Positions 1 through 64,000 of a stretch of 64,000 bases of DNA are shown here, piece by piece. The DNA lies in NCBI RefSeq assembly GCF_008642355.1, contig NZ_CP029193.1:7650001-7714000 (forward strand), in the 5' to 3' direction. Under the pieces are notes generated by a model. That model did no database searches. It saw only the letters and a list, made by a program, of their open reading frames with translations, and was not told the DNA's origin. Made by a program: the position numbers and the translations under genes. Position 1 is the stretch's first letter; each line of letters opens with the position of its first letter. Source of the DNA: Streptomyces venezuelae. Lineage in GTDB: Bacteria; Actinomycetota; Actinomycetes; Streptomycetales; Streptomycetaceae.

Positions 1-1
1 C

Positions 2-3000
2 GAGGACACCCTGACGTACGGCGAACTGGAGGAGCGCGCCAACCGCCTCGCCCGTCACCTCGCCGGGTTCGGAGTCGGCGGGGAACGGCGTGTGGGCCTC
101 TGCCTGCCGCGCGGCACCGACATGATCGTGGCGGAACTCGCGGTGTGGAAGGCGGGCGGCGCCTTCGTCCCGCTGGACCCGGACCACCCGGCCGACCGGC
201 TGCACCACATGATCACCGACAGCGGCGCCGACCTCGTCCTGGCCACCGGGACCACCCGCGCCGAGGTACCCGACGGGACCACCCCCGTGGTCGTCCTGGA
301 CGAGCCGCGGACCGCGCAGGCGATCGCGGCGGAGCCCGGCGAGCCGCTGGGTCTGCCCGTCGGCACCGAGCAACTCGCGTACGTCATCTACACGTCGGGC
401 TCCACCGGCCGCCCCAAGGGCGTCGCCCTCGCCCACCGGGGCCTCATGAACCTGGCCGAGGCGATGCGGCCCGCGCTCGACCTGCGCGACGGCGTCGTGA
501 TGCTGCAGTTCGCCTCCTTCAGCTTCGACGGAGCGGTCCTGGACGTGGCCGTCACCCTGGCGGCCGGCGGCACCCTGGCCATCGCGTCCGCCGAGGAGCG
601 CACGGAACCCGACGCGCTCGCCGGCATGATCCGCGCGAACGGCGTCGAAGCGGCCAGCGTCGTGCCGTCCGTGCTGCGCACCCTGGACCCGGAGACGGTC
701 GCGGGCGTGCGCAACTGGGTCCTCGGCGGCGAGTGGCTGACCGCCGACCTCGCGAGCCGCTGGGCGGGCCGCGCCCGGCTGTGGAACACCTACGGGCCCA
801 CCGAGGCCACCGTGATGGCGACCGTCGGACGCGTCGACGAGGGCATCAAGCCCGTGGACGCCCCGCCCCCCATCGGACGACCGCTCGGCAACATGCGCAC
901 CTACGTCCTCGACGGCTTCCTGCGCCCGGTGCCGCCGGGCGTCAGCGGCGAGCTGTACGTCGCGGGGCCGGGCGTCGCGCGCGGCTACGTGGGACGGCCC
1001 GACCTGACGGCGGAACGGTTCGTGGCGTGCCCGTTCGGCACGGGCGGACGCATGTACCGCACCGGTGACCTGGCGCGCTGGACCGCGGAGGGACAGCTGT
1101 CGTTCGCGGGCCGCGCGGACGAGCAGGTGAAGCTGCGCGGCTTCCGCATCGAACCCGGCGAGATCGAGACCGTCCTCGCAGCGCACGCGTCCGTGCGCGA
1201 GGCGGCCGTGATCGCCCGCGAGGACCTGCCGGGCGACAAACGCCTCGTCGCGTACGTGGTGCCCGCGGGCGGGAACGCGGCGCCGCCCGCCTCCGGAACA
1301 CCGTGCGACCTCGACACCGAAGCCCTGCGCGCTTTCGCCGCCACCCGTCTCCCCGCCTACATGGTCCCGGCGACGACGGTCGTCCTCGACGCGCTGCCCC
1401 TCACCGTCAACGGCAAGCTCGACCGCTCCGCGCTGCCCGCCCCCGAGCTCGCCGTGCGCGGCGGCCGTGACCCGCGTACACCCGTCGAGACCGTCCTGTG
1501 CGACCTGTTCGCCGACGTGCTCGGCATCGAGCGGGCCGGCGCCGACGACTCGTTCTTCGCGCTCGGCGGCGACTCCATCTCGTCGATGATGCTGGTGTCC
1601 GGCGCCCGCCGCGCGGGCCTCGCCATCACCGCGCGCCAGGTCTTCGAGCACCGCACCCCGGCCGCCCTGGCCCTGGTCGCCGTCCCCACGCAGGCCACAC
1701 CCACCGGCGGCGGCGACCCCGGCACCGGCGACATCCCGCTCACGCCGGTCATGCACGAACTGCTCGACCGCGTCGGCGCCGAGGCGGCGGGCCGCGTCGT
1801 CCAGACCGCCGTCGTCGAGGCCCCCGCGGGCCTGAGCACCGAGACCCTGGCCGACGCGGTGCGCACGGTCGTCGACCACCACGACGTGCTGCGGGCCCGG
1901 CTCGAGACGGAACCGGAACGGCGCCTCATGGTGTCCGGCCCCGGCACCGTGCCCGCCGGGTCGTTCGTACGCCGCTACGACGCCACCGGCACGCCCTCCG
2001 ACGAACTGCCCCGGATCATCGCCGAGGAGACGCGCGCCGCGGTGGCCCGGCTCGACCCGCGCACCGGCGTCATGCTCCAGGTGGTCTGGCTCGACCCGGG
2101 CCCCGACGACCCCGGGCGGCTCGTCCTGGTCGTCGACCACCTCGTGACGGACGCCGTCTCCTGGCGGATCCTGCTGCCCGACCTGGAGCAGGTGTGCGCG
2201 GCGACCGCCGCGGGCCGCACACCTGAGCTGCCGCCCGTGCCCACGTCGTTCCGGCACTGGGCCCGCGCTCTCGCCGACCAGGCGACGAGCACGGAACGGA
2301 CGGCGGAACTGGACGCGTGGACGCGGCTGCTCCAGGGCCCCGACCCGCAGTTGACCGCGGTGTCCCCGGACCCCGTGCTCGACCTCGCCGACACCGTGCG
2401 GCGCGTGTCGGTCACCGTCCCCGCCCCTGTCACGTCGGCGCTCCTGACCGGCGTACCGGAGGCGTTCCACGCGGGCGTCGACGACGTGCTCCTGACCGGG
2501 CTCGCCGCGGCCGTCACGGAGTGGGCCGACGGCGGGGTGCCCGAGGGCGGCTTCCTCGTGGACGTGGAGGGACACGGGCGGATCGCGCTCTCCGAGACCA
2601 TGGACCTCTCGCGTACGGTCGGCTGGTTCACCGGCACCCACCCCGTACGGCTCGATGTGGGAAAGCCCGACTTCGAGGACCTGCGGGAGGGTGGCCCCGA
2701 CGCGGGCATCTCCCTCAAACGCGTGAAGGAACAGGTGCGCGCGGTGCCCGGCGACGGCCTCGGCCACGGCCTGCTGCGCCACCTCAACCCCGAGACCGCC
2801 GCCGCCCTCGCGGCCCTGCCCGCCGCCCGCATCGGCTTCACCTACCTCGGCCGCGTCCCGGCAGGCCCGGACGACGGCGCCACCGACGCACCGCCGAGCG
2901 ACGACCAGCGGCCCGCGGACGGCCGGTACCCCGTGGCGCACCCGCTGGAGCTCGCGGGCGTCGTCCACGACGGTCCCGAGGGCCCCCGCCTCACCCTCAG

Positions 3001-6000
3001 CCTCGACGCCCCGCACCGCCTCCTCGACGAGACGGCCGCCCGCACTCTGGTCGAGGCCTGGGCCGACATGCTGACCGGCCTCGCCGCACACGTCGACGAG
3101 CCCACCGCGGGCGGCCACACCCCCTCCGACTTCCCGCTCGTCACCCTCGACCAGCCGCAGATCGACAAGCTGGAGACGGCCGCACCGGACCTGGTCGACA
3201 TCTGGCCCCTCTCACCGCTGCAGGAAGGCCTCCTCTTCCACGCCCTGTTCGACCGGCAGAGCACCGACGTGTACGTCGAGCAGATGATCGTCGGCCTGGA
3301 AGGACCCCTCGACGCGGCACGCCTGCGCGCGGCCTGGCAGGCGCTCCTCGACCGGCACGCCAGCCTGCGGGTGGGCTTCCGCCAGGTGGCGGGCTCCGGA
3401 CAGTCCGTACAGGTCGTCGCCGACCGCGTGACCGTGCCGTGGCGCGAGGAGGACCTCTCGGAACTCGACGAGGACGCGGCGTGGGAGGAGTCCGAACGGC
3501 TCGGCAAGGAGGACCGCGCCAAGGGCTTCGACCTGGCGAAGCCGCCGCTGGTGAAAGTGCTCCTCGCCAAGACGGGTGACGACCGTCACCGCATGATGGT
3601 GACGCTCCATCACATCGTGCTCGACGGCTGGTCGTTGCCCGTCCTGCGCCGCGAGCTGTGGGCCTGCTACGAAGCGGGTGGCACCGCGGCGGGACTGCCC
3701 CCGGTGACCCCGTACCGCGACTACCTGACCTGGCTGGCACAGCAGGACAAGGAAGCGGCACAGGAGGCCTGGCGCGCGGAACTGGCCGGTCTCGACGAGC
3801 CCACGCAGGTCGTGCCGATGGCACCCGGCGCGGTCGCCGCGCCGGACCCGGACGCCGAGTCCGGCGAGGTCTTCGCCGTCGCGGGACCCGCCCTCGACCG
3901 CAGGCTCGGCGAACTGGCCCGCGCCCAGGGCGTGACGCTGAACACCGTCGTCCAGACCGCCTGGGCCCTGGTGGTCGGGCAGCTCGCGGGCCGCCAGGAC
4001 GTCGTGTTCGGCGCCTCCGTGGCAGGTCGCCCCGCCGACCTGCCCGGCATGGAGAACATGCTCGGCCTGTTCATCAACACCGTCCCGGTACGGGTGCGGT
4101 TCACCCCGGCGCGGACCGTCGCCGAGGTCCTCGCCGACGTCCAGGGCCGTCAGTCCGCACTGATGGACCACCAGTACCTGAGCCTCGGCGACATCCAGCG
4201 CGTGGCGGGCCGTGGAGCGACGTTCGACACGCTCATGGCGTTCGAGAGCTTCCCCACCGGAACCGACCCCTCGGCTCAGGATGCGGGGAACACCCGCGAG
4301 CCGGGACCCACGGGCGTGGAACTCACCGAAGCGGGCATGCGCGAGTCGATCAACTACCCGCTCGGCCTGGTCGTGGACCCGCTCAACGGCCTGCGGATGC
4401 GCCTGACCTACCGCCCGGACGCCTTCGACGAACCGGCGGCCCGCGCACTCCTCGACCGGCTCCTGCGGGCGCTGCGGCAGATGGCCGCGGACGCCGGGAC
4501 GCCCGTCGGCAGGCTGCGGCTCTCCGACGACTCCGACCGGGCACGCGTCCTGGAGGAGTGGAACGACACCGCCGTGTCCCACCCGGACACCCTCGTCCCC
4601 GAACTGTTCGCGGCACACGCACGGAACACGCCTGATGCGGTGGCGGTGCGGTGTGGTGAAGAGGTTGTGTCGTACGGGGAGTTGGAGGCGAGGGCGAACG
4701 GGTTGGCCCGGTGTTTGGTGGGGTTGGGGGTGGGTCCGGAGTCGTGTGTGGGGCTGTGTCTGCCGCGTGGGGTGGGCATGGTGGTGGGGGAGTTGGCGGT
4801 GTGGAAGGCGGGCGGTGCGTTCGTTCCGCTGGATCCGGAGTATCCGGCTGACCGGTTGTCGTTCATGGTGGCCGACAGTGGTGCGCGGGTCGTTGTGAGC
4901 GCGGGCGAGGGTCTGGCGGGGGTGGCGGTCGGCGACGCGCGGGTCGTGCTGCTGGAGGAGGAACAGATCGACTCCTCCGACGCCCTCCTCGACGTACGGC
5001 TGTCTGCGGATCAACTCGCGTATGTGATCTATACGTCGGGTTCGACGGGTCGTCCCAAGGGTGTGGCGGTCGCGCACGGTGGTGTGGCCAATTTGGCGGC
5101 GGCGATGCGTCCGGTGCTGGGTGTGGGTGTGGGTGTTTCGGTGTTGCAGTTCGCGTCGTTCAGTTTCGACGCGGCGGTGCTGGATGTTGCGGCGACGCTG
5201 TCCGGGGGCGGCACGCTGGTGATCGCTTCCGCGGCCGAGCGGGCTGAGCCGTCGGCGCTCGCGGACATGATCGAGTCGACCGGTGTCACGACGGCCAGCG
5301 TCGTGCCGTCCCTGCTCACCATGCTCGACCCCGGCTCCGTGCCCGGAGTCGGCACCTGGGTCCTCGGCGCGGAACTCACGACCGCCGCCCTGGCGAGCCG
5401 GTGGACGACACAGGCGCGCGTGTGGAACACCTACGGGCCCACGGAAGCCACCGTGATGGCCACCGCGGGGCCCGTCGACGAGAACATCAGGTCGCAGGAC
5501 AGGCCCCCGGCCATCGGGCGCCCGCTGGACAACGTGCGGACGTACGTCCTTGACGGTTTTCTGCACCCGGTGCCGGTCGGGGCGACGGGGGAGCTGTACG
5601 TCGCCGGGCCTGGTGTCGCCCGGGGGTATGTGGGGCGGCCGGAGCTTACGGCTGAGCGGTTCGTGGCGTGCCCGTTCGGCGCGGGCGGACGTATGTACCG
5701 CACCGGTGACCTGGCGCGCTGGACCGCCGACGGACAGCTGTCGTTCGTCGGGCGTGCGGACGAGCAGGTGAAGGTGCGGGGGTTCCGTGTCGAGCCCGGC
5801 GAGGTCGAGGCGGCGCTGGCTGCCCATCCCGAGGTACGACAGGCGGCTGTGATCGCCCGAGAGGACCGGCCCGGCGACAAACGCCTCGTCGGCTACGTCG
5901 TGCCCGAGACCGCGGACCTGGAGATCCAGTCGGTGCAGGACCACCTGGCGCGGTTGCTGCCCGACCACATGCGGCCCGCCTCCGTCGTGATCCTGGAGAC

Positions 6001-9000
6001 GCTGCCGCTGACCGCCAACGGCAAGGTCGACCGGGCGGCCCTGCCCCGCCCCGACTTCGCGGGACGCATCTCCGGCCGTGAGCCGGAGACCGAGCTCGAA
6101 GCGACCCTGTGCGCGCTGTTCGCCGAGGTCCTCGGCCTGGAACGGGTGGGCGTCGACAACAACTTCTTCGATCTGGGCGGCGACTCGGGCCTGGCCATGC
6201 GCCTCGCCGCGCGTATCCGCGAGGAGTTCGGCAGCGAGCTGAGCATGCGGCGGTTCTTCGGCGAGTCCACGCCGCTCGGCGTGGCCCGGATGCTCACGTC
6301 CAAGGAGCTCCCGGAGCTGAAGCCCGTCGACCACCCGGACGAGATACCCGTCACCGCGGGACAGCTGCGGACCTGGCGGCTCGCCGCGGCCAACCCCGGC
6401 TCGGCGGCCCAGCGGGTGTCCATCGCCCTCAGCCTCGGCGGCAGGCTCGACAGGGACGCGCTCAAGGCGGCGCTCGGAGACGTCGCGGCACGGCACGACA
6501 TCCTGCGCACGGTGTTCGTCGGACCCGACACCGGTGCCGACGACGGCGGTGCCGAAATCGGCATCGACGACGTACGTCAGTGCGTCCTCGCGCCCGACGC
6601 CGAAGCCGCCCGCCCCGCCCTGCCCGTGACCGACGTCACCGAGGAGGAGCTGCCGCGGCTGCTCGCCGACCACGCGGGGCACGAGTTCGACCTCACCCGT
6701 GACACGCCGTGGACGGCACGCCTGTTCGCGGTCACGGAGACCGAACATGTGCTGCTCCTCGTCGTGCACCGCATCGCCACGGACGACGCGTCGCTGATCG
6801 TCCTGGTCCGCGATCTGGCGGCCGCCTACGGCGCCCGCAGGGAAGGGCGGGCACCCGAACGGGCGCCGCTGCCCCTCCAGTTCGCCGACTACGCCCTGTG
6901 GGAGCAGGAGATGCTGCGGGACGAGGAGGACCGCGACAGCCTCATCGGCGAGCAGTTCGCCCACTGGAAGAAGGCCCTCGCGGACGCCGGACCCGAGCAG
7001 GAGCTGCCGGCCGACAGGCCCCGCCCCGCGCTGCCCTCGCACCGCGCCGACGAGGTGCCGCTGGAGCTCGACAGCGCCACACACGTCCGCCTCACGGAGA
7101 TCGCCGAGGCCGACGGCGCCACCTTCTTCATGGTGGTGCAGGCAGCGCTCGCGCTGCTCCTCTCGGGGCTCGGCGCGGGCACCGACCTCACCCTGGGCAC
7201 GGTGCTGCCGCGCCGGGACGAGGAGGGCGACCTGGACGGCGTCGTCGGCCCGTTTGCCGACCCGCTGGTCCTGCGCACGGACGCGTCCGGCGACCCGACG
7301 TACCGCGAACTGCTCGGCCGCGCACGGGACGCGTACCAGCGCGCGGTCCAGAACCCCGACGTCCCCTTCGGACGGCTCGTCGACGCCCTCGCGCTGCCCG
7401 CCGGGCCCCCGCACCCCGTGTTCCAGGTGGTCCTGGAGATCCTCAGCGACTCCGCCGAGATGTGGGAGTCGCCGGAGCTGCCGGGCCTGCGCACCACACG
7501 CCTGCCGGTGGGCACCCCGGCCGCCCAGCCCGACCTGGTCGTCGCCCTCACCGAGCGGCACGGCTCCGACAGCGGTCCGGACGGCGCCGACGGCGCGCTG
7601 CGCTACGCCACCGAGCTGTTCGACCGCTCCACGGCGTCCGCGCTCGCCCGACGGCTGACCCGCGTACTCCAGCAGGTCGCGGACGACCCCGAACTCCGGC
7701 TCAGCCAGGTGGAACTCCTCCTGGACGAGGCCGAGCGCCGCCAGGTTCTGGAAGCCCGTGGGACCACCGCGGCGCCCGTCCCGGACGGTACGGTCGTCGA
7801 ACTGCTCGCCGAACAGGCGGCGCTGGCCCCCGACGCCGTCGCCGTCATGGACCACGAAGGGCTGCTCACCCACGGCGCGCTGGACGCCGCCTCCGGGCAG
7901 CTGGCACGGCGCCTGAGGGAGCTGGGCATCGGCGCGGAGGACATCGTGGTCCTCGCCCTGCCGCCCGCATCGGGCCTCGTCGTCGCGGTCCTCGGCGTGC
8001 TCAGGTCCGGCGCCGCATGCCTGATCGCCGACCCGAACCGGCCCATGGAGGACGTGGCGTCGTGCCTGCGGCAGGTCACACCCGCCGCCCTCGTCTGCAC
8101 GTTCGCCATGGCCCCGCTTCTCGGCGACGGCGTGACGGTGCCCTTCCTGCTCCTCGACGACCCGAGGCTCCCCGCGACCGACGGCGCGAACCCGCCGTCC
8201 GGCCCGCCGCTGCCGACGCCCCTGCCCCGGCAGGCGGCACTCGTCATCGGCGCCCCGGCACCGGAGAGTGCGGACGGCACCGTCGTGAGCGCCGTCGTCG
8301 AGCACCGGACGCTCGTCGACCACGCCGTGCACCACCAGTACGCGGCCCCCACGCACCACGGGGTGACGTTCCTCGACGTGCGGGCCCCCGTGTCCGCCCT
8401 CCTGACCCCGCTGCTCTCCGCCCTGAGCGCGGGCGGCGGCGTCCGGCTCGGCGTACCGGGGGAGGACGCGGCACCGGACGCCGGACCGGCGGGCGCACAG
8501 CGTCTGGTCACCTCCCGGGACCTGCTGTCCGCAGTCGCCGAACGAGCCGCCGACGAGGCGGAGTTCGCCGAGGTGACCGTCGTCGACAACGGAGGCACCC
8601 CGGCCGTCGACGACACCCGTGCCTGGCTCGCCGCACACCCACGCACCACCCTCGTCAGCGCCCACAGCGCGGCGGAGACCGGCGGCCCCTGGCTCGACCA
8701 CCGGACGGGACCGGGCGAACCCCTGCCCGACCGTGCCCCCGCCGGCACCCCCGTGCCCAACACACGCGCCTACGTCCTCGACGACTACCTGCGCCCGGTA
8801 CCGCCCGGCGGCACCGGAGACCTGTACATCGCGGGCTCCTCCCTCGCCCGCGGCTACGCGGAAGCACCCGGCCTCACCGGCGACCGCTTCGTCGCCTGCC
8901 CCTTCGGGGCGACCGGAGGCGAACGCATGCTGCGCACCGGGGAACGCGCCAGGCGGAGCGCCGACGGACTGTTCACCCTGCGCGGCCGGGGGCACGGCGG

Positions 9001-9784
9001 AACCCGCGCCGCCGGGCGCCGCGCGGGCGGCGACCACGGCGACCTGGAGATGCTGCTGCCGCTGCGGCCCAAGGGCGACCTGCCGCCACTGTTCTGCATG
9101 CACACCGGTACGGGACTGAGCTGGGCGTACGCGGCGCTCCTCCGGCACCTGCCGCAGGACCGGCCCGTGTACGGCGTGCAGGCCCGCGGGCTCGCCGAAC
9201 CGGAGCCGCTGCCCCAGAGCCTGGAGGAGATGGCGGCCGACTACATGGAGCAGATCAGGACCGTCCAGCCCGAAGGCCCTTACCACCTGCTCGGCTGGTC
9301 CCTCGGCGGGCTGATCGCCCAAGCCGTCGCCGCGCACCTGGAGGAACAGGGCGAACACGTCGAGCTCCTCGCGGTGATCGACGGCTATCCGGAGGGGTTC
9401 GGCGGGGCCCAGTACAGCGACGCGCAGGCCGACGGCGACCAGGACGGCGCCACCACGCCGCGCGCGAGCAACCTGGGGCTGCCGCCCGACGAGAACATCG
9501 GCCAGGACATGGACGAGGGACTCAGGGCCAACATGCGCCAGGTCATCGACAACGTGGGACGGCTCACCCCGCGCCACACACCGCGCCGCTTCGGAGGCGA
9601 CCTGCTGCTCTTCGTCGCGACCGAGGACCGGCCCGTGGACACCGGGACGGTCTCGGCCGAGAGCTGGCGGCCGTACATCGCCGGTGACATCGAGTCCCAC
9701 GAGATAGCCGCGAGCCACTACACGATGCTGCAGCCCGCCCCCTCGGCACGGATCGGAGCCGTCGTCGCGGAAAAGCTCCGGTGA
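2..9784 (+). CDS. Terminal nonribosomal peptide synthetase, A-T-E-C-A-T-X-A*-TE (5' end outside window)
   Basis: Reading is open from the first base; the first visible residues (EDTLTYGEL) are adenylation core A1, so the true start lies upstream. Domains by nucleotide: A (2-1460; [30 protein letters not shown]), T (LGGDS, Ser codon at 1574), E (about 1735-3070; [24 protein letters not shown]), C (about 3185-4530; intact HHIVLDG), A (about 4595-6060), T (LGGDS near 6173), a C-like domain with HRIATDD at 6766-6786, a degenerate A domain, and a thioesterase (GWSLGG at 9292-9309, candidate catalytic His near 9715). HRxxxDD is the mark of the X domain that recruits Oxy P450s in glycopeptide synthetases. 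Two extender residues, the first epimerised to D, would be added before release. Hand-aligned against GrsA, both active A domains read D-(G/A)-L-S-V-G-T-V. I do not assign a substrate; an aromatic residue is a guess. Confidence 0.93.
6340..7725 (+). other. X (P450-recruitment) domain within the NRPS
   Basis: This C-domain fold follows the last carrier protein, where a heptapeptide glycopeptide synthetase has its X domain. The condensation motif HHxxxDG is replaced by HRIATDD: the second, catalytic His is Arg and the Gly is Asp. Established work on the teicoplanin X domain describes this HRxxxDD form as catalytically dead and as the docking platform for Oxy P450s. The three downstream P450s all carry PRDD, the motif implicated in that docking. 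Domain boundaries are approximate. Confidence 0.82.
7775..9040 (+). other. Degenerate adenylation domain between X and TE
   Basis: About 420 residues show adenylation-domain descent but have lost most catalytic signatures. The segment opens like core A1/A2 ([18 protein letters not shown]) and later keeps an A6-like stretch ([20 protein letters not shown]) and FVACPFG. The P-loop TSGSTGxPKG is missing at the expected place, YGPTE has become AHSAAETGG, the A7 YRTGDL is LRTGER, and no A8-A10 or carrier protein follows before the thioesterase. It is in frame, so it is translated as part of the enzyme. It probably arose by loss of a C-terminal module and may now be only a structural linker; that is inference. 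Confidence 0.72.
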
Positions 9785-9813
9785 CGGCAAAACGGAATTC
9801 CCGCACTGAGCAC

Positions 9814-9912
9814 ATGAGTGAAAGAGCGTGGAGCGAAAGCGCCAAAGAGCGAAAGAGTCAAAGAGCCAAAGAATGGAAGGGCGAAAGGGCCTCCGAATGT
9901 CGAAGGCAGTGA
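9814..9912 (+). repeat. Purine-rich GAAAG/CAAAGAG repeat leader before the P450 genes
   Basis: Between the NRPS stop and the first P450 lies a run of near-repeats of CGAAAG and CAAAGAG (9820-9889), strikingly A-rich for this DNA. A 32-codon reading frame (ATG 9814, TGA 9910-9912), rich in Lys, Glu, Arg and Ser, spans the repeat and ends 13 nt inside the P450. It lacks a convincing ribosome site, so I do not call it a gene. The last part of the repeat (GGGCGAAAGG then CTCCGA) recurs just ahead of the second P450. Confidence 0.5.
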
Positions 9913-11117
9913 GCACGTCCGCGCATACCCGCAGGAACGGCATCGAACCCGTACCGGAACTCGTCGAACTCGGCGCGCGCACTCCCATCGTCGAACTGGA
10001 CACCGGCGGCCGCGCACCGAGCCGCCACTGGCTCGCGACCGGTTACGAGGAGGTGCGGGCCGTCCTCGGCGACGACAGGTTCAGCATGCTGCCGTCCGAC
10101 GACGGCAGGAACGGGGGGAAGCGCCAGATCGAGGTCGGCAACCTGCGCCAGTACGACCCGCCCGAGCACACGCGGCTGCGCCGCATGCTCACACCGGAGT
10201 TCACGATGCGGCGGATCCGCAGGCTGGAACCCTTCATCGAGGAGATCGTCGAGCACTGCCTCGACGCGCTGGAAGGCGCCGGCAGGCCCGCCGACCTCAT
10301 CCGGCACTTCGCCTGGCCCATCCCCGGCCTGGTCGGCTGCGCACTCCTCGGAGTGCCCCGCGACGACGCGGCGGAGATCGCCCGCAACCTCAACATCAGC
10401 AGGACCGGCACCGGCTTCGGCCGGCACACCAGCCGTGAGGAACGCGAACGCCAACGGGCCGCGGTCAACGCGTACATGACGTACATGCGCAGGCTCATCC
10501 GGCAGAAGCGCCGCGACCCCGGCGACGACCTGCTCGGCATGCTCATCCGGCGGCACGGCGACGACCTCAACGACGAAGAGCTGACCGGCATGGCCGCCGC
10601 CATCATGGGCTCCGGCCTCGAGGACATCGGCGGCATGCTCGGCCTCGGCCCGCTGGCACTCCTCGAACACCCCGACCAGCTGGCCCTGTTCCAGGACCGG
10701 CCCGACCTGCTCGACTCCGCAGTCGAGGAACTCATCCGCTACGTATCGTCGGTGCAGAACGCCACACCCCGCACCGCCCTGGAGGACGTGACCGTCGGCG
10801 GGCAGCTGATCAGGGCGGGCGAGTCCGTCATCTGCTCTCTGCTCGCGGTGAGCCGCGACCCGGCGGGCGGCGCCGCGTCGAACGGCGTACCGCAGGACAC
10901 ACTCGACATCACCCGCGACAACTCCGGGCACCTGGCGTTCGGCCACGGCGTCCACCACTGCATCGGCGCGGTCCTCGCCCGCGTCGAACTCCGCATCGCG
11001 ATATCGGCGCTGTTTCGCAGGTTCCCCGGGCTGTCACTCGCAGGGCCCGCCGAAGAAATCCGCTTCCGCACCTGGACACCCAATTATGGCGTCGACGAAC
11101 TCCTGGTGCGGTGGTGA
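9897..11117 (+). CDS. Cytochrome P450, Oxy-type peptide cross-linking enzyme 1
   Basis: A 406-residue soluble P450. The heme loop is FGHGVHHCIGA, the helix K motif is EELIRY, and EHTRLRR is typical of the Oxy/CYP165 group. PRDD (GVPRDDAAE) near nt 10351-10367 is the motif linked to X-domain docking in glycopeptide biosynthesis. The I-helix reads GSGLEDIGG: the usual acid-Thr pair is absent, as in OxyB. It should make an aryl or aryl-ether cross-link in the carrier-bound peptide. The ATG at 9897 was chosen because a GAAAGGG ribosome site precedes it and the same context precedes the next P450; GTG 9828 and ATG 9873 would only add repeat-encoded Lys/Arg residues. Which ring it closes cannot be read from sequence. 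Confidence 0.87.
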   Translation: MSKAVSTSAHTRRNGIEPVPELVELGARTPIVELDTGGRAPSRHWLATGYEEVRAVLGDDRFSMLPSDDGRNGGKRQIEVGNLRQYDPPEHTRLRRMLTPEFTMRRIRRLEPFIEEIVEHCLDALEGAGRPADLIRHFAWPIPGLVGCALLGVPRDDAAEIARNLNISRTGTGFGRHTSREERERQRAAVNAYMTYMRRLIRQKRRDPGDDLLGMLIRRHGDDLNDEELTGMAAAIMGSGLEDIGGMLGLGPLALLEHPDQLALFQDRPDLLDSAVEELIRYVSSVQNATPRTALEDVTVGGQLIRAGESVICSLLAVSRDPAGGAASNGVPQDTLDITRDNSGHLAFGHGVHHCIGAVLARVELRIAISALFRRFPGLSLAGPAEEIRFRTWTPNYGVDELLVRW

Positions 11118-11195
11118 CGCGGCTTCCTGGACATCCTTGACCGATGTGCGAAGCCGAATTCAGACTCGTGAGAAAGGGCGAAAGGACTCCGAGAA

Positions 11196-12311
11196 ATGCC
11201 CAAGCCACTGGACGAAACCGAGCAGTCGCCGCTCGTCGAGACCACCCCTCCCGGGACCCTGGACCGCGCATGGCTCGCCACCGGATACGACGAGGTGCGG
11301 GCGATCCTCGGCGACTCGGACCGCTTCACCACACTGCCGCCCGCGGACAACATCGAGGACTCCAGGCGTCTCGTGCAGCCCGGCAACCTGCTGCACTACG
11401 ACCCGCCGGAGCACACCCGGCTGCGGAAGATGCTCACCGGCGAGTTCACGCTCCGCAGGGTGCGCACCCTGGAACCCCTCGTCGAGAGCATCGTGACCGA
11501 GCGCCTCGACGCCATGGAGGGTGCCGCCCACCCCATCGACCTCGTACCGCACTTCGTCTGGCCCACCACCAGCCTCATCGGCTGCACCCTGCTCGGCATA
11601 CCCCGCGACGACCAGGCCGAACTCGCCCGCCACCTCGACACCAACCGCATCGACAACCCCGACAGGGACCAGCGGGACGCGGCCGGCAACTCATACCTCG
11701 TCTACCTCAGCAAGTTCACCGCACAGAAGCGCCGCAACCCCGGAGAGGACCTGCTCGGCCGCCTCATCCAGCGCCACGGCGACGACCTCACACCCGCCGA
11801 ACTCACCGGAACCGCCGCCACGCTCCTCGCCTCCTTCATCCAGAACGTGGGCGGCACGCTGGGGCTCGGCATCCTCGCCCTCCTGGAACACCCGGACCAG
11901 CTCGCCCTGCTCAAGGAGCGCCCGGAACTCATCGACCACGCGGTGGAGGAGCTGATCAGGAGCGTCTCGATCATCTCGCACGCCTCGCCCCGCACCGCCC
12001 TGGAGGACGTCACCCTCGCGGGCAAGACGGTCAAGGCAGGGGAGCCCGTGGCCTGTTCGCTGCTCGGCGCCAACAACACCAACTCGCCCGGGGAGCCGAC
12101 GGAACCCATCGACATCACCCGGGACAACAGCCGCCACATGGCGTTCGGACACGGCATCCACTACTGCCTCGGGGCGCCGCTGACCAGGATGGAACTGCGC
12201 ATCGCCATCGCGGAACTGCTCCGCAGGTTCCCCGGGGTACGGCTCGCCGCGCCGCGCGACGAACTCCGCTTCACGTCGAAGGCCGTGGAGACGCTGCCGG
12301 TGGCCTGGTGA
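11196..12311 (+). CDS. Cytochrome P450, Oxy-type peptide cross-linking enzyme 2
   Basis: A 371-residue P450, about 30 residues shorter than its neighbours because the N-terminal strand region before RAWLATGYDEV is abbreviated. The heme loop is FGHGIHYCLGA, EHTRLRK and GIPRDDQAE (PRDD near 11600) are present. The I-helix reads ASFIQNVGG, with neither the usual acid nor the Thr, which is unusual even among Oxy enzymes. Start ATG 11196 follows GGGCGAAAGG, matching the start context of the first P450. It lies 78 nt downstream of that gene and 8 nt before the third. It probably closes a second ring; altered activity is possible given the I-helix. Confidence 0.86.
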   Translation: MPKPLDETEQSPLVETTPPGTLDRAWLATGYDEVRAILGDSDRFTTLPPADNIEDSRRLVQPGNLLHYDPPEHTRLRKMLTGEFTLRRVRTLEPLVESIVTERLDAMEGAAHPIDLVPHFVWPTTSLIGCTLLGIPRDDQAELARHLDTNRIDNPDRDQRDAAGNSYLVYLSKFTAQKRRNPGEDLLGRLIQRHGDDLTPAELTGTAATLLASFIQNVGGTLGLGILALLEHPDQLALLKERPELIDHAVEELIRSVSIISHASPRTALEDVTLAGKTVKAGEPVACSLLGANNTNSPGEPTEPIDITRDNSRHMAFGHGIHYCLGAPLTRMELRIAIAELLRRFPGVRLAAPRDELRFTSKAVETLPVAW

Positions 12312-12319
12312 GGGGCGAC

Positions 12320-13525
12320 ATGCCGCACGAGAGCGCCCCGGTACCGCTGCACACCCGCCGCACGCACTTCGACCCCGCGGACGACCTGCGGCGCCTCACC
12401 GCCGACGGGCCCGTCACCCGCGTCAGCCTGGCACCCGGCGCGGGCGGCGAACCCCTGTGGCTGGTCACGGGACACGAAGAGGTGCGCAGGGTCCTCGGCG
12501 ACCACACCCGGTTCTCCACCCGCCGCCGCTTCGGCTCACGCGAACCGGCCGGCGGCGACGGCGAACGGCCCGACGAAGGCGTCGGGCTCCTCATGGACTA
12601 CGACCCGCCCGAACACACCCGGCTGCGCAAAATGCTCACGCCCGAATTCACGGTGCGGCGGATGCGCAGACTCCAGCCTCGCATCGAGGCCATCGTCGCC
12701 GAGCGCCTCGACATCATGGAGCGCGCCGGACACCCCGCCGACCTGGCGGAACTCTTCGCCTCCGCGATCCCGGGACCGGTGCTGTGCGAACTCATCGGCG
12801 TGCCGCGCGACGACCGCGACGACTTCCTGCGCCGCTGCCACGCCCACCTCGCCACGGGGCGCGGCCGCCAGGAGCGCACGGCCGCCGGATCCGCCTTCAC
12901 CCGCTACCTCGCCGCCCTGGTGGCCCGGCAGCGCAAGAACCCCGACGACGGCTTCCTCGGCATGCTCGTCCGCGACCACGGCGGCGACTTCACCGACAAG
13001 GAACTGCGGGGCATCTGCGTCCTGCTGATGCTCGCCGGGCTCGACAACATCTCCGGAATGCTGGGCCTCGGCGCCCTCGCCCTCCTGGAGAGCCCGGACC
13101 AGCTCGCCCTCGTGCGCGACGATCCCGCCGCCCTGGACCGCGCCGTCGAGGAACTGCTCCGCTACCTGTCGGTGCCGCACGCCCCCACGCCCCGCACCGC
13201 CGTCGAGGACATCACCCTCGGCGGCAGGCTGATCAGAGCGGGCGACACCGTCGTCTGCTCGATCCCGCTGGCCAACCGCGACCCGCACCTGACCGCCGAT
13301 CCCGACCGGCTCGACCTGACCAGGGAACCCGTGCCGCACGTCGCTTTCGGGCACGGCATCCACCACTGCATCGGCGCCGCCCTGGCCCGGATGGAACTCC
13401 GCATCGCGTACACGGCGCTGCTGCGGCGCTTCCCCGGACTGCGGCTCGCGGTGCCCGCACAGGACGTGGCATTCCGTGTCCGCTCGACCGCCTACGGGGT
13501 GGAGCGGCTGCCGGTCACCTGGTGA
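12320..13525 (+). CDS. Cytochrome P450, OxyB-like peptide cross-linking enzyme 3
   Basis: A 401-residue P450 closest in motif pattern to OxyB of vancomycin-type clusters as I remember it: FSTRRRF, LMDYDPPEHTRLR, GVPRDDRDD, AGLDNISG in the I-helix and FGHGIHHCIGA at the heme. OxyB makes the first phenol coupling (C-O-D ring) on the peptidyl carrier protein. ATG 12320 follows GAGGGG by 5 nt; a GTG at 12308 overlapping the previous stop is the alternative and would add four residues. It is translationally close to the preceding P450 and the ferredoxin. Confidence 0.87.
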   Translation: MPHESAPVPLHTRRTHFDPADDLRRLTADGPVTRVSLAPGAGGEPLWLVTGHEEVRRVLGDHTRFSTRRRFGSREPAGGDGERPDEGVGLLMDYDPPEHTRLRKMLTPEFTVRRMRRLQPRIEAIVAERLDIMERAGHPADLAELFASAIPGPVLCELIGVPRDDRDDFLRRCHAHLATGRGRQERTAAGSAFTRYLAALVARQRKNPDDGFLGMLVRDHGGDFTDKELRGICVLLMLAGLDNISGMLGLGALALLESPDQLALVRDDPAALDRAVEELLRYLSVPHAPTPRTAVEDITLGGRLIRAGDTVVCSIPLANRDPHLTADPDRLDLTREPVPHVAFGHGIHHCIGAALARMELRIAYTALLRRFPGLRLAVPAQDVAFRVRSTAYGVERLPVTW

Positions 13526-13544
13526 GAACAGAGAGGAAACAGAG

Positions 13545-13775
13545 ATGGAGGTACACGTCGACCGCGGCCGGTGCGCGGGCTCCGGCCTGTGCATGAGCTA
13601 CGTTCCCGCCGTGTTCGACCAGTCGGAGGACGACGGGAAAGTGCTGCTCAAAGCGGCGCGGCCCGAACCGGGAACGGCCGCGGCCGTGCGCGGCGCCGCC
13701 GCGCGATGCCCGGCAGGCGCGATCACGCTGAGCGGCAGGGACGCGCCGGGCGGCACGGACACGCGCGGTCGCTAG
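13545..13775 (+). CDS. Small [3Fe-4S]-type ferredoxin, P450 electron donor
   Basis: A 76-residue protein with CAGSGLC (C-x5-C) near the N-terminus and a second cluster motif CPAGAI near residue 61, the pattern of single-cluster actinomycete ferredoxins that pass electrons to P450s. It starts 19 nt after the third P450 and is preceded by GAGAGG. Most glycopeptide clusters use ferredoxins from elsewhere in the genome, so a dedicated copy here suggests a matched partner for the three P450s. Its reductase is not in the cluster. Confidence 0.87.
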   Translation: MEVHVDRGRCAGSGLCMSYVPAVFDQSEDDGKVLLKAARPEPGTAAAVRGAAARCPAGAITLSGRDAPGGTDTRGR

Positions 13776-13831
13776 GACTTCGGCACGACCGGTGCTCGAA
13801 CATCGCTCAAACATCACAGTGGGGTGGGGAA

Positions 13832-15394
13832 ATGACGCATGCTCCCGTACGCGACGTCGTCATCGTCGGTGGCGGCACGGCCGGCTGGATGACGGCCGCG
13901 TATCTGACGGCGGCCTTCGGCGACCGCATCAACGTCACGCTCGTGGAGTCGGCGGACGTCGGCACCATCGGCGTCGGCGAGGCCACGTTCAGCGACATCA
14001 GGCACTTCTTCGAGTTCCTCGGCCTGGCCGAGCGGGACTGGATGCCCGCCTGCAACGCCACGTACAAACTCGCGGTCCGCTTCGAGGACTGGCGTGAACC
14101 CGGACACCACTTCTACCACCCCTTCGAGCAGCTCAGGTCGGTCAAGGGGTTCCCGCTCACCGACTGGTGGCTGCGGTATCCCACGAGCGACCGGTTCGAC
14201 GTGGACTGCTTCGTGATGGCGTCCCTCATCGACGGCAACCGCAGCCCCCGCTACCTCGACAACCGCCTGCTCGAACAGGACTTCGTCGAGGGCGAGGCCG
14301 CACCGAACACCATCGCCGAGTACCAGGGCGCCCAGTTCCCGTACGCCTACCACTTCGAGGCGCACCTCCTCGCCAAGTACCTGACGAAGTACGCCACCCA
14401 GCGCGGCGTGCGGCACGTCGTCGACAACGTCGTGGACGTCGGTCTCGATGAGCGCGGCTGGCTCTCACACGTGCAGACCGCCGAACACGGGCGCCTGGAG
14501 GGCGACCTCTTCGTCGACTGCACGGGTTTCCGCGGCCTCCTGCTCAACAAGGCCCTCGAAGAACCGTTCGTCTCCTACCAGGACACCCTGCCCAACGACA
14601 GCGCGGTCGCCCTGCAGGTCCCCATGGACATGGACAAGGACCCCATCCGCCCCTGCACCACCGCGACCGCCCAGGACGCCGGATGGATCTGGACCATCCC
14701 GCTGATCAGCAGGATCGGCACCGGCTACGTCTACGCACGCGACTACATGGACCCCGAAGAGGCCGAACGCACCCTGCGCGCGTTCGTCGGCCCCGCCGCG
14801 GCCGACGTGCCCGCCAACCACATCCGGATGCGGATCGGCCGCAGCCGCCGCTCCTGGGTCAACAACTGCGTGGCCATCGGTCTGTCCAGCGGCTTCGTCG
14901 AGCCGCTGGAGTCGACCGGGATCTTCTTCATCCACTACGCGATCGAGCAGCTCGTCAAGTACTACCCGGCGGGCGACTGGGACCTCACGCTGCGCGAGCA
15001 GTACAACAACGCGCTGATGAACGTGATGGACGGCGTACGGGAGTTCCTCGTCCTCCACTACCGCGGCGCGAAGCGCGCGGACAACCAGTACTGGCGGGAC
15101 ACCAAGACCCGCGCCATCCCCGACGCGCTCGCCGAGCGCCTCGAACTGTGGGAGAGCAAGGTCCCCGACACCGGCACGGTCTACCCCCGCTACCACGGTC
15201 TGCCGCCCTACTCGTACAACTGCATCCTCCTCGGCACCGGCGGCATCCCCGTCCGGCCCTCGCCCGCCCTCGACCTGATCGACGAGAAGGCGGCGCTCGC
15301 CGAGTTCCAGGCCATCAAGGACAAGGCGCGGTCGCTGGTCCGGACGCTGCCCACGCAGAACGCCTACTTCAAACGCATGCGCGACGGGGTGTGA
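13832..15394 (+). CDS. FADH2-dependent halogenase, tryptophan-halogenase family
   Basis: 520 residues with the FAD motif GGGTAGW near the N-terminus, the conserved Lys in TYKLAVRF at about residue 78 (equivalent to PrnA Lys79) and GWIWTIP (WxWxIP) near residue 283. These residues define two-component flavin halogenases that form HOCl and pass it through a tunnel to the active-site Lys. The substrate is probably an aromatic side chain, free or carrier-bound; the tryptophan-halogenase family includes enzymes acting on both. A GGGGTGGGGA site precedes ATG 13832. The next gene supplies reduced flavin. Classic vancomycin and teicoplanin halogenases belong to a different branch. Confidence 0.88.
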   Translation: MTHAPVRDVVIVGGGTAGWMTAAYLTAAFGDRINVTLVESADVGTIGVGEATFSDIRHFFEFLGLAERDWMPACNATYKLAVRFEDWREPGHHFYHPFEQLRSVKGFPLTDWWLRYPTSDRFDVDCFVMASLIDGNRSPRYLDNRLLEQDFVEGEAAPNTIAEYQGAQFPYAYHFEAHLLAKYLTKYATQRGVRHVVDNVVDVGLDERGWLSHVQTAEHGRLEGDLFVDCTGFRGLLLNKALEEPFVSYQDTLPNDSAVALQVPMDMDKDPIRPCTTATAQDAGWIWTIPLISRIGTGYVYARDYMDPEEAERTLRAFVGPAAADVPANHIRMRIGRSRRSWVNNCVAIGLSSGFVEPLESTGIFFIHYAIEQLVKYYPAGDWDLTLREQYNNALMNVMDGVREFLVLHYRGAKRADNQYWRDTKTRAIPDALAERLELWESKVPDTGTVYPRYHGLPPYSYNCILLGTGGIPVRPSPALDLIDEKAALAEFQAIKDKARSLVRTLPTQNAYFKRMRDGV

Positions 15395-15403
15395 CCGGGA
15401 CAC

Positions 15404-15925
15404 ATGGACATCGAGTTCCGCGACATGATGGCGTCGTTCCCGACCGGTGTGTCGGTCGTGACGGCCCGGGACGGCAGCGCGGGGCCCCGGGGGATGACGT
15501 GCTCCTCGCTGTGCAGCATCAGCGTGAACCCGCCGACGCTGTTGACGTGCCTGCGCAGCGGCAGCCCGACGCTGAGAGCGGTGACCGACAGCGGCGCGTT
15601 CGCGGTCAACCTGCTGCACGGCGAGGCGGGCTGGGTCGCCGCGCTCTTCGCGTCCGGGGCACCCGACCGCTTCGAACGCGTCGCCTGGCGGCCCTTCGGC
15701 CGCGGGCGCAGCCCCGCGCTCGTCGAAGCCGCGCACGCCGTCGCCGAATGCACCGTCGAACGCACCCACCCCTCCGGCGACCACGTGATCGTCGTCGGAG
15801 CGGTGCGCGCGGTCGAGCGCCTGCGCCACGAGAGCGCCCTGCTCTACGGCTTCCGGCGCTACAGCGAACTCGCCCCGTCCCCGGGTGAACCGGCCGTGGG
15901 GGCCCTCACCGAACGGGGCGGGTGA
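15404..15925 (+). CDS. Flavin reductase (halogenase partner)
   Basis: A 173-residue flavin reductase-like domain (HpaC/ActVB type). FPTGVSVVT near the start and GDHVIVVGAV near residue 128 are characteristic, and the length is that of stand-alone reductases. It should reduce FAD with NAD(P)H for the halogenase, which ends 9 nt upstream. Its stop overlaps the GTG of the antiporter by 4 nt (GTGA), placing it in the biosynthetic operon. Confidence 0.85.
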   Translation: MDIEFRDMMASFPTGVSVVTARDGSAGPRGMTCSSLCSISVNPPTLLTCLRSGSPTLRAVTDSGAFAVNLLHGEAGWVAALFASGAPDRFERVAWRPFGRGRSPALVEAAHAVAECTVERTHPSGDHVIVVGAVRAVERLRHESALLYGFRRYSELAPSPGEPAVGALTERGG

Positions 15926-17343
15926 ACGCCGTGCCCCACGCCGGCCCGCCCGCGGCCACCGAGCTGCTGTCGGCCGCCCCCGTGCCGCCGATCGCGGCCC
16001 ACCCCCTGCTGATCTTCCTGCTGCAGGTCGGTGTGCTGCTGCTCCTCGCGATCATGCTCGGCAGGCTGGCCTCGCGCTGCGGACTCCCGCCCATCGTCGG
16101 GGAGTTGAGCGCGGGCGTGCTCCTCGGCCCGTCCCTCTTCGGCTGGGTGGCACCGGACGCCGCGGCCTGGCTCCTGCCGTCCGACCCGGCCCAGGTGCAC
16201 CTGCTCGACGCCGTCGGACAGATCGCGGTCCTCCTCCTCGTCGGGCTCACCGGCATCGAGATGGACCTGCGGATGATCCGACGCAGGGGCGGCACGGCAC
16301 TGCGCGTCAGCCTGGCCGGGCTGCTCGTGCCGCTCGCCCTCGGCGTCGGCCTGGGCCATCCCGTGGCGCACATGCTCGGCATCGACACCTCCGACCGCCA
16401 GATGTTCGCGTTCTTCCTGGGCGTCGCCATGTGTGTCAGCGCCATCCCCGTCATCGCCAAGACGCTGATGGACATGGACCTCATCCACCGCGACGTGGGC
16501 CAGCTGACGCTCGCCGCGGGAATGATCGACGACACCTTCGGCTGGCTCATGCTCTCCGTGGTCTCCGCGATGACCGTGGGCGGCCTCACGGCGGGTGTCT
16601 TCGCCGAGGCCGTCGGCTCGCTCCTGCTGGTCCTCCTGATCGCGCTGATCGTCGGCCGCCCGCTCGTCCGCAGAGCCCTGCGCCTGTGCAAGGGCTCGGA
16701 CGAGCGGACGGTGTCCGCGGCCGCCGCGATGATCCTGCTCGCGGCGGCCGGCACCCAGTCACTGGGTCTCGAAGCGGTCTTCGGCGCGTATCTGTGCGGC
16801 ATGCTCATCGGCTCCAGCGGGGAGTTCGACCGGGCCCGCACGGGGTCGCTGCGCATGGTCGTCCTCGCCGTCCTCGCGCCCGTCTTCTTCGCGACCGCGG
16901 GGCTCCGCATCGACCTGCGCGCGCTCACCGAACCCGCGGTGCTCGGGGCCGCCCTGATCGTGCTCGTCATCGCCGTCCTCGGGAAGTTCGCGGGCGCGTA
17001 CATCGGCGCGCGGCTCAGCAGACTCAGCCGATGGGAGGCGCTCGCGCTCGGCGCGGGCATGAACGCCCGCGGTGTCATCGAGATCATCGTCGCGATGGTC
17101 GGGCTGCGGCTCGGCATCCTCGACACCAGGACGTACACGATCATCGTCCTGGTCGCGGTGGTCACCTCCGTCATGGCGCCGCCGCTGCTCAAGGCGGCCG
17201 TGAAACGCATCGACTGCACTCCGGAGGAGCAGCGCAGGCACGTGGCGTGGCGCGGGGCGCGGGAGCGGGGGAGTCCGGAGCCGGGGGGCCCGGCGCGCGG
17301 GAGTCCGGCGGAGCGGGGGAGTCCGGAGCGGGCGGAGACCTGA
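15922..17343 (+). CDS. Cation:proton antiporter (CPA2 family)
   Basis: A 473-residue integral membrane protein with about 12 hydrophobic segments, starting at GTG 15922 coupled to the flavin reductase stop. The GVLLGPSLFG segment after the first helices and GMNARGVIEIIVA near residue 380 are typical of NhaA/KefB-like sodium or potassium/proton exchangers. Glycopeptide clusters (balhimycin and A40926 types) often carry such a gene, so this supports the cluster assignment; its role there is unclear. The last 40 residues are a hydrophilic Gly-Ser-Pro-Glu-rich tail with a GSP repeat. Confidence 0.87.
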   Translation: MNAVPHAGPPAATELLSAAPVPPIAAHPLLIFLLQVGVLLLLAIMLGRLASRCGLPPIVGELSAGVLLGPSLFGWVAPDAAAWLLPSDPAQVHLLDAVGQIAVLLLVGLTGIEMDLRMIRRRGGTALRVSLAGLLVPLALGVGLGHPVAHMLGIDTSDRQMFAFFLGVAMCVSAIPVIAKTLMDMDLIHRDVGQLTLAAGMIDDTFGWLMLSVVSAMTVGGLTAGVFAEAVGSLLLVLLIALIVGRPLVRRALRLCKGSDERTVSAAAAMILLAAAGTQSLGLEAVFGAYLCGMLIGSSGEFDRARTGSLRMVVLAVLAPVFFATAGLRIDLRALTEPAVLGAALIVLVIAVLGKFAGAYIGARLSRLSRWEALALGAGMNARGVIEIIVAMVGLRLGILDTRTYTIIVLVAVVTSVMAPPLLKAAVKRIDCTPEEQRRHVAWRGARERGSPEPGGPARGSPAERGSPERAET

Positions 17344-17384
17344 TCCGGCCGGCCGGGCGCGTGTCCCGCGCGGCGGAACCGGAA

Positions 17385-17411
17385 CGGCCGCACGCTCCGC
17401 GTGTGCGGCCG
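17385..17411 (+). terminator. Hairpin after the peptide biosynthetic operon
   Basis: CGGCCGCAC at 17385-17393 and GTGCGGCCG at 17403-17411 are exact reverse complements around a 9-nt loop, with further pairing possible inside. It sits 41 nt beyond the antiporter stop. There is no U-tract, which is usual for actinomycete hairpins. It is a reasonable 3' border of the NRPS-P450-halogenase operon. Confidence 0.5.
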
Positions 17412-17514
17412 ATCCGGCCTGCCCGCGCACGCACCCCCGCACCCTTCAGCGCACTGTGCGGACGCCCCGCTTTGTGCCCGCCGTGTGACCGGCCGCCGCG
17501 TAGAAGTTGGGTCC

Positions 17515-18108
17515 ATGTTCACCTCACACAAGCGAGCAATCGCACGCAAGCGAGCCGTCGCGCCCGCACTTGTCGCCGCGTCCGCCCTCCTCACCGGAGC
17601 CGTCCTCACGGGCTGCTCGGGGGACTCGTCCGCCGCCTCCTCGGACAAGGACCCGTCCGCGTCCCCGACCAGCCCCTTCGACCAGGGACTCGCGTACTCC
17701 AAGTGCATGCGCGAGAACGGGGCGCCCGACTATCCCGACCCGCAGCAGGACACCGGCGGCGTCAGGCTCACCCCCGGCGAGGGCGTCGACCCGAACTCCG
17801 AATCGTTCAAGAAGGCCGAGGAGGCCTGCCGCGACAAGGCCCCGCAGGGTCTTGGCGGCGGCGGTGGCGGTGGCGCCGCCCTCGACTCGGGGAAGGTCTC
17901 GGCCTGGGCGAAGTGCCTGCGCGAGAACGGGCTCCCCAAGTTCCCCGACCCGGAGATCGAGGGCAGCAACATGAAGATCGACATCAACGGCACCGGCATC
18001 ACCCCGGGCGGCCCCGAGTTCACCAAGGCCATGGGCGCCTGCCAGAGCAAGTACCCCGGCGGCGGCATGATGATGAACAACGGTCAAGGGGGAGGCGTCC
18101 CGCAGTGA
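17515..18108 (+). CDS. Secreted lipoprotein with two KCxRENG repeats
   Basis: A 197-residue protein with a basic N-terminus, a hydrophobic stretch and the lipobox LTGC (Cys near residue 34), so it should be a lipid-anchored outer-face protein. Two related segments, AYSKCMRENGAPDYPDP and AWAKCLRENGLPKFPDP, suggest an internal duplication, each with Cys and Pro-Asp-Pro. A Gly-rich patch (GGGGGGGA) separates them. Genes of this type sit ahead of peptidoglycan-binding membrane-fusion and MacB-type ABC genes in Streptomyces, exactly as here, with GTG of the next gene overlapping its stop. The molecular role is not known to me. Confidence 0.8.
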   Translation: MFTSHKRAIARKRAVAPALVAASALLTGAVLTGCSGDSSAASSDKDPSASPTSPFDQGLAYSKCMRENGAPDYPDPQQDTGGVRLTPGEGVDPNSESFKKAEEACRDKAPQGLGGGGGGGAALDSGKVSAWAKCLRENGLPKFPDPEIEGSNMKIDINGTGITPGGPEFTKAMGACQSKYPGGGMMMNNGQGGGVPQ

Positions 18109-19607
18109 CCGGCCGCGACGAGACCGAAGCGCTGTCCGTGGCCGGCGAGCCGTCCGGCGCGCTGGAACGGCACAGCTCGGGCGAGGTGTCCACGAAGCGG
18201 CACGGATCCGGCGAGGTGTCGACGAAGCGGCACGGAGCGGTCGACACCGCCGAGGAACCCTCCACGGACACCCGCCCGCAGACCCGCGACCTCGAGACGT
18301 CCCTGACCGCGGAGGCCGCCACCGCGCCGGACACCGCGTCAGGTGGCGGCTCCGACGACGGCGACGCGGCGCCGCACGGCAACGGCCGCAGGCGCCGCCC
18401 GCTGCGCACCTCGCTGATCGCGCTCGCCGCGATCACCGTCGCCGCGGCGGCAGGTGTCGCCGCCACCGGGACCATCGGCGGCGACGGCGGCGACTCCGGG
18501 AGCTCCGCGCCCTCGGGACCGCCCGCCACGGCGAAGGTGGAGCGCACGACGCTGACCGACACCGAGACCGTCGACGGCAACCTCGGCTACGGCGACGCGA
18601 CGACCGTGCAGGCACCGGCCTCGCCCTCCGGCACGGGCGACGGGCAGTCGGGCCAGGGCCAGTCCGGCCAAGGACAGTCCGGTCGGTCCGACCAGTCCGG
18701 CCAGGGCTCCTCCGCCGCGGGGAGCGCGGGCGACGGCATCGTCACCTGGGTGCCCGAGGAGGGCAGGAGGATCGAGCGCGGCGACACCGTCTACCGCGTC
18801 GACCAGCAGCGGATCCCGCTCCTGTACGGCTCGTTCCCGCTCTACCGGACCCTGCGGTCCGGCAGCGAGGGCGACGACGTCGAGATGCTGGAGAAGAACC
18901 TCCGCGCCCTCGGCTACAAGGGGTTCACCGTCGACGACACGTACAACTCCGCGACCGCCGAGGCCGTCAAGGAGTGGCAGGACGACCTGAACCGCGAGGA
19001 GACCGGCACCGTGGCCGCCGGGGACGCCGTGGTGGCCGACGGCGCCCGGCGCGTCGCCGACGTGAAGACCTCGCCCGGCGCCGCCCTCAGCGGCAACGTC
19101 CTGTCCTGGACCGGCACCCAGCGGATCGTCGGTGTCGACCTGGACGTGCAGTTCGAGGACCTGGTGGGGAAAGGCACCGAAGTCACCGTCGAACTCCCCG
19201 ACAACACCACCGTCCGGGCCGAGGTCACGGACATCGGGACGCCCTCCACCTCCCAGGGCGACGACTCCGCGGACGGCTCGGGCTCCGGCTCCGGCGACTC
19301 CGGTTCCGGGGGCTCCGACGACAAGGCCACGCTGCCCGTCGAGCTGACGGTGAAGGACCAGAAGGGCCTCGGCCGCTACCAGGCCGCCGCCGTCCAGGTC
19401 ACGCTGAAGGCCGAGTCCCGCAAGGACGTCCTCGTGGTCCCGGTGAGCGCCCTGGTGGCGCAGCGCGGCGGAGGGTACGCGGTGGAGGTCGTCACCGCCG
19501 ACGGGACCGAGTACCGCCCGGTCGAGCTCGGCATGTTCGCGGACAGCAGGGTCGAGGTGTCCGGCAAGGGCATCAAGGAAGGCACCGTCGTGGGGGTACC
19601 CAAGTGA
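18105..19607 (+). CDS. Peptidoglycan-binding membrane fusion protein of an ABC exporter
   Basis: About 500 residues from GTG 18105. A charged cytoplasmic N-terminus with tandem STKRHG repeats is followed by one membrane helix (near residue 105) and an extracellular part. That part holds a Ser/Gln/Gly-rich linker (GQSGQGQSG), a peptidoglycan-binding type 1 domain (GDDVEMLEKNLRALGYKG, about residues 253-290) and an HlyD-like beta-barrel region near the C-terminus. It should link a MacB-type transporter to the cell wall. It overlaps both the lipoprotein and the ATPase gene by 4 nt, so all four genes are coupled. Confidence 0.82.
   Translation: MTGRDETEALSVAGEPSGALERHSSGEVSTKRHGSGEVSTKRHGAVDTAEEPSTDTRPQTRDLETSLTAEAATAPDTASGGGSDDGDAAPHGNGRRRRPLRTSLIALAAITVAAAAGVAATGTIGGDGGDSGSSAPSGPPATAKVERTTLTDTETVDGNLGYGDATTVQAPASPSGTGDGQSGQGQSGQGQSGRSDQSGQGSSAAGSAGDGIVTWVPEEGRRIERGDTVYRVDQQRIPLLYGSFPLYRTLRSGSEGDDVEMLEKNLRALGYKGFTVDDTYNSATAEAVKEWQDDLNREETGTVAAGDAVVADGARRVADVKTSPGAALSGNVLSWTGTQRIVGVDLDVQFEDLVGKGTEVTVELPDNTTVRAEVTDIGTPSTSQGDDSADGSGSGSGDSGSGGSDDKATLPVELTVKDQKGLGRYQAAAVQVTLKAESRKDVLVVPVSALVAQRGGGYAVEVVTADGTEYRPVELGMFADSRVEVSGKGIKEGTVVGVPK
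18168..18227 (+). repeat. Two tandem 30-bp repeats inside the membrane fusion gene
   Basis: Units at 18168-18197 and 18198-18227 differ at only a few positions, followed by a partial third copy (CGGCACGGAGCGG). Each unit is a multiple of three and encodes RHxSGEVSTK, so copy-number changes would keep the frame. Confidence 0.7.
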
Positions 19608-20395
19608 CCTCTTCCACCCCGGAGTTGACCTCGTACGCCCCCGAGCCCGCCACCGTCGCGGACCGGCCCGTGGTCGAGCTGACGGGCGTCTCCAAGACGT
19701 ACGAGGACGTCGCCGCCCTGCGCGGCGCCGACCTGCTCATCCGGCGCGGTGAACTCCTCGCCATCGTCGGCCCCTCGGGGTCCGGCAAGTCCACGATGCT
19801 CAACATCATGGGCACCTTGGACCGCCCGTCGGCGGGCCGCGTCCGCATCGACGGACACGACGTGGCGGACCTGACCGACCGTGAACTGTCCGCGCTGCGG
19901 GCCGACACCATCGGCTTCGTCTTCCAGCAGTTCCACCTCGCCTTCGGCGTACCGGCGCTGGACAGCGTCGCGGACGGGCTGCTCTACAGCGGCAGGCCGC
20001 GCGGCGAGCGCCGCCGCCTCGCCGAACGGGCGCTGCGCCGCGTCGGCCTCGGCCACCGCCTCTACCACGAGCCGCACCAGCTGTCCGGCGGCGAGAAGCA
20101 GCGCGTGGCCATCGCCCGCGCCGTGCTCGGCGACCCGCCGCTGCTGCTCGCCGACGAACCGACCGGCGCGCTCGACTCACGGTCGGGAGCCGTCGTCATC
20201 GAGCTGCTGCACGAGCTGCACGAGGCCGGGACGACCGTCGTGGTCATCACCCACGACCGGGACATCGCGGCGACCCTGCCCCGCGAGGTGCGCCTCAAGG
20301 ACGGCCGGATCGAACACGACTCGCTCATCGCCGACGGCAGCCCCGCCCCGCACGTTTCCCAGGACGCCCTCGTGCCGCAGGAGGCCCTGCGATGA
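19604..20395 (+). CDS. ABC transporter ATP-binding protein (MacB/LolD-type)
   Basis: 263 residues with Walker [11 protein letters not shown]-loop VFQQFH, signature LSGGEKQR, Walker [13 protein letters not shown] and a switch His in VVITHD. The sequence pattern is that of LolD/MacB ATPases that drive mechanotransmission exporters rather than classic importers. It starts at GTG 19604 overlapping the fusion-protein stop and ends over the permease start (ATGA). It powers export together with the next gene. The substrate is unknown; self-defence or envelope stress are possible roles. Confidence 0.92.
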
Positions 20396-21642
20396 CCGCG
20401 ATCAAGGAGCTGGAGCGCGCCGCGGCCCCCGAGCCGCCCGAGCCCCCACGACGGCCGAAGCCCGCCCGGATGAACCCCGCCGACGTGCTGCGGGTCGGCG
20501 GCTCCGGGCTGCGCTCCCGGCCGATGCGGGTGTTCCTCTCGGCGCTCGGCATCGCCATCGGCATCGCCGCGATGGTCGGCGTGGTCGGCATCTCCACCTC
20601 CTCCACCGAGGACCTCGACCGCAGGCTGCGGGCGCTCGGCACCAACCTCCTGACGGTGACCCCGGGGCAGAACTTCAGCGGCGGCGAGGCCCACCTGCCG
20701 GAGGGGTCGGTCGACATGATCGCGGCGATGGACGACGTAGAGTCGGTCTCCGCCCTCGGCAAGACGAGCGCCAAGGTGTACCGCAGCGACCACACGCCCG
20801 TGGAGGAGACCGGCGGCCTCAACGTGTCTGCGGCCCGCACGGACCTGCCGAAGTCGGTCGGCGCGGAAATCGTCGACGGCCGCTGGCTCAACGCCGCCAA
20901 CAGCCGCTACCCGGCGGTCGTCCTCGGTCCCAAGGCCGCCGAGCAACTCGGGGTGCACCGGGCGGGGGACGACGTGAAGGTCTGGATCGGCGGCCGCTGG
21001 TTCACCGTCCTCGGCCTGCTCGCCCCGAACGAACTCGTGCCCTCGCTGGACTCGTCCGCCCTCGTGGGCTGGTCCGTCGCGGAGCGCGAACTGGACTTCG
21101 ACGGCTCGCCGACCACCATCTTCACGCGCGCCGACGAGTCGTCCGTCAACGACGTGCAGGAGGTGCTCGGCGCCACCACCAACCCCGAGAACCCCAACGA
21201 GGCCAACGTCTCCCGGCCCTCGGACGCGCTGGCCGCCAAGGAGGCCACCGACGACGCCCTGAGCGGACTGCTGCTCGGCCTCGGCGGGGTGGCCCTGCTC
21301 GTGGGCGGCGTCGGCGTCGCCAACACCATGGTCATCTCCGTCCTGGAACGCCGCTCCGAGATCGGCCTGCGCCGCTCGCTCGGGGCCACCCGCGGCCAGA
21401 TCCGCACCCAGTTCCTGGCCGAGGCCCTGCTCCTGTCCGCGCTCGGCGGCCTCGGCGGTGTCCTGCTCGGCATCGCCGTCACCGGCGGCTACGCCTCATA
21501 CCAGGGCTGGCCCTCCGTCGTCCCCGTCTGGGCGATGGCCGGCGGCGTCGGCGCCACGCTCGTCATCGGCGGTCTCGCCGGGTTCTACCCGGCGGTACGC
21601 GCGGCACGGCTGCCCCCGACCGAGGCCCTGGCGACGACATGA
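20392..21642 (+). CDS. MacB-type ABC transporter permease
   Basis: 416 residues: one N-terminal helix ([20 protein letters not shown]), a long extracytoplasmic domain (about residues 70-285), and three C-terminal helices in the FtsX arrangement ([20 protein letters not shown] and following). This MacB/FtsX topology matches the ATPase directly upstream. A Pro/Glu-rich cytoplasmic segment precedes the first helix. It is the last gene of the four-gene operon. The 200 nt downstream, before a convergent gene, hold no gene and no strong hairpin that I could see. Confidence 0.9.
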
Positions 21643-21843
21643 GACCGCCACCGGCCGCCTGAAGACCGTCCGCGAGGCACCAGCAAGGGCCTCAGGGACC
21701 GCGGTGCTCCTGCTGGAGCCGTCCCCCGTGCCACAGGCGCACCGCGCCCGTCCGCGCCGCCTCCGGGCCGATCCCGGAACGCGACGCGGGCGGGACCCGG
21801 CGCTGTCCGGCCGCGATCAGCCACCGGTCAGCGGATCAGCCCG

Positions 21844-22860
21844 TCAGATGGCCGGTCGGCCCGTCAGCCCCGCCACCCGTGCCAGCCGCCGGAACGAGTC
21901 GAGGAGCGCGGCCCGGTCGTACGTACTGGTCGTGACCAGCACCTCCTGCGCCCCGCTCTCCTTGATCACCCGCTCCAGCTCGTCGGCGACCTGCTCCTCC
22001 GTGCCGTGCACGTGGCCGGTCAGCCCCGACTCGTAGAAGCCGCGCTCCTTCTCCGTCATGGTCAGGGACTCCACGCGCTCGGCCGGCGGCAGCGGCGGGA
22101 ACGTGCCGTGCGTGCGCGAGTACGCCATCGACCAGGCCTCCGGCACGAGCAGCCGCCGTGCCGCCTCGCGGCTCTCCGCCACGGCGACACTGCCCGCGAT
22201 CATGACGTACGGCTCCGCGAGCCACGGTGAGGGGCGGAACCCGCTCCGGTACCGCTCGATGCCGCGCAGCATCTTCTCGCGGCCCCGGATGTCCCCGATG
22301 ACCAGCGGAAGGCCCGCGTCGGCGGCGATCGTCGCACCCTCGCCCACCGCCAGGACGTACGGCGGGACGGTCAGGCCCTCGGCGGGCCGGGCCCGCACGC
22401 CCGTCCCCGAGGTGCCGCGGAACCAGTCGAGCACCTCGCCGAGCTGCGCCGCGAAGTCCGCCGCGTCGTGCTTGTCGCGGCCCAGTGCCTTGCGTACCCC
22501 GTCGGTGAAGCCGACCGACCGGCCGAGCCCCATGTCGATCCGCCCGGGGAAGAGCGATTCGAGCACCCCGAACTGCTCGGCCACCACCAGGGACTGATGG
22601 TTCGGCAGCATCACGCCACCGGTGCCGACCCGGATGGTGCGGGTGGCCGCGGCGACGGCCGACGCGAGGACGGTGGGCGCCGAGCCCGCGACGCCGGGCA
22701 CCCCGTGGTGCTCGGAGACCCAGAAGCGATGGAATCCGAGCGCCTCGACGTCCCGCGCCAGGCGCACGGTGTCGCGCAGGGCCTCGGGGCCGTCGTGCCC
22801 CTCCCGGGTGCGCGATCGGTCGAGGACGGAGAACCGGGTTGCCGCGATCACTGAGCTCAC
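21844..22860 (-). CDS. LLM-class (luciferase-like) flavin-dependent oxidoreductase
   Basis: A 338-residue single-domain protein of the bacterial luciferase-like monooxygenase family. FHRFWVSEHHG and the MLPNHQSLVVAEQFGVL segment are typical of the group with small aliphatic or unknown substrates (MsnO8/YhbW-like). It would use FMNH2 or F420-type reduced flavin and oxygen. The start is GTG at 22860, 82 nt from a divergent HAD gene. No neighbouring gene suggests a substrate, so it is likely a stand-alone enzyme. Confidence 0.85.
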   Translation of the reverse strand: MSSVIAATRFSVLDRSRTREGHDGPEALRDTVRLARDVEALGFHRFWVSEHHGVPGVAGSAPTVLASAVAAATRTIRVGTGGVMLPNHQSLVVAEQFGVLESLFPGRIDMGLGRSVGFTDGVRKALGRDKHDAADFAAQLGEVLDWFRGTSGTGVRARPAEGLTVPPYVLAVGEGATIAADAGLPLVIGDIRGREKMLRGIERYRSGFRPSPWLAEPYVMIAGSVAVAESREAARRLLVPEAWSMAYSRTHGTFPPLPPAERVESLTMTEKERGFYESGLTGHVHGTEEQVADELERVIKESGAQEVLVTTSTYDRAALLDSFRRLARVAGLTGRPAI

Positions 22861-22942
22861 ACAGGGTTCAACGCGCGCGGCTCGCCAGGATTCCCGGCGG
22901 CCCGCCTCGCGGATCGCCGTGGGACGCTTCTACGCTGTCGAC

Positions 22943-23452
22943 GTGACGGAAGACAGCAGATCCCGCAAGGACGGCGCCAGGCCCCTGGCCGTGTTCGACC
23001 TGGACGGCACCCTGGCGGACACCGGGCACCGGCAGCGTTTCCTGGAGCGCAGGCCCCGCGACTGGGACGCGTTCTTCGCCGCGGCGCCTCAGGACCCGCC
23101 GCTGGCCCGCGGCGTCGAGCTGGCCCTCGCGAGCACGGCGGAGTGCGAGGTCGTCTATCTGACCGGCCGCCCTGAGCGCTGCCGTGCCGACACGGTGGAC
23201 TGGCTGGCACGCCAGGGGCTGCCGGAGGGACGGATCTGGATGCGCCGCAACAACGACAGGCGCCCCGCACGCCGCACCAAACTGGAGACCCTCCAAGAGA
23301 TCGCCCGCAAACGGACGGTCCGCATGCTGGTGGACGACGACGAGCTGGTCTGCGCCGAGGCGGAGCGCGCCGGTTTCACCGTCGTCCGGGTGACCTGGGC
23401 GAACACGCCGGAGGCGCTGAAGGACGCCCAGGAACGCGAGGGCCGTACCTGA
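22943..23452 (+). CDS. HAD-superfamily phosphatase, polynucleotide kinase 3'-phosphatase-like
   Basis: 169 residues with HAD motif I FDLDGTLAD, a motif II region VYLTGRPE and motif III/IV region MLVDDDELV. Absence of a large cap domain and the RPERCR context resemble the phosphatase half of T4-type polynucleotide kinase, a family common as stand-alone proteins in Streptomyces. Substrate is not determined by sequence. It starts at GTG 22943 and converges with the dodecin gene 12 nt downstream. Confidence 0.75.
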   Translation: MTEDSRSRKDGARPLAVFDLDGTLADTGHRQRFLERRPRDWDAFFAAAPQDPPLARGVELALASTAECEVVYLTGRPERCRADTVDWLARQGLPEGRIWMRRNNDRRPARRTKLETLQEIARKRTVRMLVDDDELVCAEAERAGFTVVRVTWANTPEALKDAQEREGRT

Positions 23453-23464
23453 GGACGACTGGGT

Positions 23465-23686
23465 TCAGACCTCCGCGTCGTCCTCCAGCCGGAAGCCCAC
23501 CTTCAGGCCGACCTGGTAGTGCTGGATCTCGCCGTCCAGGATGTGGCCGCGCACCTGCGTGACCTCGAACCAGTCCAGCGAGCGGAGCGTCTGCGAGGCC
23601 CGCGCGATGCCGTTGCGGATCGCCTGGTCGACGCCCTCGTGAGAGGTGCCGACGATCTCGGTGACACGGTACGTGTGGTTCGACAT
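23465..23686 (-). CDS. Dodecin (flavin-binding storage protein)
   Basis: A 73-residue protein with the dodecin pattern: TYRVTEIVGTS at the start, a single helix (GVDQAIRNGIARASQTL), DWFEV and a C-terminal strand VGLKVGFRLE. Dodecins form dodecamers that bind FMN, FAD or CoA. ATG at 23686 is preceded by a clear GGAGGAA; a longer reading from 23758 adds a low-quality extension without one. In this window rich in flavoenzymes it may buffer free flavin, but there is no direct link. Confidence 0.9.
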   Translation of the reverse strand: MSNHTYRVTEIVGTSHEGVDQAIRNGIARASQTLRSLDWFEVTQVRGHILDGEIQHYQVGLKVGFRLEDDAEV

Positions 23687-23815
23687 GAGGATGTTCCTCC
23701 GGGCCGTCGGGTGGGGCCGTACGGCAGGGTGCCGTACGGCGCCGGTAAGTGCCGTCACTCCACCGTGCCCCAGTCGCTCCCGTGGCGCGAGACGACGGCG
23801 GCACGGCGTACCCCC

Positions 23816-23844
23816 TTGACCAGTTCATTGGTACGGACCAAAAT
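23816..23844 (+). promoter_or_regulatory. Promoter with an embedded palindromic operator for the sugar-binding lipoprotein
   Basis: TTGACC (23816-23821) and CAAAAT (23839-23844) are separated by 17 nt. The palindrome TTGGTACGGACCAA (23828-23841) lies in the spacer and overlaps the -10. TGGTnnnnACCA is the core layout of DasR-type (GntR) sites that control amino-sugar uptake genes in Streptomyces. Binding here would block polymerase. The site is 78 nt ahead of the GTG start. Confidence 0.5.
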
Positions 23845-23918
23845 CCAGCCAGTACCCGTTCGAGCAGCGCTGCTCACCCCCCGCGTCGGGCTGACCTTCC
23901 CCTGTCCGCAGGCAGAAA

Positions 23919-25208
23919 GTGACCCACGTGAGACCGCACCACCGCGCCGCCGTGTCCCTGGCGCTCGCCCTCTCCTCCACCGTCCTGGTCGCCGGGTGCG
24001 GCATGCTGCCGGGCGGTGACGACTCCAGGACCGTCACGGTCTGGCTGATGAAGGACAGCGCTTCGCCGGAGTTCATCGAGCGCTTCACGTCGGACTTCGA
24101 GAAGGAGCACGACGACATCGACCTGGACATCCGCATCCAGGAATGGACCGGCATCGGCGCCAAGGTGAAGAAGGCGCTCAAGGAGGAGGGCGGCGAAGGA
24201 CCCGAGGTCATCGAGGTCGGCAACACCCAGGTCGCGCAGTACGTCGACGAGGGCGGCCTGTACGACCTGACCCTGGAGTCCGCACGCGACCTCGGCATGG
24301 ACGACTGGCTGCCGGGCCTCGCCGAACCGGGCCGCTACCGCGGCGCCCAGTACGGCATCCCCTGGTACGCCGCCAACCGCGTCGTCATCTACAACAAGGA
24401 CCTGTTCGCCGCGGCCGGCATCAAGACGCCGCCCCGCACCCGCGCGGAGTGGCTGGAGGCCACGGAGAAGCTCAACACCGGCGGCAACCAGGGCATCTAC
24501 CTCGCGGGCCAGGACTGGTACACCCTCTCCGGTTTCATCTGGGACGAGGGCGGCGAGCTCGCCAAGGAGACCAAGGAGTCCTCCGGCGACTGGCGCGGCA
24601 CCCTGCACACGCCCGAGGCGCTGCGCGGCATGGAGTTCTACCGGCAGTTGCAGGCGCTCGGCCGGGGCCCGCGCGACGCCGACGAGGAACACCCGCCACA
24701 GACCGGCGTGTTCGCGGACGGCAATGTCGCGCAGATCGTCGCGGTGCCCGGCGCGGCCCGCGCCATCGAGGAGAAGAACCCCGAGCTCAAGGGCAAGCTC
24801 GGCTACTTCCCCGTCCCGGGCAAGAAGGCCGGCAAGCCCGCCGCCGTCTTCACCGGCGGCTCCGACCTCGTCGTGCCCGAGCACAGCGACGACCACAAGG
24901 GCGCCGTCAAGGTGATCGAGGCCCTCGCGGGCAAGAAGTGGCAGACCGAGTTGGCGCGGACCATGAACTACGTCCCGAACAAGGCGAAGCTGGCGCCGGC
25001 GGTCGCCGACCAGGAGGGCGCGGCGGCGATGGCTGTCGGCGCGGCGAACGGCCGGGCGACCCCCAACTCCCCGCGCTGGGCGGAGGTCGAGGCCGACAAC
25101 CCGATCAAGGGGTACATGACGAAGGTCCTGATGGGTGGCGACCCGGCGACCGAGGCCCGCAAGGCGTCGGCCCGGATCACCAGGGCCCTGGACGTCGGCG
25201 GCCTGTGA
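23919..25208 (+). CDS. Sugar ABC transporter substrate-binding lipoprotein (orphan)
   Basis: A 429-residue family-1 extracellular solute-binding protein. The signal peptide ends in a lipobox LVAGC (Cys near residue 27), and the mature part has the two-lobe pattern of carbohydrate binders (TVTVWLMKDSASPEF; GEGPEVIEVGNTQVAQYV). GTG 23919 and GTG 23928 are both possible starts. No permease or ATPase gene is adjacent, so it must work with components encoded elsewhere (MsiK-type ATPases are commonly shared in Streptomyces). A GntR-like palindrome overlaps its promoter, pointing to an amino sugar or chito-oligosaccharide as ligand; that is inference. Confidence 0.88.
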   Translation: MTHVRPHHRAAVSLALALSSTVLVAGCGMLPGGDDSRTVTVWLMKDSASPEFIERFTSDFEKEHDDIDLDIRIQEWTGIGAKVKKALKEEGGEGPEVIEVGNTQVAQYVDEGGLYDLTLESARDLGMDDWLPGLAEPGRYRGAQYGIPWYAANRVVIYNKDLFAAAGIKTPPRTRAEWLEATEKLNTGGNQGIYLAGQDWYTLSGFIWDEGGELAKETKESSGDWRGTLHTPEALRGMEFYRQLQALGRGPRDADEEHPPQTGVFADGNVAQIVAVPGAARAIEEKNPELKGKLGYFPVPGKKAGKPAAVFTGGSDLVVPEHSDDHKGAVKVIEALAGKKWQTELARTMNYVPNKAKLAPAVADQEGAAAMAVGAANGRATPNSPRWAEVEADNPIKGYMTKVLMGGDPATEARKASARITRALDVGGL

Positions 25209-25234
25209 CCACCGACGTCCAGTGAATGCGGTGG
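25209..25234. terminator. Possible bidirectional hairpin between convergent operons
   Basis: CCACCG (25209-25214) pairs with CGGTGG (25229-25234) across a 14-nt loop in the 39-nt gap between the convergent lipoprotein gene and the ergothioneine operon. The stem is short, so this is a weak call. Confidence 0.3.
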
Positions 25235-25247
25235 AGCCGGGCGGGAG

Positions 25248-26210
25248 TTACGCCACCGTGCTCAGCGACAGCGCGAAGCGCCCCCTCTCGTCCGTCCACC
25301 AGTGCGCCAGTTCGAGACCGGCGGCGGCCAGTTCGGCACGTACGCCGTCCTCGCGGAACTTCGCCGAGATCTCCGTGCGCATCTCCTCACCCGCGGCGAA
25401 GTCGACCGCGAGGTCGAGCGCGTGGATCTTCACCGTCTGGTCGGCCGTGGAGCGCAGCCGCATCTCGATCCACTCGTGCTCGCGGTCCCAGACGGCCACG
25501 TGCTCGAACGCGTCCGGGTCGAAGTCCCCGGCCAGCTCGCGGTTGATGACCGTCAGGACGTTCTTGTTGAACGCGGCGGTCACGCCCGTCCCGTCGTCGT
25601 ACGCGGAGACGAGGGCCGACTCGTCCTTGACCAGGTCCGTGCCGAGGAGCAGCGCGTCGCCGGGGGAGAGCAGGTCGTGCACGGAGGCGAGGAACGCGGC
25701 GCGTTCGGCGGGCAGCAGGTTGCCGATCGTGCCGCCGAGGAACGCGACCAGGCGCGGCCCGGGGGTGCCGGGCAGCGCGAGGCCGCGGGTGAAGTCGGCG
25801 ATCAGGGCGTGCACGTCGAGCGAGGGCCGCTGCGCGAGCAGGGTGTTCGCGGCTCCGGTCAGCGCGCTCTCGCTCACGTCGACGGGGACGTAGGTGCGCA
25901 GGTACGCCATGGCGTCGATGAGGTGGCGGGTCTTCTCCGAGGAGCCCGAGCCCAGCTCGATCAGCGTCCGCGCCTGTGTGATCTCGGCGATCCGGTCGGC
26001 GCGGGCGACGAGGATCTCGCGTTCGGCGCGGGTCGGGTAGTACTCGGGCAGAGTGGTGATCTCCTCGAAGAGGGCGCTGCCGCGCGCGTCGTAGAACCAC
26101 TTGGGCGGCAGTGTCTTCGGGGTGCGGGTGAGGCCCTGGAGGACGTCGGCGCGCAGCGCGGCGCCGGTGGCGTCCTCGGGCAGGGTGCGGGTCAGCAGGA
26201 ACGGACTCAC
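25248..26210 (-). CDS. egtD: L-histidine N-alpha-methyltransferase (hercynine synthase)
   Basis: A 320-residue SAM-dependent methyltransferase that trimethylates histidine to hercynine. The SAM-binding segment LIELGSGSSEKTRHLIDA (about residue 80) and LPPKWFYDARGSALFEEIT at the N-terminus are diagnostic of EgtD, as are GGTIGNL and the C-terminal AHWWTDERGRFALS. It starts at GTG 26210, overlapping the egtC stop by 4 nt, and is the last gene of egtABCD. Confidence 0.95.
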   Translation of the reverse strand: MSPFLLTRTLPEDATGAALRADVLQGLTRTPKTLPPKWFYDARGSALFEEITTLPEYYPTRAEREILVARADRIAEITQARTLIELGSGSSEKTRHLIDAMAYLRTYVPVDVSESALTGAANTLLAQRPSLDVHALIADFTRGLALPGTPGPRLVAFLGGTIGNLLPAERAAFLASVHDLLSPGDALLLGTDLVKDESALVSAYDDGTGVTAAFNKNVLTVINRELAGDFDPDAFEHVAVWDREHEWIEMRLRSTADQTVKIHALDLAVDFAAGEEMRTEISAKFREDGVRAELAAAGLELAHWWTDERGRFALSLSTVA

Positions 26211-26962
26211 GCGGGGGGCTCCTTGAGCGGGGTCAGCAGTACGTCGGTGCGGCTTGCGGCGAGCAGGGTGCGGTCGGGCACCTCGCGCCAGTGCGGGTCG
26301 TCGTCGTAGGGCTCGGAGGCCACGACGGTGCGGCGGCCGGGTTCCGCGAGGTACCAGAGGGTGTCGCCCCAGGCGGTCGCGGCGATCGTGTCGCCATTGG
26401 TGAGCAGGAGGTTGAGGCGCGAGCCTGGCGCGGCCTCGGCGACTTCCAGGACGGTGTCCGCGAGGGCCTGCGCCTCCTCGTCGCCGCGGCGCAGCCGGTT
26501 CAGGACGAGCGCCCACACCAGCGCGGAGTCGCAGCGCGCCTCCATCGAGAGCAGCTCGGCGGGGGGCAGGCCCTGTGCGAGCGCGGCGAGGGAGCGGGGC
26601 CAGCCGGTCAGCGCGCCGTTGTGGCTGAACAGCCACGGTCCGGCGGCGAAGGGCGCCGCCGCGGCCTCGCCGTCCGCGCCCGAGAGCGTCGCGTCGCGCA
26701 CCGCGCCGAGTACGGCCCCGGAGCGCACGACCCGCGCCAGATCGGCGAACGAGCCGTCGCCCCAGATGGGCCCGGAGCGGCGGTAGCGGGCGGGCACGGG
26801 GTCCCCCTCGGCGTACCAGCCCACACCGAAACCGTCGGCGTTGACGGTCCCGTGGCGCTGCATCCGGGGCTCCCAGGACTGCCGGAACAGGCTGTGCGCG
26901 GGCGCCACCAGGACACTCCCGAGCGGCTCCGGCGGCCCCAGGTACGCAAGGTGACGGCACAT
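26207..26962 (-). CDS. egtC: Gamma-glutamyl-hercynylcysteine sulfoxide hydrolase
   Basis: A 251-residue class II glutamine-amidotransferase-fold hydrolase. The protein begins MCRHLAYLG, leaving Cys2 as the N-terminal nucleophile after Met removal; DGFGVGWYA and FSHNGALTGW are family motifs. It removes glutamate from gamma-glutamyl-hercynylcysteine sulfoxide made by EgtB. Longer upstream readings in this frame overlap egtB and would bury the catalytic Cys, so ATG at 26962 is secure. The start shares a base with the egtB stop (TGATG). Confidence 0.95.
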   Translation of the reverse strand: MCRHLAYLGPPEPLGSVLVAPAHSLFRQSWEPRMQRHGTVNADGFGVGWYAEGDPVPARYRRSGPIWGDGSFADLARVVRSGAVLGAVRDATLSGADGEAAAAPFAAGPWLFSHNGALTGWPRSLAALAQGLPPAELLSMEARCDSALVWALVLNRLRRGDEEAQALADTVLEVAEAAPGSRLNLLLTNGDTIAATAWGDTLWYLAEPGRRTVVASEPYDDDPHWREVPDRTLLAASRTDVLLTPLKEPPA

Positions 26963-28320
26963 CAGGCAGACCCCGGCAGCGGCGTCTCGGTGGGTCCCGC
27001 GTCCCGCGCGGTGCGGAATCCGGCGAAGATCTGCCGCCGCACCGGGTGGTCCCAGTTGCGGAACGTGCCGCGGCAGGCCACCTCGTCGACGGAGAACGCG
27101 CCGCCGCGCAGCACCTTGTAGTCGCCGCCGAAGAAGACGTCCGAGTACTCGCGGTAGGGGAAGGCGGCGAAGCCCGGATAGGGCAGGAAGTCGCCGGACG
27201 TCCACTCCCACACGTCACCGATCAACTGGCGTACACCGAGCGGCGATTCCCCCGCCGGATAGCTTCCCGCGGGTGCGGGACGCAGGTGCCGCTGCCCCAG
27301 GTTGGCGCGCTCGGGTGTGGGGTCCGCGTCGCCCCACGGGTAGCGCGTCGACCGGTCGGTCACCGGGTCGTACCGCGCGGCCTTCTCCCACTCCTCCTCG
27401 CTGGGCAGGCGCCGGCCCGCCCAGCGCGCGTACGCGTCGGCCTCGTACCAGCTGACGTGCAGCACCGGCTCGTCGTCCGGCACCGGCTCGACCGTCCCGA
27501 AGCGCCGCCGCAGCCACTGACCGCCCTCGCGCCGCCAGAACAGCGGCGCGCACAGGTTGTGGCGGCGGACCATCGCCCAGCCCGCCGGGTCCCACCAATG
27601 CATCCGTTCGTATCCGCCGTCCTCGATGAAGCGCCGGTACGCGCCGTTCGTCACCGGGGTCGTGTCGATGAAGAACGGCGGGACGAGACGGTGGTGCGCC
27701 GGACGTTCGTTGTCGAGGGCCCACGGCTCCGTGGACGTCCCCATCGTGAACGGGCCACCGGGCACGAGGACTTCGGCCGGTCCCGTGAACGGCTCGCAGG
27801 AGGGCGGGTCCGGCGCGGTCAGCGCGGTCTGCCCCGACCGCAGCTGGTGCGTGATGAGCATCGTCTCGTCGTGCTGCTGCTCGTGCTGCGCGATCATCCC
27901 GAACGCGAAACCCGCGTCGGTGAGCGGCGTGCCGCGGAACGGGGTTCTCTCCAGCACGTCGAGCGCGCGCCCCCGCACCTCGGCCGCGTAACCGCGGGCC
28001 TCCGCGGGCGCCAGCAGCGGCAGGCTCGGGCGTTCGGCGCGGGGATGCTCGAAGGCGTCGTACAGCGGATCGATCTCGGGCCGCATGGCCTCCCGGCCCG
28101 CGACCGCCCGCAGCAGCCACTGCTCCTCCTGGTTGCCGATGTGCGCCAGGTCCCAGACCAGCGGCGACATCAACGGCGAGTGCTGCGCGGTCAGTTCGGT
28201 GTCCTCCACGCAGGAGGTGAGGAGGGTCGTGCGCTCCCGGGCGGCGAGGAGCGCGGCCAAGGCGCGCTCCCGCAGGGCCTCCGGGTCGGTCGTTTCCGGG
28301 TCGGTGGTGGAGCCGGTCAT
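26962..28320 (-). CDS. egtB: Ergothioneine sulfoxide synthase (hercynine oxygenase)
   Basis: 452 residues: an N-terminal DinB-like part with the iron-binding HEQQHDE (HX3HXE, about residue 145) and the first His in DLAHIGNQEEQW, then a C-terminal formylglycine-generating-enzyme fold (PGGPFTMGT, RLPSEEEWEKAARY, GDVWEWT, RGGAFS). EgtB uses non-haem iron and oxygen to join hercynine and gamma-glutamyl-cysteine as the sulfoxide. The ATG at 28320 overlaps the egtA stop by 4 nt. Confidence 0.96.
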   Translation of the reverse strand: MTGSTTDPETTDPEALRERALAALLAARERTTLLTSCVEDTELTAQHSPLMSPLVWDLAHIGNQEEQWLLRAVAGREAMRPEIDPLYDAFEHPRAERPSLPLLAPAEARGYAAEVRGRALDVLERTPFRGTPLTDAGFAFGMIAQHEQQHDETMLITHQLRSGQTALTAPDPPSCEPFTGPAEVLVPGGPFTMGTSTEPWALDNERPAHHRLVPPFFIDTTPVTNGAYRRFIEDGGYERMHWWDPAGWAMVRRHNLCAPLFWRREGGQWLRRRFGTVEPVPDDEPVLHVSWYEADAYARWAGRRLPSEEEWEKAARYDPVTDRSTRYPWGDADPTPERANLGQRHLRPAPAGSYPAGESPLGVRQLIGDVWEWTSGDFLPYPGFAAFPYREYSDVFFGGDYKVLRGGAFSVDEVACRGTFRNWDHPVRRQIFAGFRTARDAGPTETPLPGSA

Positions 28321-29669
28321 CGGCGGACATCCTTCCCAGGTGTGTCGTGGGGGGCGTCGTGGGGGACGGGGTCGTCGCGCACCGCGTCGAGCAGGTCGTC
28401 GGCGGGGCAGCGGCCGTGCGCGACGTACTGCGCGGCGTACGTCGCCACGGCGTCCCGCACGGACACCCCGGCGCCGAGCCGGGGCAGCGCGTCGACGGCG
28501 GCGGCGAAGCACGTGGCGGCCGCCTCGCGCAGTTCGGGGTCGGCGAGGCCGTGGCGTGCCGCGTCCAGCCAGAGCGGATTGTGCGGCGCCGCGGTCGAAC
28601 CGGGCGGCCCGTACCGCTCGGCCAGCGGTTTCACGGCGCGGTAGGCGGTCTCGGCCGCCCCGGGATCGTCGAACAGGGCGGTGGTCACGGCGAGCGGCAC
28701 GACCCAGCCGTCCTCACCGGGTTGCGCGTCGACCATGCGCAGCTCCAGGTGGCCGCGCGGGCGCACCGGAGGGAACAGCGTGGTCAGGTGGTAGACGAGG
28801 TCCTCCCGGGTGGGTCTGCGGGAGGCGCCCGCGCGGGCCCACGCCCGGAAACTCATCCCCTCCGGAACGCTCCACGGGCCTTCGCCGGGCTCTCTCCTGA
28901 CGCACATGACCGGCGCGTCCAGAGCGTGTCTGGTCCAGGTCTCGCGCGGCTCCCCGTCCAGCGGCGGGGCGGCGGATCTGCCGGGTTCGATGCCCGCCCA
29001 CACGGCCTGCCGGGTCGAGCGCCAGCCGGTGGGGCGGCCGTCCTGCAGCGGTGAGTTGGCGAACGCGGCGACGAGGACGGGCCCGAGCAGATGGGCAAGC
29101 CGCCAGCGGCGCGCGTAGCCGAGCGGGCCCGGCTCCTCGTACCCGGCGTCGAGGCAGATCTGCACGGACGCCGTCGAGCACATCATGCGGCGTCCGGCGG
29201 GACCGCCGCGGTCGAGGCACGACTCCAGCGCGTCGTAGCGGGGCTCGCGCAGGATCCGCGACGGCGGACGCCACGGGTCGGCGCCGACCCCGCTGAGGGT
29301 GAGGCGGTGGGGACGTAACGCGTCGCGTACGACGTCGAGATCGGCCTGCATGGCCGAGATGCACTCCGTCAGCGAGTCGGCGGGAAGCGAGCTGAGCTCC
29401 AGCTGGCCGCCGGGTTCGACGGTGACGGACGAGTGCAGGGGCAGGGCCCGCAGTGCGGCGTAGGCCGCTTCGAGGCGGGCGGCGGGTACGGGCAGGTGGG
29501 GCAGGCCCGGTTCGTGGACGAGCCATTCCAGTTCGACCCCGACGGTGCGGGGTGGCCCGGTCTTGAAGCAGATGCCACGGACCAGCGCTTCCACTTCGGC
29601 TTCCGACACCGTGTCACGCGCCGTTGTGCGGCCCGCCGCGCGGTGTTTCCCACAGTCTCCCTCAGGCAT
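28317..29669 (-). CDS. egtA: Glutamate-cysteine ligase of ergothioneine synthesis
   Basis: A 450-residue glutamate-cysteine ligase (GCS2 family, actinobacterial type); VGVELEWLVH near residue 40 and HLELRMVDAQPG are typical. It supplies gamma-glutamyl-cysteine to EgtB. ATG at 29669 follows GGAAGGA; a longer reading to 29789 has no ribosome site. The codon at 29316-29318 (minus strand) is TTA, one of only two in-frame TTA codons I found in the window, which would make translation depend on the bldA tRNA in Streptomyces. First gene of a four-gene operon; no egtE is present, as is common since the last C-S lyase can be supplied elsewhere. Confidence 0.94.
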   Translation of the reverse strand: MPEGDCGKHRAAGRTTARDTVSEAEVEALVRGICFKTGPPRTVGVELEWLVHEPGLPHLPVPAARLEAAYAALRALPLHSSVTVEPGGQLELSSLPADSLTECISAMQADLDVVRDALRPHRLTLSGVGADPWRPPSRILREPRYDALESCLDRGGPAGRRMMCSTASVQICLDAGYEEPGPLGYARRWRLAHLLGPVLVAAFANSPLQDGRPTGWRSTRQAVWAGIEPGRSAAPPLDGEPRETWTRHALDAPVMCVRREPGEGPWSVPEGMSFRAWARAGASRRPTREDLVYHLTTLFPPVRPRGHLELRMVDAQPGEDGWVVPLAVTTALFDDPGAAETAYRAVKPLAERYGPPGSTAAPHNPLWLDAARHGLADPELREAAATCFAAAVDALPRLGAGVSVRDAVATYAAQYVAHGRCPADDLLDAVRDDPVPHDAPHDTPGKDVRR

Positions 29670-29828
29670 GCGGGGATCCTTCCATCCGATGCTGCTCGTC
29701 ACACCCAAAACCCTTGAGGGCGTTCGCACAAGAGTGCCCCTCAGGCCGTTCACGTACCGGGTATTTCTGTTGCGCCGCCCGACGCACACGGCTCACCATG
29801 CGTTCATGAACGACACGGGGGCGTGGAC

Positions 29829-30692
29829 ATGAGCGCCCGGCTGCGCGGACAGGCGCAGGAGACGGAGCGGATCATCGCGACGGGGGCGTACGTGACGCAC
29901 GGCGGCCGCGAGACGGTCATCGCCGACGCGGTGGCCGCCGCACGCGCAGGCACGCGCATGTTCGGGCCGGAGCCGGTGGAGGTGCCGCCCCGCGAACGCG
30001 TGGAGCACACGCGCTTCGAGGTCACCGGCGAGAGCAGCCTGGAGGCGGCCCGCCGACTGACGGCCGACGAGCCCTCGGGTTCCTCCCGGCTCGCGGTGCT
30101 GAACTTCTCCTCGGCGCGCAACCCCGGCGGGGGCTATCTGAACGGCGCCCAGGCGCAGGAGGAGGCGCTGTGCCGCGCCTCCGCGCTGTACACCTGCCTG
30201 CTCGAAGTCCCCGGGTTCTACGCCCACCACCGCGCCGACCGCGATCCGTTCTACACCGACCGCGTGATCCACTCACCGGGTGTGCCCGTCTTCCGCGACG
30301 ACCGCGGGCGGCTCCTCGACGAGCCGTACACCGTCGGCTTCCTCACCTCCGCGGCACCCAACGCCGGGGTGATCCGCCGCACGGCACCGGAACGCGCGCC
30401 CGGCATCGCGCGGGCCCTGTCCGCGCGCGCCGAACGCGTCCTGGAGACGGCGGCCGCGTGCGGCTACCACCGCCTGGTGCTCGGCGCCTGGGGCTGCGGC
30501 GTCTTCATGAACGATCCCGCGCACGTGGCGGGCGCCTTCCGGGGGCTGCTCGGCGAAGGCGGCCGGTTCGCCGGGCAGTTCACGCACGTCGTGTTCGGGG
30601 TGCTCGACCGCACGAGGGGCGCGGTGACGCGCGGCGCGTTCGAGACGGAGTTCGCCGAGCTGAGCGGAGCCGGGGCTCAGCGCCAGCCGTGA
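29829..30692 (+). CDS. PARG-like macrodomain protein (TIGR02452 family)
   Basis: A 287-residue protein with the bacterial poly(ADP-ribose) glycohydrolase signature: LNFSSARNPGGGYLNGAQAQ, followed by EE (GGG-x7-QEE, residues about 97-117). The family removes ADP-ribose from modified proteins. LGAWGCGVF near the C-terminus is the second conserved loop. ATG 29829 was preferred over GTG 29823 because GGGGGCG lies at the right distance. It is divergent from egtA (159 nt, containing an imperfect inverted repeat at 29711-29745) and its end overlaps the convergent MazF-like gene by 16 nt. Confidence 0.87.
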   Translation: MSARLRGQAQETERIIATGAYVTHGGRETVIADAVAAARAGTRMFGPEPVEVPPRERVEHTRFEVTGESSLEAARRLTADEPSGSSRLAVLNFSSARNPGGGYLNGAQAQEEALCRASALYTCLLEVPGFYAHHRADRDPFYTDRVIHSPGVPVFRDDRGRLLDEPYTVGFLTSAAPNAGVIRRTAPERAPGIARALSARAERVLETAAACGYHRLVLGAWGCGVFMNDPAHVAGAFRGLLGEGGRFAGQFTHVVFGVLDRTRGAVTRGAFETEFAELSGAGAQRQP

Positions 30693-31141
30693 CGCTCCTT
30701 CAGCCGGAGCACGACGAGGTTGAACCGCATGCGGTCCAGCGCGCACGCCTCGCGCCGCATCCCGCGCTCATGCACCCGCAGCACCCGGTCGACGTCCACC
30801 CAGGAGTCGCGCCCTCCCCGGTCCCACGGCCCGCTGCCGATCGGCACCCACTCCCTGCCGTCGTGCCGCTTGCTCGACAGCGGCACGGCGAGCAGCGTCC
30901 CCGACGCCTCGCGGGCGACCACGAGGACCGGACGGTCCTTGCCGCGCCCGTCGTTCTCCTCGTAGGGCACCCACGTCCAGACGATCTCCCCCGGGTCGGG
31001 GTCGCCGTCGCACTCGGGCGCGTACTCCGTGCGGACCCGGCCCACGTCGCGCGGCTCGACCTCGGTGGTCGCGGTGGCGCCCGAACGGCCGGGCGTCGCG
31101 GACAGGTGCGGGTCATCGGTGAAGGCAGTCACACGGGTCAC
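30677..31141 (-). CDS. PemK/MazF-family protein
   Basis: A 154-residue protein with the PemK/MazF core: GEIVWTWVPYEENDGRGKDR then PVLVVARE, and LAVPLSSKRHD. The family comprises mRNA-cleaving toxins of type II toxin-antitoxin pairs, but solitary longer homologues are common in actinomycetes. No antitoxin gene adjoins it, so toxin function is unproven. A 50-residue N-terminal extension precedes the MazF core. It starts at GTG 31141 and overlaps the convergent PARG-like gene by 16 nt. Confidence 0.8.
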   Translation of the reverse strand: MTRVTAFTDDPHLSATPGRSGATATTEVEPRDVGRVRTEYAPECDGDPDPGEIVWTWVPYEENDGRGKDRPVLVVAREASGTLLAVPLSSKRHDGREWVPIGSGPWDRGGRDSWVDVDRVLRVHERGMRREACALDRMRFNLVVLRLKERHGWR

Positions 31142-31193
31142 CGTAGAACACGCGTCACCGTGCGGTGGGTGCCGCTAGGCGCGGTACCGCGCC

Positions 31194-32621
31194 TCAGGAG
31201 GCCGCCGCGTCCGGCACCGGCGCGGGCCACCGCTCGTGCCACCGCCGGTCCGCCTCCACCTGCGCGGCAAGGGAGATCAGAAGCGGTTCACTCCCGGCGG
31301 GCCCGAGGAGCTGGGCGCCGACGGGCAGACCGCCCGGCGTGTGTCCCGCGGGCACGTTGACGCCCGGCCAGCCGAGGACGTTCCACGGCCACGCGTAGGG
31401 GCAGGCGGCGATCATGGCCCGGTCGGTCTGCAGGCCATTCATCGCGGCGAGCGCGCCGATGCGGGGCGGCGGCGTGGCGGTCGTCGGGGCGAGCACCACG
31501 TCGTACGTCGAGAAGATCGCCCCCACCCGACGGTGCAGCACGGCCTCCGCGCGGCGTGCGAGGCGCAACGGGGCGCCGCCCAACAGCCGCCCCAGGCGAG
31601 CCGCTTCCCGCGTACGCCGGTCCAGGAGGGAGACGTCGGGCACCCGCTCGGCCCACTCGGCGATGCCCGCCGTCGCACGCGGCACGAACGCCAGGCCGAC
31701 CTGGCCGTAGCGCGGGTCGGCCGCGGCGACGTCGTGGCCCAGCGCGGCGAGCCGCTCGGCGAGGGCGACGACGCGGTCGCGCACCACGGGATGCAGCTGC
31801 TTGGGCGTCGCCGTGAACGGCATCCGCAGCGACAGCGCGATCCGCAGCCGTCCCGGATCGCGGGTCGCCGCCTCCGCGGCCCGGATGGCGGGCGGCCGGT
31901 GGAGGTCGCCCGCGTGGCTGCCGCTCGCCGCGTCGAGGAGCAGCGCCGCGTCCGCGACCGTCCTGGCCAGCGGGCCGTTGACGGTGATGCCGTGGAACGC
32001 CTCCGGCCACGGCCAGGTCGATATCCGCCCGCGCTGCGGCTTGATCCCCACGAGGTGGGTCCAGGCGGCCGGGATCCGCACCGAGCCCGCGCCGTCCGAG
32101 CCCAGCGCGGCGGGCACGAGCCCGGCCGCGACGGCGGCCGCCGAGCCGCCCGACGACCCGCCCGGCGTATGCCCGGTGTGCCACGGGTTGCGGGTGTCAC
32201 CAAAACCCGGCCCTTCCGTGAACGGCCACTGCCCCAGCTCGCACGTGTTGGTCTTGCCGACGATCACGGCCCCCGCGGCCCGAAGCCGCCGCACCGCCTC
32301 CGAGTCCGCCGTCGCCGGCGGAAAGTCGCCCCTGCACCCGAACGCGGTCGGCTCACCCGTCACGTCCATGTCGTCCTTCACCGCGAGCGGCACCCCGAGC
32401 AACGGCCGCCCGGGACCGGCCCCGCCCGCGGCGAGTTCCCGGTCGGCGGCGTCCGCCTCGGCGAGCGCGGCCTCGGTCCGCACCCGCCTGAAGGCGTTCA
32501 GGACGGGCTGCGCCGCCTCGATCCGGGCCAGCGTCCGCTCGGTCAGCGCACGCGAGGTCACCTCTCCGTCGGCCAGCGCGCGGGCGGTGCGCGCCAGACC
32601 TTCGGCACGGTCGGCAGTCAT
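31194..32621 (-). CDS. Amidase (amidase signature family)
   Basis: 475 residues with the complete Lys-cisSer-Ser triad region: LAVKDDMDVT (Lys about residue 78), the GGSSGGSAAAVAAG signature (about residues 147-160), and DGAGSVRIPA carrying the nucleophile. It hydrolyses an amide; family members include GatA-like, indoleacetamide and acylamidases, and the sequence does not settle the substrate. ATG at 32621 is preceded by GAAGGTG. It is divergent from the lipid-polyketide operon. Confidence 0.9.
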   Translation of the reverse strand: MTADRAEGLARTARALADGEVTSRALTERTLARIEAAQPVLNAFRRVRTEAALAEADAADRELAAGGAGPGRPLLGVPLAVKDDMDVTGEPTAFGCRGDFPPATADSEAVRRLRAAGAVIVGKTNTCELGQWPFTEGPGFGDTRNPWHTGHTPGGSSGGSAAAVAAGLVPAALGSDGAGSVRIPAAWTHLVGIKPQRGRISTWPWPEAFHGITVNGPLARTVADAALLLDAASGSHAGDLHRPPAIRAAEAATRDPGRLRIALSLRMPFTATPKQLHPVVRDRVVALAERLAALGHDVAAADPRYGQVGLAFVPRATAGIAEWAERVPDVSLLDRRTREAARLGRLLGGAPLRLARRAEAVLHRRVGAIFSTYDVVLAPTTATPPPRIGALAAMNGLQTDRAMIAACPYAWPWNVLGWPGVNVPAGHTPGGLPVGAQLLGPAGSEPLLISLAAQVEADRRWHERWPAPVPDAAAS

Positions 32622-32727
32622 GTGGGGGACACCTTCGCTCGACGACGGGTGCCCGAACGTTAACCGGCGAGTAGCTTGCGGCGGAACGGCGCGTACGGCT
32701 GGACGGCGCTGCCGCAAATGAGTGGAG

Positions 32728-32742
32728 ATCAACCGGGTTGAT
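32728..32742. promoter_or_regulatory. 15-bp palindrome upstream of the lipid-polyketide operon
   Basis: ATCAACC-G-GGTTGAT is a perfect inverted repeat around one base, 58 nt upstream of the ACP start in the 178-nt divergent gap. A second, looser repeat CTTGA...TCAAG follows at 32750-32768. Either could be a repressor site for the operon or for the divergent amidase; no regulator gene is adjacent. Confidence 0.4.
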
Positions 32743-32799
32743 GGATTGTCTTGATCTGTCCTGTCAAGGTGGCGAAAAGCGACTGAAAAGGGTGAAGTC

Positions 32800-33081
32800 A
32801 TGACACGGATCGACGAGCCGTCGGCGCGGAGCGCGCAGCAGTCGGAACTCCCCGCGGAGCTGGTGGCGCTGCTGACCGACCGCCTCGACGTCGAGGTGGG
32901 GTCCGACCAGTTGTCCCCCTCGACGACCTTCGAGAGCCTCGGCCTGGACTCGCTGTGGCTGATGGAGCTGGTGGTCGCGGCGGAGGAGGAGTTCGGCATC
33001 GTCCTGCCCGAGGACGCGCTGGACCTCCGACCGGCCTCCACGCTCGGTGAGGCAGCCGCGGCCTTCGAGCATGTGGCCTGA
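32800..33081 (+). CDS. Acyl carrier protein
   Basis: A 93-residue ACP with the phosphopantetheine site LGLDSLWLMEL (Ser about residue 51) and a final helix of the usual acidic type. An AGGGTGAAG ribosome site precedes ATG 32800. It is the first gene of the lipid-polyketide operon; the last 11 nt overlap the ketosynthase. It is distinct from primary fatty-acid ACP by context and probably carries the acyl chain used or desaturated by the downstream enzymes. Confidence 0.92.
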   Translation: MTRIDEPSARSAQQSELPAELVALLTDRLDVEVGSDQLSPSTTFESLGLDSLWLMELVVAAEEEFGIVLPEDALDLRPASTLGEAAAAFEHVA

Positions 33082-34300
33082 CATCGCGGTCACCGGCCTC
33101 GGTCTGGTGACCCCCGCCGGCCATACGGCGGAGGCGAACTGGACGGCTCTGTGCGAGGGCCGCTCCCTGGCCGCCGCGGACCCCGAACTGGCGGGGCTTC
33201 CCGTCGACTTCTCCTGCCGGGTGGCCGACTTCGACGCCGACACGGAAATCGGCCGCGCGCCCGCACGCCGTATGGACCGCTTCATCCAGTTCGCGCTCGT
33301 CGCCGCCCGGCGCGCCGTCGCCGACGCGGGCCTCGACCCCCGTACGTGGGACGCCGAACGCGTGGGCGTCGTGCTGGGCGTGGGATCGAACAGCCTGAGC
33401 ACCTACGTCGGCGAGTTCGGGCATCTCGGCGCGGGGCGGCCGGACCGCGTCTCACCGCTCGCTCTCCCGCGCAGCGTTCCCAGCATGGCCGCCGGCGAGG
33501 TCGGGATCGATCTGGGCGCCGCGGGACCCAATTTCACCACCGCCAGCGCCTGTGCCTCGGGTGCCACCGCGATCGGAGTCGCCCGGGACCTGCTGCGGTC
33601 GGGGACGTGTGACATCGTGCTGGCGGGCGGCAGTGAATCCGCCCGCTCCCGCATGACGGCCACCTGCTTCACCCGGATGCGGGCGCTCTCCCGGCGCAGG
33701 GAGGAACCCGCCCTCGCCAGCCGCCCGTTCGACGCGGGCCGCGACGGCTTCGTCCTCGGCGAGGGCGCCGGCATCCTCGTCCTTGAACGCGCCCGCTCGG
33801 CCCGGTCCCGCGGGGCCCCCGTCCAGGCACTGCTGCGGGGGTACGGCGCCGGGGCCGACGCACACCATCCCGTGGCCCCGCATCCGCGAGGGGACGGCGC
33901 GGTCCGCGCTGTCCGCGCGGCGCTCACGGACGCGGGATGCGGACCGGACGACATCGCCCACGTCCAGGCGCACGGCACCTCGACCCCGCTGAACGACGCC
34001 GCCGAGGCCACGGCCTTCACCCGCGTCTTCGGTGCCGACGGGCCGCCGGTCACCGCGGCCAAAGGCGTCATCGGACACGCGCTGGGCGCGGCCGGGGCCA
34101 TTCAGGCGGCGTACACGGTCCTCGCCCTGCGGCACGGGCAGGTCCCGCCGGTGGCGAACTTCCAGGGCCAGGACGGCGATCACAAGCTCGACATCGTCGC
34201 GGGCCGGCCGCGGCCCGTGCCCGGCACCGCGGCCGTCAGCTGTTCCTTCGGGTTCGGCGGCCAGAACGCGGTCCTGCTCTTCACCGCTGCCGACTGGTGA
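33071..34300 (+). CDS. Beta-ketoacyl-ACP synthase II (FabF/KAS II-like)
   Basis: 409 residues, the length of FabF. The Cys-His-His triad is complete: SACASGA (Cys about residue 163), QAHGTSTPLND (His about 303) and KGVIGHALGAAG (His about 338), and GFGGQNA closes the protein. ATG 33071 sits inside the ACP 3' end. It should elongate an ACP-bound acyl chain with malonyl units. Coupling to a dedicated ACP and a type III synthase suggests it tailors the acyl starter rather than serving general fatty-acid synthesis. Confidence 0.92.
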   Translation: MWPDIAVTGLGLVTPAGHTAEANWTALCEGRSLAAADPELAGLPVDFSCRVADFDADTEIGRAPARRMDRFIQFALVAARRAVADAGLDPRTWDAERVGVVLGVGSNSLSTYVGEFGHLGAGRPDRVSPLALPRSVPSMAAGEVGIDLGAAGPNFTTASACASGATAIGVARDLLRSGTCDIVLAGGSESARSRMTATCFTRMRALSRRREEPALASRPFDAGRDGFVLGEGAGILVLERARSARSRGAPVQALLRGYGAGADAHHPVAPHPRGDGAVRAVRAALTDAGCGPDDIAHVQAHGTSTPLNDAAEATAFTRVFGADGPPVTAAKGVIGHALGAAGAIQAAYTVLALRHGQVPPVANFQGQDGDHKLDIVAGRPRPVPGTAAVSCSFGFGGQNAVLLFTAADW

Positions 34301-36460
34301 GAGCCGCTCACACGTCCGCGGACGAGCGGCGTGCGGTGCGGCGGGCCCGGCTGGTGCTGGTGTGCGCCCTCCTGGCAGCGGTGTGCGCGGGGGTGCTGGC
34401 CCCGGCCGCCTTCTCGGCGCTGAGCACGGGCGGCGCGGTCGCCACGGGCACCGAGGCCGAACGCGCCGCCCGGCAGGCCGAACGGTTCGGCGTACCCTCA
34501 CCCGACCTCGTCCTCGCCGTCTCCCCGCCCACCGGCGCCGGCCGCGCGGCGGGCCGGGACGCCACCGCGGCGGTGGTGCGGACACTCGACCGGCAGGGCG
34601 ACGTGCAGGCCGCATGGTCCGCGCGGACCACGAAGAACACCTGGCTCCGCTCGAAGGACGGACGGACCCTGCTGGTCCTGGTACGCCTGAAGGGGACGGA
34701 CAAGGAACGCAAGGAGGCGGCACCCCGCGTGGTGGCCGCGGCCCGCGCGGCCGCCCCGGCGGCCGACGTGGAGCCCAGCGGCGCGACATGGGCCAACCGG
34801 GCGATCGACGAGAGCGTCGAACGAGACCTGCGGAGGGCCGAACTCCTGGCCGCGCCCGTGCTGTTCGTCGTGCTGGTCCTCGCCTACGGATCCGTGGTCT
34901 CCGCACTCCTGCCCGTGGTCGTGGCCGCGCTCACCATCGGCTGCGCCGTCCCCATCCTCGGCCTGCTCGCGCAGGCCGTCGACCTCTCGCGGGTCGCGGT
35001 GAGCGCCGCCTCCGCGATCGGCTTCGGCCTTGCCGTCGACTACAGCCTCTTCCTGCTCGCCCGGGTACGGGAGGAGAGCGCGCGGCGCGGACCTGCACAC
35101 GGCGCCGGCAGCCGCCCGGCGCACCAGTGGCCGTTCGGTGGCGTTCTCGGCCGCCGCCGTCACCGTCTGCCTGGCCACCGCCCTGGCCGTGCCGGTGCCG
35201 ATGCTGCGCGCCCTGGCCCTGGCCGGTATGACGGTCGCCGTGCTCGCGGCCCTGGTCGCCCTGACGGTGCTGCCCGCCTGCCTGCGCGTCCTCGGCCCCC
35301 GGGCGCAGGCCTTCGATCCGCTGGCCCGGTGGCGCCGTACCCGTATCGGCGAAGGAAGCCGCTTCTGGCGCAGCACGGCCACCACCGTCACCGCACGGCC
35401 GCTGCTCGCCGGAGGGCTGGCGCTCCTGCTCCTGGCCCTGCTCGCCGTGCCGTTCACCCATGTCCGCCTCGGCATCGTGGACGACCGCACCCTGCCCGCG
35501 TCCTCCGCCGCGGCGGCACAGCGGGTGCGCGCCGAATTCACCGCACCACCCGAGCGGATCCTCACCGTGGTGACGACCGGGCCGGGCGCGGTCGCGGGTG
35601 CCCCGGCCCACGGTGAGCGGCTGGCCCGCATCCGGGGCATCACCGCCGTCCGCGTTGCGTCCACGACGCGTTCCTCGCCGGAGGGCGAGGGGGCGGTGCT
35701 CCTGGCGGCCACGTCCGCCGCCCCCGACACCCGCGCGGCGCAGACCGCGGTGCGGCAGGTACGGGACACCTCCGCACCGGGAAGCGTCCTCGTGGGCGGG
35801 CGGGCCGCGGAGGTCACCGACACCGCGCGCCGCGTCCTCGACGCCCTGCCCACCTGCCTGCTCCTGCTGGGAGCAGGGCTGATGCTCCTGCTGAGCGCCT
35901 TCACCCGTACGCTCGTCGCTCCCCTCAAGGCGCTGGCCGTCGCCGCGGTGAGCCTCGGCGCGATCCTCGGGGCGCTGGTCGTCCTCTTCCAGGACGGCCG
36001 CGGCGCCGCCCTGCTCGGCGGCTTCACCGCGACGGGCACGCTGGACGCGTCCATGCTCCTGTTCGTCCTGTTCATCGCCCTGGCCCTGTCGGTCGACTAC
36101 GAGGTCTTCCTGCTCGGCCGCATCCGCGAGGAGTTCGACCGCGGCGGCGACAACCGCACGTCGGTCGTCGAGGGCATCGCCCGCACCGGCCGCCTGATGA
36201 CGTCCGCCGCCGCGGCCGTCGCGATCTCGACGGCCGCGATGGCCACCTCGCAGGTGGCGCTCCTCAAGTTCATCGGCATCGGTGTCGCACTCGGCGCGCT
36301 CGTCGACGCCGTCCTGGTGCGCGGCGTGCTGGTGCCCGCCGTGATGGCGGCCCTGGGCCCCCTCACCTGGTGGTCCCCTACCTGTACCGGGCCCAGGCCC
36401 GGGATCGTCGCAGCCGACAAGAGAGGCGGGGCTGATCCAGATGCATCAGGCTCCACATGA
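34297..36460 (+). pseudogene. MMPL/RND family lipid exporter, frameshifted near 35077
   Basis: The gene begins at GTG 34297, overlapping the ketosynthase stop. Its first part reads well to LLARVREE (35041-35076) with N-terminal helix, extracellular loop and helices ending in the conserved AVDYSLFLLARVREE. From there the family sequence continues one frame over (ADLHTAPAAARRTSGRSVAF), through a second MMPL half with VDYEVFLLGRIREEF, to 36460. A one-base gain or two-base loss in the run GAGAGCGCGCGGCGCGG would explain it; both halves look under coding constraint, so a sequencing error or very recent mutation is likely. The repaired protein would be about 720 residues and export the lipid product. 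Confidence 0.82.
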
Positions 36461-37553
36461 CCGCAGCGGACCGTCGTCGCCCACCGCCCCACGGGTGGCC
36501 GCGATCCAGACCGTCTTCCCGCCGTACACCTACCCGCAGCGCGAAATCCTCGCCACCCTGGCCCGCACCACCGCGCTGGAGTCGGAGGCGGGCGCTCTCG
36601 TGCTCCGCAAGATCGCGCAGAGTTCGGGCGTCGACACCCGGTCCCTGTCGCTGCCCCTGGAGAAGCTGGTCGACCTCGCCCGCCAGGAGAACTTCACCGA
36701 ACAGAACCGTATGTGGCTCGATGTCGCCCTGGATCTGGGGGAGCGGGCGATCACCGGCGCCCTGCGCGCCGCGGGCATCCGTCCGCAGGACGTCGACGCG
36801 GTGATCAGCACAACCGTCACCGGCCTCGCCGTGCCCTCGCTGGAGGCGCGCCTCGCCCACCGGGTCGGGCTGCGGCCCGACGTCAAGCGCGTCCCGCTGT
36901 TCGGCAGCGGCTGCGCGGGCGGCGCCGTGGGCCTGGCCCGGCTGCACGACTATCTGCTCGCCCACCCCGGCCAGGTCGCCGTCCTGCTCGCCGTGGAACT
37001 GTCCAGCCTGGTCTTCCAGTTCAAGGACGCCACCATCGCCAACGTCGTCGCCGGCAGCCTCTTCGGCGACGGCGCCGCGGCCGTCGTGGCCACCGGAGCC
37101 CACCGGGACGGCGCTCCCGCAGGACCCGCACTGGTGGACACCCACAGCCTGTTGCTCCCCGACACCGAGGACGTCCTCGGCTGGGACATCGGCTCCCACG
37201 GCCTGCGGGTCCTGCTGGCACCGGAAGTCCCCGTCCTGACGGAGGAGCACCTGCCCACGGCCGTCCACGGCCTCCTCGATCGGCACGCTCTGACGCCGGA
37301 CCAGATCGTCAGCTGGATCGTCCACGGCGGCGGCCCGAAAGTCTTCACCGCCGTGGAGCAGGCCCTCGACCTGCCGCCGCGCGCCCTGGAACTGACCCGG
37401 CGGTCCGTGGCCGAACGCGGCAACCTCTCGTCCGTCTCCGTCCTGGACATCCTGCACGCCGCGATGAAGACGCCCCCTCCGCCGAACGCCCCCGGTCTGG
37501 TCGCCGCCATGGGCCCGGGCTTCGCCATCGAACTGGTCCTCCTCAGCTGGTAG
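36441..37553 (+). CDS. Type III polyketide synthase (chalcone/stilbene synthase family)
   Basis: 370 residues with the Cys-His-Asn triad: FGSGCAGGAVGLARL (Cys about residue 157), WIVHGGGPK (His about 297) and ERGNLSSVS (Asn about 330), and the C-terminal MGPGFAIELVLLSW. It starts 20 nt inside the exporter gene end. Such enzymes extend acyl starters with malonyl-CoA to alkyl-resorcinols or alkyl-pyrones. The neighbouring desaturase, ACP, KS and ICMT-type methyltransferase match the logic of SrsA-SrsB (Streptomyces) and BpsA-BpsB (Bacillus). DpgA of glycopeptide synthesis belongs to the same fold but comes with dpgBCD, absent here. Confidence 0.9.
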   Translation: MHQAPHDRSGPSSPTAPRVAAIQTVFPPYTYPQREILATLARTTALESEAGALVLRKIAQSSGVDTRSLSLPLEKLVDLARQENFTEQNRMWLDVALDLGERAITGALRAAGIRPQDVDAVISTTVTGLAVPSLEARLAHRVGLRPDVKRVPLFGSGCAGGAVGLARLHDYLLAHPGQVAVLLAVELSSLVFQFKDATIANVVAGSLFGDGAAAVVATGAHRDGAPAGPALVDTHSLLLPDTEDVLGWDIGSHGLRVLLAPEVPVLTEEHLPTAVHGLLDRHALTPDQIVSWIVHGGGPKVFTAVEQALDLPPRALELTRRSVAERGNLSSVSVLDILHAAMKTPPPPNAPGLVAAMGPGFAIELVLLSW

Positions 37554-37612
37554 AGGACCACCCCGCCGACCACCCCACCGCCCCCGACGGACCGCACACA
37601 AGAACGGTGACC

Positions 37613-38545
37613 ATGCGCGCCCTCCCCGAAGACGTACGCATCCTGATCGACCTCGAACCGGTGGTGACCGAAGCCCTGGACAACCATTTCCGGGCCACCG
37701 TCGACTGGTATCCGCACCAGTACATCCCATGGAGCCAGGGCCGTGACTACGACGGCTTCCTCGAAGGGGAACCGTGGGACCCCTCCCAGCAGAAACTGAA
37801 CCCGGCCGCACGCGACGGCCTGCTCCACAACCTGCTCAGCGAGGAGAATCTGCCCAGCTACCACCGGGTCATCGGGGAGATGCTGTCGCTGGACGGGCCC
37901 TGGGGCACCTGGGTCAACCGCTGGACGCTCGAAGAGGCCCGGCACGGCACCGCGATCCGCGACTACCTCGTCGTCACCCGCAGCGCCGATCCGATCGTGC
38001 TGGAGGACGACCGCGCCCAGCACGTACAGCACGGATACGAGATCGACTACCGCGGCGACCTGATCGCCTCCCTCGTCTACGTCACGGTCCAGGAACTCGG
38101 AACGCGCGTCAGCTACCAGGGGATCCGTCGCCTGTGCGACGAACCCGTGTGTGCGGCGCTGATGCAGCGCATCGCCCACGACGAGAACCGCCACATGCTG
38201 TTCTACCGAACCGTCCTCCAGGCATGCATGCGGATGCACCCCGACCGAACCCTCCAGGCCGTGGCCAAAGTCCTGACGACGCTCCGTCCCCCGGGCCACG
38301 GGGCGCCGGGCTTCGGGCGGCTGATCAGCTCCATGGCCAGGTCGGGCATCCTCTCGCCGGAGACCTACTGCAAGGACATCGCCGTCCCGTTCGTCCGCAT
38401 GCTCGGCGCCGTCGACGCCACCGGACTCGGCCCGGTCGGTTTGCGGGCCCAGGAGGACATCGCCGCCCACCTGGAAAAAGCAGCCGACCGCGCCGGCAGG
38501 TACCGGGCGCTCACCGAACGCCTCGGCCACCTCGCGGACGCGTGA
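37613..38545 (+). CDS. Acyl-ACP desaturase (soluble di-iron)
   Basis: 310 residues of the plant-type stearoyl-ACP desaturase family. Two di-iron motifs are visible: EEARHG (EExxH, about residue 107) and DENRHM (about residue 197), with EENLPSYH and WTLEEARHGTA typical of the fold. It introduces a double bond into an ACP-bound acyl chain using reduced ferredoxin. Its position between the type III synthase and the methyltransferase suggests that the side chain of the final lipid is unsaturated. ATG 37613 is 59 nt downstream of the synthase with a weak ribosome site. Confidence 0.88.
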   Translation: MRALPEDVRILIDLEPVVTEALDNHFRATVDWYPHQYIPWSQGRDYDGFLEGEPWDPSQQKLNPAARDGLLHNLLSEENLPSYHRVIGEMLSLDGPWGTWVNRWTLEEARHGTAIRDYLVVTRSADPIVLEDDRAQHVQHGYEIDYRGDLIASLVYVTVQELGTRVSYQGIRRLCDEPVCAALMQRIAHDENRHMLFYRTVLQACMRMHPDRTLQAVAKVLTTLRPPGHGAPGFGRLISSMARSGILSPETYCKDIAVPFVRMLGAVDATGLGPVGLRAQEDIAAHLEKAADRAGRYRALTERLGHLADA

Positions 38546-39087
38546 CACCCCCCGCGAGCCTGCTCCTGCTCATCGCCGCCGTGAGCGCCGTGCGCCTGGT
38601 CGAACTGGCGGTCGCCCGCCGGAACGCACGATGGGCGTCGGCCCGGGGCGGCACCGAGTACGGGCGGCGCCACTACGCCCCGATGGTCGTCCTCCACGTC
38701 TGCCTTCTCCTCGGCATCCTCGCGGAGGCAGCCCTCGCCGACCGCGCCTTCACTCCACCGCTCGGATGGCCGTGCCTGGCCGTCCTCGCCCTGGCACAGG
38801 CAGGCCGTGCCTGGTGCATGCGGGCGCTCGGGCCCCAGTGGAACACCCGCGTCCTCGTCGTGCCCACGGCGCCCCTGGTCACCACCGGGCCCTACCGCTG
38901 GATGCGGCACCCCAACTACCTCATCGTCGCCGTCGAGGGCATCGCCCTGCCCCTCGTCCACACCGCCTGGATCACCGCCCTGCTCTTCACCCTCGCCAAT
39001 ACGGTGTGGCTCGTCATCCGCATCCGTACGGAGAACCGGGTGCTGTGGCCGACGCCGAACGGGACGGTGACGGCCGCGCGGCTCTGA
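38542..39087 (+). CDS. Isoprenylcysteine carboxyl methyltransferase (ICMT)-family membrane methyltransferase
   Basis: A 181-residue membrane protein with about four hydrophobic segments and the ICMT signature TTGPYRWMRHPNY near residue 115. GTG 38542 overlaps the desaturase stop by 4 nt. ICMT-like enzymes next to type III synthases (SrsB, BpsB/YpbQ) O-methylate alkyl-resorcinols or alkyl-pyrones, so this is the likely last tailoring step. Length fits those enzymes. No obvious terminator follows in the 157 nt before the LacI-type gene. Confidence 0.87.
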   Translation: MTPPASLLLLIAAVSAVRLVELAVARRNARWASARGGTEYGRRHYAPMVVLHVCLLLGILAEAALADRAFTPPLGWPCLAVLALAQAGRAWCMRALGPQWNTRVLVVPTAPLVTTGPYRWMRHPNYLIVAVEGIALPLVHTAWITALLFTLANTVWLVIRIRTENRVLWPTPNGTVTAARL

Positions 39088-39244
39088 GGGGCGGACGGAA
39101 CCCAGGGTCAACGCGGCGCGGGAGCAGGGGAGTTCGCGCCGGAGCCCGCGCCACGCACCGGCGCCACGCGCCCGTGCCCGCACCGGTCGGCTCCGCCGCC
39201 CGCCTCAAGCGCCCCCGGCGCGGTCTGCAAGGATTGGCCCTGCC

Positions 39245-40279
39245 ATGGTGCAGATACCGAAGCAGCAGCCCGCACAGCGCTCCGTGCCGACGAGCGCCGA
39301 CGTCGCCCGCCTGGCGGGGGTCTCCCGCGCCACCGTCTCGTACGTCCTCAACAACACCAGCGCCGTCCGCATCAGCGAACCCACCCGCCGCCGCGTCCAC
39401 GAAGCGGCCAGGGAACTCGGCTACGTCCCGCACGCAGCCGCCCGCAGCCTCCGCGCCGGACACAGCCGCATGGTCCTCATGCCGACGCCCGAGATCCCGA
39501 TGGGCCCGCTCTTCAGCCGGTTCTTCAACGAACTGCAATGGGCGCTCAGCAGGTTCGACTACACCGTCGTCCAGTACGCCAGCCTCGGCCTGACCGGCGA
39601 GGACGCGGCCCGCGCCTGGGCCGAGCTGCGCCCCGTCGCCGTCCTCGCGCCCGACGCGTCCGCACTCAACCCGCGCGGCGTGACCGTCCTGAAGCGGTCC
39701 GGCGCCAGGGCCGTCTTCACGCTCGGCCCGCACCGCGTCGAGGGCGCGCACGCCCTGCTCATGGACGGCCGCAGGGTCGGCGAGGCGGCGGCCCTGCACT
39801 TCCTGGCCCGCGGCCGACGCACCATCGGCGTCGTCGTGCCCGAGGAAGCGGGCATGGAGCCCTTCTCGCGGCCCCGCCTGGAAGGTGTCCGCCGGACCGT
39901 GGAGCGGGCCCGCACCGCGGGCGCCTCGGTCACCGAGCTGCCCCTCGCCTACGAGGAGGCGTCCGCCACCCGGCTCGCCGCGCGCTGCCGCGCCCGGGGA
40001 ATCGACGCCGTCTTCGCCTACAACGACGAGTACGCGATGCTCCTGATGCGCGCGCTGCAGGACGACGGCATCGACATACCCGAGGACATCGCCGTGCTCG
40101 GCTCGGACGACCTGATGCTGGGCCGGCTGCTGCGCCCCCGCCTCAGCACCGTCCGCATAGAGCTGCCGTCGGGCCGCGGCCTGGCCGAACTGGTCGACCG
40201 CGTGGTGCGCGACCCGGGCGCGGAACCCGAGGTGCACGACGTCCTCGGAGCGGACGTCGTGCACCGCGAGTCCAGCTAG
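39245..40279 (+). CDS. LacI-family transcriptional regulator
   Basis: 344 residues with the N-terminal LacI helix-turn-helix (SADVARLAGVSRATVSYVLN, residues about 19-38) and hinge (AARSLRAGHS), then a periplasmic-binding-protein-like effector domain (FAYNDEYAMLLMRALQDDG; VLGSDDLMLGRLLRP). The effector is probably a sugar or related small molecule. No transporter or catabolic gene is adjacent; the next gene is convergent thioredoxin, so its targets are likely elsewhere or its own promoter. Confidence 0.9.
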   Translation: MVQIPKQQPAQRSVPTSADVARLAGVSRATVSYVLNNTSAVRISEPTRRRVHEAARELGYVPHAAARSLRAGHSRMVLMPTPEIPMGPLFSRFFNELQWALSRFDYTVVQYASLGLTGEDAARAWAELRPVAVLAPDASALNPRGVTVLKRSGARAVFTLGPHRVEGAHALLMDGRRVGEAAALHFLARGRRTIGVVVPEEAGMEPFSRPRLEGVRRTVERARTAGASVTELPLAYEEASATRLAARCRARGIDAVFAYNDEYAMLLMRALQDDGIDIPEDIAVLGSDDLMLGRLLRPRLSTVRIELPSGRGLAELVDRVVRDPGAEPEVHDVLGADVVHRESS

Positions 40280-40320
40280 CCCCAGCCCCTACTGCCTGTT
40301 TCCCACTGCTCCACCTGTTC

Positions 40321-40710
40321 CTACTGCTCCTGCTGCTGGCCCTGCTGCTTGGCCTGCTCCTCGGCGACCTGGCGGCGGACCTCGTCCATGTCCAGGTTCC
40401 TGGCCTGCCCGATGACGTCCGTGAGCGCGGCCTCGGGCAGCGCGCCCGGCTGGGCGAACACCGCGACCTGGTCGCGGACGATCATCAGCGTCGGGATGGA
40501 CTGGATGTTGAAGGCCTGGGCCAGCTCCGGCTGGGCCTCCGTGTCGACCTTGGCGAAGACCAGGTCGGGGTTGGCCTCGGCCGCCTTCTCGTAGACGGGG
40601 GCGAACTGCTTGCAGGGCCCGCACCACTCCGCCCAGAAGTCGATCAGGACGAATCCGTTGTCCGTGACCGTCTGGTCGAAGTTCTCCTTGGTGAGCTCCA
40701 CAGTGCTCAT
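40321..40710 (-). CDS. trxA: Thioredoxin
   Basis: 129 residues with the redox site FWAEWCGPCKQF (WCGPC, Cys about 30 and 33) and the cis-Pro loop QSIPTLMI. The thioredoxin domain ends near residue 108 and a Gln-rich tail (QQGQQQEQ) follows. It reduces protein disulfides using thioredoxin reductase, which is not nearby. ATG at 40710 with 175 nt to a divergent disulfide oxidoreductase gene. Confidence 0.93.
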   Translation of the reverse strand: MSTVELTKENFDQTVTDNGFVLIDFWAEWCGPCKQFAPVYEKAAEANPDLVFAKVDTEAQPELAQAFNIQSIPTLMIVRDQVAVFAQPGALPEAALTDVIGQARNLDMDEVRRQVAEEQAKQQGQQQEQ

Positions 40711-40885
40711 GGTGTGTCCCTACTTCCTTTTGGGGCCCTTGTGAGGCGTGGCCGCTGCGCACAACGGCCGATCGTGCGGACGTATTCCGCCTGGTCGCGC
40801 GCGCGGCAGGTGCCACGCGCGCAGGGGCGTGTCCGGCGCGCGTACCCATGTGGCCACGGCGCACACCTGCCGACACACTGTCCTC

Positions 40886-42310
40886 ATGACGGATGCCATC
40901 ACGTACGACGTCGTAGTCATCGGAGCCGGCCCTGTGGGCGAGAACGTGGCGGACCGAGCCCGCGCCGCGGGACTCAGTGCCGCGATCGTGGAGAGCGAGC
41001 TCGTGGGGGGCGAGTGCTCCTACTGGGCCTGCATGCCCAGCAAGGCCCTGCTGCGCCCCGTCATCGCCCGCGCCGACGCCCGCCGCGTCCCCGGCCTGCG
41101 CGACTCCGTGCAGGGCGCGCTGGACGTCTCCGCGGTCCTGGCGCACCGCGACGACTACACCTCGCATTGGAAGGACGACGGCCAGGTCGGCTGGCTCGAG
41201 GGGGTCGGCGTCGACCTGCACCGGGGCCACGGCCGCATCGCGGGCCCTCGCGAGGTCACGGTCACCGGCACGGACGGCACCACGCGCACGCTGCGGGCCC
41301 GGCACGCCGTGGCCGTCTGCACCGGCACCCGCGCGGCCCTGCCCGACCTGCCGGGCCTCGCCGACGTCAAGCCGTGGACCAGCCGTGAGGCCACCAGCGC
41401 CGACCAGGCGCCCGGCCGCCTCCTGGTGGTCGGCGGCGGTGTCGTCGCCGTCGAGATGGCGACCGCGTGGCAGGCACTCGGGTCACAGGTCACGGTCCTC
41501 GTACGCGGCGGGGGTTTGCTGCCCCGTATGGAGCCGTTCGCCGGGGAGCTGGTACAGGAAGCCCTCGCCGAAGCGGGCGCCGAGGTCCGCTGCGGTGTCT
41601 CGGTCACCGCGGTGCGGCGCGAGGACGGCGTGGTGACGGCGACCCTGGACGACGGCTCCACCCTCCGGGCCGACGAGATCCTCTTCGCCACGGGACGTGC
41701 CCCGCGCACCGACGACATCGGCCTCGAAACCGTCGGCCTGGAACCCGGCACCTACCTCAAGGTCGACGACAGCCTCCGCGTCGAGGGCAGCGACTGGCTC
41801 TACGCGGTCGGCGACGCCAACCACCGGGCGCTCCTCACCCACCAGGGCAAGTACCAGGCGCGCATCGCGGGCGCCGCCATCGCCGCCCGCGCCCAGGGCG
41901 TCCCGCTCCTGGAGACCGACCGCTGGGGCGCCCACTCCGCCACCGCCGACCACGCCGCCGTCCCGCAGGTCGTCTTCACCGACCCCGAGGCCGCCTCCGC
42001 GGGCCTCACCCTCGCCGAGGCCGAGGAGGCGGGCCACCGCGTCCGCGCCGTCGACTACGACATGTCCGGAGTGGCGGGAGCGGGCCTCTACGCGGACGGT
42101 TACCGGGGGCGGGCCCGGATGGTCGTCGACCTGGACCGCGAGATCCTGCTCGGCGTCACCTTCGTCGGCCCAGGAGTGGGCGAACTGATCCACTCGGCGA
42201 CGATGGCGATCGCGGGCGAGATCCCCCTGAGCCGCCTGTGGCACGCGGTCCCGGCGTACCCGACGATCAGCGAGGTGTGGCTCCGGCTCCTGGAGACGTA
42301 CCGGGGCTGA
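40886..42310 (+). CDS. Pyridine nucleotide-disulfide oxidoreductase (class I flavoprotein)
   Basis: 474 residues: FAD-binding GAGPVGENVA near the start, the redox disulfide GGECSYWACMPSK (CxxxxC), an NAD(P) motif VVGGGVVAVEMA near residue 182, FAD motif LYAVGDAN, and a C-terminal dimerisation domain ending in HAVPAYPTISE. This is the dihydrolipoamide dehydrogenase / mercuric reductase group; absence of an E2 or mer gene makes the disulfide substrate unknown. It is divergent from trxA, so a role in thiol redox balance is plausible but inferred. Confidence 0.88.
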   Translation: MTDAITYDVVVIGAGPVGENVADRARAAGLSAAIVESELVGGECSYWACMPSKALLRPVIARADARRVPGLRDSVQGALDVSAVLAHRDDYTSHWKDDGQVGWLEGVGVDLHRGHGRIAGPREVTVTGTDGTTRTLRARHAVAVCTGTRAALPDLPGLADVKPWTSREATSADQAPGRLLVVGGGVVAVEMATAWQALGSQVTVLVRGGGLLPRMEPFAGELVQEALAEAGAEVRCGVSVTAVRREDGVVTATLDDGSTLRADEILFATGRAPRTDDIGLETVGLEPGTYLKVDDSLRVEGSDWLYAVGDANHRALLTHQGKYQARIAGAAIAARAQGVPLLETDRWGAHSATADHAAVPQVVFTDPEAASAGLTLAEAEEAGHRVRAVDYDMSGVAGAGLYADGYRGRARMVVDLDREILLGVTFVGPGVGELIHSATMAIAGEIPLSRLWHAVPAYPTISEVWLRLLETYRG

Positions 42311-42319
42311 GGCACGCCA

Positions 42320-42339
42320 CGGGGGCCGAAGGGGCCCCG
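42320..42339 (+). terminator. Hairpin after the flavoprotein gene
   Basis: CGGGGGCC (42320-42327) can pair with GGCCCCG (42333-42339) with one bulged G and a GAAGG loop, 9 nt beyond the stop codon. It is GC-only with no U-tract. Confidence 0.4.
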
Positions 42340-42406
42340 CGCACCCTGCCGTACCGGTAGCGGATCGTTTTATGATCGCTGCTCCGCGTACGAGTGGGGT
42401 ACTCGC

Positions 42407-42673
42407 ATGACGGCTGGCGGGTCGGCGTCGCGCCGGGCACAGGACGCGCGACGCCAGGAGCGGCTGATGCGGGAGCAGTGGCAGGTGGCCCGCCGCCAGG
42501 CCCTCCGGTGGGAGACGGCGAGCGAGGGCGAGCAGCGCGTCGCCGCCCAGTTGCTCGTCCTGACGGAGCGCGGATGGCGGCTGCTCGTGGACCGGCGCCG
42601 GCCGGGCACGCGCGGCGCTGACGTCGACATGCTGCTCGTGGGGCCGGGCGGGGTCTTCGTCATCGACCTCGCA
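42407..42673 (+). pseudogene. Truncated NERD-domain protein
   Basis: The first about 89 codons read as a NERD (nuclease-related) domain start: a basic coiled N-terminus, then RWETASEGEQRVAAQLLVL, DRRRPGTRGADVDMLLVGPG and VFVIDLAG, where an intact family member would continue with VKNW-like residues. After about 42673 the frame runs into unrelated sequence and stops at 42775. A TATGAT box at 42371 could be its -10. The 3' end meets a reductase remnant on the other strand, so this is most likely a gene cut by a deletion. Confidence 0.7.
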
Positions 42674-42678
42674 GGCGC

Positions 42679-43029
42679 TCACATAGACGTCCTCCACAGA
42701 CCGCCCCCGCCGACGAGCCCCCGCCACCAGGCCTCCGCCGCTTCGAATTCCGTGCGGTGCAGGTGGTCGACGTAGGGGTGGTCGCAGCCGAAGTGGCAGA
42801 GCGCGGGCGCGCGTTGCCCGCCGTCGTGCAGGAATCCCACCCGGCCGGCGATGGCGCCGCGGAAGGGGGCGAGGCCCGTGCCCGCGCCGATCATGATGAC
42901 CGGGGTGCGCGCGTCCGCGGGGACGCGGAAGGCGTCGCGGCAGTGCTGCACGCGCGCGTGGCCGCCGCGGGTGTCCGGCTCCGCCGGGCGCCGCACCGGT
43001 CCCACCAGGGGCGGTGCGTGACGACGCAC
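42679..43029 (-). pseudogene. Remnant of a P450-reductase/sulfite-reductase-like flavoprotein
   Basis: The minus strand encodes about 75 residues of the NADP-binding region of a diflavin-type reductase: FRVPADARTPVIMIGAGTGL, APFRG, CHFGCDHPYVDHLHRTEFEA. Neither the FAD-binding part upstream nor the C-terminal 100 or more residues remain, and the reading stops at 42679 next to the truncated NERD gene. It is a decayed fragment without a start. It may once have been a P450-reductase fusion, but nothing left shows that. Confidence 0.65.
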
Positions 43030-43049
43030 GTACCCTGTCGGGCGTGACG

Positions 43050-44153
43050 ATGCGCGAGCCGGTCGACGTGAGTGTCGACGCGATGATCGAAGACCTCAGG
43101 ACACTCGTGGAGGTCGAGTCGCCGTCGCGCGACCGCGACGCCCTGACGGAGTCGGCGAGAACCGTCGCCGCAGTCATCGAGGCCCGCCTCGGCGGAAAAG
43201 CGGCCCTCGTCGAGAGCGAGGCTGGCTCGCACGTCCACTGGTCCGGGGGCGGCGCTCCCCGCGTCCTGATCCTCGGCCACCACGACACGGTGTTCCCCCT
43301 GGGCACCCTCGCCCGCCGCCCGTTCCGGGTCGCGGACGGACACGCGACGGGCCCAGGCGTCTTCGACATGCTGGGCGGCCTGGTGCAGGCCGTGCACGGA
43401 CTGGCGGCGCTCGACGACCTCTCGGGCGTCGAGATCCTCGTGACGGCGGACGAAGAGGTCGGCTCCGGCTCGTCCCGCGCCCTCATCGAGGAGCGCGCCC
43501 TCGCCTGCGGCGCGGTCCTCGTGTTCGAGGGCGCCGCCGACGGCGGGGGAGTGAAGACCGGCCGCAAGGGCTGCGGCACGTTCGAGGTGACCGTCACCGG
43601 CCGCGCGTCGCACGCCGGCCTCGAACCAGAGACGGGCGTCAACGCCCTGGTCGAAGCGGCCCACCAGGTCCTCGCCGTCGAGGCACTCGGCGACCCCCGC
43701 ACCGGCACGACCGTCACCCCGACCGTCGCGTCCGCGGGCACGCTGGACAACGTGGTCCCGGCGAAGGCGACCCTCGTCGTCGACGTCCGCGTCGAGTCGC
43801 CCGAGGAGAAGGAACGCATCGAAGCCGCCTTCGCCGCCCTGCCCCCCCGCCTCGAAGGGGCGGAGATCGCCGTCAGGGGAGGCATCGGCCGCCCCCCGAT
43901 GCCCGAATCGGCGGCGGCCGGGCTCTTCGCGGCGGCGAGGCGGCTCGTCCCGGGCCTGGAGGGCAAGGCGGTCGGCGGCGGCAGCGACGGCAACTTCACG
44001 GCCGCGCTCGGCGTGCCGACCCTCGACGGCCTCGGAGCGGTCGGCGGCGGAGCACACGCCGACCACGAGTACGTGGTGGTCGAGGCGATGGCCGAGCGGG
44101 CGAGCCTCGTGACGGGCCTGGTGCGCGCGATCCGCGACGGCGGGATCGCGTAG
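43050..44153 (+). CDS. M20-family metallopeptidase (carboxypeptidase G2-like)
   Basis: 367 residues with the di-zinc ligand pattern of M20 enzymes: LGHHDTVF, PGVFDMLGG, the catalytic TADEEVGS and GGAHADHEY. GCGTFEVTVTGRASHAG introduces the dimerisation domain. The closest subfamily by motif is glutamate carboxypeptidase, which cleaves C-terminal glutamate. The ATG at 43050 (or GTG 43044, two residues longer) follows GTCGGG. It starts directly beyond the gene remnants, so its promoter may lie in the remnant. Confidence 0.87.
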   Translation: MREPVDVSVDAMIEDLRTLVEVESPSRDRDALTESARTVAAVIEARLGGKAALVESEAGSHVHWSGGGAPRVLILGHHDTVFPLGTLARRPFRVADGHATGPGVFDMLGGLVQAVHGLAALDDLSGVEILVTADEEVGSGSSRALIEERALACGAVLVFEGAADGGGVKTGRKGCGTFEVTVTGRASHAGLEPETGVNALVEAAHQVLAVEALGDPRTGTTVTPTVASAGTLDNVVPAKATLVVDVRVESPEEKERIEAAFAALPPRLEGAEIAVRGGIGRPPMPESAAAGLFAAARRLVPGLEGKAVGGGSDGNFTAALGVPTLDGLGAVGGGAHADHEYVVVEAMAERASLVTGLVRAIRDGGIA

Positions 44154-44266
44154 TAGGGCCTGTGTCGGGCGTCGCGGGACAGTCGGGACTTCCGAGACAT
44201 GCCCAGCCCCCGCTCGGCGGGTTCGCGCCCTGCTGTCGTGCCGTCCGCCGTGAGAGGCTCCCGTCC

Positions 44267-45379
44267 ATGAGGGCCGAGGGGCGGATGTCGTTCGGGGTGG
44301 AGGAGGAGTACCTCGTCGTCGACCCGGCGTCGCGCGAGGTACGGCCGTACGGCGCACAGGTGGCAGCCCTGGCCGCCCGGCGGCTCGGCAGAGAGCGGGT
44401 GGGAGACGAGATCAGCCGTTTCCAGGTGGAGGCGCGGACGAGCCCGCACACCCGCCTGGCCGATCTCGCCGACGACATCAACGCGATGCGCGGCGCCGTC
44501 GCGGACGCGGCGCGGGAGCGGGGGCTCACGGTCGTGTCGTCCGGCGCACCGGTCCTGGGAGAGGTGCGGCCGCTGCCGCTCACCCGCGGGCCGCGCTACG
44601 CCGAGAGCCTGGCGGCGTTCCGCGCACTGGACGACGAGCAGTGCGCGGCGGCCTGCCACGTCCACGTCGGCATCGCCGACCGGGCGACGGCCCTGGAGGT
44701 GAGCAACCGGCTGCGGCCGTGGCTGCCGGTGCTCGTGTCCCTCACCGCGAACTCCCCGTACTGGGCCGGTCGATGGACCGGCTACGCGAGCTGGCGGACC
44801 CTGTCCTGGGCGCGCTGGCCGGTCGCGGGGCCACCGCCGTACTTCGACTCCGTGGCGCACTTCGACGAACTGTTGGGCCACCTGCACGCGGCGGGGGCGG
44901 TCATGGACCAAGGGGGCCTGTACTGGGACGTGCGGCCCTCGGCGCACGTGCCGACGCTGGAGATCCGGGTGGCGGACGCACAGACGACCGCGGGGGAGAC
45001 GGTCATGTACGCGGCGTTGGTGCGGGCGTTGGCGCTGACGGAGCTGCGCGCCGTCCACGCCGGTGAGCCGGTCGTGAACCCCGCGCCGGAGGTGCTGCGG
45101 GCGGCGTACTGGCGGGCGGCCCGTGACGGCCTGCGCGGCCACGGCCTGGACGCGCGCACCCGACGGCTCGAACCCGCTCCGGTGCTGGCCGAGCGGCTCT
45201 ACGCGCACGTCCGCCCGGCGTTGCGGGACAACGGGGACGACGCCTGGTTCCGGGCCGCCTGGGCGCGGCTCCGGGCGCACGGCACCGGCGCCGAACGGCA
45301 GCGGGCGGCGCACCGGGGCGGGAACCGCCTGGAGGACACGGTGGACGCCCTGGCCGGCTGCTTCCGCGACGCGGGGTGA
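44267..45379 (+). CDS. Carboxylate-amine ligase, YbdK/GCS2 family
   Basis: 370 residues. [12 protein letters not shown] at the N-terminus is the hallmark of the GCS2/YbdK group, with CHVHVGIAD and [10 protein letters not shown] later. The family makes gamma-glutamyl amide bonds; YbdK has weak glutamate-cysteine ligase activity, and several actinomycete members have unknown substrates. It is not EgtA, which is elsewhere in the window. ATG 44267 follows GAGAGG; ATG 44285 is an alternative. It follows the M20 peptidase by 113 nt. Confidence 0.87.
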
Positions 45380-45563
45380 GAACCTGGCGACGCGGCGGCC
45401 GAACACGCCGGTTAACCTGGACGGAGCGGTGATCTTCCGGCAGCCCGGCGGCGCCGCGCGGCGGTGGGGCTCGCCGTACCCGAACCGCGGCGACGACGCC
45501 GCCAACGGTCCCTACTTGCGAACGAGTGCGCCCTGCGACGGGCGTCGGCGAGTAGGAGGAACG

Positions 45564-45986
45564 TTGACGCGGAACGAGGCCAAGGTCCTGGCGGCGGTGG
45601 CGGCGGGCGGCGGAACCGGGGCGCTGACCCGGTACGCGTTGTCGCTGTGGTGGCCCACACCCCCCGGCGGGTTCCCCTGGACGACCCTCGTGGTGAACGC
45701 CGCGGGCTGCGCCGCGATCGGCGTCCTCATGGTGCTGGTCACGGAGGTGCGACGACAGACACACCCCTTGGTGCGGCCGCTCCTCGGCACGGGTTTCCTC
45801 GGCGGCTTCACCACGTTCTCGACGTACGCGGTGGACATCGAACGCCTCGTCCGCGTCGGCCACGCCCGCACGGGCCTGGCCTACCTGGCCCTGACACCGG
45901 TCGCGGCGCTCGCGGCGGTGTGGGGGGCGGCGTGGGCGACGCGCCGCGTGGCGGCGCGCCGGACGGTGGCGGGGAGGCGGGCGTGA
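45564..45986 (+). CDS. crcB: Fluoride channel CrcB/FluC, subunit 1
   Basis: A 140-residue four-helix protein with the FluC motifs: [11 protein letters not shown] near the N-terminus, [10 protein letters not shown] and [10 protein letters not shown] (the phenylalanine-box helix). FluC dimers export fluoride. It starts at TTG 45564, which is supported by AGGAGG just upstream and by the lack of an ATG or GTG in frame. It overlaps the second channel gene by 4 nt, suggesting that the two work as a heteromer. Confidence 0.92.
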
Positions 45987-46357
45987 ACTGGCTGCTCGTG
46001 CTGGTCGGCGGCATGATCGGCGCGCCCCTGCGCCACCTCACCGACGTGGCGGTGCGGAAGCGGTACGGCACCGACTTCCCCTGGGGCATCCTCGCCGTCA
46101 ACGTCGCGGGCTGCCTGATCCTCGGCGTCCTGACGGGTGCGGTCATGGCGGGCGCCGCGTCGCCGCACGTCCAGCTGCTCCTCGGCACGGGGCTGTGCGG
46201 GGCGCTGACGACGTACTCGACCTTCTCGTACGAGACGCTGCGGCTCGCCGAGACCGGTTCGCGCTTCCACGCGGCGGCCAACGCGCTGGGAAGCGTGGTG
46301 GCGGGCCTCGGCGCGGCGGTTGTGGGAATGGCCGCGGCCGAGGCCCTGTGGGTGTGA
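45983..46357 (+). CDS. crcB: Fluoride channel CrcB/FluC, subunit 2
   Basis: 124 residues with [20 protein letters not shown] and [13 protein letters not shown], the same motif order as its upstream partner. GTG 45983 overlaps the first gene's stop (GTGA). Paired, non-identical crcB genes are common in Gram-positive bacteria, where both copies can be needed for fluoride export. No fluoride riboswitch was recognised upstream. Confidence 0.92.
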
Positions 46358-46388
46358 GCCGAAGACCTCACGTCGGAGGGGCGGCGCC

Positions 46389-46730
46389 TCACGCTCCCGC
46401 GAAGTCCCCGTTCAGCGCGGCGGCCATGCGCAGGTGGGGCGCCGCGTCGTCGGGGCGGTTCTGCCGCTGCAGTGTGCGTCCGAGCATGAGCCGGGCGTAG
46501 CTCTCGACCGGGTCGAGCTCGATCACCTTGCGCAACGCGGCCTCGGCGCGGCCCAGTTGGGCGGAGTGGTAGTAGGCGCGGGCGAGCAGCAGACGCGGGG
46601 CGACCTGCTCCGGCGCCTCGTCGGCCAGGGTGTCGAGGATGCGGGCCGCCGTGGCGTACTCCTTGGCGTCGAAGAAGAGCTGCGCGCGCTCCCAGCGCTC
46701 CGCCGCGGTTCCGTGCTCGTAGTAGGTCAT
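46389..46730 (-). CDS. Small tetratricopeptide-repeat protein
   Basis: 113 residues with about two to three TPR units (AERWERAQLFFDAKEYATAA; APRLLLARAYYHSAQLGRAE; SYARLMLGRTLQRQ). It has no enzymatic domain and probably acts as a protein-protein scaffold. ATG at 46730 is preceded by a strong AGGAGGA. It is convergent with the fluoride channels. Confidence 0.82.
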   Translation of the reverse strand: MTYYEHGTAAERWERAQLFFDAKEYATAARILDTLADEAPEQVAPRLLLARAYYHSAQLGRAEAALRKVIELDPVESYARLMLGRTLQRQNRPDDAAPHLRMAAALNGDFAGA

Positions 46731-46854
46731 TGTTCCTCCTTGGTCGCCTGTAACCGGCCCCATTAGTTGAATATTCCACGAACAGACGCGGAGGCCCACC
46801 GACGATCGGCTGCTCGGTTCGCCGCTGCCGCGGGGCTGGGGCGCGGCCTGCCCG

Positions 46855-47994
46855 TCAGGTGCCCCGGAGGCCGACCGCCAGCGTCAGTTCGAGGACCCGC
46901 TGCGGCGACGGGAGATCCGGGAACAGCTCCCGCAGCTGCGACATCCGGTACCGGACTGTCTGAGGGTGGACGAACAACGCCGCCGCCACCTCGTCCCGCC
47001 TTCCCTGATGCAGCAGCCACGCCCGCAACGTCTCCTCGAGACGGCGCGCGGTCGCGGCGGGCAGGGCCTGCAACGGGGCCAGGGCCCGGGTGCGCAGGTC
47101 CGCGAACGCGTCCGCGTCGGCACTCAGCACCAGCTCGGGCAGGTGGTCCTCGGTGTCGCGGATGCCGCAGGAGAGGGAACGGGCGCGTGCGGCTCGCGCG
47201 TACGAGGCGGACGCGCGGGTCCACGGCCGGGCCGGGCCGATCACGGCGGTGCGTTCGGTCAGCTGCCGCAGGAGACGTGGCCGGTCGGCGTCGGGGACGA
47301 GCAGAACACCCGTGGCGTCCGGCAGATCGTCGAGGACGAGGGTGCTGGGGTCGAGGGCGCGGTAGGCCGGCCGGGCCTGCTCGGCGGGCAGCAGGACCGC
47401 GGTCAGCGAGCCCGGCGGCTGCCACCCGGCCCGTTGCGCCGAGGCGAGGAGCACGTCCGGGCTCGCGCCGGCGAGCAGGTCTCGGGCCAGGTGTTCCAGA
47501 TGGCGCTCGTGGGCCCTGCCCCGGGCGGCCAGCTCGTCGGCGTGGCCCGCGGCGCTCGCGGCGGAGAGCTCGTCGATGTAGGCGAAGGTCAGCTCGGCGA
47601 ACTTGGCGACCTCGGCGGCGGGCAGACCCGCGGGCACGGCACCCGCCGCCAGGCAGCGCCAGGCGACGCGGGCGCCGACGCGGTAGGCACCGAGGAGGGC
47701 GTCCATCGAGCGGCCGTCGCGCACCTCGCCGCGGCCCAGCTCGTACGCCGCGTCACCGGCGTCGCCGCCCGTGGCGTTCCCGCTCGCGAGGTCCAGGTAG
47801 TGCCCCAGGGCGGTGCGGACGGCTCGCCGGATGGTGGCTCCCATACGGCCCGAGAGTGCGTTGGCGTAGGGAGGGACCTCGTCGATGATCGCCTGGACGA
47901 TCTCGTCGGCGGTGGTCCTCAGCCTGGCCCGAAGTACGGTGACCGTCGTCTCGTCCAGGGCCAGTTCGCTGACCCTTTGGATTGCATGGCTCAC
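46855..47994 (-). CDS. PucR/CdaR-type transcriptional regulator
   Basis: 379 residues: an N-terminal helical region, a central GGDEF-like fold region and a C-terminal PucR helix-turn-helix (RRDEVAAALFVHPQTVRYRM), near residues 334-353. GTG at 47994 is preceded by CAGGGA; a TTG at 48015 would add seven residues. It is divergent from the ferredoxin reductase and desaturase genes across 87 nt that hold a perfect inverted repeat, so it probably controls them. Homologues next to DesA3-type desaturases respond to fatty acids in other actinomycetes only by inference. Confidence 0.85.
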   Translation of the reverse strand: MSHAIQRVSELALDETTVTVLRARLRTTADEIVQAIIDEVPPYANALSGRMGATIRRAVRTALGHYLDLASGNATGGDAGDAAYELGRGEVRDGRSMDALLGAYRVGARVAWRCLAAGAVPAGLPAAEVAKFAELTFAYIDELSAASAAGHADELAARGRAHERHLEHLARDLLAGASPDVLLASAQRAGWQPPGSLTAVLLPAEQARPAYRALDPSTLVLDDLPDATGVLLVPDADRPRLLRQLTERTAVIGPARPWTRASASYARAARARSLSCGIRDTEDHLPELVLSADADAFADLRTRALAPLQALPAATARRLEETLRAWLLHQGRRDEVAAALFVHPQTVRYRMSQLRELFPDLPSPQRVLELTLAVGLRGT

Positions 47995-48034
47995 GTTTTT
48001 GTTCCCTGCGAACAAATGAGTCGACCAGATTTAC

Positions 48035-48050
48035 GTCCTGCGGTCAGGAC
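48035..48050. promoter_or_regulatory. Inverted repeat in the divergent PucR-type/desaturase promoter region
   Basis: GTCCTG (48035-48040) and CAGGAC (48045-48050) flank CGGT, flanked on both sides by TTTACG-like sequence (TTTACGTCCTG and GGACTTTACG). It lies about 32 nt ahead of the reductase start and 41 nt ahead of the PucR-type start. It is a likely operator for the divergent regulator. Confidence 0.45.
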
Positions 48051-48081
48051 TTTACGCCTCGAAGCACAGCAAGCTGAAGTC

Positions 48082-49137
48082 ATGACGAGTACAGCCCTCC
48101 GCAGCAGGGCGTGGAAGCTACTGGAGATGGTCACGACGCCGCTGCTGCCGTCGGACTACCTCGACCTGGTCAGCCCGCTGCGCGCGGGCGCCGACCTGCG
48201 TGGGCGCATCGAGGCCGTGCACCCCGAGACGGACGACGCCGCGACCCTCGTGATCAGACCGGGACGGGGCTGGCGCGGCCACACGGCCGGCCAGTACGTG
48301 CGGATCGGGGTCGACGTCGACGGGGTGCGCCTGTGGCGCGCCTACTCCCTCACCTCCCCGACGGACCGCCGCGACGGCCGCGTCACGATCACCGTGAAGG
48401 CGATCCCGGACGGCAAGGTCAGCAACCATCTGGTCCGCAGCGCCCGACCGGGCACCCTGATCCAGCTCGACCAGCCGACCGGTGACTTCGTGCTGCCCCG
48501 GGCCAAGCCCGCCAAGGTGCTCTACCTGACGGCCGGCAGCGGCATCACGCCCGTCATGGGCATGCTGCGCGACACCGAGTTCGACGACGTCGTCATGGTC
48601 CACTGCGCGCCGCGACCGCAAGACGTGATCTTCCGCGACGAACTGCACGCCCGGGCCGGCGACGAGAAGCTGCGGCTCACCGAGGTGCACACCGACACGG
48701 ACGGCATGCTCGACATCGCCCGCCTCGACGCACTCGTGCCCGACTGGACCGAGCGCGAGACCTGGGCCTGCGGGCCCGCGGGCCTGCTCGACGCCGCCGA
48801 GAAGCACTGGTCCGATCACGGCGTACCCGAGCGCCTGCACACCGAACGCTTCCGCCCGAGCGTCGTCGTCACCGGCGACGGCGGCGAGGTCACCTTCAGC
48901 GCCACCGGCAAGACCGTCGACGCGGACGGCGCCACGCCGCTCCTCGACGTCGGCGAGGAGGCCGGCGTGCTCATGCCCTCCGGGTGCCGTATGGGCATCT
49001 GCTTCGGCTGCGTCACGCCGCTCAAGACGGGCGCCGTCCGTGACCTGCGCACCGGCGAGATCACCGAGGCCGAGCCGGGCGTCCTCATCCAGACCTGCGT
49101 GTCCGCCGCGGCGGGCCCCTGTGACATCGAACGGTAG
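48082..49137 (+). CDS. Ferredoxin-reductase fused to a [2Fe-2S] domain, desaturase electron donor
   Basis: 351 residues: FAD-binding domain with WRAYSLTSP (RxYS), NAD(P) domain with YLTAGSGITPVMGML and CGPAGLLDAAE, then a plant-type [2Fe-2S] ferredoxin at the C-terminus (CRMGICFGC, with the fourth Cys in IQTCVS). This is the layout of mycobacterial Rv3230c, which feeds electrons to the stearoyl-CoA desaturase DesA3. The desaturase gene starts 7 nt after the stop, as in that pair. Confidence 0.92.
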   Translation: MTSTALRSRAWKLLEMVTTPLLPSDYLDLVSPLRAGADLRGRIEAVHPETDDAATLVIRPGRGWRGHTAGQYVRIGVDVDGVRLWRAYSLTSPTDRRDGRVTITVKAIPDGKVSNHLVRSARPGTLIQLDQPTGDFVLPRAKPAKVLYLTAGSGITPVMGMLRDTEFDDVVMVHCAPRPQDVIFRDELHARAGDEKLRLTEVHTDTDGMLDIARLDALVPDWTERETWACGPAGLLDAAEKHWSDHGVPERLHTERFRPSVVVTGDGGEVTFSATGKTVDADGATPLLDVGEEAGVLMPSGCRMGICFGCVTPLKTGAVRDLRTGEITEAEPGVLIQTCVSAAAGPCDIER

Positions 49138-49144
49138 GAGCACT

Positions 49145-50263
49145 TTGACCGCCATCGACCCCACCGCCCACCTGACCGCGACACAGATCGAGGAGCTCGG
49201 CCGCGAACTGGACGCGATCCGCGACGAGGTGATCGCGGGACGCGGCGAGAAGGACGCCGCCTACATCCGCAAGGTCATCGCGGCACAGCGCAAGCTCGAG
49301 CTGGTCAGCCGGGGCGTGCTGCTGTTCTCCAGCTTCCCGCCCGCGTGGCTGCTCGGCACCGCGGGACTGTCCGTGGCGAAGATCATGGACAACATGGAGA
49401 TCGGCCACAACGTCCTGCACGGCCAGTGGGACTGGATGCGCGACCCGAAGATCCACTCCACCACCTGGGAGTGGGACCACGTCTCGCCGTCCGACCAGTG
49501 GAAGCATTCGCACAACGAGCTGCACCACACGTACACCAACGTGATCGGCAAGGACAACGACCTCGGATACGGCATCATGCGCGTGGACGAGGACCAGAAG
49601 TGGCACCCCCTCCACCTCGGCCAGCCGCTGTGGAACTTCATCAACGCCTGCTTCTTCGAGTACGGCATCGCCGCGTACGACCTGGAGCTCGGCAAGAACC
49701 TGAACAAGCGCGGCCGCAAGAACCCGGAGTTCCGCGCGCGGGCCAAGGCCGTGGGCCGCAAGATCCGCAAGCAGGTGCTCAAGGACTACGTGATCCACCC
49801 GCTCCTCTCGGGCCCGTCGTTCCTCCCCACGCTCGGCGCCACGTTCACCGCGAACCTGGTCCGCAACATCTGGTCCCACTCGGTGATCATGTGCGGGCAC
49901 TTCCCCGAGGGCGTGCAGGTCTTCGAGCGCCGGTCGATCAAGGGCGAGACGCGCGGCCAGTGGTACCTGCGCCAGATGATGGGCTCGGCGAACATCAGCG
50001 GCAGCAAGGCCATGCACTTCATGACCGGCAACCTGTCGCACCAGATCGAGCACCACTTGTTCCCGGACCTTCCGAGCAACCGGTACGCCGAGGTCGCGGT
50101 GAAGGTGCGCGCGCTGTTCGAGAAGTACGAGCTGGAGTACGTCACCGGGCCGCTGCCCAAGCAGGTGTTCTCCGCGTGGCGGAAGGTCTTCCGGCTCTCG
50201 CTGCCGAACAAGAAGCCCGGGGTCAGGACGCCGGACCGCGCGCGGGAACTCGTCGCGGCCTGA
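49145..50263 (+). CDS. Membrane acyl-CoA (fatty acid) desaturase, DesA3-like
   Basis: 372 residues with three histidine boxes: GHNVLHG, HSHNELHHTYTN and HQIEHHLFPD. Hydrophobic helices flank the second box. This class desaturates long acyl chains, using the oxidoreductase encoded just upstream. TTG 49145 is taken as start because it is preceded by GTAGGAG at good spacing and no ATG/GTG lies between. It is chemically distinct from the soluble acyl-ACP desaturase at 37.6 kb. Confidence 0.92.
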   Translation: MTAIDPTAHLTATQIEELGRELDAIRDEVIAGRGEKDAAYIRKVIAAQRKLELVSRGVLLFSSFPPAWLLGTAGLSVAKIMDNMEIGHNVLHGQWDWMRDPKIHSTTWEWDHVSPSDQWKHSHNELHHTYTNVIGKDNDLGYGIMRVDEDQKWHPLHLGQPLWNFINACFFEYGIAAYDLELGKNLNKRGRKNPEFRARAKAVGRKIRKQVLKDYVIHPLLSGPSFLPTLGATFTANLVRNIWSHSVIMCGHFPEGVQVFERRSIKGETRGQWYLRQMMGSANISGSKAMHFMTGNLSHQIEHHLFPDLPSNRYAEVAVKVRALFEKYELEYVTGPLPKQVFSAWRKVFRLSLPNKKPGVRTPDRARELVAA

Positions 50264-50314
50264 CGGCCGTTGGGGAACCGTAGGCGGGACCTCTTCCTGA
50301 GTGGGGGGAAACAA

Positions 50315-51451
50315 ATGAACAGACGGACGGACCGGGGCGTCAGACGCGTGCGGCGTGCCTTGGGGGCGGCGGTCGTGATGGGTGCGCTCACCGCGGTGCT
50401 GCCCGGAGTCGCCTCTGCCGACCCGGCGAGCGGTGAGCGAGACAGCCGTGTCGGAGTCGACGCCGGGGTCGAGAGGATCAGTGTCGCGGCCGACGGCAGT
50501 CAGTTGGACGGCGACTCCACGGGTGGTGCGATCACGACCGACGGAGGGCGCACCGTCTTCACGTCGTCGGCGACCAATCTGACGCCCGGAAACGCCGCGG
50601 GCAGCGAGCGGGTGTACCTGCGCGACAAGCCGTCGGGGCAGATCAAGCACGTGGGCAGCCACCCGATCGACTCCCCGGTGATCAGCGGCAACGGCGAATA
50701 CGCCGCTTACTGGGTGCTGTTGTTCAGGGACACCAAGATCAAGCTGGCCCAGTGGACCGCGGGCAGTTCGATCGGTCTCAACTGCGATGCCCTCAATTGC
50801 AGTCAGCCGTCGGTGAGCGGCGACGGTCGCTCCATGGCCAACGTCGCCACCATCGGCCGGCCGTCGACCAGCCAGCGCATCGACGTATGGGACTGGCAGG
50901 CCGGCACCAAGCAGGAACTCGCCTGGTTCGCCCACACCGCACCGTCCCGGCCGTCCATCAGCGGCGACGGCCGCTTCGTCGCCTACCAGGACGGCAAGGC
51001 CAAGGACGTCTTCCTGTGGGACGGGGACCACGGCTCGATCTCGGGACCGATCGAGGGCCCGGCCAAGGAAGCGACGATCGTCCAGGTCAGCGAGGACGGC
51101 GGCAAGGTCGTCTATCTCTCGGGCCCCGACACGTACGTCCATGACGTGAGCACGGGCACGGCCCGACGCGTCCCGGACGTCAAGGGCGTGGCCATCGACC
51201 CGACCGGCAACCACCTCCTGTACGCCCCGAACGACACGACCGGCCCCTCCCTGGTGCTGCGCGACCTGCGCACGGACACCGACAGGACCGTCTCGGACCG
51301 CCCGGCCTCGGCGGAGGTCGACGCGGTCAGCGCCGACGGACGCGACGTGGTCTTCGCATCAACGGCCGACGACATCGTGCCGGGCGACACCAACGGCAAG
51401 TCCGATGTATTCGTGCGTTCTTTCGACAGGACCGTCGCCCGGCAAGGGTGA
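50315..51451 (+). CDS. Secreted TolB/WD40-like beta-propeller protein
   Basis: 378 residues with a Sec signal peptide (Arg-rich start, hydrophobic core, cleavage near ASA-DPA about residue 34). The mature part is a run of beta-propeller blades with the TolB-like SxDGRxVxF pattern (TTDGGRTVFTS, SGDGRFVAY, SADGRDVVFAS). The terminal SADGRDVVFASTADDIVPGD is typical of actinomycete secreted propellers. ATG 50315 follows GGGGGGAAA. No ligand or enzyme activity is apparent. Confidence 0.82.
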   Translation: MNRRTDRGVRRVRRALGAAVVMGALTAVLPGVASADPASGERDSRVGVDAGVERISVAADGSQLDGDSTGGAITTDGGRTVFTSSATNLTPGNAAGSERVYLRDKPSGQIKHVGSHPIDSPVISGNGEYAAYWVLLFRDTKIKLAQWTAGSSIGLNCDALNCSQPSVSGDGRSMANVATIGRPSTSQRIDVWDWQAGTKQELAWFAHTAPSRPSISGDGRFVAYQDGKAKDVFLWDGDHGSISGPIEGPAKEATIVQVSEDGGKVVYLSGPDTYVHDVSTGTARRVPDVKGVAIDPTGNHLLYAPNDTTGPSLVLRDLRTDTDRTVSDRPASAEVDAVSADGRDVVFASTADDIVPGDTNGKSDVFVRSFDRTVARQG

Positions 51452-51533
51452 CGTCGGGGAACCGCCAGCTCCGCCCGTGTACAGCCTGTTCAACTGACAG
51501 CCGTGTCACCACAGGCTTCCACAGGACGGACCC

Positions 51534-52778
51534 ATGACCTCGCTGAACACCACGGACGCGGCCTTCAACCCCTCCGGAGGAGACGGGCCGCCGGGCCCGT
51601 CTCCCTCGGCGCGGTGGCTCGCGGTGGCCGCCGTGACCATGGGAATCTTCTCCATCGTCACGACGGAGATCCTGCCCATCGGTCTCCTCGACGAGATCGG
51701 TTCCGGGTTCGGGGTCTCCGACGGGACCGCGGGACTCATGATGACCATGCCCGGCCTCCTCGCGGCCGTCTGCGCGCCCCTGACCACCGCGGCGACAGAG
51801 CGCGTCGACCGCCGTCTGATGCTGTGTCTGTTCATGTCGCTGCTGCTCGTCGCGAACCTGCTCGTCGCCGCGGCGCCCGGCTACTGGCTCGTGCTGGTGT
51901 CCCGCGTCCTCGTCGGCGTGGTCATCGGCGGGTTCTGGTCCATCGCCATCGGTCTGGCCGAACGCCTGGTGCCGTCCGGGTCGGTGCGGCGTGCCACGGC
52001 GGTGATCTTCTCCGCCGTACCGCTCGGCTCCGTACTGGGCGTGCCGGCCGGCACGTTCATCGGCAACGCCGCCGGCTGGCGCACCGCTTTCGTCGTGATG
52101 AGCGCGTTCACCCTCGCTGTGCTGATCCTGACCTTCCTCGTCGTGCCACCTCTGCCGCCCACCGCGACGACCGGCCTGAGGGTGCTGTCCGGACTGGTGA
52201 AGGAGGTGAACACCCGCTTCGCCCTGCTGCTGACGTTCTTGGTGGTGCTCGCGCACTTCGGGACGTACACCTACGTCGCCCCGTTCCTGCACGACGTCAC
52301 GGGCGCGGGACCACACCTGACCACGGTCGCGCTGCTGGCGTACGGCGTGGCGGGAATCGCGGGCAACTTCCTCGGCGGGACGATGATCGGCCGTCACCCC
52401 CGGGCCGTCTTCGGGGCCGTGGCCTCGGTGATCGCGGCGGTGACGCTGCTGCTGCCCGTCGCGGGCCGCCGGCCGGTCGTGGCGCTGGTACTGCTCATCG
52501 TGTGGGGCCTGGCCTACGGCGCCGTACCCCTCTGTTCCCAGACGTGGTTCATCAAGGCCGCCCCCGCCGCGCCGGAAGCCGCATCCGTCCTGTTCACCGC
52601 CTCCTTCCAGGCGTCCCTTTCCCTGGGCGCCCTGGCCGGAGGCGCCGTCCTGGACCGGACCTCACCGTCCGCGGTGATGGTGTGCGGCGGCCTCGTCGCC
52701 GTGCTCACGGTCCTGGCCGCCGGGGTCCACTTCGCCCGGCGCCTCGACTGGCCGCGTTGGCCCGGCCGCGATCACTGA
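51534..52778 (+). CDS. MFS transporter (DHA1/AraJ-like drug efflux)
   Basis: 414 residues with about 12 membrane segments and the AraJ-family opening (VTMGIFSIVTTEILPIGLL). The antiporter-type motif near helix 5 reads GSVLGVPAGTFIGNAAGWR, as in drug:H+ antiporters of the 12-helix group. It probably exports small organic compounds. It stands alone, 82 nt after the propeller gene and 39 nt before a small membrane gene. Confidence 0.88.
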   Translation: MTSLNTTDAAFNPSGGDGPPGPSPSARWLAVAAVTMGIFSIVTTEILPIGLLDEIGSGFGVSDGTAGLMMTMPGLLAAVCAPLTTAATERVDRRLMLCLFMSLLLVANLLVAAAPGYWLVLVSRVLVGVVIGGFWSIAIGLAERLVPSGSVRRATAVIFSAVPLGSVLGVPAGTFIGNAAGWRTAFVVMSAFTLAVLILTFLVVPPLPPTATTGLRVLSGLVKEVNTRFALLLTFLVVLAHFGTYTYVAPFLHDVTGAGPHLTTVALLAYGVAGIAGNFLGGTMIGRHPRAVFGAVASVIAAVTLLLPVAGRRPVVALVLLIVWGLAYGAVPLCSQTWFIKAAPAAPEAASVLFTASFQASLSLGALAGGAVLDRTSPSAVMVCGGLVAVLTVLAAGVHFARRLDWPRWPGRDH

Positions 52779-52817
52779 CTAAGCTCCGCGGAAGGCGAGT
52801 TGTCACCGGGGGGACAC

Positions 52818-53234
52818 ATGTCGGCGGGGCTGGACGAGGGGCGGATGCGGCATCTGGAGCTGATCCAGACGATCGTGACCCGCATGGGCAACAACTCCTT
52901 CCTCATCAAGGGGTGGTCGCTGACGGTCACGGGCGCCCTGCTCGCCTACGCCGTCGGCAACGACAAGAGGGCCATCGCCCTGGTCGGCTTCGTGCCGGTG
53001 CTCGCCTTCTGGGCCCTGGACGGCTACTTCCTTTACCAGGAGCGGCTGTTCAGGCGCCTCTACGAGCGGGCGCGCAGCACGTCGTCCGCGGACACGGTCG
53101 AACCGTTCTCCATGGACGTGGCGCCGGGCAGGGAGAAGGCCGGTGTGCTGAAGGCCGCCGGGTCCTTCACCATCGCCGGGTTCTACGGCGGCCTCACCCT
53201 GGCCCAGTTCTTCGCACTGCTATTCGTGCTGTAG
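52818..53234 (+). CDS. Small membrane protein of unknown function
   Basis: 138 residues. I do not recognise the family with certainty. An amphipathic opening (HLELIQTIVTRMGNNSFLIK) leads to three hydrophobic segments (GWSLTVTGALLAYAVGN; ALVGFVPVLAFWALDGYFLY; GGLTLAQFFALLFVL) with a charged linker between the second and third. ATG 52818 follows GGGGGGACAC. Its last 15 nt overlap the convergent HIT gene. It lies near the TIR genes but is separated from them by that gene, so a functional link is not shown. Confidence 0.65.
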   Translation: MSAGLDEGRMRHLELIQTIVTRMGNNSFLIKGWSLTVTGALLAYAVGNDKRAIALVGFVPVLAFWALDGYFLYQERLFRRLYERARSTSSADTVEPFSMDVAPGREKAGVLKAAGSFTIAGFYGGLTLAQFFALLFVL

Positions 53235-53684
53235 GGAGGGGTCCCGCGGGGCGTCCAGTGCCGCGCGCAGGCGGCGGACCGAGTCGTCGAGGCGGTCCGC
53301 GTCCGTCGGGGCCGGCTCGGGCCACAGCCGCGGCATCCTGTCGCCCGTGTAGCGCGGTACGACGTGGACGTGGAGGTGGAACACCGACTGGGTGGCCACC
53401 GCGCCGGACGACTGGATGACGTTCAGCCCCTCGGGGCGGTGGACCGCCCGGACCGCGTGCGCGGCCCTGAGCACCGCCGTCCCGACGGCCGCCGCCGTCG
53501 CCTCGTCGAGGTCCCAGATGTCCGCGACGTGGCGTCGGGGCACGACGAGGACGTGTCCCGGGTGGACCGGTTCGAGGGGGAGGAAGGTCAGGGTGTCGGC
53601 CGTTCCGGTGACGACACGTGCCGGTCCGGCCCCCGCTGCGACCTTGCAGAAGACACAGTCGGGGGCGTGGTGTTCGGTGCTCAT
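53220..53684 (-). CDS. HIT-family nucleotide-binding protein
   Basis: 154 residues with the histidine triad HLHVHVVPR (about residues 101-109), a zinc-type N-terminal CVFCK and PGHVLVVPRRHV. HIT proteins hydrolyse nucleoside phosphoramidates or diadenosine polyphosphates. ATG at 53684. It lies 25 nt from the stop of the TIR-domain gene on the same strand and overlaps the membrane protein gene at its 3' end. Confidence 0.92.
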   Translation of the reverse strand: MSTEHHAPDCVFCKVAAGAGPARVVTGTADTLTFLPLEPVHPGHVLVVPRRHVADIWDLDEATAAAVGTAVLRAAHAVRAVHRPEGLNVIQSSGAVATQSVFHLHVHVVPRYTGDRMPRLWPEPAPTDADRLDDSVRRLRAALDAPRDPSLQHE

Positions 53685-53709
53685 GGGCGAACGATAGGCC
53701 CGGTCACGG

Positions 53710-55410
53710 TCACGGCCCGGCGACGTCCCGGAACGCCAGGGGCAGCTTCTTCACCAGCTCCCTGTCCAGATGCGGCAGGTGGGTGCCGGCCTGGGCGACC
53801 ATGGACTGGGCGAGCGTGGAGACGTAGCTGTTCAGCTCCCGCTCCTTGTCATCCGCCACCAGATCGAAGACGTCCCCCTCGTACGCCGGCCTGCCCCCCG
53901 AGTGGACCCAGTACTGGTACGGCGCGAAGTCGGCCGGCATCTGCCAGTCCGAGAGGGGCCTGATCCAGAACACGGGCATGATGGCAATGGGCTCCTGGCC
54001 CGGGGCGGCGTTGAGCTTCGCCATGCGCCGCACCATGACGGCCCACTCGCGCCGGCACCAGTCCCGCTGGAAGTACCCCTCCGTGATCAGAGGGACCATC
54101 AGCCGCGTCGTGCGGATCGCCTCGATCATCTTCGGCTCCCACGTGGCCCCGTGCTGCATCAGCTTGTCGAAGAAGCCGGACTTCGTGACCCGCCCGCCGA
54201 GCTTCGCCGTCACCCGCTTCTCCAGCAGGTTGTGGAACCTGAGCGCCTCGTCGAAGTCGACTTCCCGGTTGTGCCAGCTGGTGAAGAAGAAGCAGGAGGG
54301 CGTCTCGGCCGGCTCCACCGACGCCGTCCGCGGTGTCCCGTGCCAGAGGTCCGCCAGTTCCTCGGCCAGTCTGCGTACGCTGCTGGCCATCTGACGGCCG
54401 GTCCCCGCTGCGTCGGCCGCCTCCGACACCGTGTCGGCCAGCGCCCGGACGAACCCCGGGTCCTCCTGCTCGAACACGGTGTCGAGCAGCAGATCGACGC
54501 GCTCCGCCATCGACAGGAGCTCCACACCCACGGACGCCGTCTTGGGCAGCACGGTCGCCGTCGGCCGCGACCGCAGAGCCTCCATCCAGCGCAGGTAACT
54601 GCCGGTGTTCTCGCACACCGTCGCGCGCAACAGGCAGGACCGCAGACTCGTGCGGCCCGTGTCGAGCACATCGGCCCGCCGCGGCGGGGGAAGCGAGGGC
54701 GAGGGCTCCGGACGCGCGGGCGGCGGGGGAACCATGCGGGCTATCTCCGTGACGGTGACGACCTGTTCCACGGTGACCTTGCCCGACAGGACCGCTTCGC
54801 CGGCGCGCACGATCTGGCGCGGATGCCCGTCGAAGGTGTCGGCGAGCCGGGCGGCCTGCCGGTTGTCCAGACCCATGTTCTCCATGAGGAGCCGCACCAC
54901 GTCGGCACCGGGCAGCGGGCCCACGAGCAGCCGGGCGTTCTGCTGCCACGCGCCGGTTCCGCGCGACGTGACCAGAACGCGCGCGTTGCCCTCCGGGAAG
55001 TGCTCCCGCAGGCCGTCCGGATCCGCCGCGTTGTCGAAGATGTAGAGCCAGTCGGCCGCCGTCGGACCGTCCAGCGGCCGCCCCAGATCCCGCTCGAACC
55101 GCTCCCGCAGCCGCTCCGTCTCCTCGGCCACCCGCGCGGCGAGCCGGACCGGGTCCGGTTCCCGGGCGCAGTCGAAGACCCACATCAACTCGTAGTGCTG
55201 GGTGAAGAGGTGGGCGTAGGAGAAGGCCAGCTGCGAGGTCCCGTACCCGTGCGGGCGGCCCTCCGGGTCGTGCACCAGCACCGCGCGGTGGTCCATGAGC
55301 AGCCGATGCGCGTCCGCGATCTCCTCGTCCCTGCCGACGAACGGGGCCGGCAGCGGCGGGAGGTTGTTGATCCGCGGCAGCTCCCGGGGCGGACGCCGTG
55401 ACGGGCTCAC
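53710..55410 (-). CDS. NTPase-like protein with C-terminal FxsC-type TIR domain
   Basis: 566 residues. The N-terminus has the PFVGRDEEI entry typical of STAND/NB-ARC NTPases, but the P-loop site reads PEGRPHGYGTSQLA, without the Lys, so nucleotide hydrolysis is doubtful. RVLVTSRGTGAW is the usual sensor segment. A Pro-rich linker (near residue 235) and helical middle lead to a TIR-like domain from about residue 373 (CFFFTSWHN, LITEGYFQRDWCRREWA), close in pattern to FxsC. GTG at 55410 overlaps the second TIR gene's stop. Divergent neighbours fxsA-fxsT suggest it is an accessory of that system. Confidence 0.75.
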   Translation of the reverse strand: MSPSRRPPRELPRINNLPPLPAPFVGRDEEIADAHRLLMDHRAVLVHDPEGRPHGYGTSQLAFSYAHLFTQHYELMWVFDCAREPDPVRLAARVAEETERLRERFERDLGRPLDGPTAADWLYIFDNAADPDGLREHFPEGNARVLVTSRGTGAWQQNARLLVGPLPGADVVRLLMENMGLDNRQAARLADTFDGHPRQIVRAGEAVLSGKVTVEQVVTVTEIARMVPPPPARPEPSPSLPPPRRADVLDTGRTSLRSCLLRATVCENTGSYLRWMEALRSRPTATVLPKTASVGVELLSMAERVDLLLDTVFEQEDPGFVRALADTVSEAADAAGTGRQMASSVRRLAEELADLWHGTPRTASVEPAETPSCFFFTSWHNREVDFDEALRFHNLLEKRVTAKLGGRVTKSGFFDKLMQHGATWEPKMIEAIRTTRLMVPLITEGYFQRDWCRREWAVMVRRMAKLNAAPGQEPIAIMPVFWIRPLSDWQMPADFAPYQYWVHSGGRPAYEGDVFDLVADDKERELNSYVSTLAQSMVAQAGTHLPHLDRELVKKLPLAFRDVAGP

Positions 55411-56501
55411 CGGCCGCTCCCACGATCCGCCGACCGCTGCGGGGTCTCCGGGAGCACCTGCTCGATCAGGTGCTCGGCCTCCGCGGGATCCGCGCCGGCC
55501 AGGACGACGACGTTCGCGTCACGGACGAGCAGCGGCCGGGGAGCCTTGTCGATCTGCACCAGGACGGCCTGCGACGACCGGCCGGGGGAGTTGACGAACG
55601 TGTCCGCCCACTCGGTGGGGCTCGTGTTCCCGGCGGCGAAGTAGTTGCGCGAGAAGATGACGAGCATGCGCTCGGCGGCGGCCCGCGCCTGCGCGACCGC
55701 GTCCTGGAGACTCTCCCTGCTGGCACGCCAGCGGCGCTGCACGACATCGTGCCCCCGCTGGCCGAGCACCTCCGACATCCAGTCGGCCCAGGGCTGGTCG
55801 GCGCCGACGTAACTGATGGCGACCGAGCCCGGCGCGCGCCGCTGCAGCGTCCCGGAGTCGAGGATCTCGGTCCAGCGCGCCCAGTTCCGCACGCTGCCCG
55901 TGTCGGCCGTCTGCCCCGTCTGCGCGCCGCTCTCGCTGCCGAACGCCGGGTCCAGTTCCTGGGCATCGGCCGGGTCCAGTCGTTCCAGTTCCGTACGCCC
56001 CGCCTCGGCAACGGTTTTGGCCAATTGTTCGAGCAGCGCGTAATACCGTACTTCGTTCTCCGCATGGGTGGGGGCAGCCAGGGACTCCAGGCCGTACTGC
56101 CGCAGCCAGTCGAAGGCTCCGGGCCCCTCCACCGATCTGCGTACGCCCTCCGGAAGCTGGTCGTCGGCGACGGGTTTCCAGCAGAGGGGGACCAGACAGC
56201 CGCGTGCCGTGACGCCCCGGATGTCCTCGTGATGGCGCATACGGGCATCGAAGACCGCCCACTCGAGTCCCGCGCCGCGATCGGTGAAGTAGCGCGGTGA
56301 GTACAGCACGATCATGACACCGGCCCTGGTCACGGCGGACTCGCGGACCGAATCCGGCTCCGCGACCGCGCCGAGCACACCGCTGACGCCGAACCCCTCC
56401 TGGATCCGCAGCTGATACTCCAGATCGGCATGGAAACGCGTCAGCGCACGCCAGCCATCAGCACGTACACAACTCGTATAGAAGAAAGCGGCTGGATCCA
56501 C
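55407..56501 (-). CDS. Double TIR-domain protein (FxsC-like plus canonical TIR)
   Basis: 364 residues with two TIR-type modules: an FxsC-like one at the N-terminus (PAAFFYTSCVR, VLYSPRYFTDRGAGLEWAV) and a canonical TIR at the C-terminus (SVAISYVGADQPWADWM, LVIFSRNYF). A Gln/Gly-rich linker separates them. GTG at 56501 is preferred because GAGGGG precedes it; a TTG at 56525 would add eight residues. It is divergent from fxsA over about 356 nt and coupled to the next TIR gene by 4 nt. TIR domains can act as NADases or as signalling adaptors; the sequence alone does not decide. Confidence 0.75.
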   Translation of the reverse strand: MDPAAFFYTSCVRADGWRALTRFHADLEYQLRIQEGFGVSGVLGAVAEPDSVRESAVTRAGVMIVLYSPRYFTDRGAGLEWAVFDARMRHHEDIRGVTARGCLVPLCWKPVADDQLPEGVRRSVEGPGAFDWLRQYGLESLAAPTHAENEVRYYALLEQLAKTVAEAGRTELERLDPADAQELDPAFGSESGAQTGQTADTGSVRNWARWTEILDSGTLQRRAPGSVAISYVGADQPWADWMSEVLGQRGHDVVQRRWRASRESLQDAVAQARAAAERMLVIFSRNYFAAGNTSPTEWADTFVNSPGRSSQAVLVQIDKAPRPLLVRDANVVVLAGADPAEAEHLIEQVLPETPQRSADRGSGR

Positions 56502-56857
56502 GCGCCCCTCACAAACTTCCGCCAACGGTCCGGCGTGATGGACATTCGCGCAGACTCGGTGGGAACGGATGGCCGGTCGTTCGGCGGCGGCTCCTCCGAG
56601 GCCGGTTCATGCTGCCTCAACACCCCAGAGGATAGGCTTACTTGGCCTCGGCCGATATACTCACAGGCATCTGGGGGGAGCGCTCGGTGAGCGCACCGAC
56701 GCATTCGCGAGCGGGGGGACGACCAGTCCGAGGATGCACGAGCCCCGGACTGTAGCAGCAGTCGCACGAACCCCTTCAGAGGCACTTTCGTTCGACCGTG
56801 GCATGTTGGACGGCCTCCGCGCTCCGCGGAGCCGAGCAGTCGGGGGGAGCCTGCGTT
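56502..56857. promoter_or_regulatory. Divergent control region between the TIR genes and fxsA
   Basis: This 356-nt region has no convincing long gene. It contains CGATATACT (near 56653-56661), a good -10 type sequence toward fxsA. A 22-codon reading frame follows (GTG 56687, TAG 56753-56755) preceded by CTGGGGGGAG, which could be a leader peptide. A perfect palindrome GCTCCGCGGAGC (56821-56832) sits just ahead of the fxsA ribosome site and could hide or expose it in RNA. Longer frames through the region (for example 56569-56868) lack a ribosome site and family resemblance. Confidence 0.5.
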
Positions 56858-57043
56858 ATGGCACATGACGCGGCACAGCACACCACACACGGCATCGCGT
56901 TATCCGCGGACCACGCACCCAGCGGCCCGCCCGACGCCCTCACCCTCAGCCGGCTCCCGCGCACCGCCCTCGTCGAAGCCCTGCTGCGCAACACCGGCCG
57001 CGCCGCGGGACCCGAGCGCCCGAGGTGGGAAAGTGCGGTGTGA
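56858..57043 (+). CDS. fxsA: FxSxx-COOH precursor peptide, WESAV variant
   Basis: A 61-residue peptide with no signal sequence: His/Thr-rich N-terminus, Pro-rich middle, a short helix (RTALVEALLRN) and the C-terminal pentapeptide WESAV. FxsA peptides end in F-x-S-x-x; here Trp stands at the Phe position while Ser and the small final residues match. The radical SAM protein encoded next is expected to modify this end. A CGGGGGGAG ribosome site precedes ATG 56858. Codon 15 is TTA (56900-56902), rare here and read by the bldA tRNA in Streptomyces. The last 11 nt overlap fxsB. Confidence 0.82.
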   Translation: MAHDAAQHTTHGIALSADHAPSGPPDALTLSRLPRTALVEALLRNTGRAAGPERPRWESAV

Positions 57044-58244
57044 GACCGCACCCCGCGCCACACCGCCCCCCGGCGAACCGGCGGCGACGTTCACCCAGTT
57101 CGTGGTGAAGCTCTACAGCCGCTGCAACTTCGGCTGCCCCGACTGCTACATCTACGAGCACCGCGACCGCGGCTGGACCGACCAGCCCCTGGTCATGGGC
57201 CCCGCGGTGATGAGAAGACTCTCCGGCCGCATCACCGACCACCTCCGCAGGCACACCCCGGAACGGGCCCAGGTCGTCCTGCACGGAGGTGAACCCCTGC
57301 TCGCCGGGCCCGCGGTCCTGGAGCGCTTCGCCCGCCGCCTGCGCGCCGACTGCCAGGACCTCACCACCCGGGTCGAACTGCTCGTCCAGACGAACGCCTC
57401 CCGGATCGACCGCACCTTCCTGGAGATCTTCCGCCGCTACGACGTCACCGTCGGCGTCAGCGTCGACGGCACCCCACGCTCACACGACCGCAGACGCCCC
57501 GACCGGGCGGGCCGGGGAACGTACACCGAAGTGGCCCGCGCCCTCTCCCTGCTGCGCACCCCGCGCTACCGGCGGCTGTACGGCGGTCTGCTGTGCGTCG
57601 TGGACATCGAGGCCGACCCCGTGGAGACGTACGAGGCGCTCCTCACGCACGAACCGCCCACCGTCGACCTGCTGCTCCCGCACGCCACCTGGCAGTTCCC
57701 GCCGCCCCGCCCGCCCGGCGCGGACGACGCGGCCTACGGCCGCTGGCTGGCCGCCGTGTTCGACCGCTGGTTCGACGCGCCGCGGCGCGAGACCTCGCTG
57801 CGGCTCTTCGACTCGCTGCTCGACCTGCACCTCGGCGGCACCAGCACCAGCGAGATGTGGGGCCCCTACGGCTCGGACGTCGTGGTCATCCAGCCGTCCG
57901 GGCTCATCGAGTACAACGACATCCTCAAAACGGTGAGCGCACGGGCCGCCCGCTCCGTACTCCACATCGGCGCCCACGACTTCGACCGCGCGGCCGCCGA
58001 CCCCGGATTCGCCGCCGAGCGCGCGGGACTGACCGGACTCTGCGCACAGTGCAGGGCCTGCCCGGTCGTCGACATCTGCGGAGGCGGGCTCCGCGCCCAC
58101 CGCCACCGCCCCGACAACGGCTTCGACAACCCGTCGTGCTTCTGCGCCGACCTCCGGTACCTCATCGACCATGTACGGGAGCGGCTCACGCACGGCGTCA
58201 GCGCGCTGCGCACGCACCTTGACCGAGAGGGGTGGAGCGCATGA
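57033..58244 (+). CDS. fxsB: FxsB-family radical SAM/SPASM peptide-modifying enzyme
   Basis: 403 residues. The radical SAM cluster motif is CNFGCPDC (C-x3-C-x2-C, about residues 34-41), preceded by QFVVKLYSR, an FxsB hallmark. HGGEPLL follows as the SAM-binding segment. A C-terminal SPASM region (CAQCRACPVVDICGGGLRAH, then a Cys-x-Cys end) holds auxiliary clusters. GTG 57033 is preceded by GAGG and places the start 11 nt inside fxsA; longer frames lie entirely within fxsA. It lacks the HExxH or inactive metallohydrolase extension seen on many FxsB proteins. Expected to act on the FxsA C-terminus, chemistry unknown. Confidence 0.9.
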   Translation: MRCETAPRATPPPGEPAATFTQFVVKLYSRCNFGCPDCYIYEHRDRGWTDQPLVMGPAVMRRLSGRITDHLRRHTPERAQVVLHGGEPLLAGPAVLERFARRLRADCQDLTTRVELLVQTNASRIDRTFLEIFRRYDVTVGVSVDGTPRSHDRRRPDRAGRGTYTEVARALSLLRTPRYRRLYGGLLCVVDIEADPVETYEALLTHEPPTVDLLLPHATWQFPPPRPPGADDAAYGRWLAAVFDRWFDAPRRETSLRLFDSLLDLHLGGTSTSEMWGPYGSDVVVIQPSGLIEYNDILKTVSARAARSVLHIGAHDFDRAAADPGFAAERAGLTGLCAQCRACPVVDICGGGLRAHRHRPDNGFDNPSCFCADLRYLIDHVRERLTHGVSALRTHLDREGWSA

Positions 58245-59017
58245 CCGCGCACCGCAGTCCGGACGCTCCCTACTACTACATCAGCCACGCCCTGCCCGTG
58301 CCGTCGGACCCCTGGCTGCGCGAGTTCCACACCGACGTCCAGACCGAGATGCGCCGCCGCCTCGGACCGGGGCCCGGCCACTCGGGTCTCCTCTCCGAAC
58401 CCTGCCGCGGCCACGCGGCGGAAGGCCCGGACTGGACGCCCGCGATGCGCTGCCGCACGCTCCTCGTCCTGCTCACCGAGCGCTACTACAAGGAACCCGG
58501 CACCGTCCGGGATCTTGAGGTGTTCCGGCGGCGGCTGCTGTGGGGCCAGCACCAGACCGGCGAGCGGTCGCCCGCCCTGGTGCTCGTGCCGTGGAACACC
58601 AAGGGGCTGCCGCCGCGCAAGGAACCCGACACCCTGTCCGTGCCGGTCGGCGACTACACCCGGTCCGGCCTCGGAGGACTCGTAGGCGCACCACACGCCC
58701 GCGGCGGCTATCTGAAGGTGCTGCGCGCCGTCGTCGAACGAATCCTCACCGGCGCCCGACACTCGCCTCCCGTCATGACGCCCGAAGACCTGTACTTCAC
58801 TGCTTCCCCAGGGGTTTCGGGAATGCCGAGAAGTCCACTCTCGGGCAGGAAATTCCTGGATAGGCAGTTCGCTCCGGTGCGGGTACCGTGGCAGCCAACG
58901 CACGCCGCACCACCGTCCCGCCCTGCCGAGGCATGGTGGGAGGCAGCCCCTCACCGTTCCTGGTTCTCCACTCCGGAGAGCGACGAGCGGCCCATCCTCC
59001 GGGGGCCTCACAGCTGA
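58241..59017 (+). CDS. fxsC: TIR-like protein FxsC
   Basis: 258 residues of the FxsC type: an N-terminal TIR-like domain with PYYYISHALPVPSDPWLREF (where others have FFLSYA) and LLVLLTERYYKEPG, then a low-complexity C-terminal part rich in Pro and Trp. ATG 58241 overlaps the fxsB stop (ATGA) and has GGTGGAG upstream. FxsC is a constant partner of FxsA and FxsB, and its role is unknown. Two further proteins in the divergent genes carry the same type of domain. Confidence 0.85.
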   Translation: MTAHRSPDAPYYYISHALPVPSDPWLREFHTDVQTEMRRRLGPGPGHSGLLSEPCRGHAAEGPDWTPAMRCRTLLVLLTERYYKEPGTVRDLEVFRRRLLWGQHQTGERSPALVLVPWNTKGLPPRKEPDTLSVPVGDYTRSGLGGLVGAPHARGGYLKVLRAVVERILTGARHSPPVMTPEDLYFTASPGVSGMPRSPLSGRKFLDRQFAPVRVPWQPTHAAPPSRPAEAWWEAAPHRSWFSTPESDERPILRGPHS

Positions 59018-59041
59018 CGCACCCACGCTGGAGCGACATCG

Positions 59042-62000
59042 ATGAGCAGTGCCGAGCCGTCCGGTTCCATACGCGGTGGAAACCAGGCGACCGTCGTCAC
59101 CTTCTACTCGTACAAAGGCGGGGTCGGGCGGACGATGGCACTGGCCAACGTCGCCTGGCTGCTGGCCGACGCGGGCCGCCGCGTCCTCGTCGTCGACTGG
59201 GACCTCGAGTCACCCGGCCTCCACCGCTACCTGCGGCCCTTCCTGCGCAACCCCGAACTGACCGACTCCACCGGCGTGGTGGAGATGGTCCAGGACTACG
59301 GCCGTGCCGTCGAGGCACTGGCGGCCGAGAACCTCCCCGACGCCGAGAAGGACACCAGACTGGCGGAGCTGCTCGAGCGGCACACACAGGTGGGCATGCA
59401 CACCGACTCGCTCTCCTACCGCTTCGCGCGCCCCACCGGCAGGATCGACTTCCTCGGACCGGGCTGCCAGGACGGCCTCTACGGCCGGCGTGTCGCGACC
59501 TTCGACTGGGCCCGCTTCTACCAGGAGCAGAGCGGACGGCTCTTCGCCGAAGCCCTCAGGGAGAGCCTGCGCACCGCCGACTACGACTACGTGCTCATCG
59601 ACAGCCGCACCGGCCACTCGGACAACGCCAGCCTCTGCACGCTGCTCCTGCCCGATGTGGTCGTCGTCGGCTTCAACTTCAGCAACCAGTCCATCGAGGG
59701 CTCCGCCGCCGTCGCCCGGCAGGTGCGCGAACAGTCGGGGAGCCGCATCAGGGTGCTGCCGGTCCCGATGCGCGTGGACCGCTCCCACCCCGAACAGGCC
59801 GAGCGCCGCCGCTCCCGGGCCAGGGACCAGTTCGCGGGCGCGGCGAGCCCGATCCTGCTCACCGGTGAGGAGCAGTACTGGCGTGAGGTCGAGGTGGCGC
59901 ACCTGCCGAACGTCGCGTACGAGGAAGTCCTCATCCCCTTCGCCCTGCAGAACTACGAACCCTCCCTGCAGAAACAGGCCTACGAACGTCTCGGCCGGGA
60001 GATCACCGGCGACGCCGACCTGCGCTTCGCCCCCGTCGCGGCCGACGTCCGCGAGAACCTGGTCGAGGCATTCGCAGAGGTACCGGCGGCCTCCCGCGTC
60101 GTACGCCTCGTGTTCGAGCCGCAGGAGCGCCGGTGGGCGGACTGGATCCGCGCCGAGCTCTTCGCCAACGGGGTGATGTGCGAGTTCGACCGCGGCTCCG
60201 GCGAACGGGCCTGCCGCGGCGACACGACCGTCACCTACCTCGTCCTGATGTCGTCCGTCATGGTCGGCTCCCCTCGCCTCACCGGTCTGATGGCCCACCT
60301 GAATCCGGACGGGCTCATCGGCCGGCCGAAGGTCGACGTGGCGTGGCTCGAGGACGTCGAAGTACATCCGCCGTTCCGCGACCGGCCGGGCCCCAGGCTG
60401 CACACGCTGGAGGAGGGCCCGGCGCGCAACGCCCTCCTGACGCACTTCCTCCCCGGCGACCGCCGCGGCGTCCCGTGGGCGGACCGCTCCGGGCACGGGC
60501 CGCGTTTCCCCGGCAGGCACCCCCAGATATCCCACGTCCCCCCGCTGCGCCAGGGCGAGTTCCTCGGCCGGGAGGACTGCCTGCAAGAGGTACGGAACGC
60601 CCTGCCCCCCGGCCAGGCGGCGCGGAAACCGGTCGTGCTGCACGGCCCGCCCGGAGTGGGCAAGCGGACCTACGCGCTCGAGTACCTCAACCGGTTCCGC
60701 GCCGATTACGACATCGTGTGGTGGATGCCCGCCGACAGCTCCGAGAGCGTCGTACGCGAACTGGTGACACTGAGCGCGCAGTTGGGCGCGTCGCGGCGCT
60801 CGTCGCCCCGGGCCGTGGACGCGCTGCGCGAGCTCCTGGAGGGTCGGCACGGCGGGCCCGAGCGGCTGCTCCTCGTCTACGAGGACGCACGCCACCCCGA
60901 CGAGATCGAGAGCCTGCTCTTCAACAGCAACCAGGTGCACGTGCTCATCACGTCCGAGAACCCGGAGTGGGGCACGCTGGCCCACCCCATCTGCATCGAG
61001 CCGCCGACCGCCGAGGAGGCCGTGCGGTACCTGCGGCGCAAGGCGCCCCAGCTGACCCCGGAACTCGCCGCCCAACTGGTGGGGTTGGGGGAGACGCTGC
61101 CGCAGCTCCTCGACCAGATGGCCGCGTACCTGCAGAGCACCGCACGCCCGCCCGAGGCCGCGGTCGCCGAGTTCGTGCAAGGGGTCGGCAACCGGCAGGC
61201 CGTCGGCCAGGAGTTCGCCTCCGCGGTGTGGCAGAGCGTCGTCGAGGACCTGGGCAAGGAGCGCCCGGCCTCCCTCGACCTGCTGCGGATGCTGACGGCA
61301 CTGTCGCCGGAAGGCGCGAGCTGGGACCTGCTCGAGTCCCCGGCCGCCCTGGAGTTCCTCGGGCTGCCCGAGGGCGCGGAAGGCCGGTACCAGCTCGGCT
61401 TCGCGGCCCGTGGTCTGCTCAGCAGGTCCCAGGCGCGCCGCGGCCAGGACGGCAAGCGGCTCACGGCGTCCCGGATGATCCTCGCGGCACAGCTCGGAGA
61501 GCTGGAGCCCGCCGAGGCGGCGGAGATCGCCGCCGGGGTCCGCCGCGTCCTCGCCGCCTACGCACCCCCGGACGACCGGGTCGACGACCAGGACATGTAC
61601 CCGCGCTACGCGGAACTGGACCTGCACGTCGAGGCCTCGGGCGCGGTCACGGACGACAGCCCCGAGGTCCGCCGCTGGCTGGTCAACCAGGTGCGCTACC
61701 GGCGCCGCACCCAGTGCCTGGAAGCCGCGTTCACCCTCGCGCGGCGGCTGGAGGAGACGTGGACCGCGTCGTCGGGCGACGACGAACGCCTCCTGCTCCT
61801 GCTGCGCCTGCGCGTCGAGCTGGCCAACATCCACACCGACGCCGGACGGTATCCGGAAGCCAACCGGATCAACGGCGCCGCGCTGGAGGAACTGCGCAGG
61901 CTGCAGGACCTGGACGGCGAGTTCACGCTGCGCAGCGCGCTCGGACGGGGTGGCGAGCTGCGGGCCCTCGGCCGCCCCCAGGACGCCCTCGCCGAGGACC

Positions 62001-62962
62001 AGTCGACCCGGGACATCCTGTGCTCCAAGTACGGCCCGGAGAACCACTTCACACTCATGGCGGGCAGCAATCTCGGGCTCTCGCTGGACATGGTCGGCCT
62101 GCCGAACGACTCCCTGGAGCAGCACCAGGAGGTGCACGAACAGCGGGTGCGGGTCCTCGGCGAGCAGCATGAGCTGACCCTGCGCAGCTCCGTGCACGTG
62201 GCCGGCAGGCTGCGTGAGATGGGCCGGTACGACGACTCGCTGACCCGGCTCCAGGAGATCTACCGCCTCACCCAGACGAACGAGGAGCTCGGCTGGACCC
62301 ACATGACGACGCTCCTCACGGCCTGCTCGCTGGCCTCGACGCTGCGGCACATCGCCACGCTCTCCCCGGCGCTGTCCTCGCAGACGCGGAAGGCGAAGGT
62401 GGACTCGGCCCGCATGCTCAACGCGCGGGCGCGGGACGCCTTCGTCGTGTACGGCGGCCCCCGCCACCCGGAAGCCCTGATCGCGGGTGTGGGTCTCGCG
62501 GCCGACCTGCGGTTCCTCGGCCGGATCGACGGGCCCCACGGGGCCCGCGCGCTGGCCGAGGAGAACCTCGCGGCGTTCCGCGAGTGGGGCGAGGACCACC
62601 TCTTCACCCGCATATGCGAGGTCAACCTCGCCCTGGTGCTGCGCGACGCGGAGGACGAGACCGCCGCCGAACTCAGCGAGCGGGGCCTGCGCGGCCTCAA
62701 GGAGAACCTTTATGTGGACCCGCACCATCCGCTGATCCTCACCGCGTCCCTGTGCCACGCCAACATGCTCGTCTTCGCCGGCGACTCACGGGCGGCGCGG
62801 GAGCTGGACGAGGTGACGCACCGGGGTCTGCTCGAGAAGTTCGGCCCCGACCACCCCCTCACGCAGACCGTGGCCGCGCACCTGGGGCTGCGGGCGGACG
62901 CCGGGGGCCACGCGGGTCCGGACAACCGGATCAGCATCGAACTCGACGTACCGAAGATCTGA
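59042..62962 (+). CDS. fxsT: FxsT: MinD-like ATPase / TIR / NTPase / TPR protein
   Basis: 1306 residues. The N-terminus is a MinD/ParA-type ATPase (YSYKGGVGRTMALANVAWLL, deviant Walker A; DYDYVLIDSRTG). Around residues 350-410 is a TIR-like segment (RVVRLVFEPQERRWADWI). A second P-loop NTPase of the NB-ARC type begins near residue 515 (FLGREDCLQEV; HGPPGVGKRTYALEYL, about 534; LLLVYEDA). The last about 410 residues are tetratricopeptide repeats. This is the layout of FxSxx-system TPR proteins, which resemble immune or signalling STAND receptors. It is 24 nt downstream of fxsC and probably cotranscribed. Confidence 0.88.
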   Translation: MSSAEPSGSIRGGNQATVVTFYSYKGGVGRTMALANVAWLLADAGRRVLVVDWDLESPGLHRYLRPFLRNPELTDSTGVVEMVQDYGRAVEALAAENLPDAEKDTRLAELLERHTQVGMHTDSLSYRFARPTGRIDFLGPGCQDGLYGRRVATFDWARFYQEQSGRLFAEALRESLRTADYDYVLIDSRTGHSDNASLCTLLLPDVVVVGFNFSNQSIEGSAAVARQVREQSGSRIRVLPVPMRVDRSHPEQAERRRSRARDQFAGAASPILLTGEEQYWREVEVAHLPNVAYEEVLIPFALQNYEPSLQKQAYERLGREITGDADLRFAPVAADVRENLVEAFAEVPAASRVVRLVFEPQERRWADWIRAELFANGVMCEFDRGSGERACRGDTTVTYLVLMSSVMVGSPRLTGLMAHLNPDGLIGRPKVDVAWLEDVEVHPPFRDRPGPRLHTLEEGPARNALLTHFLPGDRRGVPWADRSGHGPRFPGRHPQISHVPPLRQGEFLGREDCLQEVRNALPPGQAARKPVVLHGPPGVGKRTYALEYLNRFRADYDIVWWMPADSSESVVRELVTLSAQLGASRRSSPRAVDALRELLEGRHGGPERLLLVYEDARHPDEIESLLFNSNQVHVLITSENPEWGTLAHPICIEPPTAEEAVRYLRRKAPQLTPELAAQLVGLGETLPQLLDQMAAYLQSTARPPEAAVAEFVQGVGNRQAVGQEFASAVWQSVVEDLGKERPASLDLLRMLTALSPEGASWDLLESPAALEFLGLPEGAEGRYQLGFAARGLLSRSQARRGQDGKRLTASRMILAAQLGELEPAEAAEIAAGVRRVLAAYAPPDDRVDDQDMYPRYAELDLHVEASGAVTDDSPEVRRWLVNQVRYRRRTQCLEAAFTLARRLEETWTASSGDDERLLLLLRLRVELANIHTDAGRYPEANRINGAALEELRRLQDLDGEFTLRSALGRGGELRALGRPQDALAEDQSTRDILCSKYGPENHFTLMAGSNLGLSLDMVGLPNDSLEQHQEVHEQRVRVLGEQHELTLRSSVHVAGRLREMGRYDDSLTRLQEIYRLTQTNEELGWTHMTTLLTACSLASTLRHIATLSPALSSQTRKAKVDSARMLNARARDAFVVYGGPRHPEALIAGVGLAADLRFLGRIDGPHGARALAEENLAAFREWGEDHLFTRICEVNLALVLRDAEDETAAELSERGLRGLKENLYVDPHHPLILTASLCHANMLVFAGDSRAARELDEVTHRGLLEKFGPDHPLTQTVAAHLGLRADAGGHAGPDNRISIELDVPKI

Positions 62963-63008
62963 GACGTACCGGAGAACTGAGCGGACAGCACGGAACGAGG
63001 AGGACCCG

Positions 63009-63836
63009 ATGGCGTATCAGTGGACGGGGTCGATCGGCGTCCCGCACGCCGTGGCGGTGCTCTCCACGACCCGCGGCTGCGGCGCGACGCTGCTGACGGC
63101 CGCGGCGGGCCTGATCGTCGACGACGCGGTGGGCCGCGTCGGGCAGACGGTGGTCCTGATGGACGCCGACACCGACGGCGGCGGTCTCACCGAGCTGACC
63201 CGGTACTGGAACGCCACATCCGAAGCCGGGGTCGACGGCCTCATCGGGTTCGCCGAGGACCCCATCGAGCTGGCCAACCGCTCCGTGCACGGCTATCTGC
63301 GGCACGTGCACACCGGGGACCCACGCCGCCAGGACATGGCCGTCTTCCCGCTCGGCCCCGGCGACAAGCCGGGCGAGCACCTGCCGACCAACGGAACGCT
63401 CCAGGAGACCGTCGGTGCCGCGGTGGAACGGCTGATGGACCTTCAGGGCTGTCTGATCGTCGACTGCGGTGTCGTCCGCACCCCGGTCACGCTCGAAGTG
63501 TGCCGACAGGTCCAGCACATCGTCCTGGTCGGCCGGGCGGGGCCGACGAGCGACCTGGAGACCGCCGAGCTCATGGCGTGGCTGACCGAGCGGGGCCTGG
63601 GCGAGAAGGTCCTCGGCCGGGTGTGCAACGACCCGAACGGCACACGACACGGGGCGGCCGAGGTCACGGAGGTCACTCCCGCACTGATGCGACTGCCGTA
63701 CGACCGGGGCGGCGCGGCCACGATCGCCCTGGGGCGGCTGCCGGGCCACGGCAGTCCGCTGGTTCAGGCCCTGTGCGAGCAGATGCTGGCACGGTGGCCG
63801 GACGTTCTCAACGACGGGGCCATGGGGGCGAGATGA
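63009..63836 (+). CDS. MinD/ParA-like protein with altered P-loop
   Basis: 275 residues with the SIMIBI fold: VAVLSTTRGCGATLLTAAAG in place of a Walker A (RGCGAT instead of KGGxGKT), VVLMDADTDGGGLT, LIVDCGVVRTP as a Walker B-like strand and VLVGRAGPTSD. The P-loop lacks both the signature Lys and the usual Gly pair, so it may bind without hydrolysing nucleotide. It follows fxsT by 46 nt with an AACGAGGAGGA ribosome site and overlaps the next gene (ATGA). The context points to a partner or regulator of FxsT. Confidence 0.78.
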   Translation: MAYQWTGSIGVPHAVAVLSTTRGCGATLLTAAAGLIVDDAVGRVGQTVVLMDADTDGGGLTELTRYWNATSEAGVDGLIGFAEDPIELANRSVHGYLRHVHTGDPRRQDMAVFPLGPGDKPGEHLPTNGTLQETVGAAVERLMDLQGCLIVDCGVVRTPVTLEVCRQVQHIVLVGRAGPTSDLETAELMAWLTERGLGEKVLGRVCNDPNGTRHGAAEVTEVTPALMRLPYDRGGAATIALGRLPGHGSPLVQALCEQMLARWPDVLNDGAMGAR

Positions 63837-64000
63837 GCGATGACAGGACCGTGACCGGTACCGGGGCGCCGCCGGAGGTGCGCCGCGCGTCGCACGTGAC
63901 CGACGACAGCGACGTGTTCGTGGAGCTGTGCGCGAACGCGCTCAGCGAGACCGGGCTCCATCATGTGGCGCAGTACCGCTGGGGCGTCTTCGGCTATTCG
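63833..64000 (+). CDS. Unidentified protein, 3' end outside window
   Basis: Begins at ATG 63833 overlapping the previous stop and runs off the window after 56 codons. The visible part (acidic start, then DVFVELCANALSETGLHHVA) shows no motif I can name. Tight coupling to the MinD-like gene makes it part of the same operon. Confidence 0.75.
   Translation, partial: MSDDRTVTGTGAPPEVRRASHVTDDSDVFVELCANALSETGLHHVAQYRWGVFGYS

What the first reader, a model, noticed from the sequence alone, without database searches (positions are those of the whole stretch)
56858..59017. FxSxx-COOH system whose precursor ends in WESAV instead of FxSxx
fxsA, fxsB and fxsC overlap one another as in the known family, and fxsT follows 24 nt after fxsC. 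The precursor's last five residues are W-E-S-A-V: Trp replaces the family-defining Phe while Ser stays. FxsB here is the short form without the C-terminal metallohydrolase-like extension. If FxsB joins or oxidises the aromatic residue, a Trp substrate would give a different modification.
Basis: partly seen in the sequence, partly recalled or inferred. Interest (0 to 1): 0.7.

Follow-up and report, generated by a model that had tools for sequence, protein, structure and literature searches.

The report
Tryptophan version of FxSxx peptide system
A small group of Streptomyces carries a version of a known peptide-crosslinking system in which the residue thought to be crosslinked has switched from phenylalanine to tryptophan, and the modifying enzyme has changed with it, so it probably makes a tryptophan-serine ring that could be tested directly.

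Summary
fxsA (56858-57043, 61 aa, ...PRWESAV-COOH), fxsB, fxsC and fxsT overlap or abut as stated; fxsB most likely starts at GTG 57033. The Trp is no one-off: seven genomes carry an orthologous FxsB, and all seven FxsAs end W-x-S-A-[VL] with a variable middle residue. fxsA is under purifying selection. FxsB trees make the seven one clade (support 100) among FxsBs with FxSxx precursors (95 FastTree; 76-86 IQ-TREE), so one Phe-to-Trp switch is likely. FxsB changed too: 7 positions are fixed in the clade and absent from 186 other FxsBs (0-2 in six control clades). Three lie in the radical-SAM CX3CX2C loop, where the residue before the third Cys, Tyr or His in 185 of 186 others, is Asp. An 8-gene cassette is shared by 7 of 7 loci. 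FxsB and FxsT pass their family cut-offs; FxsA does not match the FxSxx-COOH model. Best reading: FxsB forms a Trp-Ser three-residue cyclophane at the FxsA C-terminus, used inside the cell by FxsC/FxsT. The chemistry is inferred, not shown. The clade is rare (5 of 392 sampled genomes of the genus). New variant of a known kind.

The parts
56858..57043 (+). fxsA, Trp-type precursor, 61 aa, ends PRWESAV-COOH
   Evidence: purifying selection; no TIGR04268 match at E<=1
57026..57040 (+). C-terminal pentapeptide W-E-S-A-V, predicted crosslink W(i)-S(i+2)
   Evidence: W and S 7 of 7, middle residue E4/H/Q/L
57033..58244 (+). fxsB, short-form radical SAM/SPASM maturase (likely start GTG 57033; longest frame from ATG 56865)
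   Evidence: TIGR04269 415.6 bits over cut-off 370; start
57123..57146 (+). CX3CX2C loop of FxsB, C-N-F-G-C-P-D-C, clade-specific F33, P36, D37
   Evidence: 7 of 7 in the clade, 0 of 186 in other FxsB rows
58241..59017 (+). fxsC, TIR-like protein
   Evidence: NF040588 51.2 bits, below cut-off 130; in 7 of 7 clade loci
59042..62962 (+). fxsT, KGGVGR/MinD-like + AP-ATPase-like + TPR protein
   Evidence: NF040586 523.6 bits over cut-off 300; NF047398 132.7 over 90; TPR_12, sub-threshold NB-ARC and AAA_16
63009..63836 (+). MinD/Ssd-like protein of the cassette
   Evidence: TIGR03815 35.9 bits, below cut-off 154; in 7 of 7 loci
63833..64000 (+). start of the eighth cassette gene (349 aa, runs off the window; L208:1034-2083)
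   Evidence: no NCBIfam match; in 7 of 7 loci
55407..56501 (-). divergent TIR_2 protein with FxsC-like N-terminal part
   Evidence: TIR_2 65.3 bits; NF040588 66.1 bits, below cut-off; 7 of 7 loci
53710..55410 (-). divergent fusion of an FxsT-like N-terminal part and an FxsC/TIR-like domain
   Evidence: NF040586 77.8 and NF040588 83.9 bits, both below cut-off; TIR_2 29.6; 7 of 7 loci, match in two pieces in L006 and L210

Best explanation
A lineage-specific tryptophan variant of the FxSxx-COOH triceptide system. Shown: a real, conserved fxsA ending W-x-S-A-[VL]; a short FxsB of the cyclophane-forming radical SAM/SPASM family that has diverged together with it from FxSxx relatives; a conserved 8-gene cassette. 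Inferred: FxsB binds the conserved leader (L[PA]R[ST]xxVEALLR), uses SAM to abstract a hydrogen from the Ser Cbeta of W-x-S, and joins that carbon to the Trp ring (C6 or C7 by XncB/OscB precedent), a loss of 2 Da. Inferred: the loop changes (L/I33F, residue 36 to P, Y/H37D) and E/D287Q adapt the active site to the indole. Inferred: as no exporter, protease or HExxH hydroxylase was found in the cassette, the modified peptide acts inside the cell with FxsC (TIR-like), FxsT (MinD-like/AP-ATPase/TPR) and the divergent TIR proteins as a signal or sensed ligand in an immune-like response.
For: FxsB TIGR04269 415.6 bits >370. W-x-S-A-[VL] in 7 of 7 genomes. fxsA dN/dS <1 in 10 of 10 pairs of five species. 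Trees: clade support 100; grouped with FxSxx FxsBs at 95, 86, 76. Two near FxsBs of other genera keep Phe precursors and the usual loop. 7 exclusive fixed FxsB positions against 0-2 in six control clades. Leader homology: against a profile of eight other FxsA-type peptides all 7 Trp FxsAs score better than every reversed control. Cassette 7 of 7. Chemistry precedent: PMC11002830 section 16 passages; ChlB in the PDB at E 1.8e-101. Standalone FxSxx + AP-ATPase + MinD systems: PMC7159879 section 24.
Against: No biochemistry was found for this clade. The aromatic residue usual before the third cluster Cys (motif recalled) is Asp, which could mean altered or lost activity. FxsA has no TIGR04268 match and FxsC is below its cut-off. 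The FxSxx grouping is only moderately supported in the IQ-TREE runs (86, 76; roots set at the midpoint), and the precursors of the three rows L061, L081, L117 that join the clade (86, 62) were not found. In the reverse test (profile of the Trp FxsAs) two of eight other peptides, L157 and L216, score no better than reversed controls, and hhalign gives a probability of only 48%. In-cell action rests on absence of genes only.
Confidence: 0.62

Rival explanations
1. FxsB acts on the Trp but makes a different bond or regiochemistry (for example through N1, C2 or C4 of the indole, or Trp oxidation), using its remodelled CX3CX2C loop and extra cysteines C337 and C369.
For: F33, P36, D37, Q287 and E329 exclusive to the clade; C369 in 6 of 7 and in 0 of 186 others.
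Against: The three-residue cyclophane enzymes in the passages read join a ring carbon to Cbeta of i+2, for Trp too; Ser at i+2 is kept 7 of 7. C337 is not exclusive (18 of 186 others).
Confidence: 0.15
2. FxsB of this clade has lost or reduced catalysis; FxsA is a bound but unmodified peptide.
For: Loss of the Tyr/His before the third Cys, present in 185 of 186 others; the FxsBH extension of a long relative is itself called inactivated by NCBIfam.
Against: All three cluster Cys and Cys 340, 343, 349, 371 kept 7 of 7; strong FxsB and FxsA conservation.
Confidence: 0.12
3. Neutral substitution: an aromatic-promiscuous FxsB tolerates Trp, with no functional change.
For: XncB and OscB are reported to act on both Trp and Phe; Tyr also occurs at -5 in other FxsB-linked peptides (L060, L065).
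Against: W fixed in 7 of 7 genomes with FxsBs down to 59-63% identity to the window's; 7 exclusive FxsB positions.
Confidence: 0.08

Closest known systems
FxSxx-COOH / FxsB system (TIGR04268, TIGR04269, NF040586, NF040588)
   Different: Trp replaces Phe at -5; FxsA has no TIGR04268 match; FxsB lacks the NF040587 extension and has a changed CX3CX2C loop; FxsC below cut-off
Short-form FxsB with FxSxx precursors (L157-L159, L161, L216, L217)
   Same: Short FxsB; alignable leader; [FW]xS near the end
   Different: Precursors end in Phe type (FQSAI, FDSSI, FTSAL, FSSAI, AFNSAF, AFNSAL); usual C-N-L-x-C-x-[YH]-C loop
Triceptides by XncB/OscB (Trp-type) and MscB (Phe-Ser), PMC11002830 section 16
   Same: Predicted ring-to-Cbeta(i+2) crosslink; Trp used by XncB and OscB
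   Different: Those Trp links go to Arg, Asn or Asp; a Trp-Ser pair is not in the passages read
Standalone peptide-processing + AP-ATPase + MinD-like systems (PMC7159879, section 24)
   Same: Precursor, radical SAM, AP-ATPase/TPR protein with MinD-like domain
   Different: No HExxH (there 'metallopeptidase') gene found in this cassette; Trp-type peptide
ChlB (PDB 9gm3, 9gmc)
   Same: Closest solved sequence, E 1.8e-101 to the profile of A2
   Different: Usual CNLACDYC loop; a multiple cyclophane synthase by its title (reference list seen; that this is the 9gm3 protein is inferred from the name)

Membership tests
FxsB, TIGR04269 | Score over the curated cut-off | tested here: met
   415.6 vs 370 bits
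FxSxx-COOH precursor, TIGR04268 | Match to the family model | tested here: not met
   no match at E<=1 for the window FxsA; none at E<=10 for the L003 and L093 FxsAs; the L158 FxsA scores 41.2 vs 28, but the long-form L013 FxsA also falls short (21.4)
FxSxx-COOH precursor, TIGR04268 | Phe at -5 | tested here: not met
   Trp in 7 of 7
FxSxx-COOH precursor, TIGR04268 | Ser at -3 | tested here: met
   7 of 7 (same calls)
FxsBH, NF040587 | C-terminal inactivated beta-hydroxylase extension | tested here: not met
   only 17 aa after the FxsB domain; present in long form L013
FxsT, NF040586 | Score over cut-off | tested here: met
   523.6 vs 300 bits
FxsC, NF040588 | Score over cut-off | tested here: not met
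   51.2 vs 130 bits, over profile positions 1-181 of 182: related, not over the cut-off
Radical SAM enzyme | CX3CX2C cluster motif | tested here: met
   three Cys 7 of 7; aromatic before third Cys replaced by Asp; PF04055 44.4 vs 29.5 bits
Triceptide (three-residue cyclophane) | Ring carbon to Cbeta(i+2) bond shown chemically | not testable with these tools
   needs MS and NMR

The most novel reading that the evidence does not exclude
The Trp clade is a re-tooled three-residue cyclophane enzyme: a natural FxSxx-family maturase that switched aromatic substrate, with a radical-SAM cluster loop that lost the usual aromatic residue and gained a phenylalanine two residues after the first Cys, making a Trp-Ser indole cyclophane (possibly with its own regiochemistry) that serves as the internal ligand of a TIR/AP-ATPase system.
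Probability: 0.4. Interest if true: 0.7.

Novelty: new variant of a known kind. Interest (0 to 1): 0.52.

Why it matters
The FxSxx-COOH family is named for its Phe. Here evolution appears to have swapped the reacting residue once, in a small clade, with few enzyme changes fixed alongside. That makes the question of what sets aromatic specificity and regiochemistry in cyclophane-forming radical SAM enzymes testable by swapping a handful of residues between relatives. It also shows that the TIGR04268 model misses such precursors.

Tried and rejected
Protein queries to the genome search failed on the server; family and alignment queries were used instead. Structure prediction of A2 was asked for eight times and never accepted because the queue was full, so clade-specific positions are not mapped in three dimensions. 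Rejected: that Trp arose from the WGFNNAF-type peptides (their -5 residue is Phe or Tyr and their FxsBs form another group); that FxsB starts at ATG 56865. Eleven regex hits to W.S.. at a C-terminus were cut to 7: L007, L069, L084 and L124 were dropped because those ORFs end 146-379 nt upstream of the FxsB domain and look non-precursor, and L069, L084 and L124 have better candidates (GFNNAF, MFTSAL, GFNNAF). For 64 of 191 FxsB rows no precursor was assigned. The C-terminus classes come from regular expressions and are approximate. The precursors of three near relatives (L061, L081, L117) were looked for and not found. Searches failed on coordinates of mine.

Full report
OBSERVATION. The window lies in an 8.02-Mb one-contig genome. 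The genus is Streptomyces by inference: genome G081, listed as same genus, has the contig length (92,767) of the S. atriruber contig of L003. fxsA is 56858-57043, 61 aa, ending PRWESAV. The longest fxsB frame opens at ATG 56865, but over fxsA that frame carries stops in two of five species (7 of 10 pairs) and shows dN>dS in the other 3 pairs, while the fxsA frame has dN<dS in 10 of 10 pairs. The likely fxsB start is GTG 57033, 11 nt inside fxsA, behind a GAGGTGG stretch (by eye). fxsC most likely starts at ATG 58241 (ATGA), and fxsT at 59042, 24 nt after fxsC. FxsB matches TIGR04269 at 415.6 bits (cut-off 370), FxsT matches NF040586 at 523.6 (300), FxsC matches NF040588 at 51.2 (130), and FxsA matches nothing.

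THE TRP IS A CLADE TRAIT. The genome-contig scan gave 9 loci with FxsB relatives; the four closest (L003-L006, 89-57% identity) have FxsAs ending WESAV, WESAV, WESAV and WHSAV. A profile of six FxsBs (A1) against 392 genus genomes gave five at 733-794 bits and then a gap to 466 (only the five best first-look candidates of each genome were scored there). In 394 class genomes and 297 family genomes, samples that overlap the genus sample, only the window genome reached the clade's range. So seven genomes, from collections that hold one genome a species, are known: W 7 of 7, S 7 of 7, A 7 of 7, last residue V6/L1, middle residue E4/H/Q/L. A fixed aromatic, a free middle residue and a fixed third residue is the pattern of a three-residue cyclophane substrate (precedent in PMC11002830, passages of section 16).

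ORIGIN. A FastTree of 191 FxsB domains puts the seven in one clade (100), inside a 66-row group (95) that holds 48 long FxsBs with FxSxx-type precursors, short FxsBs with FxSxx precursors and six rows without an assigned precursor. A 65-row IQ-TREE gives 100 for the clade, 94 for its union with the short FxSxx forms and three rows without an assigned precursor, and 86 with the long forms. Adding two further FxsBs of other Streptomycetaceae genera, whose precursors end AFNSAF and AFNSAL, gives 100, 97 and 76; the node joining the clade to the three unassigned rows has only 62 there (86). All roots are midpoints. One Phe-to-Trp switch is the simplest reading, with moderate support. The leaders look homologous: a profile of eight other FxsA-type peptides (seven FxSxx, one the W-x-A peptide of L104) scores all seven Trp FxsAs (E 0.00026-1.1) better than every reversed control (4.6 or worse). 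The reverse test is weaker: the profile of the Trp FxsAs puts L158, L161, L217, L104, L078 above the best reversed control (26), but L216, L157 not, and L159 is not among the rows shown; hhalign gives E 0.00018 at 48% probability.

THE ENZYME CHANGED WITH THE SUBSTRATE. Among 193 aligned FxsB rows (7 clade, 186 others), seven positions are fixed in the clade and absent elsewhere: F33, P36, D37, L110, G280, Q287, E329 (numbered from GTG 57033; L110 is an insertion column empty in nearly all others, so six are substitutions). Six control clades of 3-7 rows have 0, 1, 2, 1, 0 and 1 such positions; they differ in depth, but the F1 control has a stem about as long as the clade's (0.46 and 0.48) and has one. 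Three of the seven are inside the cluster loop, C-[ND]-F-x-C-P-D-C against C-[ND]-[LI]-x-C-x-[YH]-C. The residue before the third Cys is Tyr or His in 185 of 186 others and a gap in one. That this position is normally aromatic across radical SAM enzymes, near the SAM adenine, is recalled. C369 is present in 6 of 7 and in 0 of 186 others; C337 in 7 of 7 but also in 18 of 186. Cys 31, 35, 38, 340, 343, 349 and 371 are kept 7 of 7. The closest solved protein by sequence is ChlB (9gm3, E 1.8e-101); a paper title in the reference list seen in passages of PMC12636437 calls ChlB a multiple cyclophane synthase.

SHORT FORM. The extension of the long FxsB scanned (L013) is NF040587, 'inactivated beta-hydroxylase extension form', with a sub-threshold TIGR04267 HExxH match. 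It is missing here. No HExxH, protease or exporter family was found among the cassette products (seven proteins by NCBIfam and Pfam, of which FxsB's NCBIfam list was cut at 25 of 40; the eighth product and the next gene by NCBIfam alone).

CASSETTE. All seven loci share: a divergent FxsT/FxsC-like fusion, a divergent TIR_2 protein, fxsA, fxsB, fxsC, fxsT, a MinD/Ssd-like gene and a 349-aa gene of unknown family (fxsA of L006 and L093 was found by frame). In three comparison loci with other FxsBs (L213-L215) only FxsB and FxsT relatives (in L213 also a match of the fusion's FxsT-like part) were found at that threshold. Window, L003, L004, L005 and L156 also share the genes to the left (52818-53684); L093 does not although 5.9 kb were available, so the cassette seems to lie at another site there; L006 cannot be judged (contig end). 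PADLOC gave partial matches only: pVip to FxsB (29 bits), PDC-M28B to residues 14-73 of FxsT (81.8 bits). Kaur et al. 2020 (PMC7159879; passages, and section 24; author names recalled) describe standalone peptide-processing systems with an AP-ATPase carrying an inactive MinD/ParA-like domain and propose that the processed peptide is a toxin or signal; this cassette fits that description except for the missing HExxH gene and the Trp.

MECHANISM. Most likely: leader-guided FxsB, SAM-derived radical at Ser Cbeta, attack on the Trp ring, Trp-Ser cyclophane, then in-cell sensing by FxsC/FxsT. Only the sequence facts are shown; every chemical and cellular step is inferred.

LITERATURE. The ten searches of the open library listed no paper on Trp-type FxSxx peptides by title or abstract; three papers were opened (PMC7159879, PMC11002830, PMC12636437), in passages or one section. 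Four primary papers on these enzymes are not held, so a listing of W-x-S precursors there cannot be excluded.

Noticed in passing
L104 and L172 (genomes G169, G215), next to a TIGR04269-type FxsB: Second, unrelated Trp-type precursor: both 56-aa candidates end DEYTSWQASA (W-x-A-x-x), with a leader alignable to FxsA; their FxsBs form a separate branch.
   Followed up: partly
L043, L092, L108, L119, L131 and others: Large group of short FxsBs whose precursors end LWGF[NTD]NAF or similar (mostly Phe at -5, Asn or Ser at -3), not covered by the FxSxx name.
   Followed up: partly
L009, L047, L066, L133 and others; L088, L115, L145: FxsB-linked peptides ending YEDAP or YEDSP-like, and others ending NAFDSGV plus one residue, each class with its own FxsB branch.
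   Followed up: no
window 53710-56501 (-): Two divergent TIR/FxsC-like genes, one with an FxsT-like N-terminal part, beside the Trp-type cassette in 7 of 7 loci.
   Followed up: partly
L208:1034-2083 (window 63833 onward): 349-aa cassette protein, conserved in 7 of 7 loci, no NCBIfam match; it may hold a repeated domain, as its N-terminal half also matches the C-terminal half of the L006 protein.
   Followed up: no
G108:C1:2041168-2050442 and G068:C1:8962842-8968536: Two FxsB genes within a few kilobases of each other in each of these genomes.
   Followed up: no
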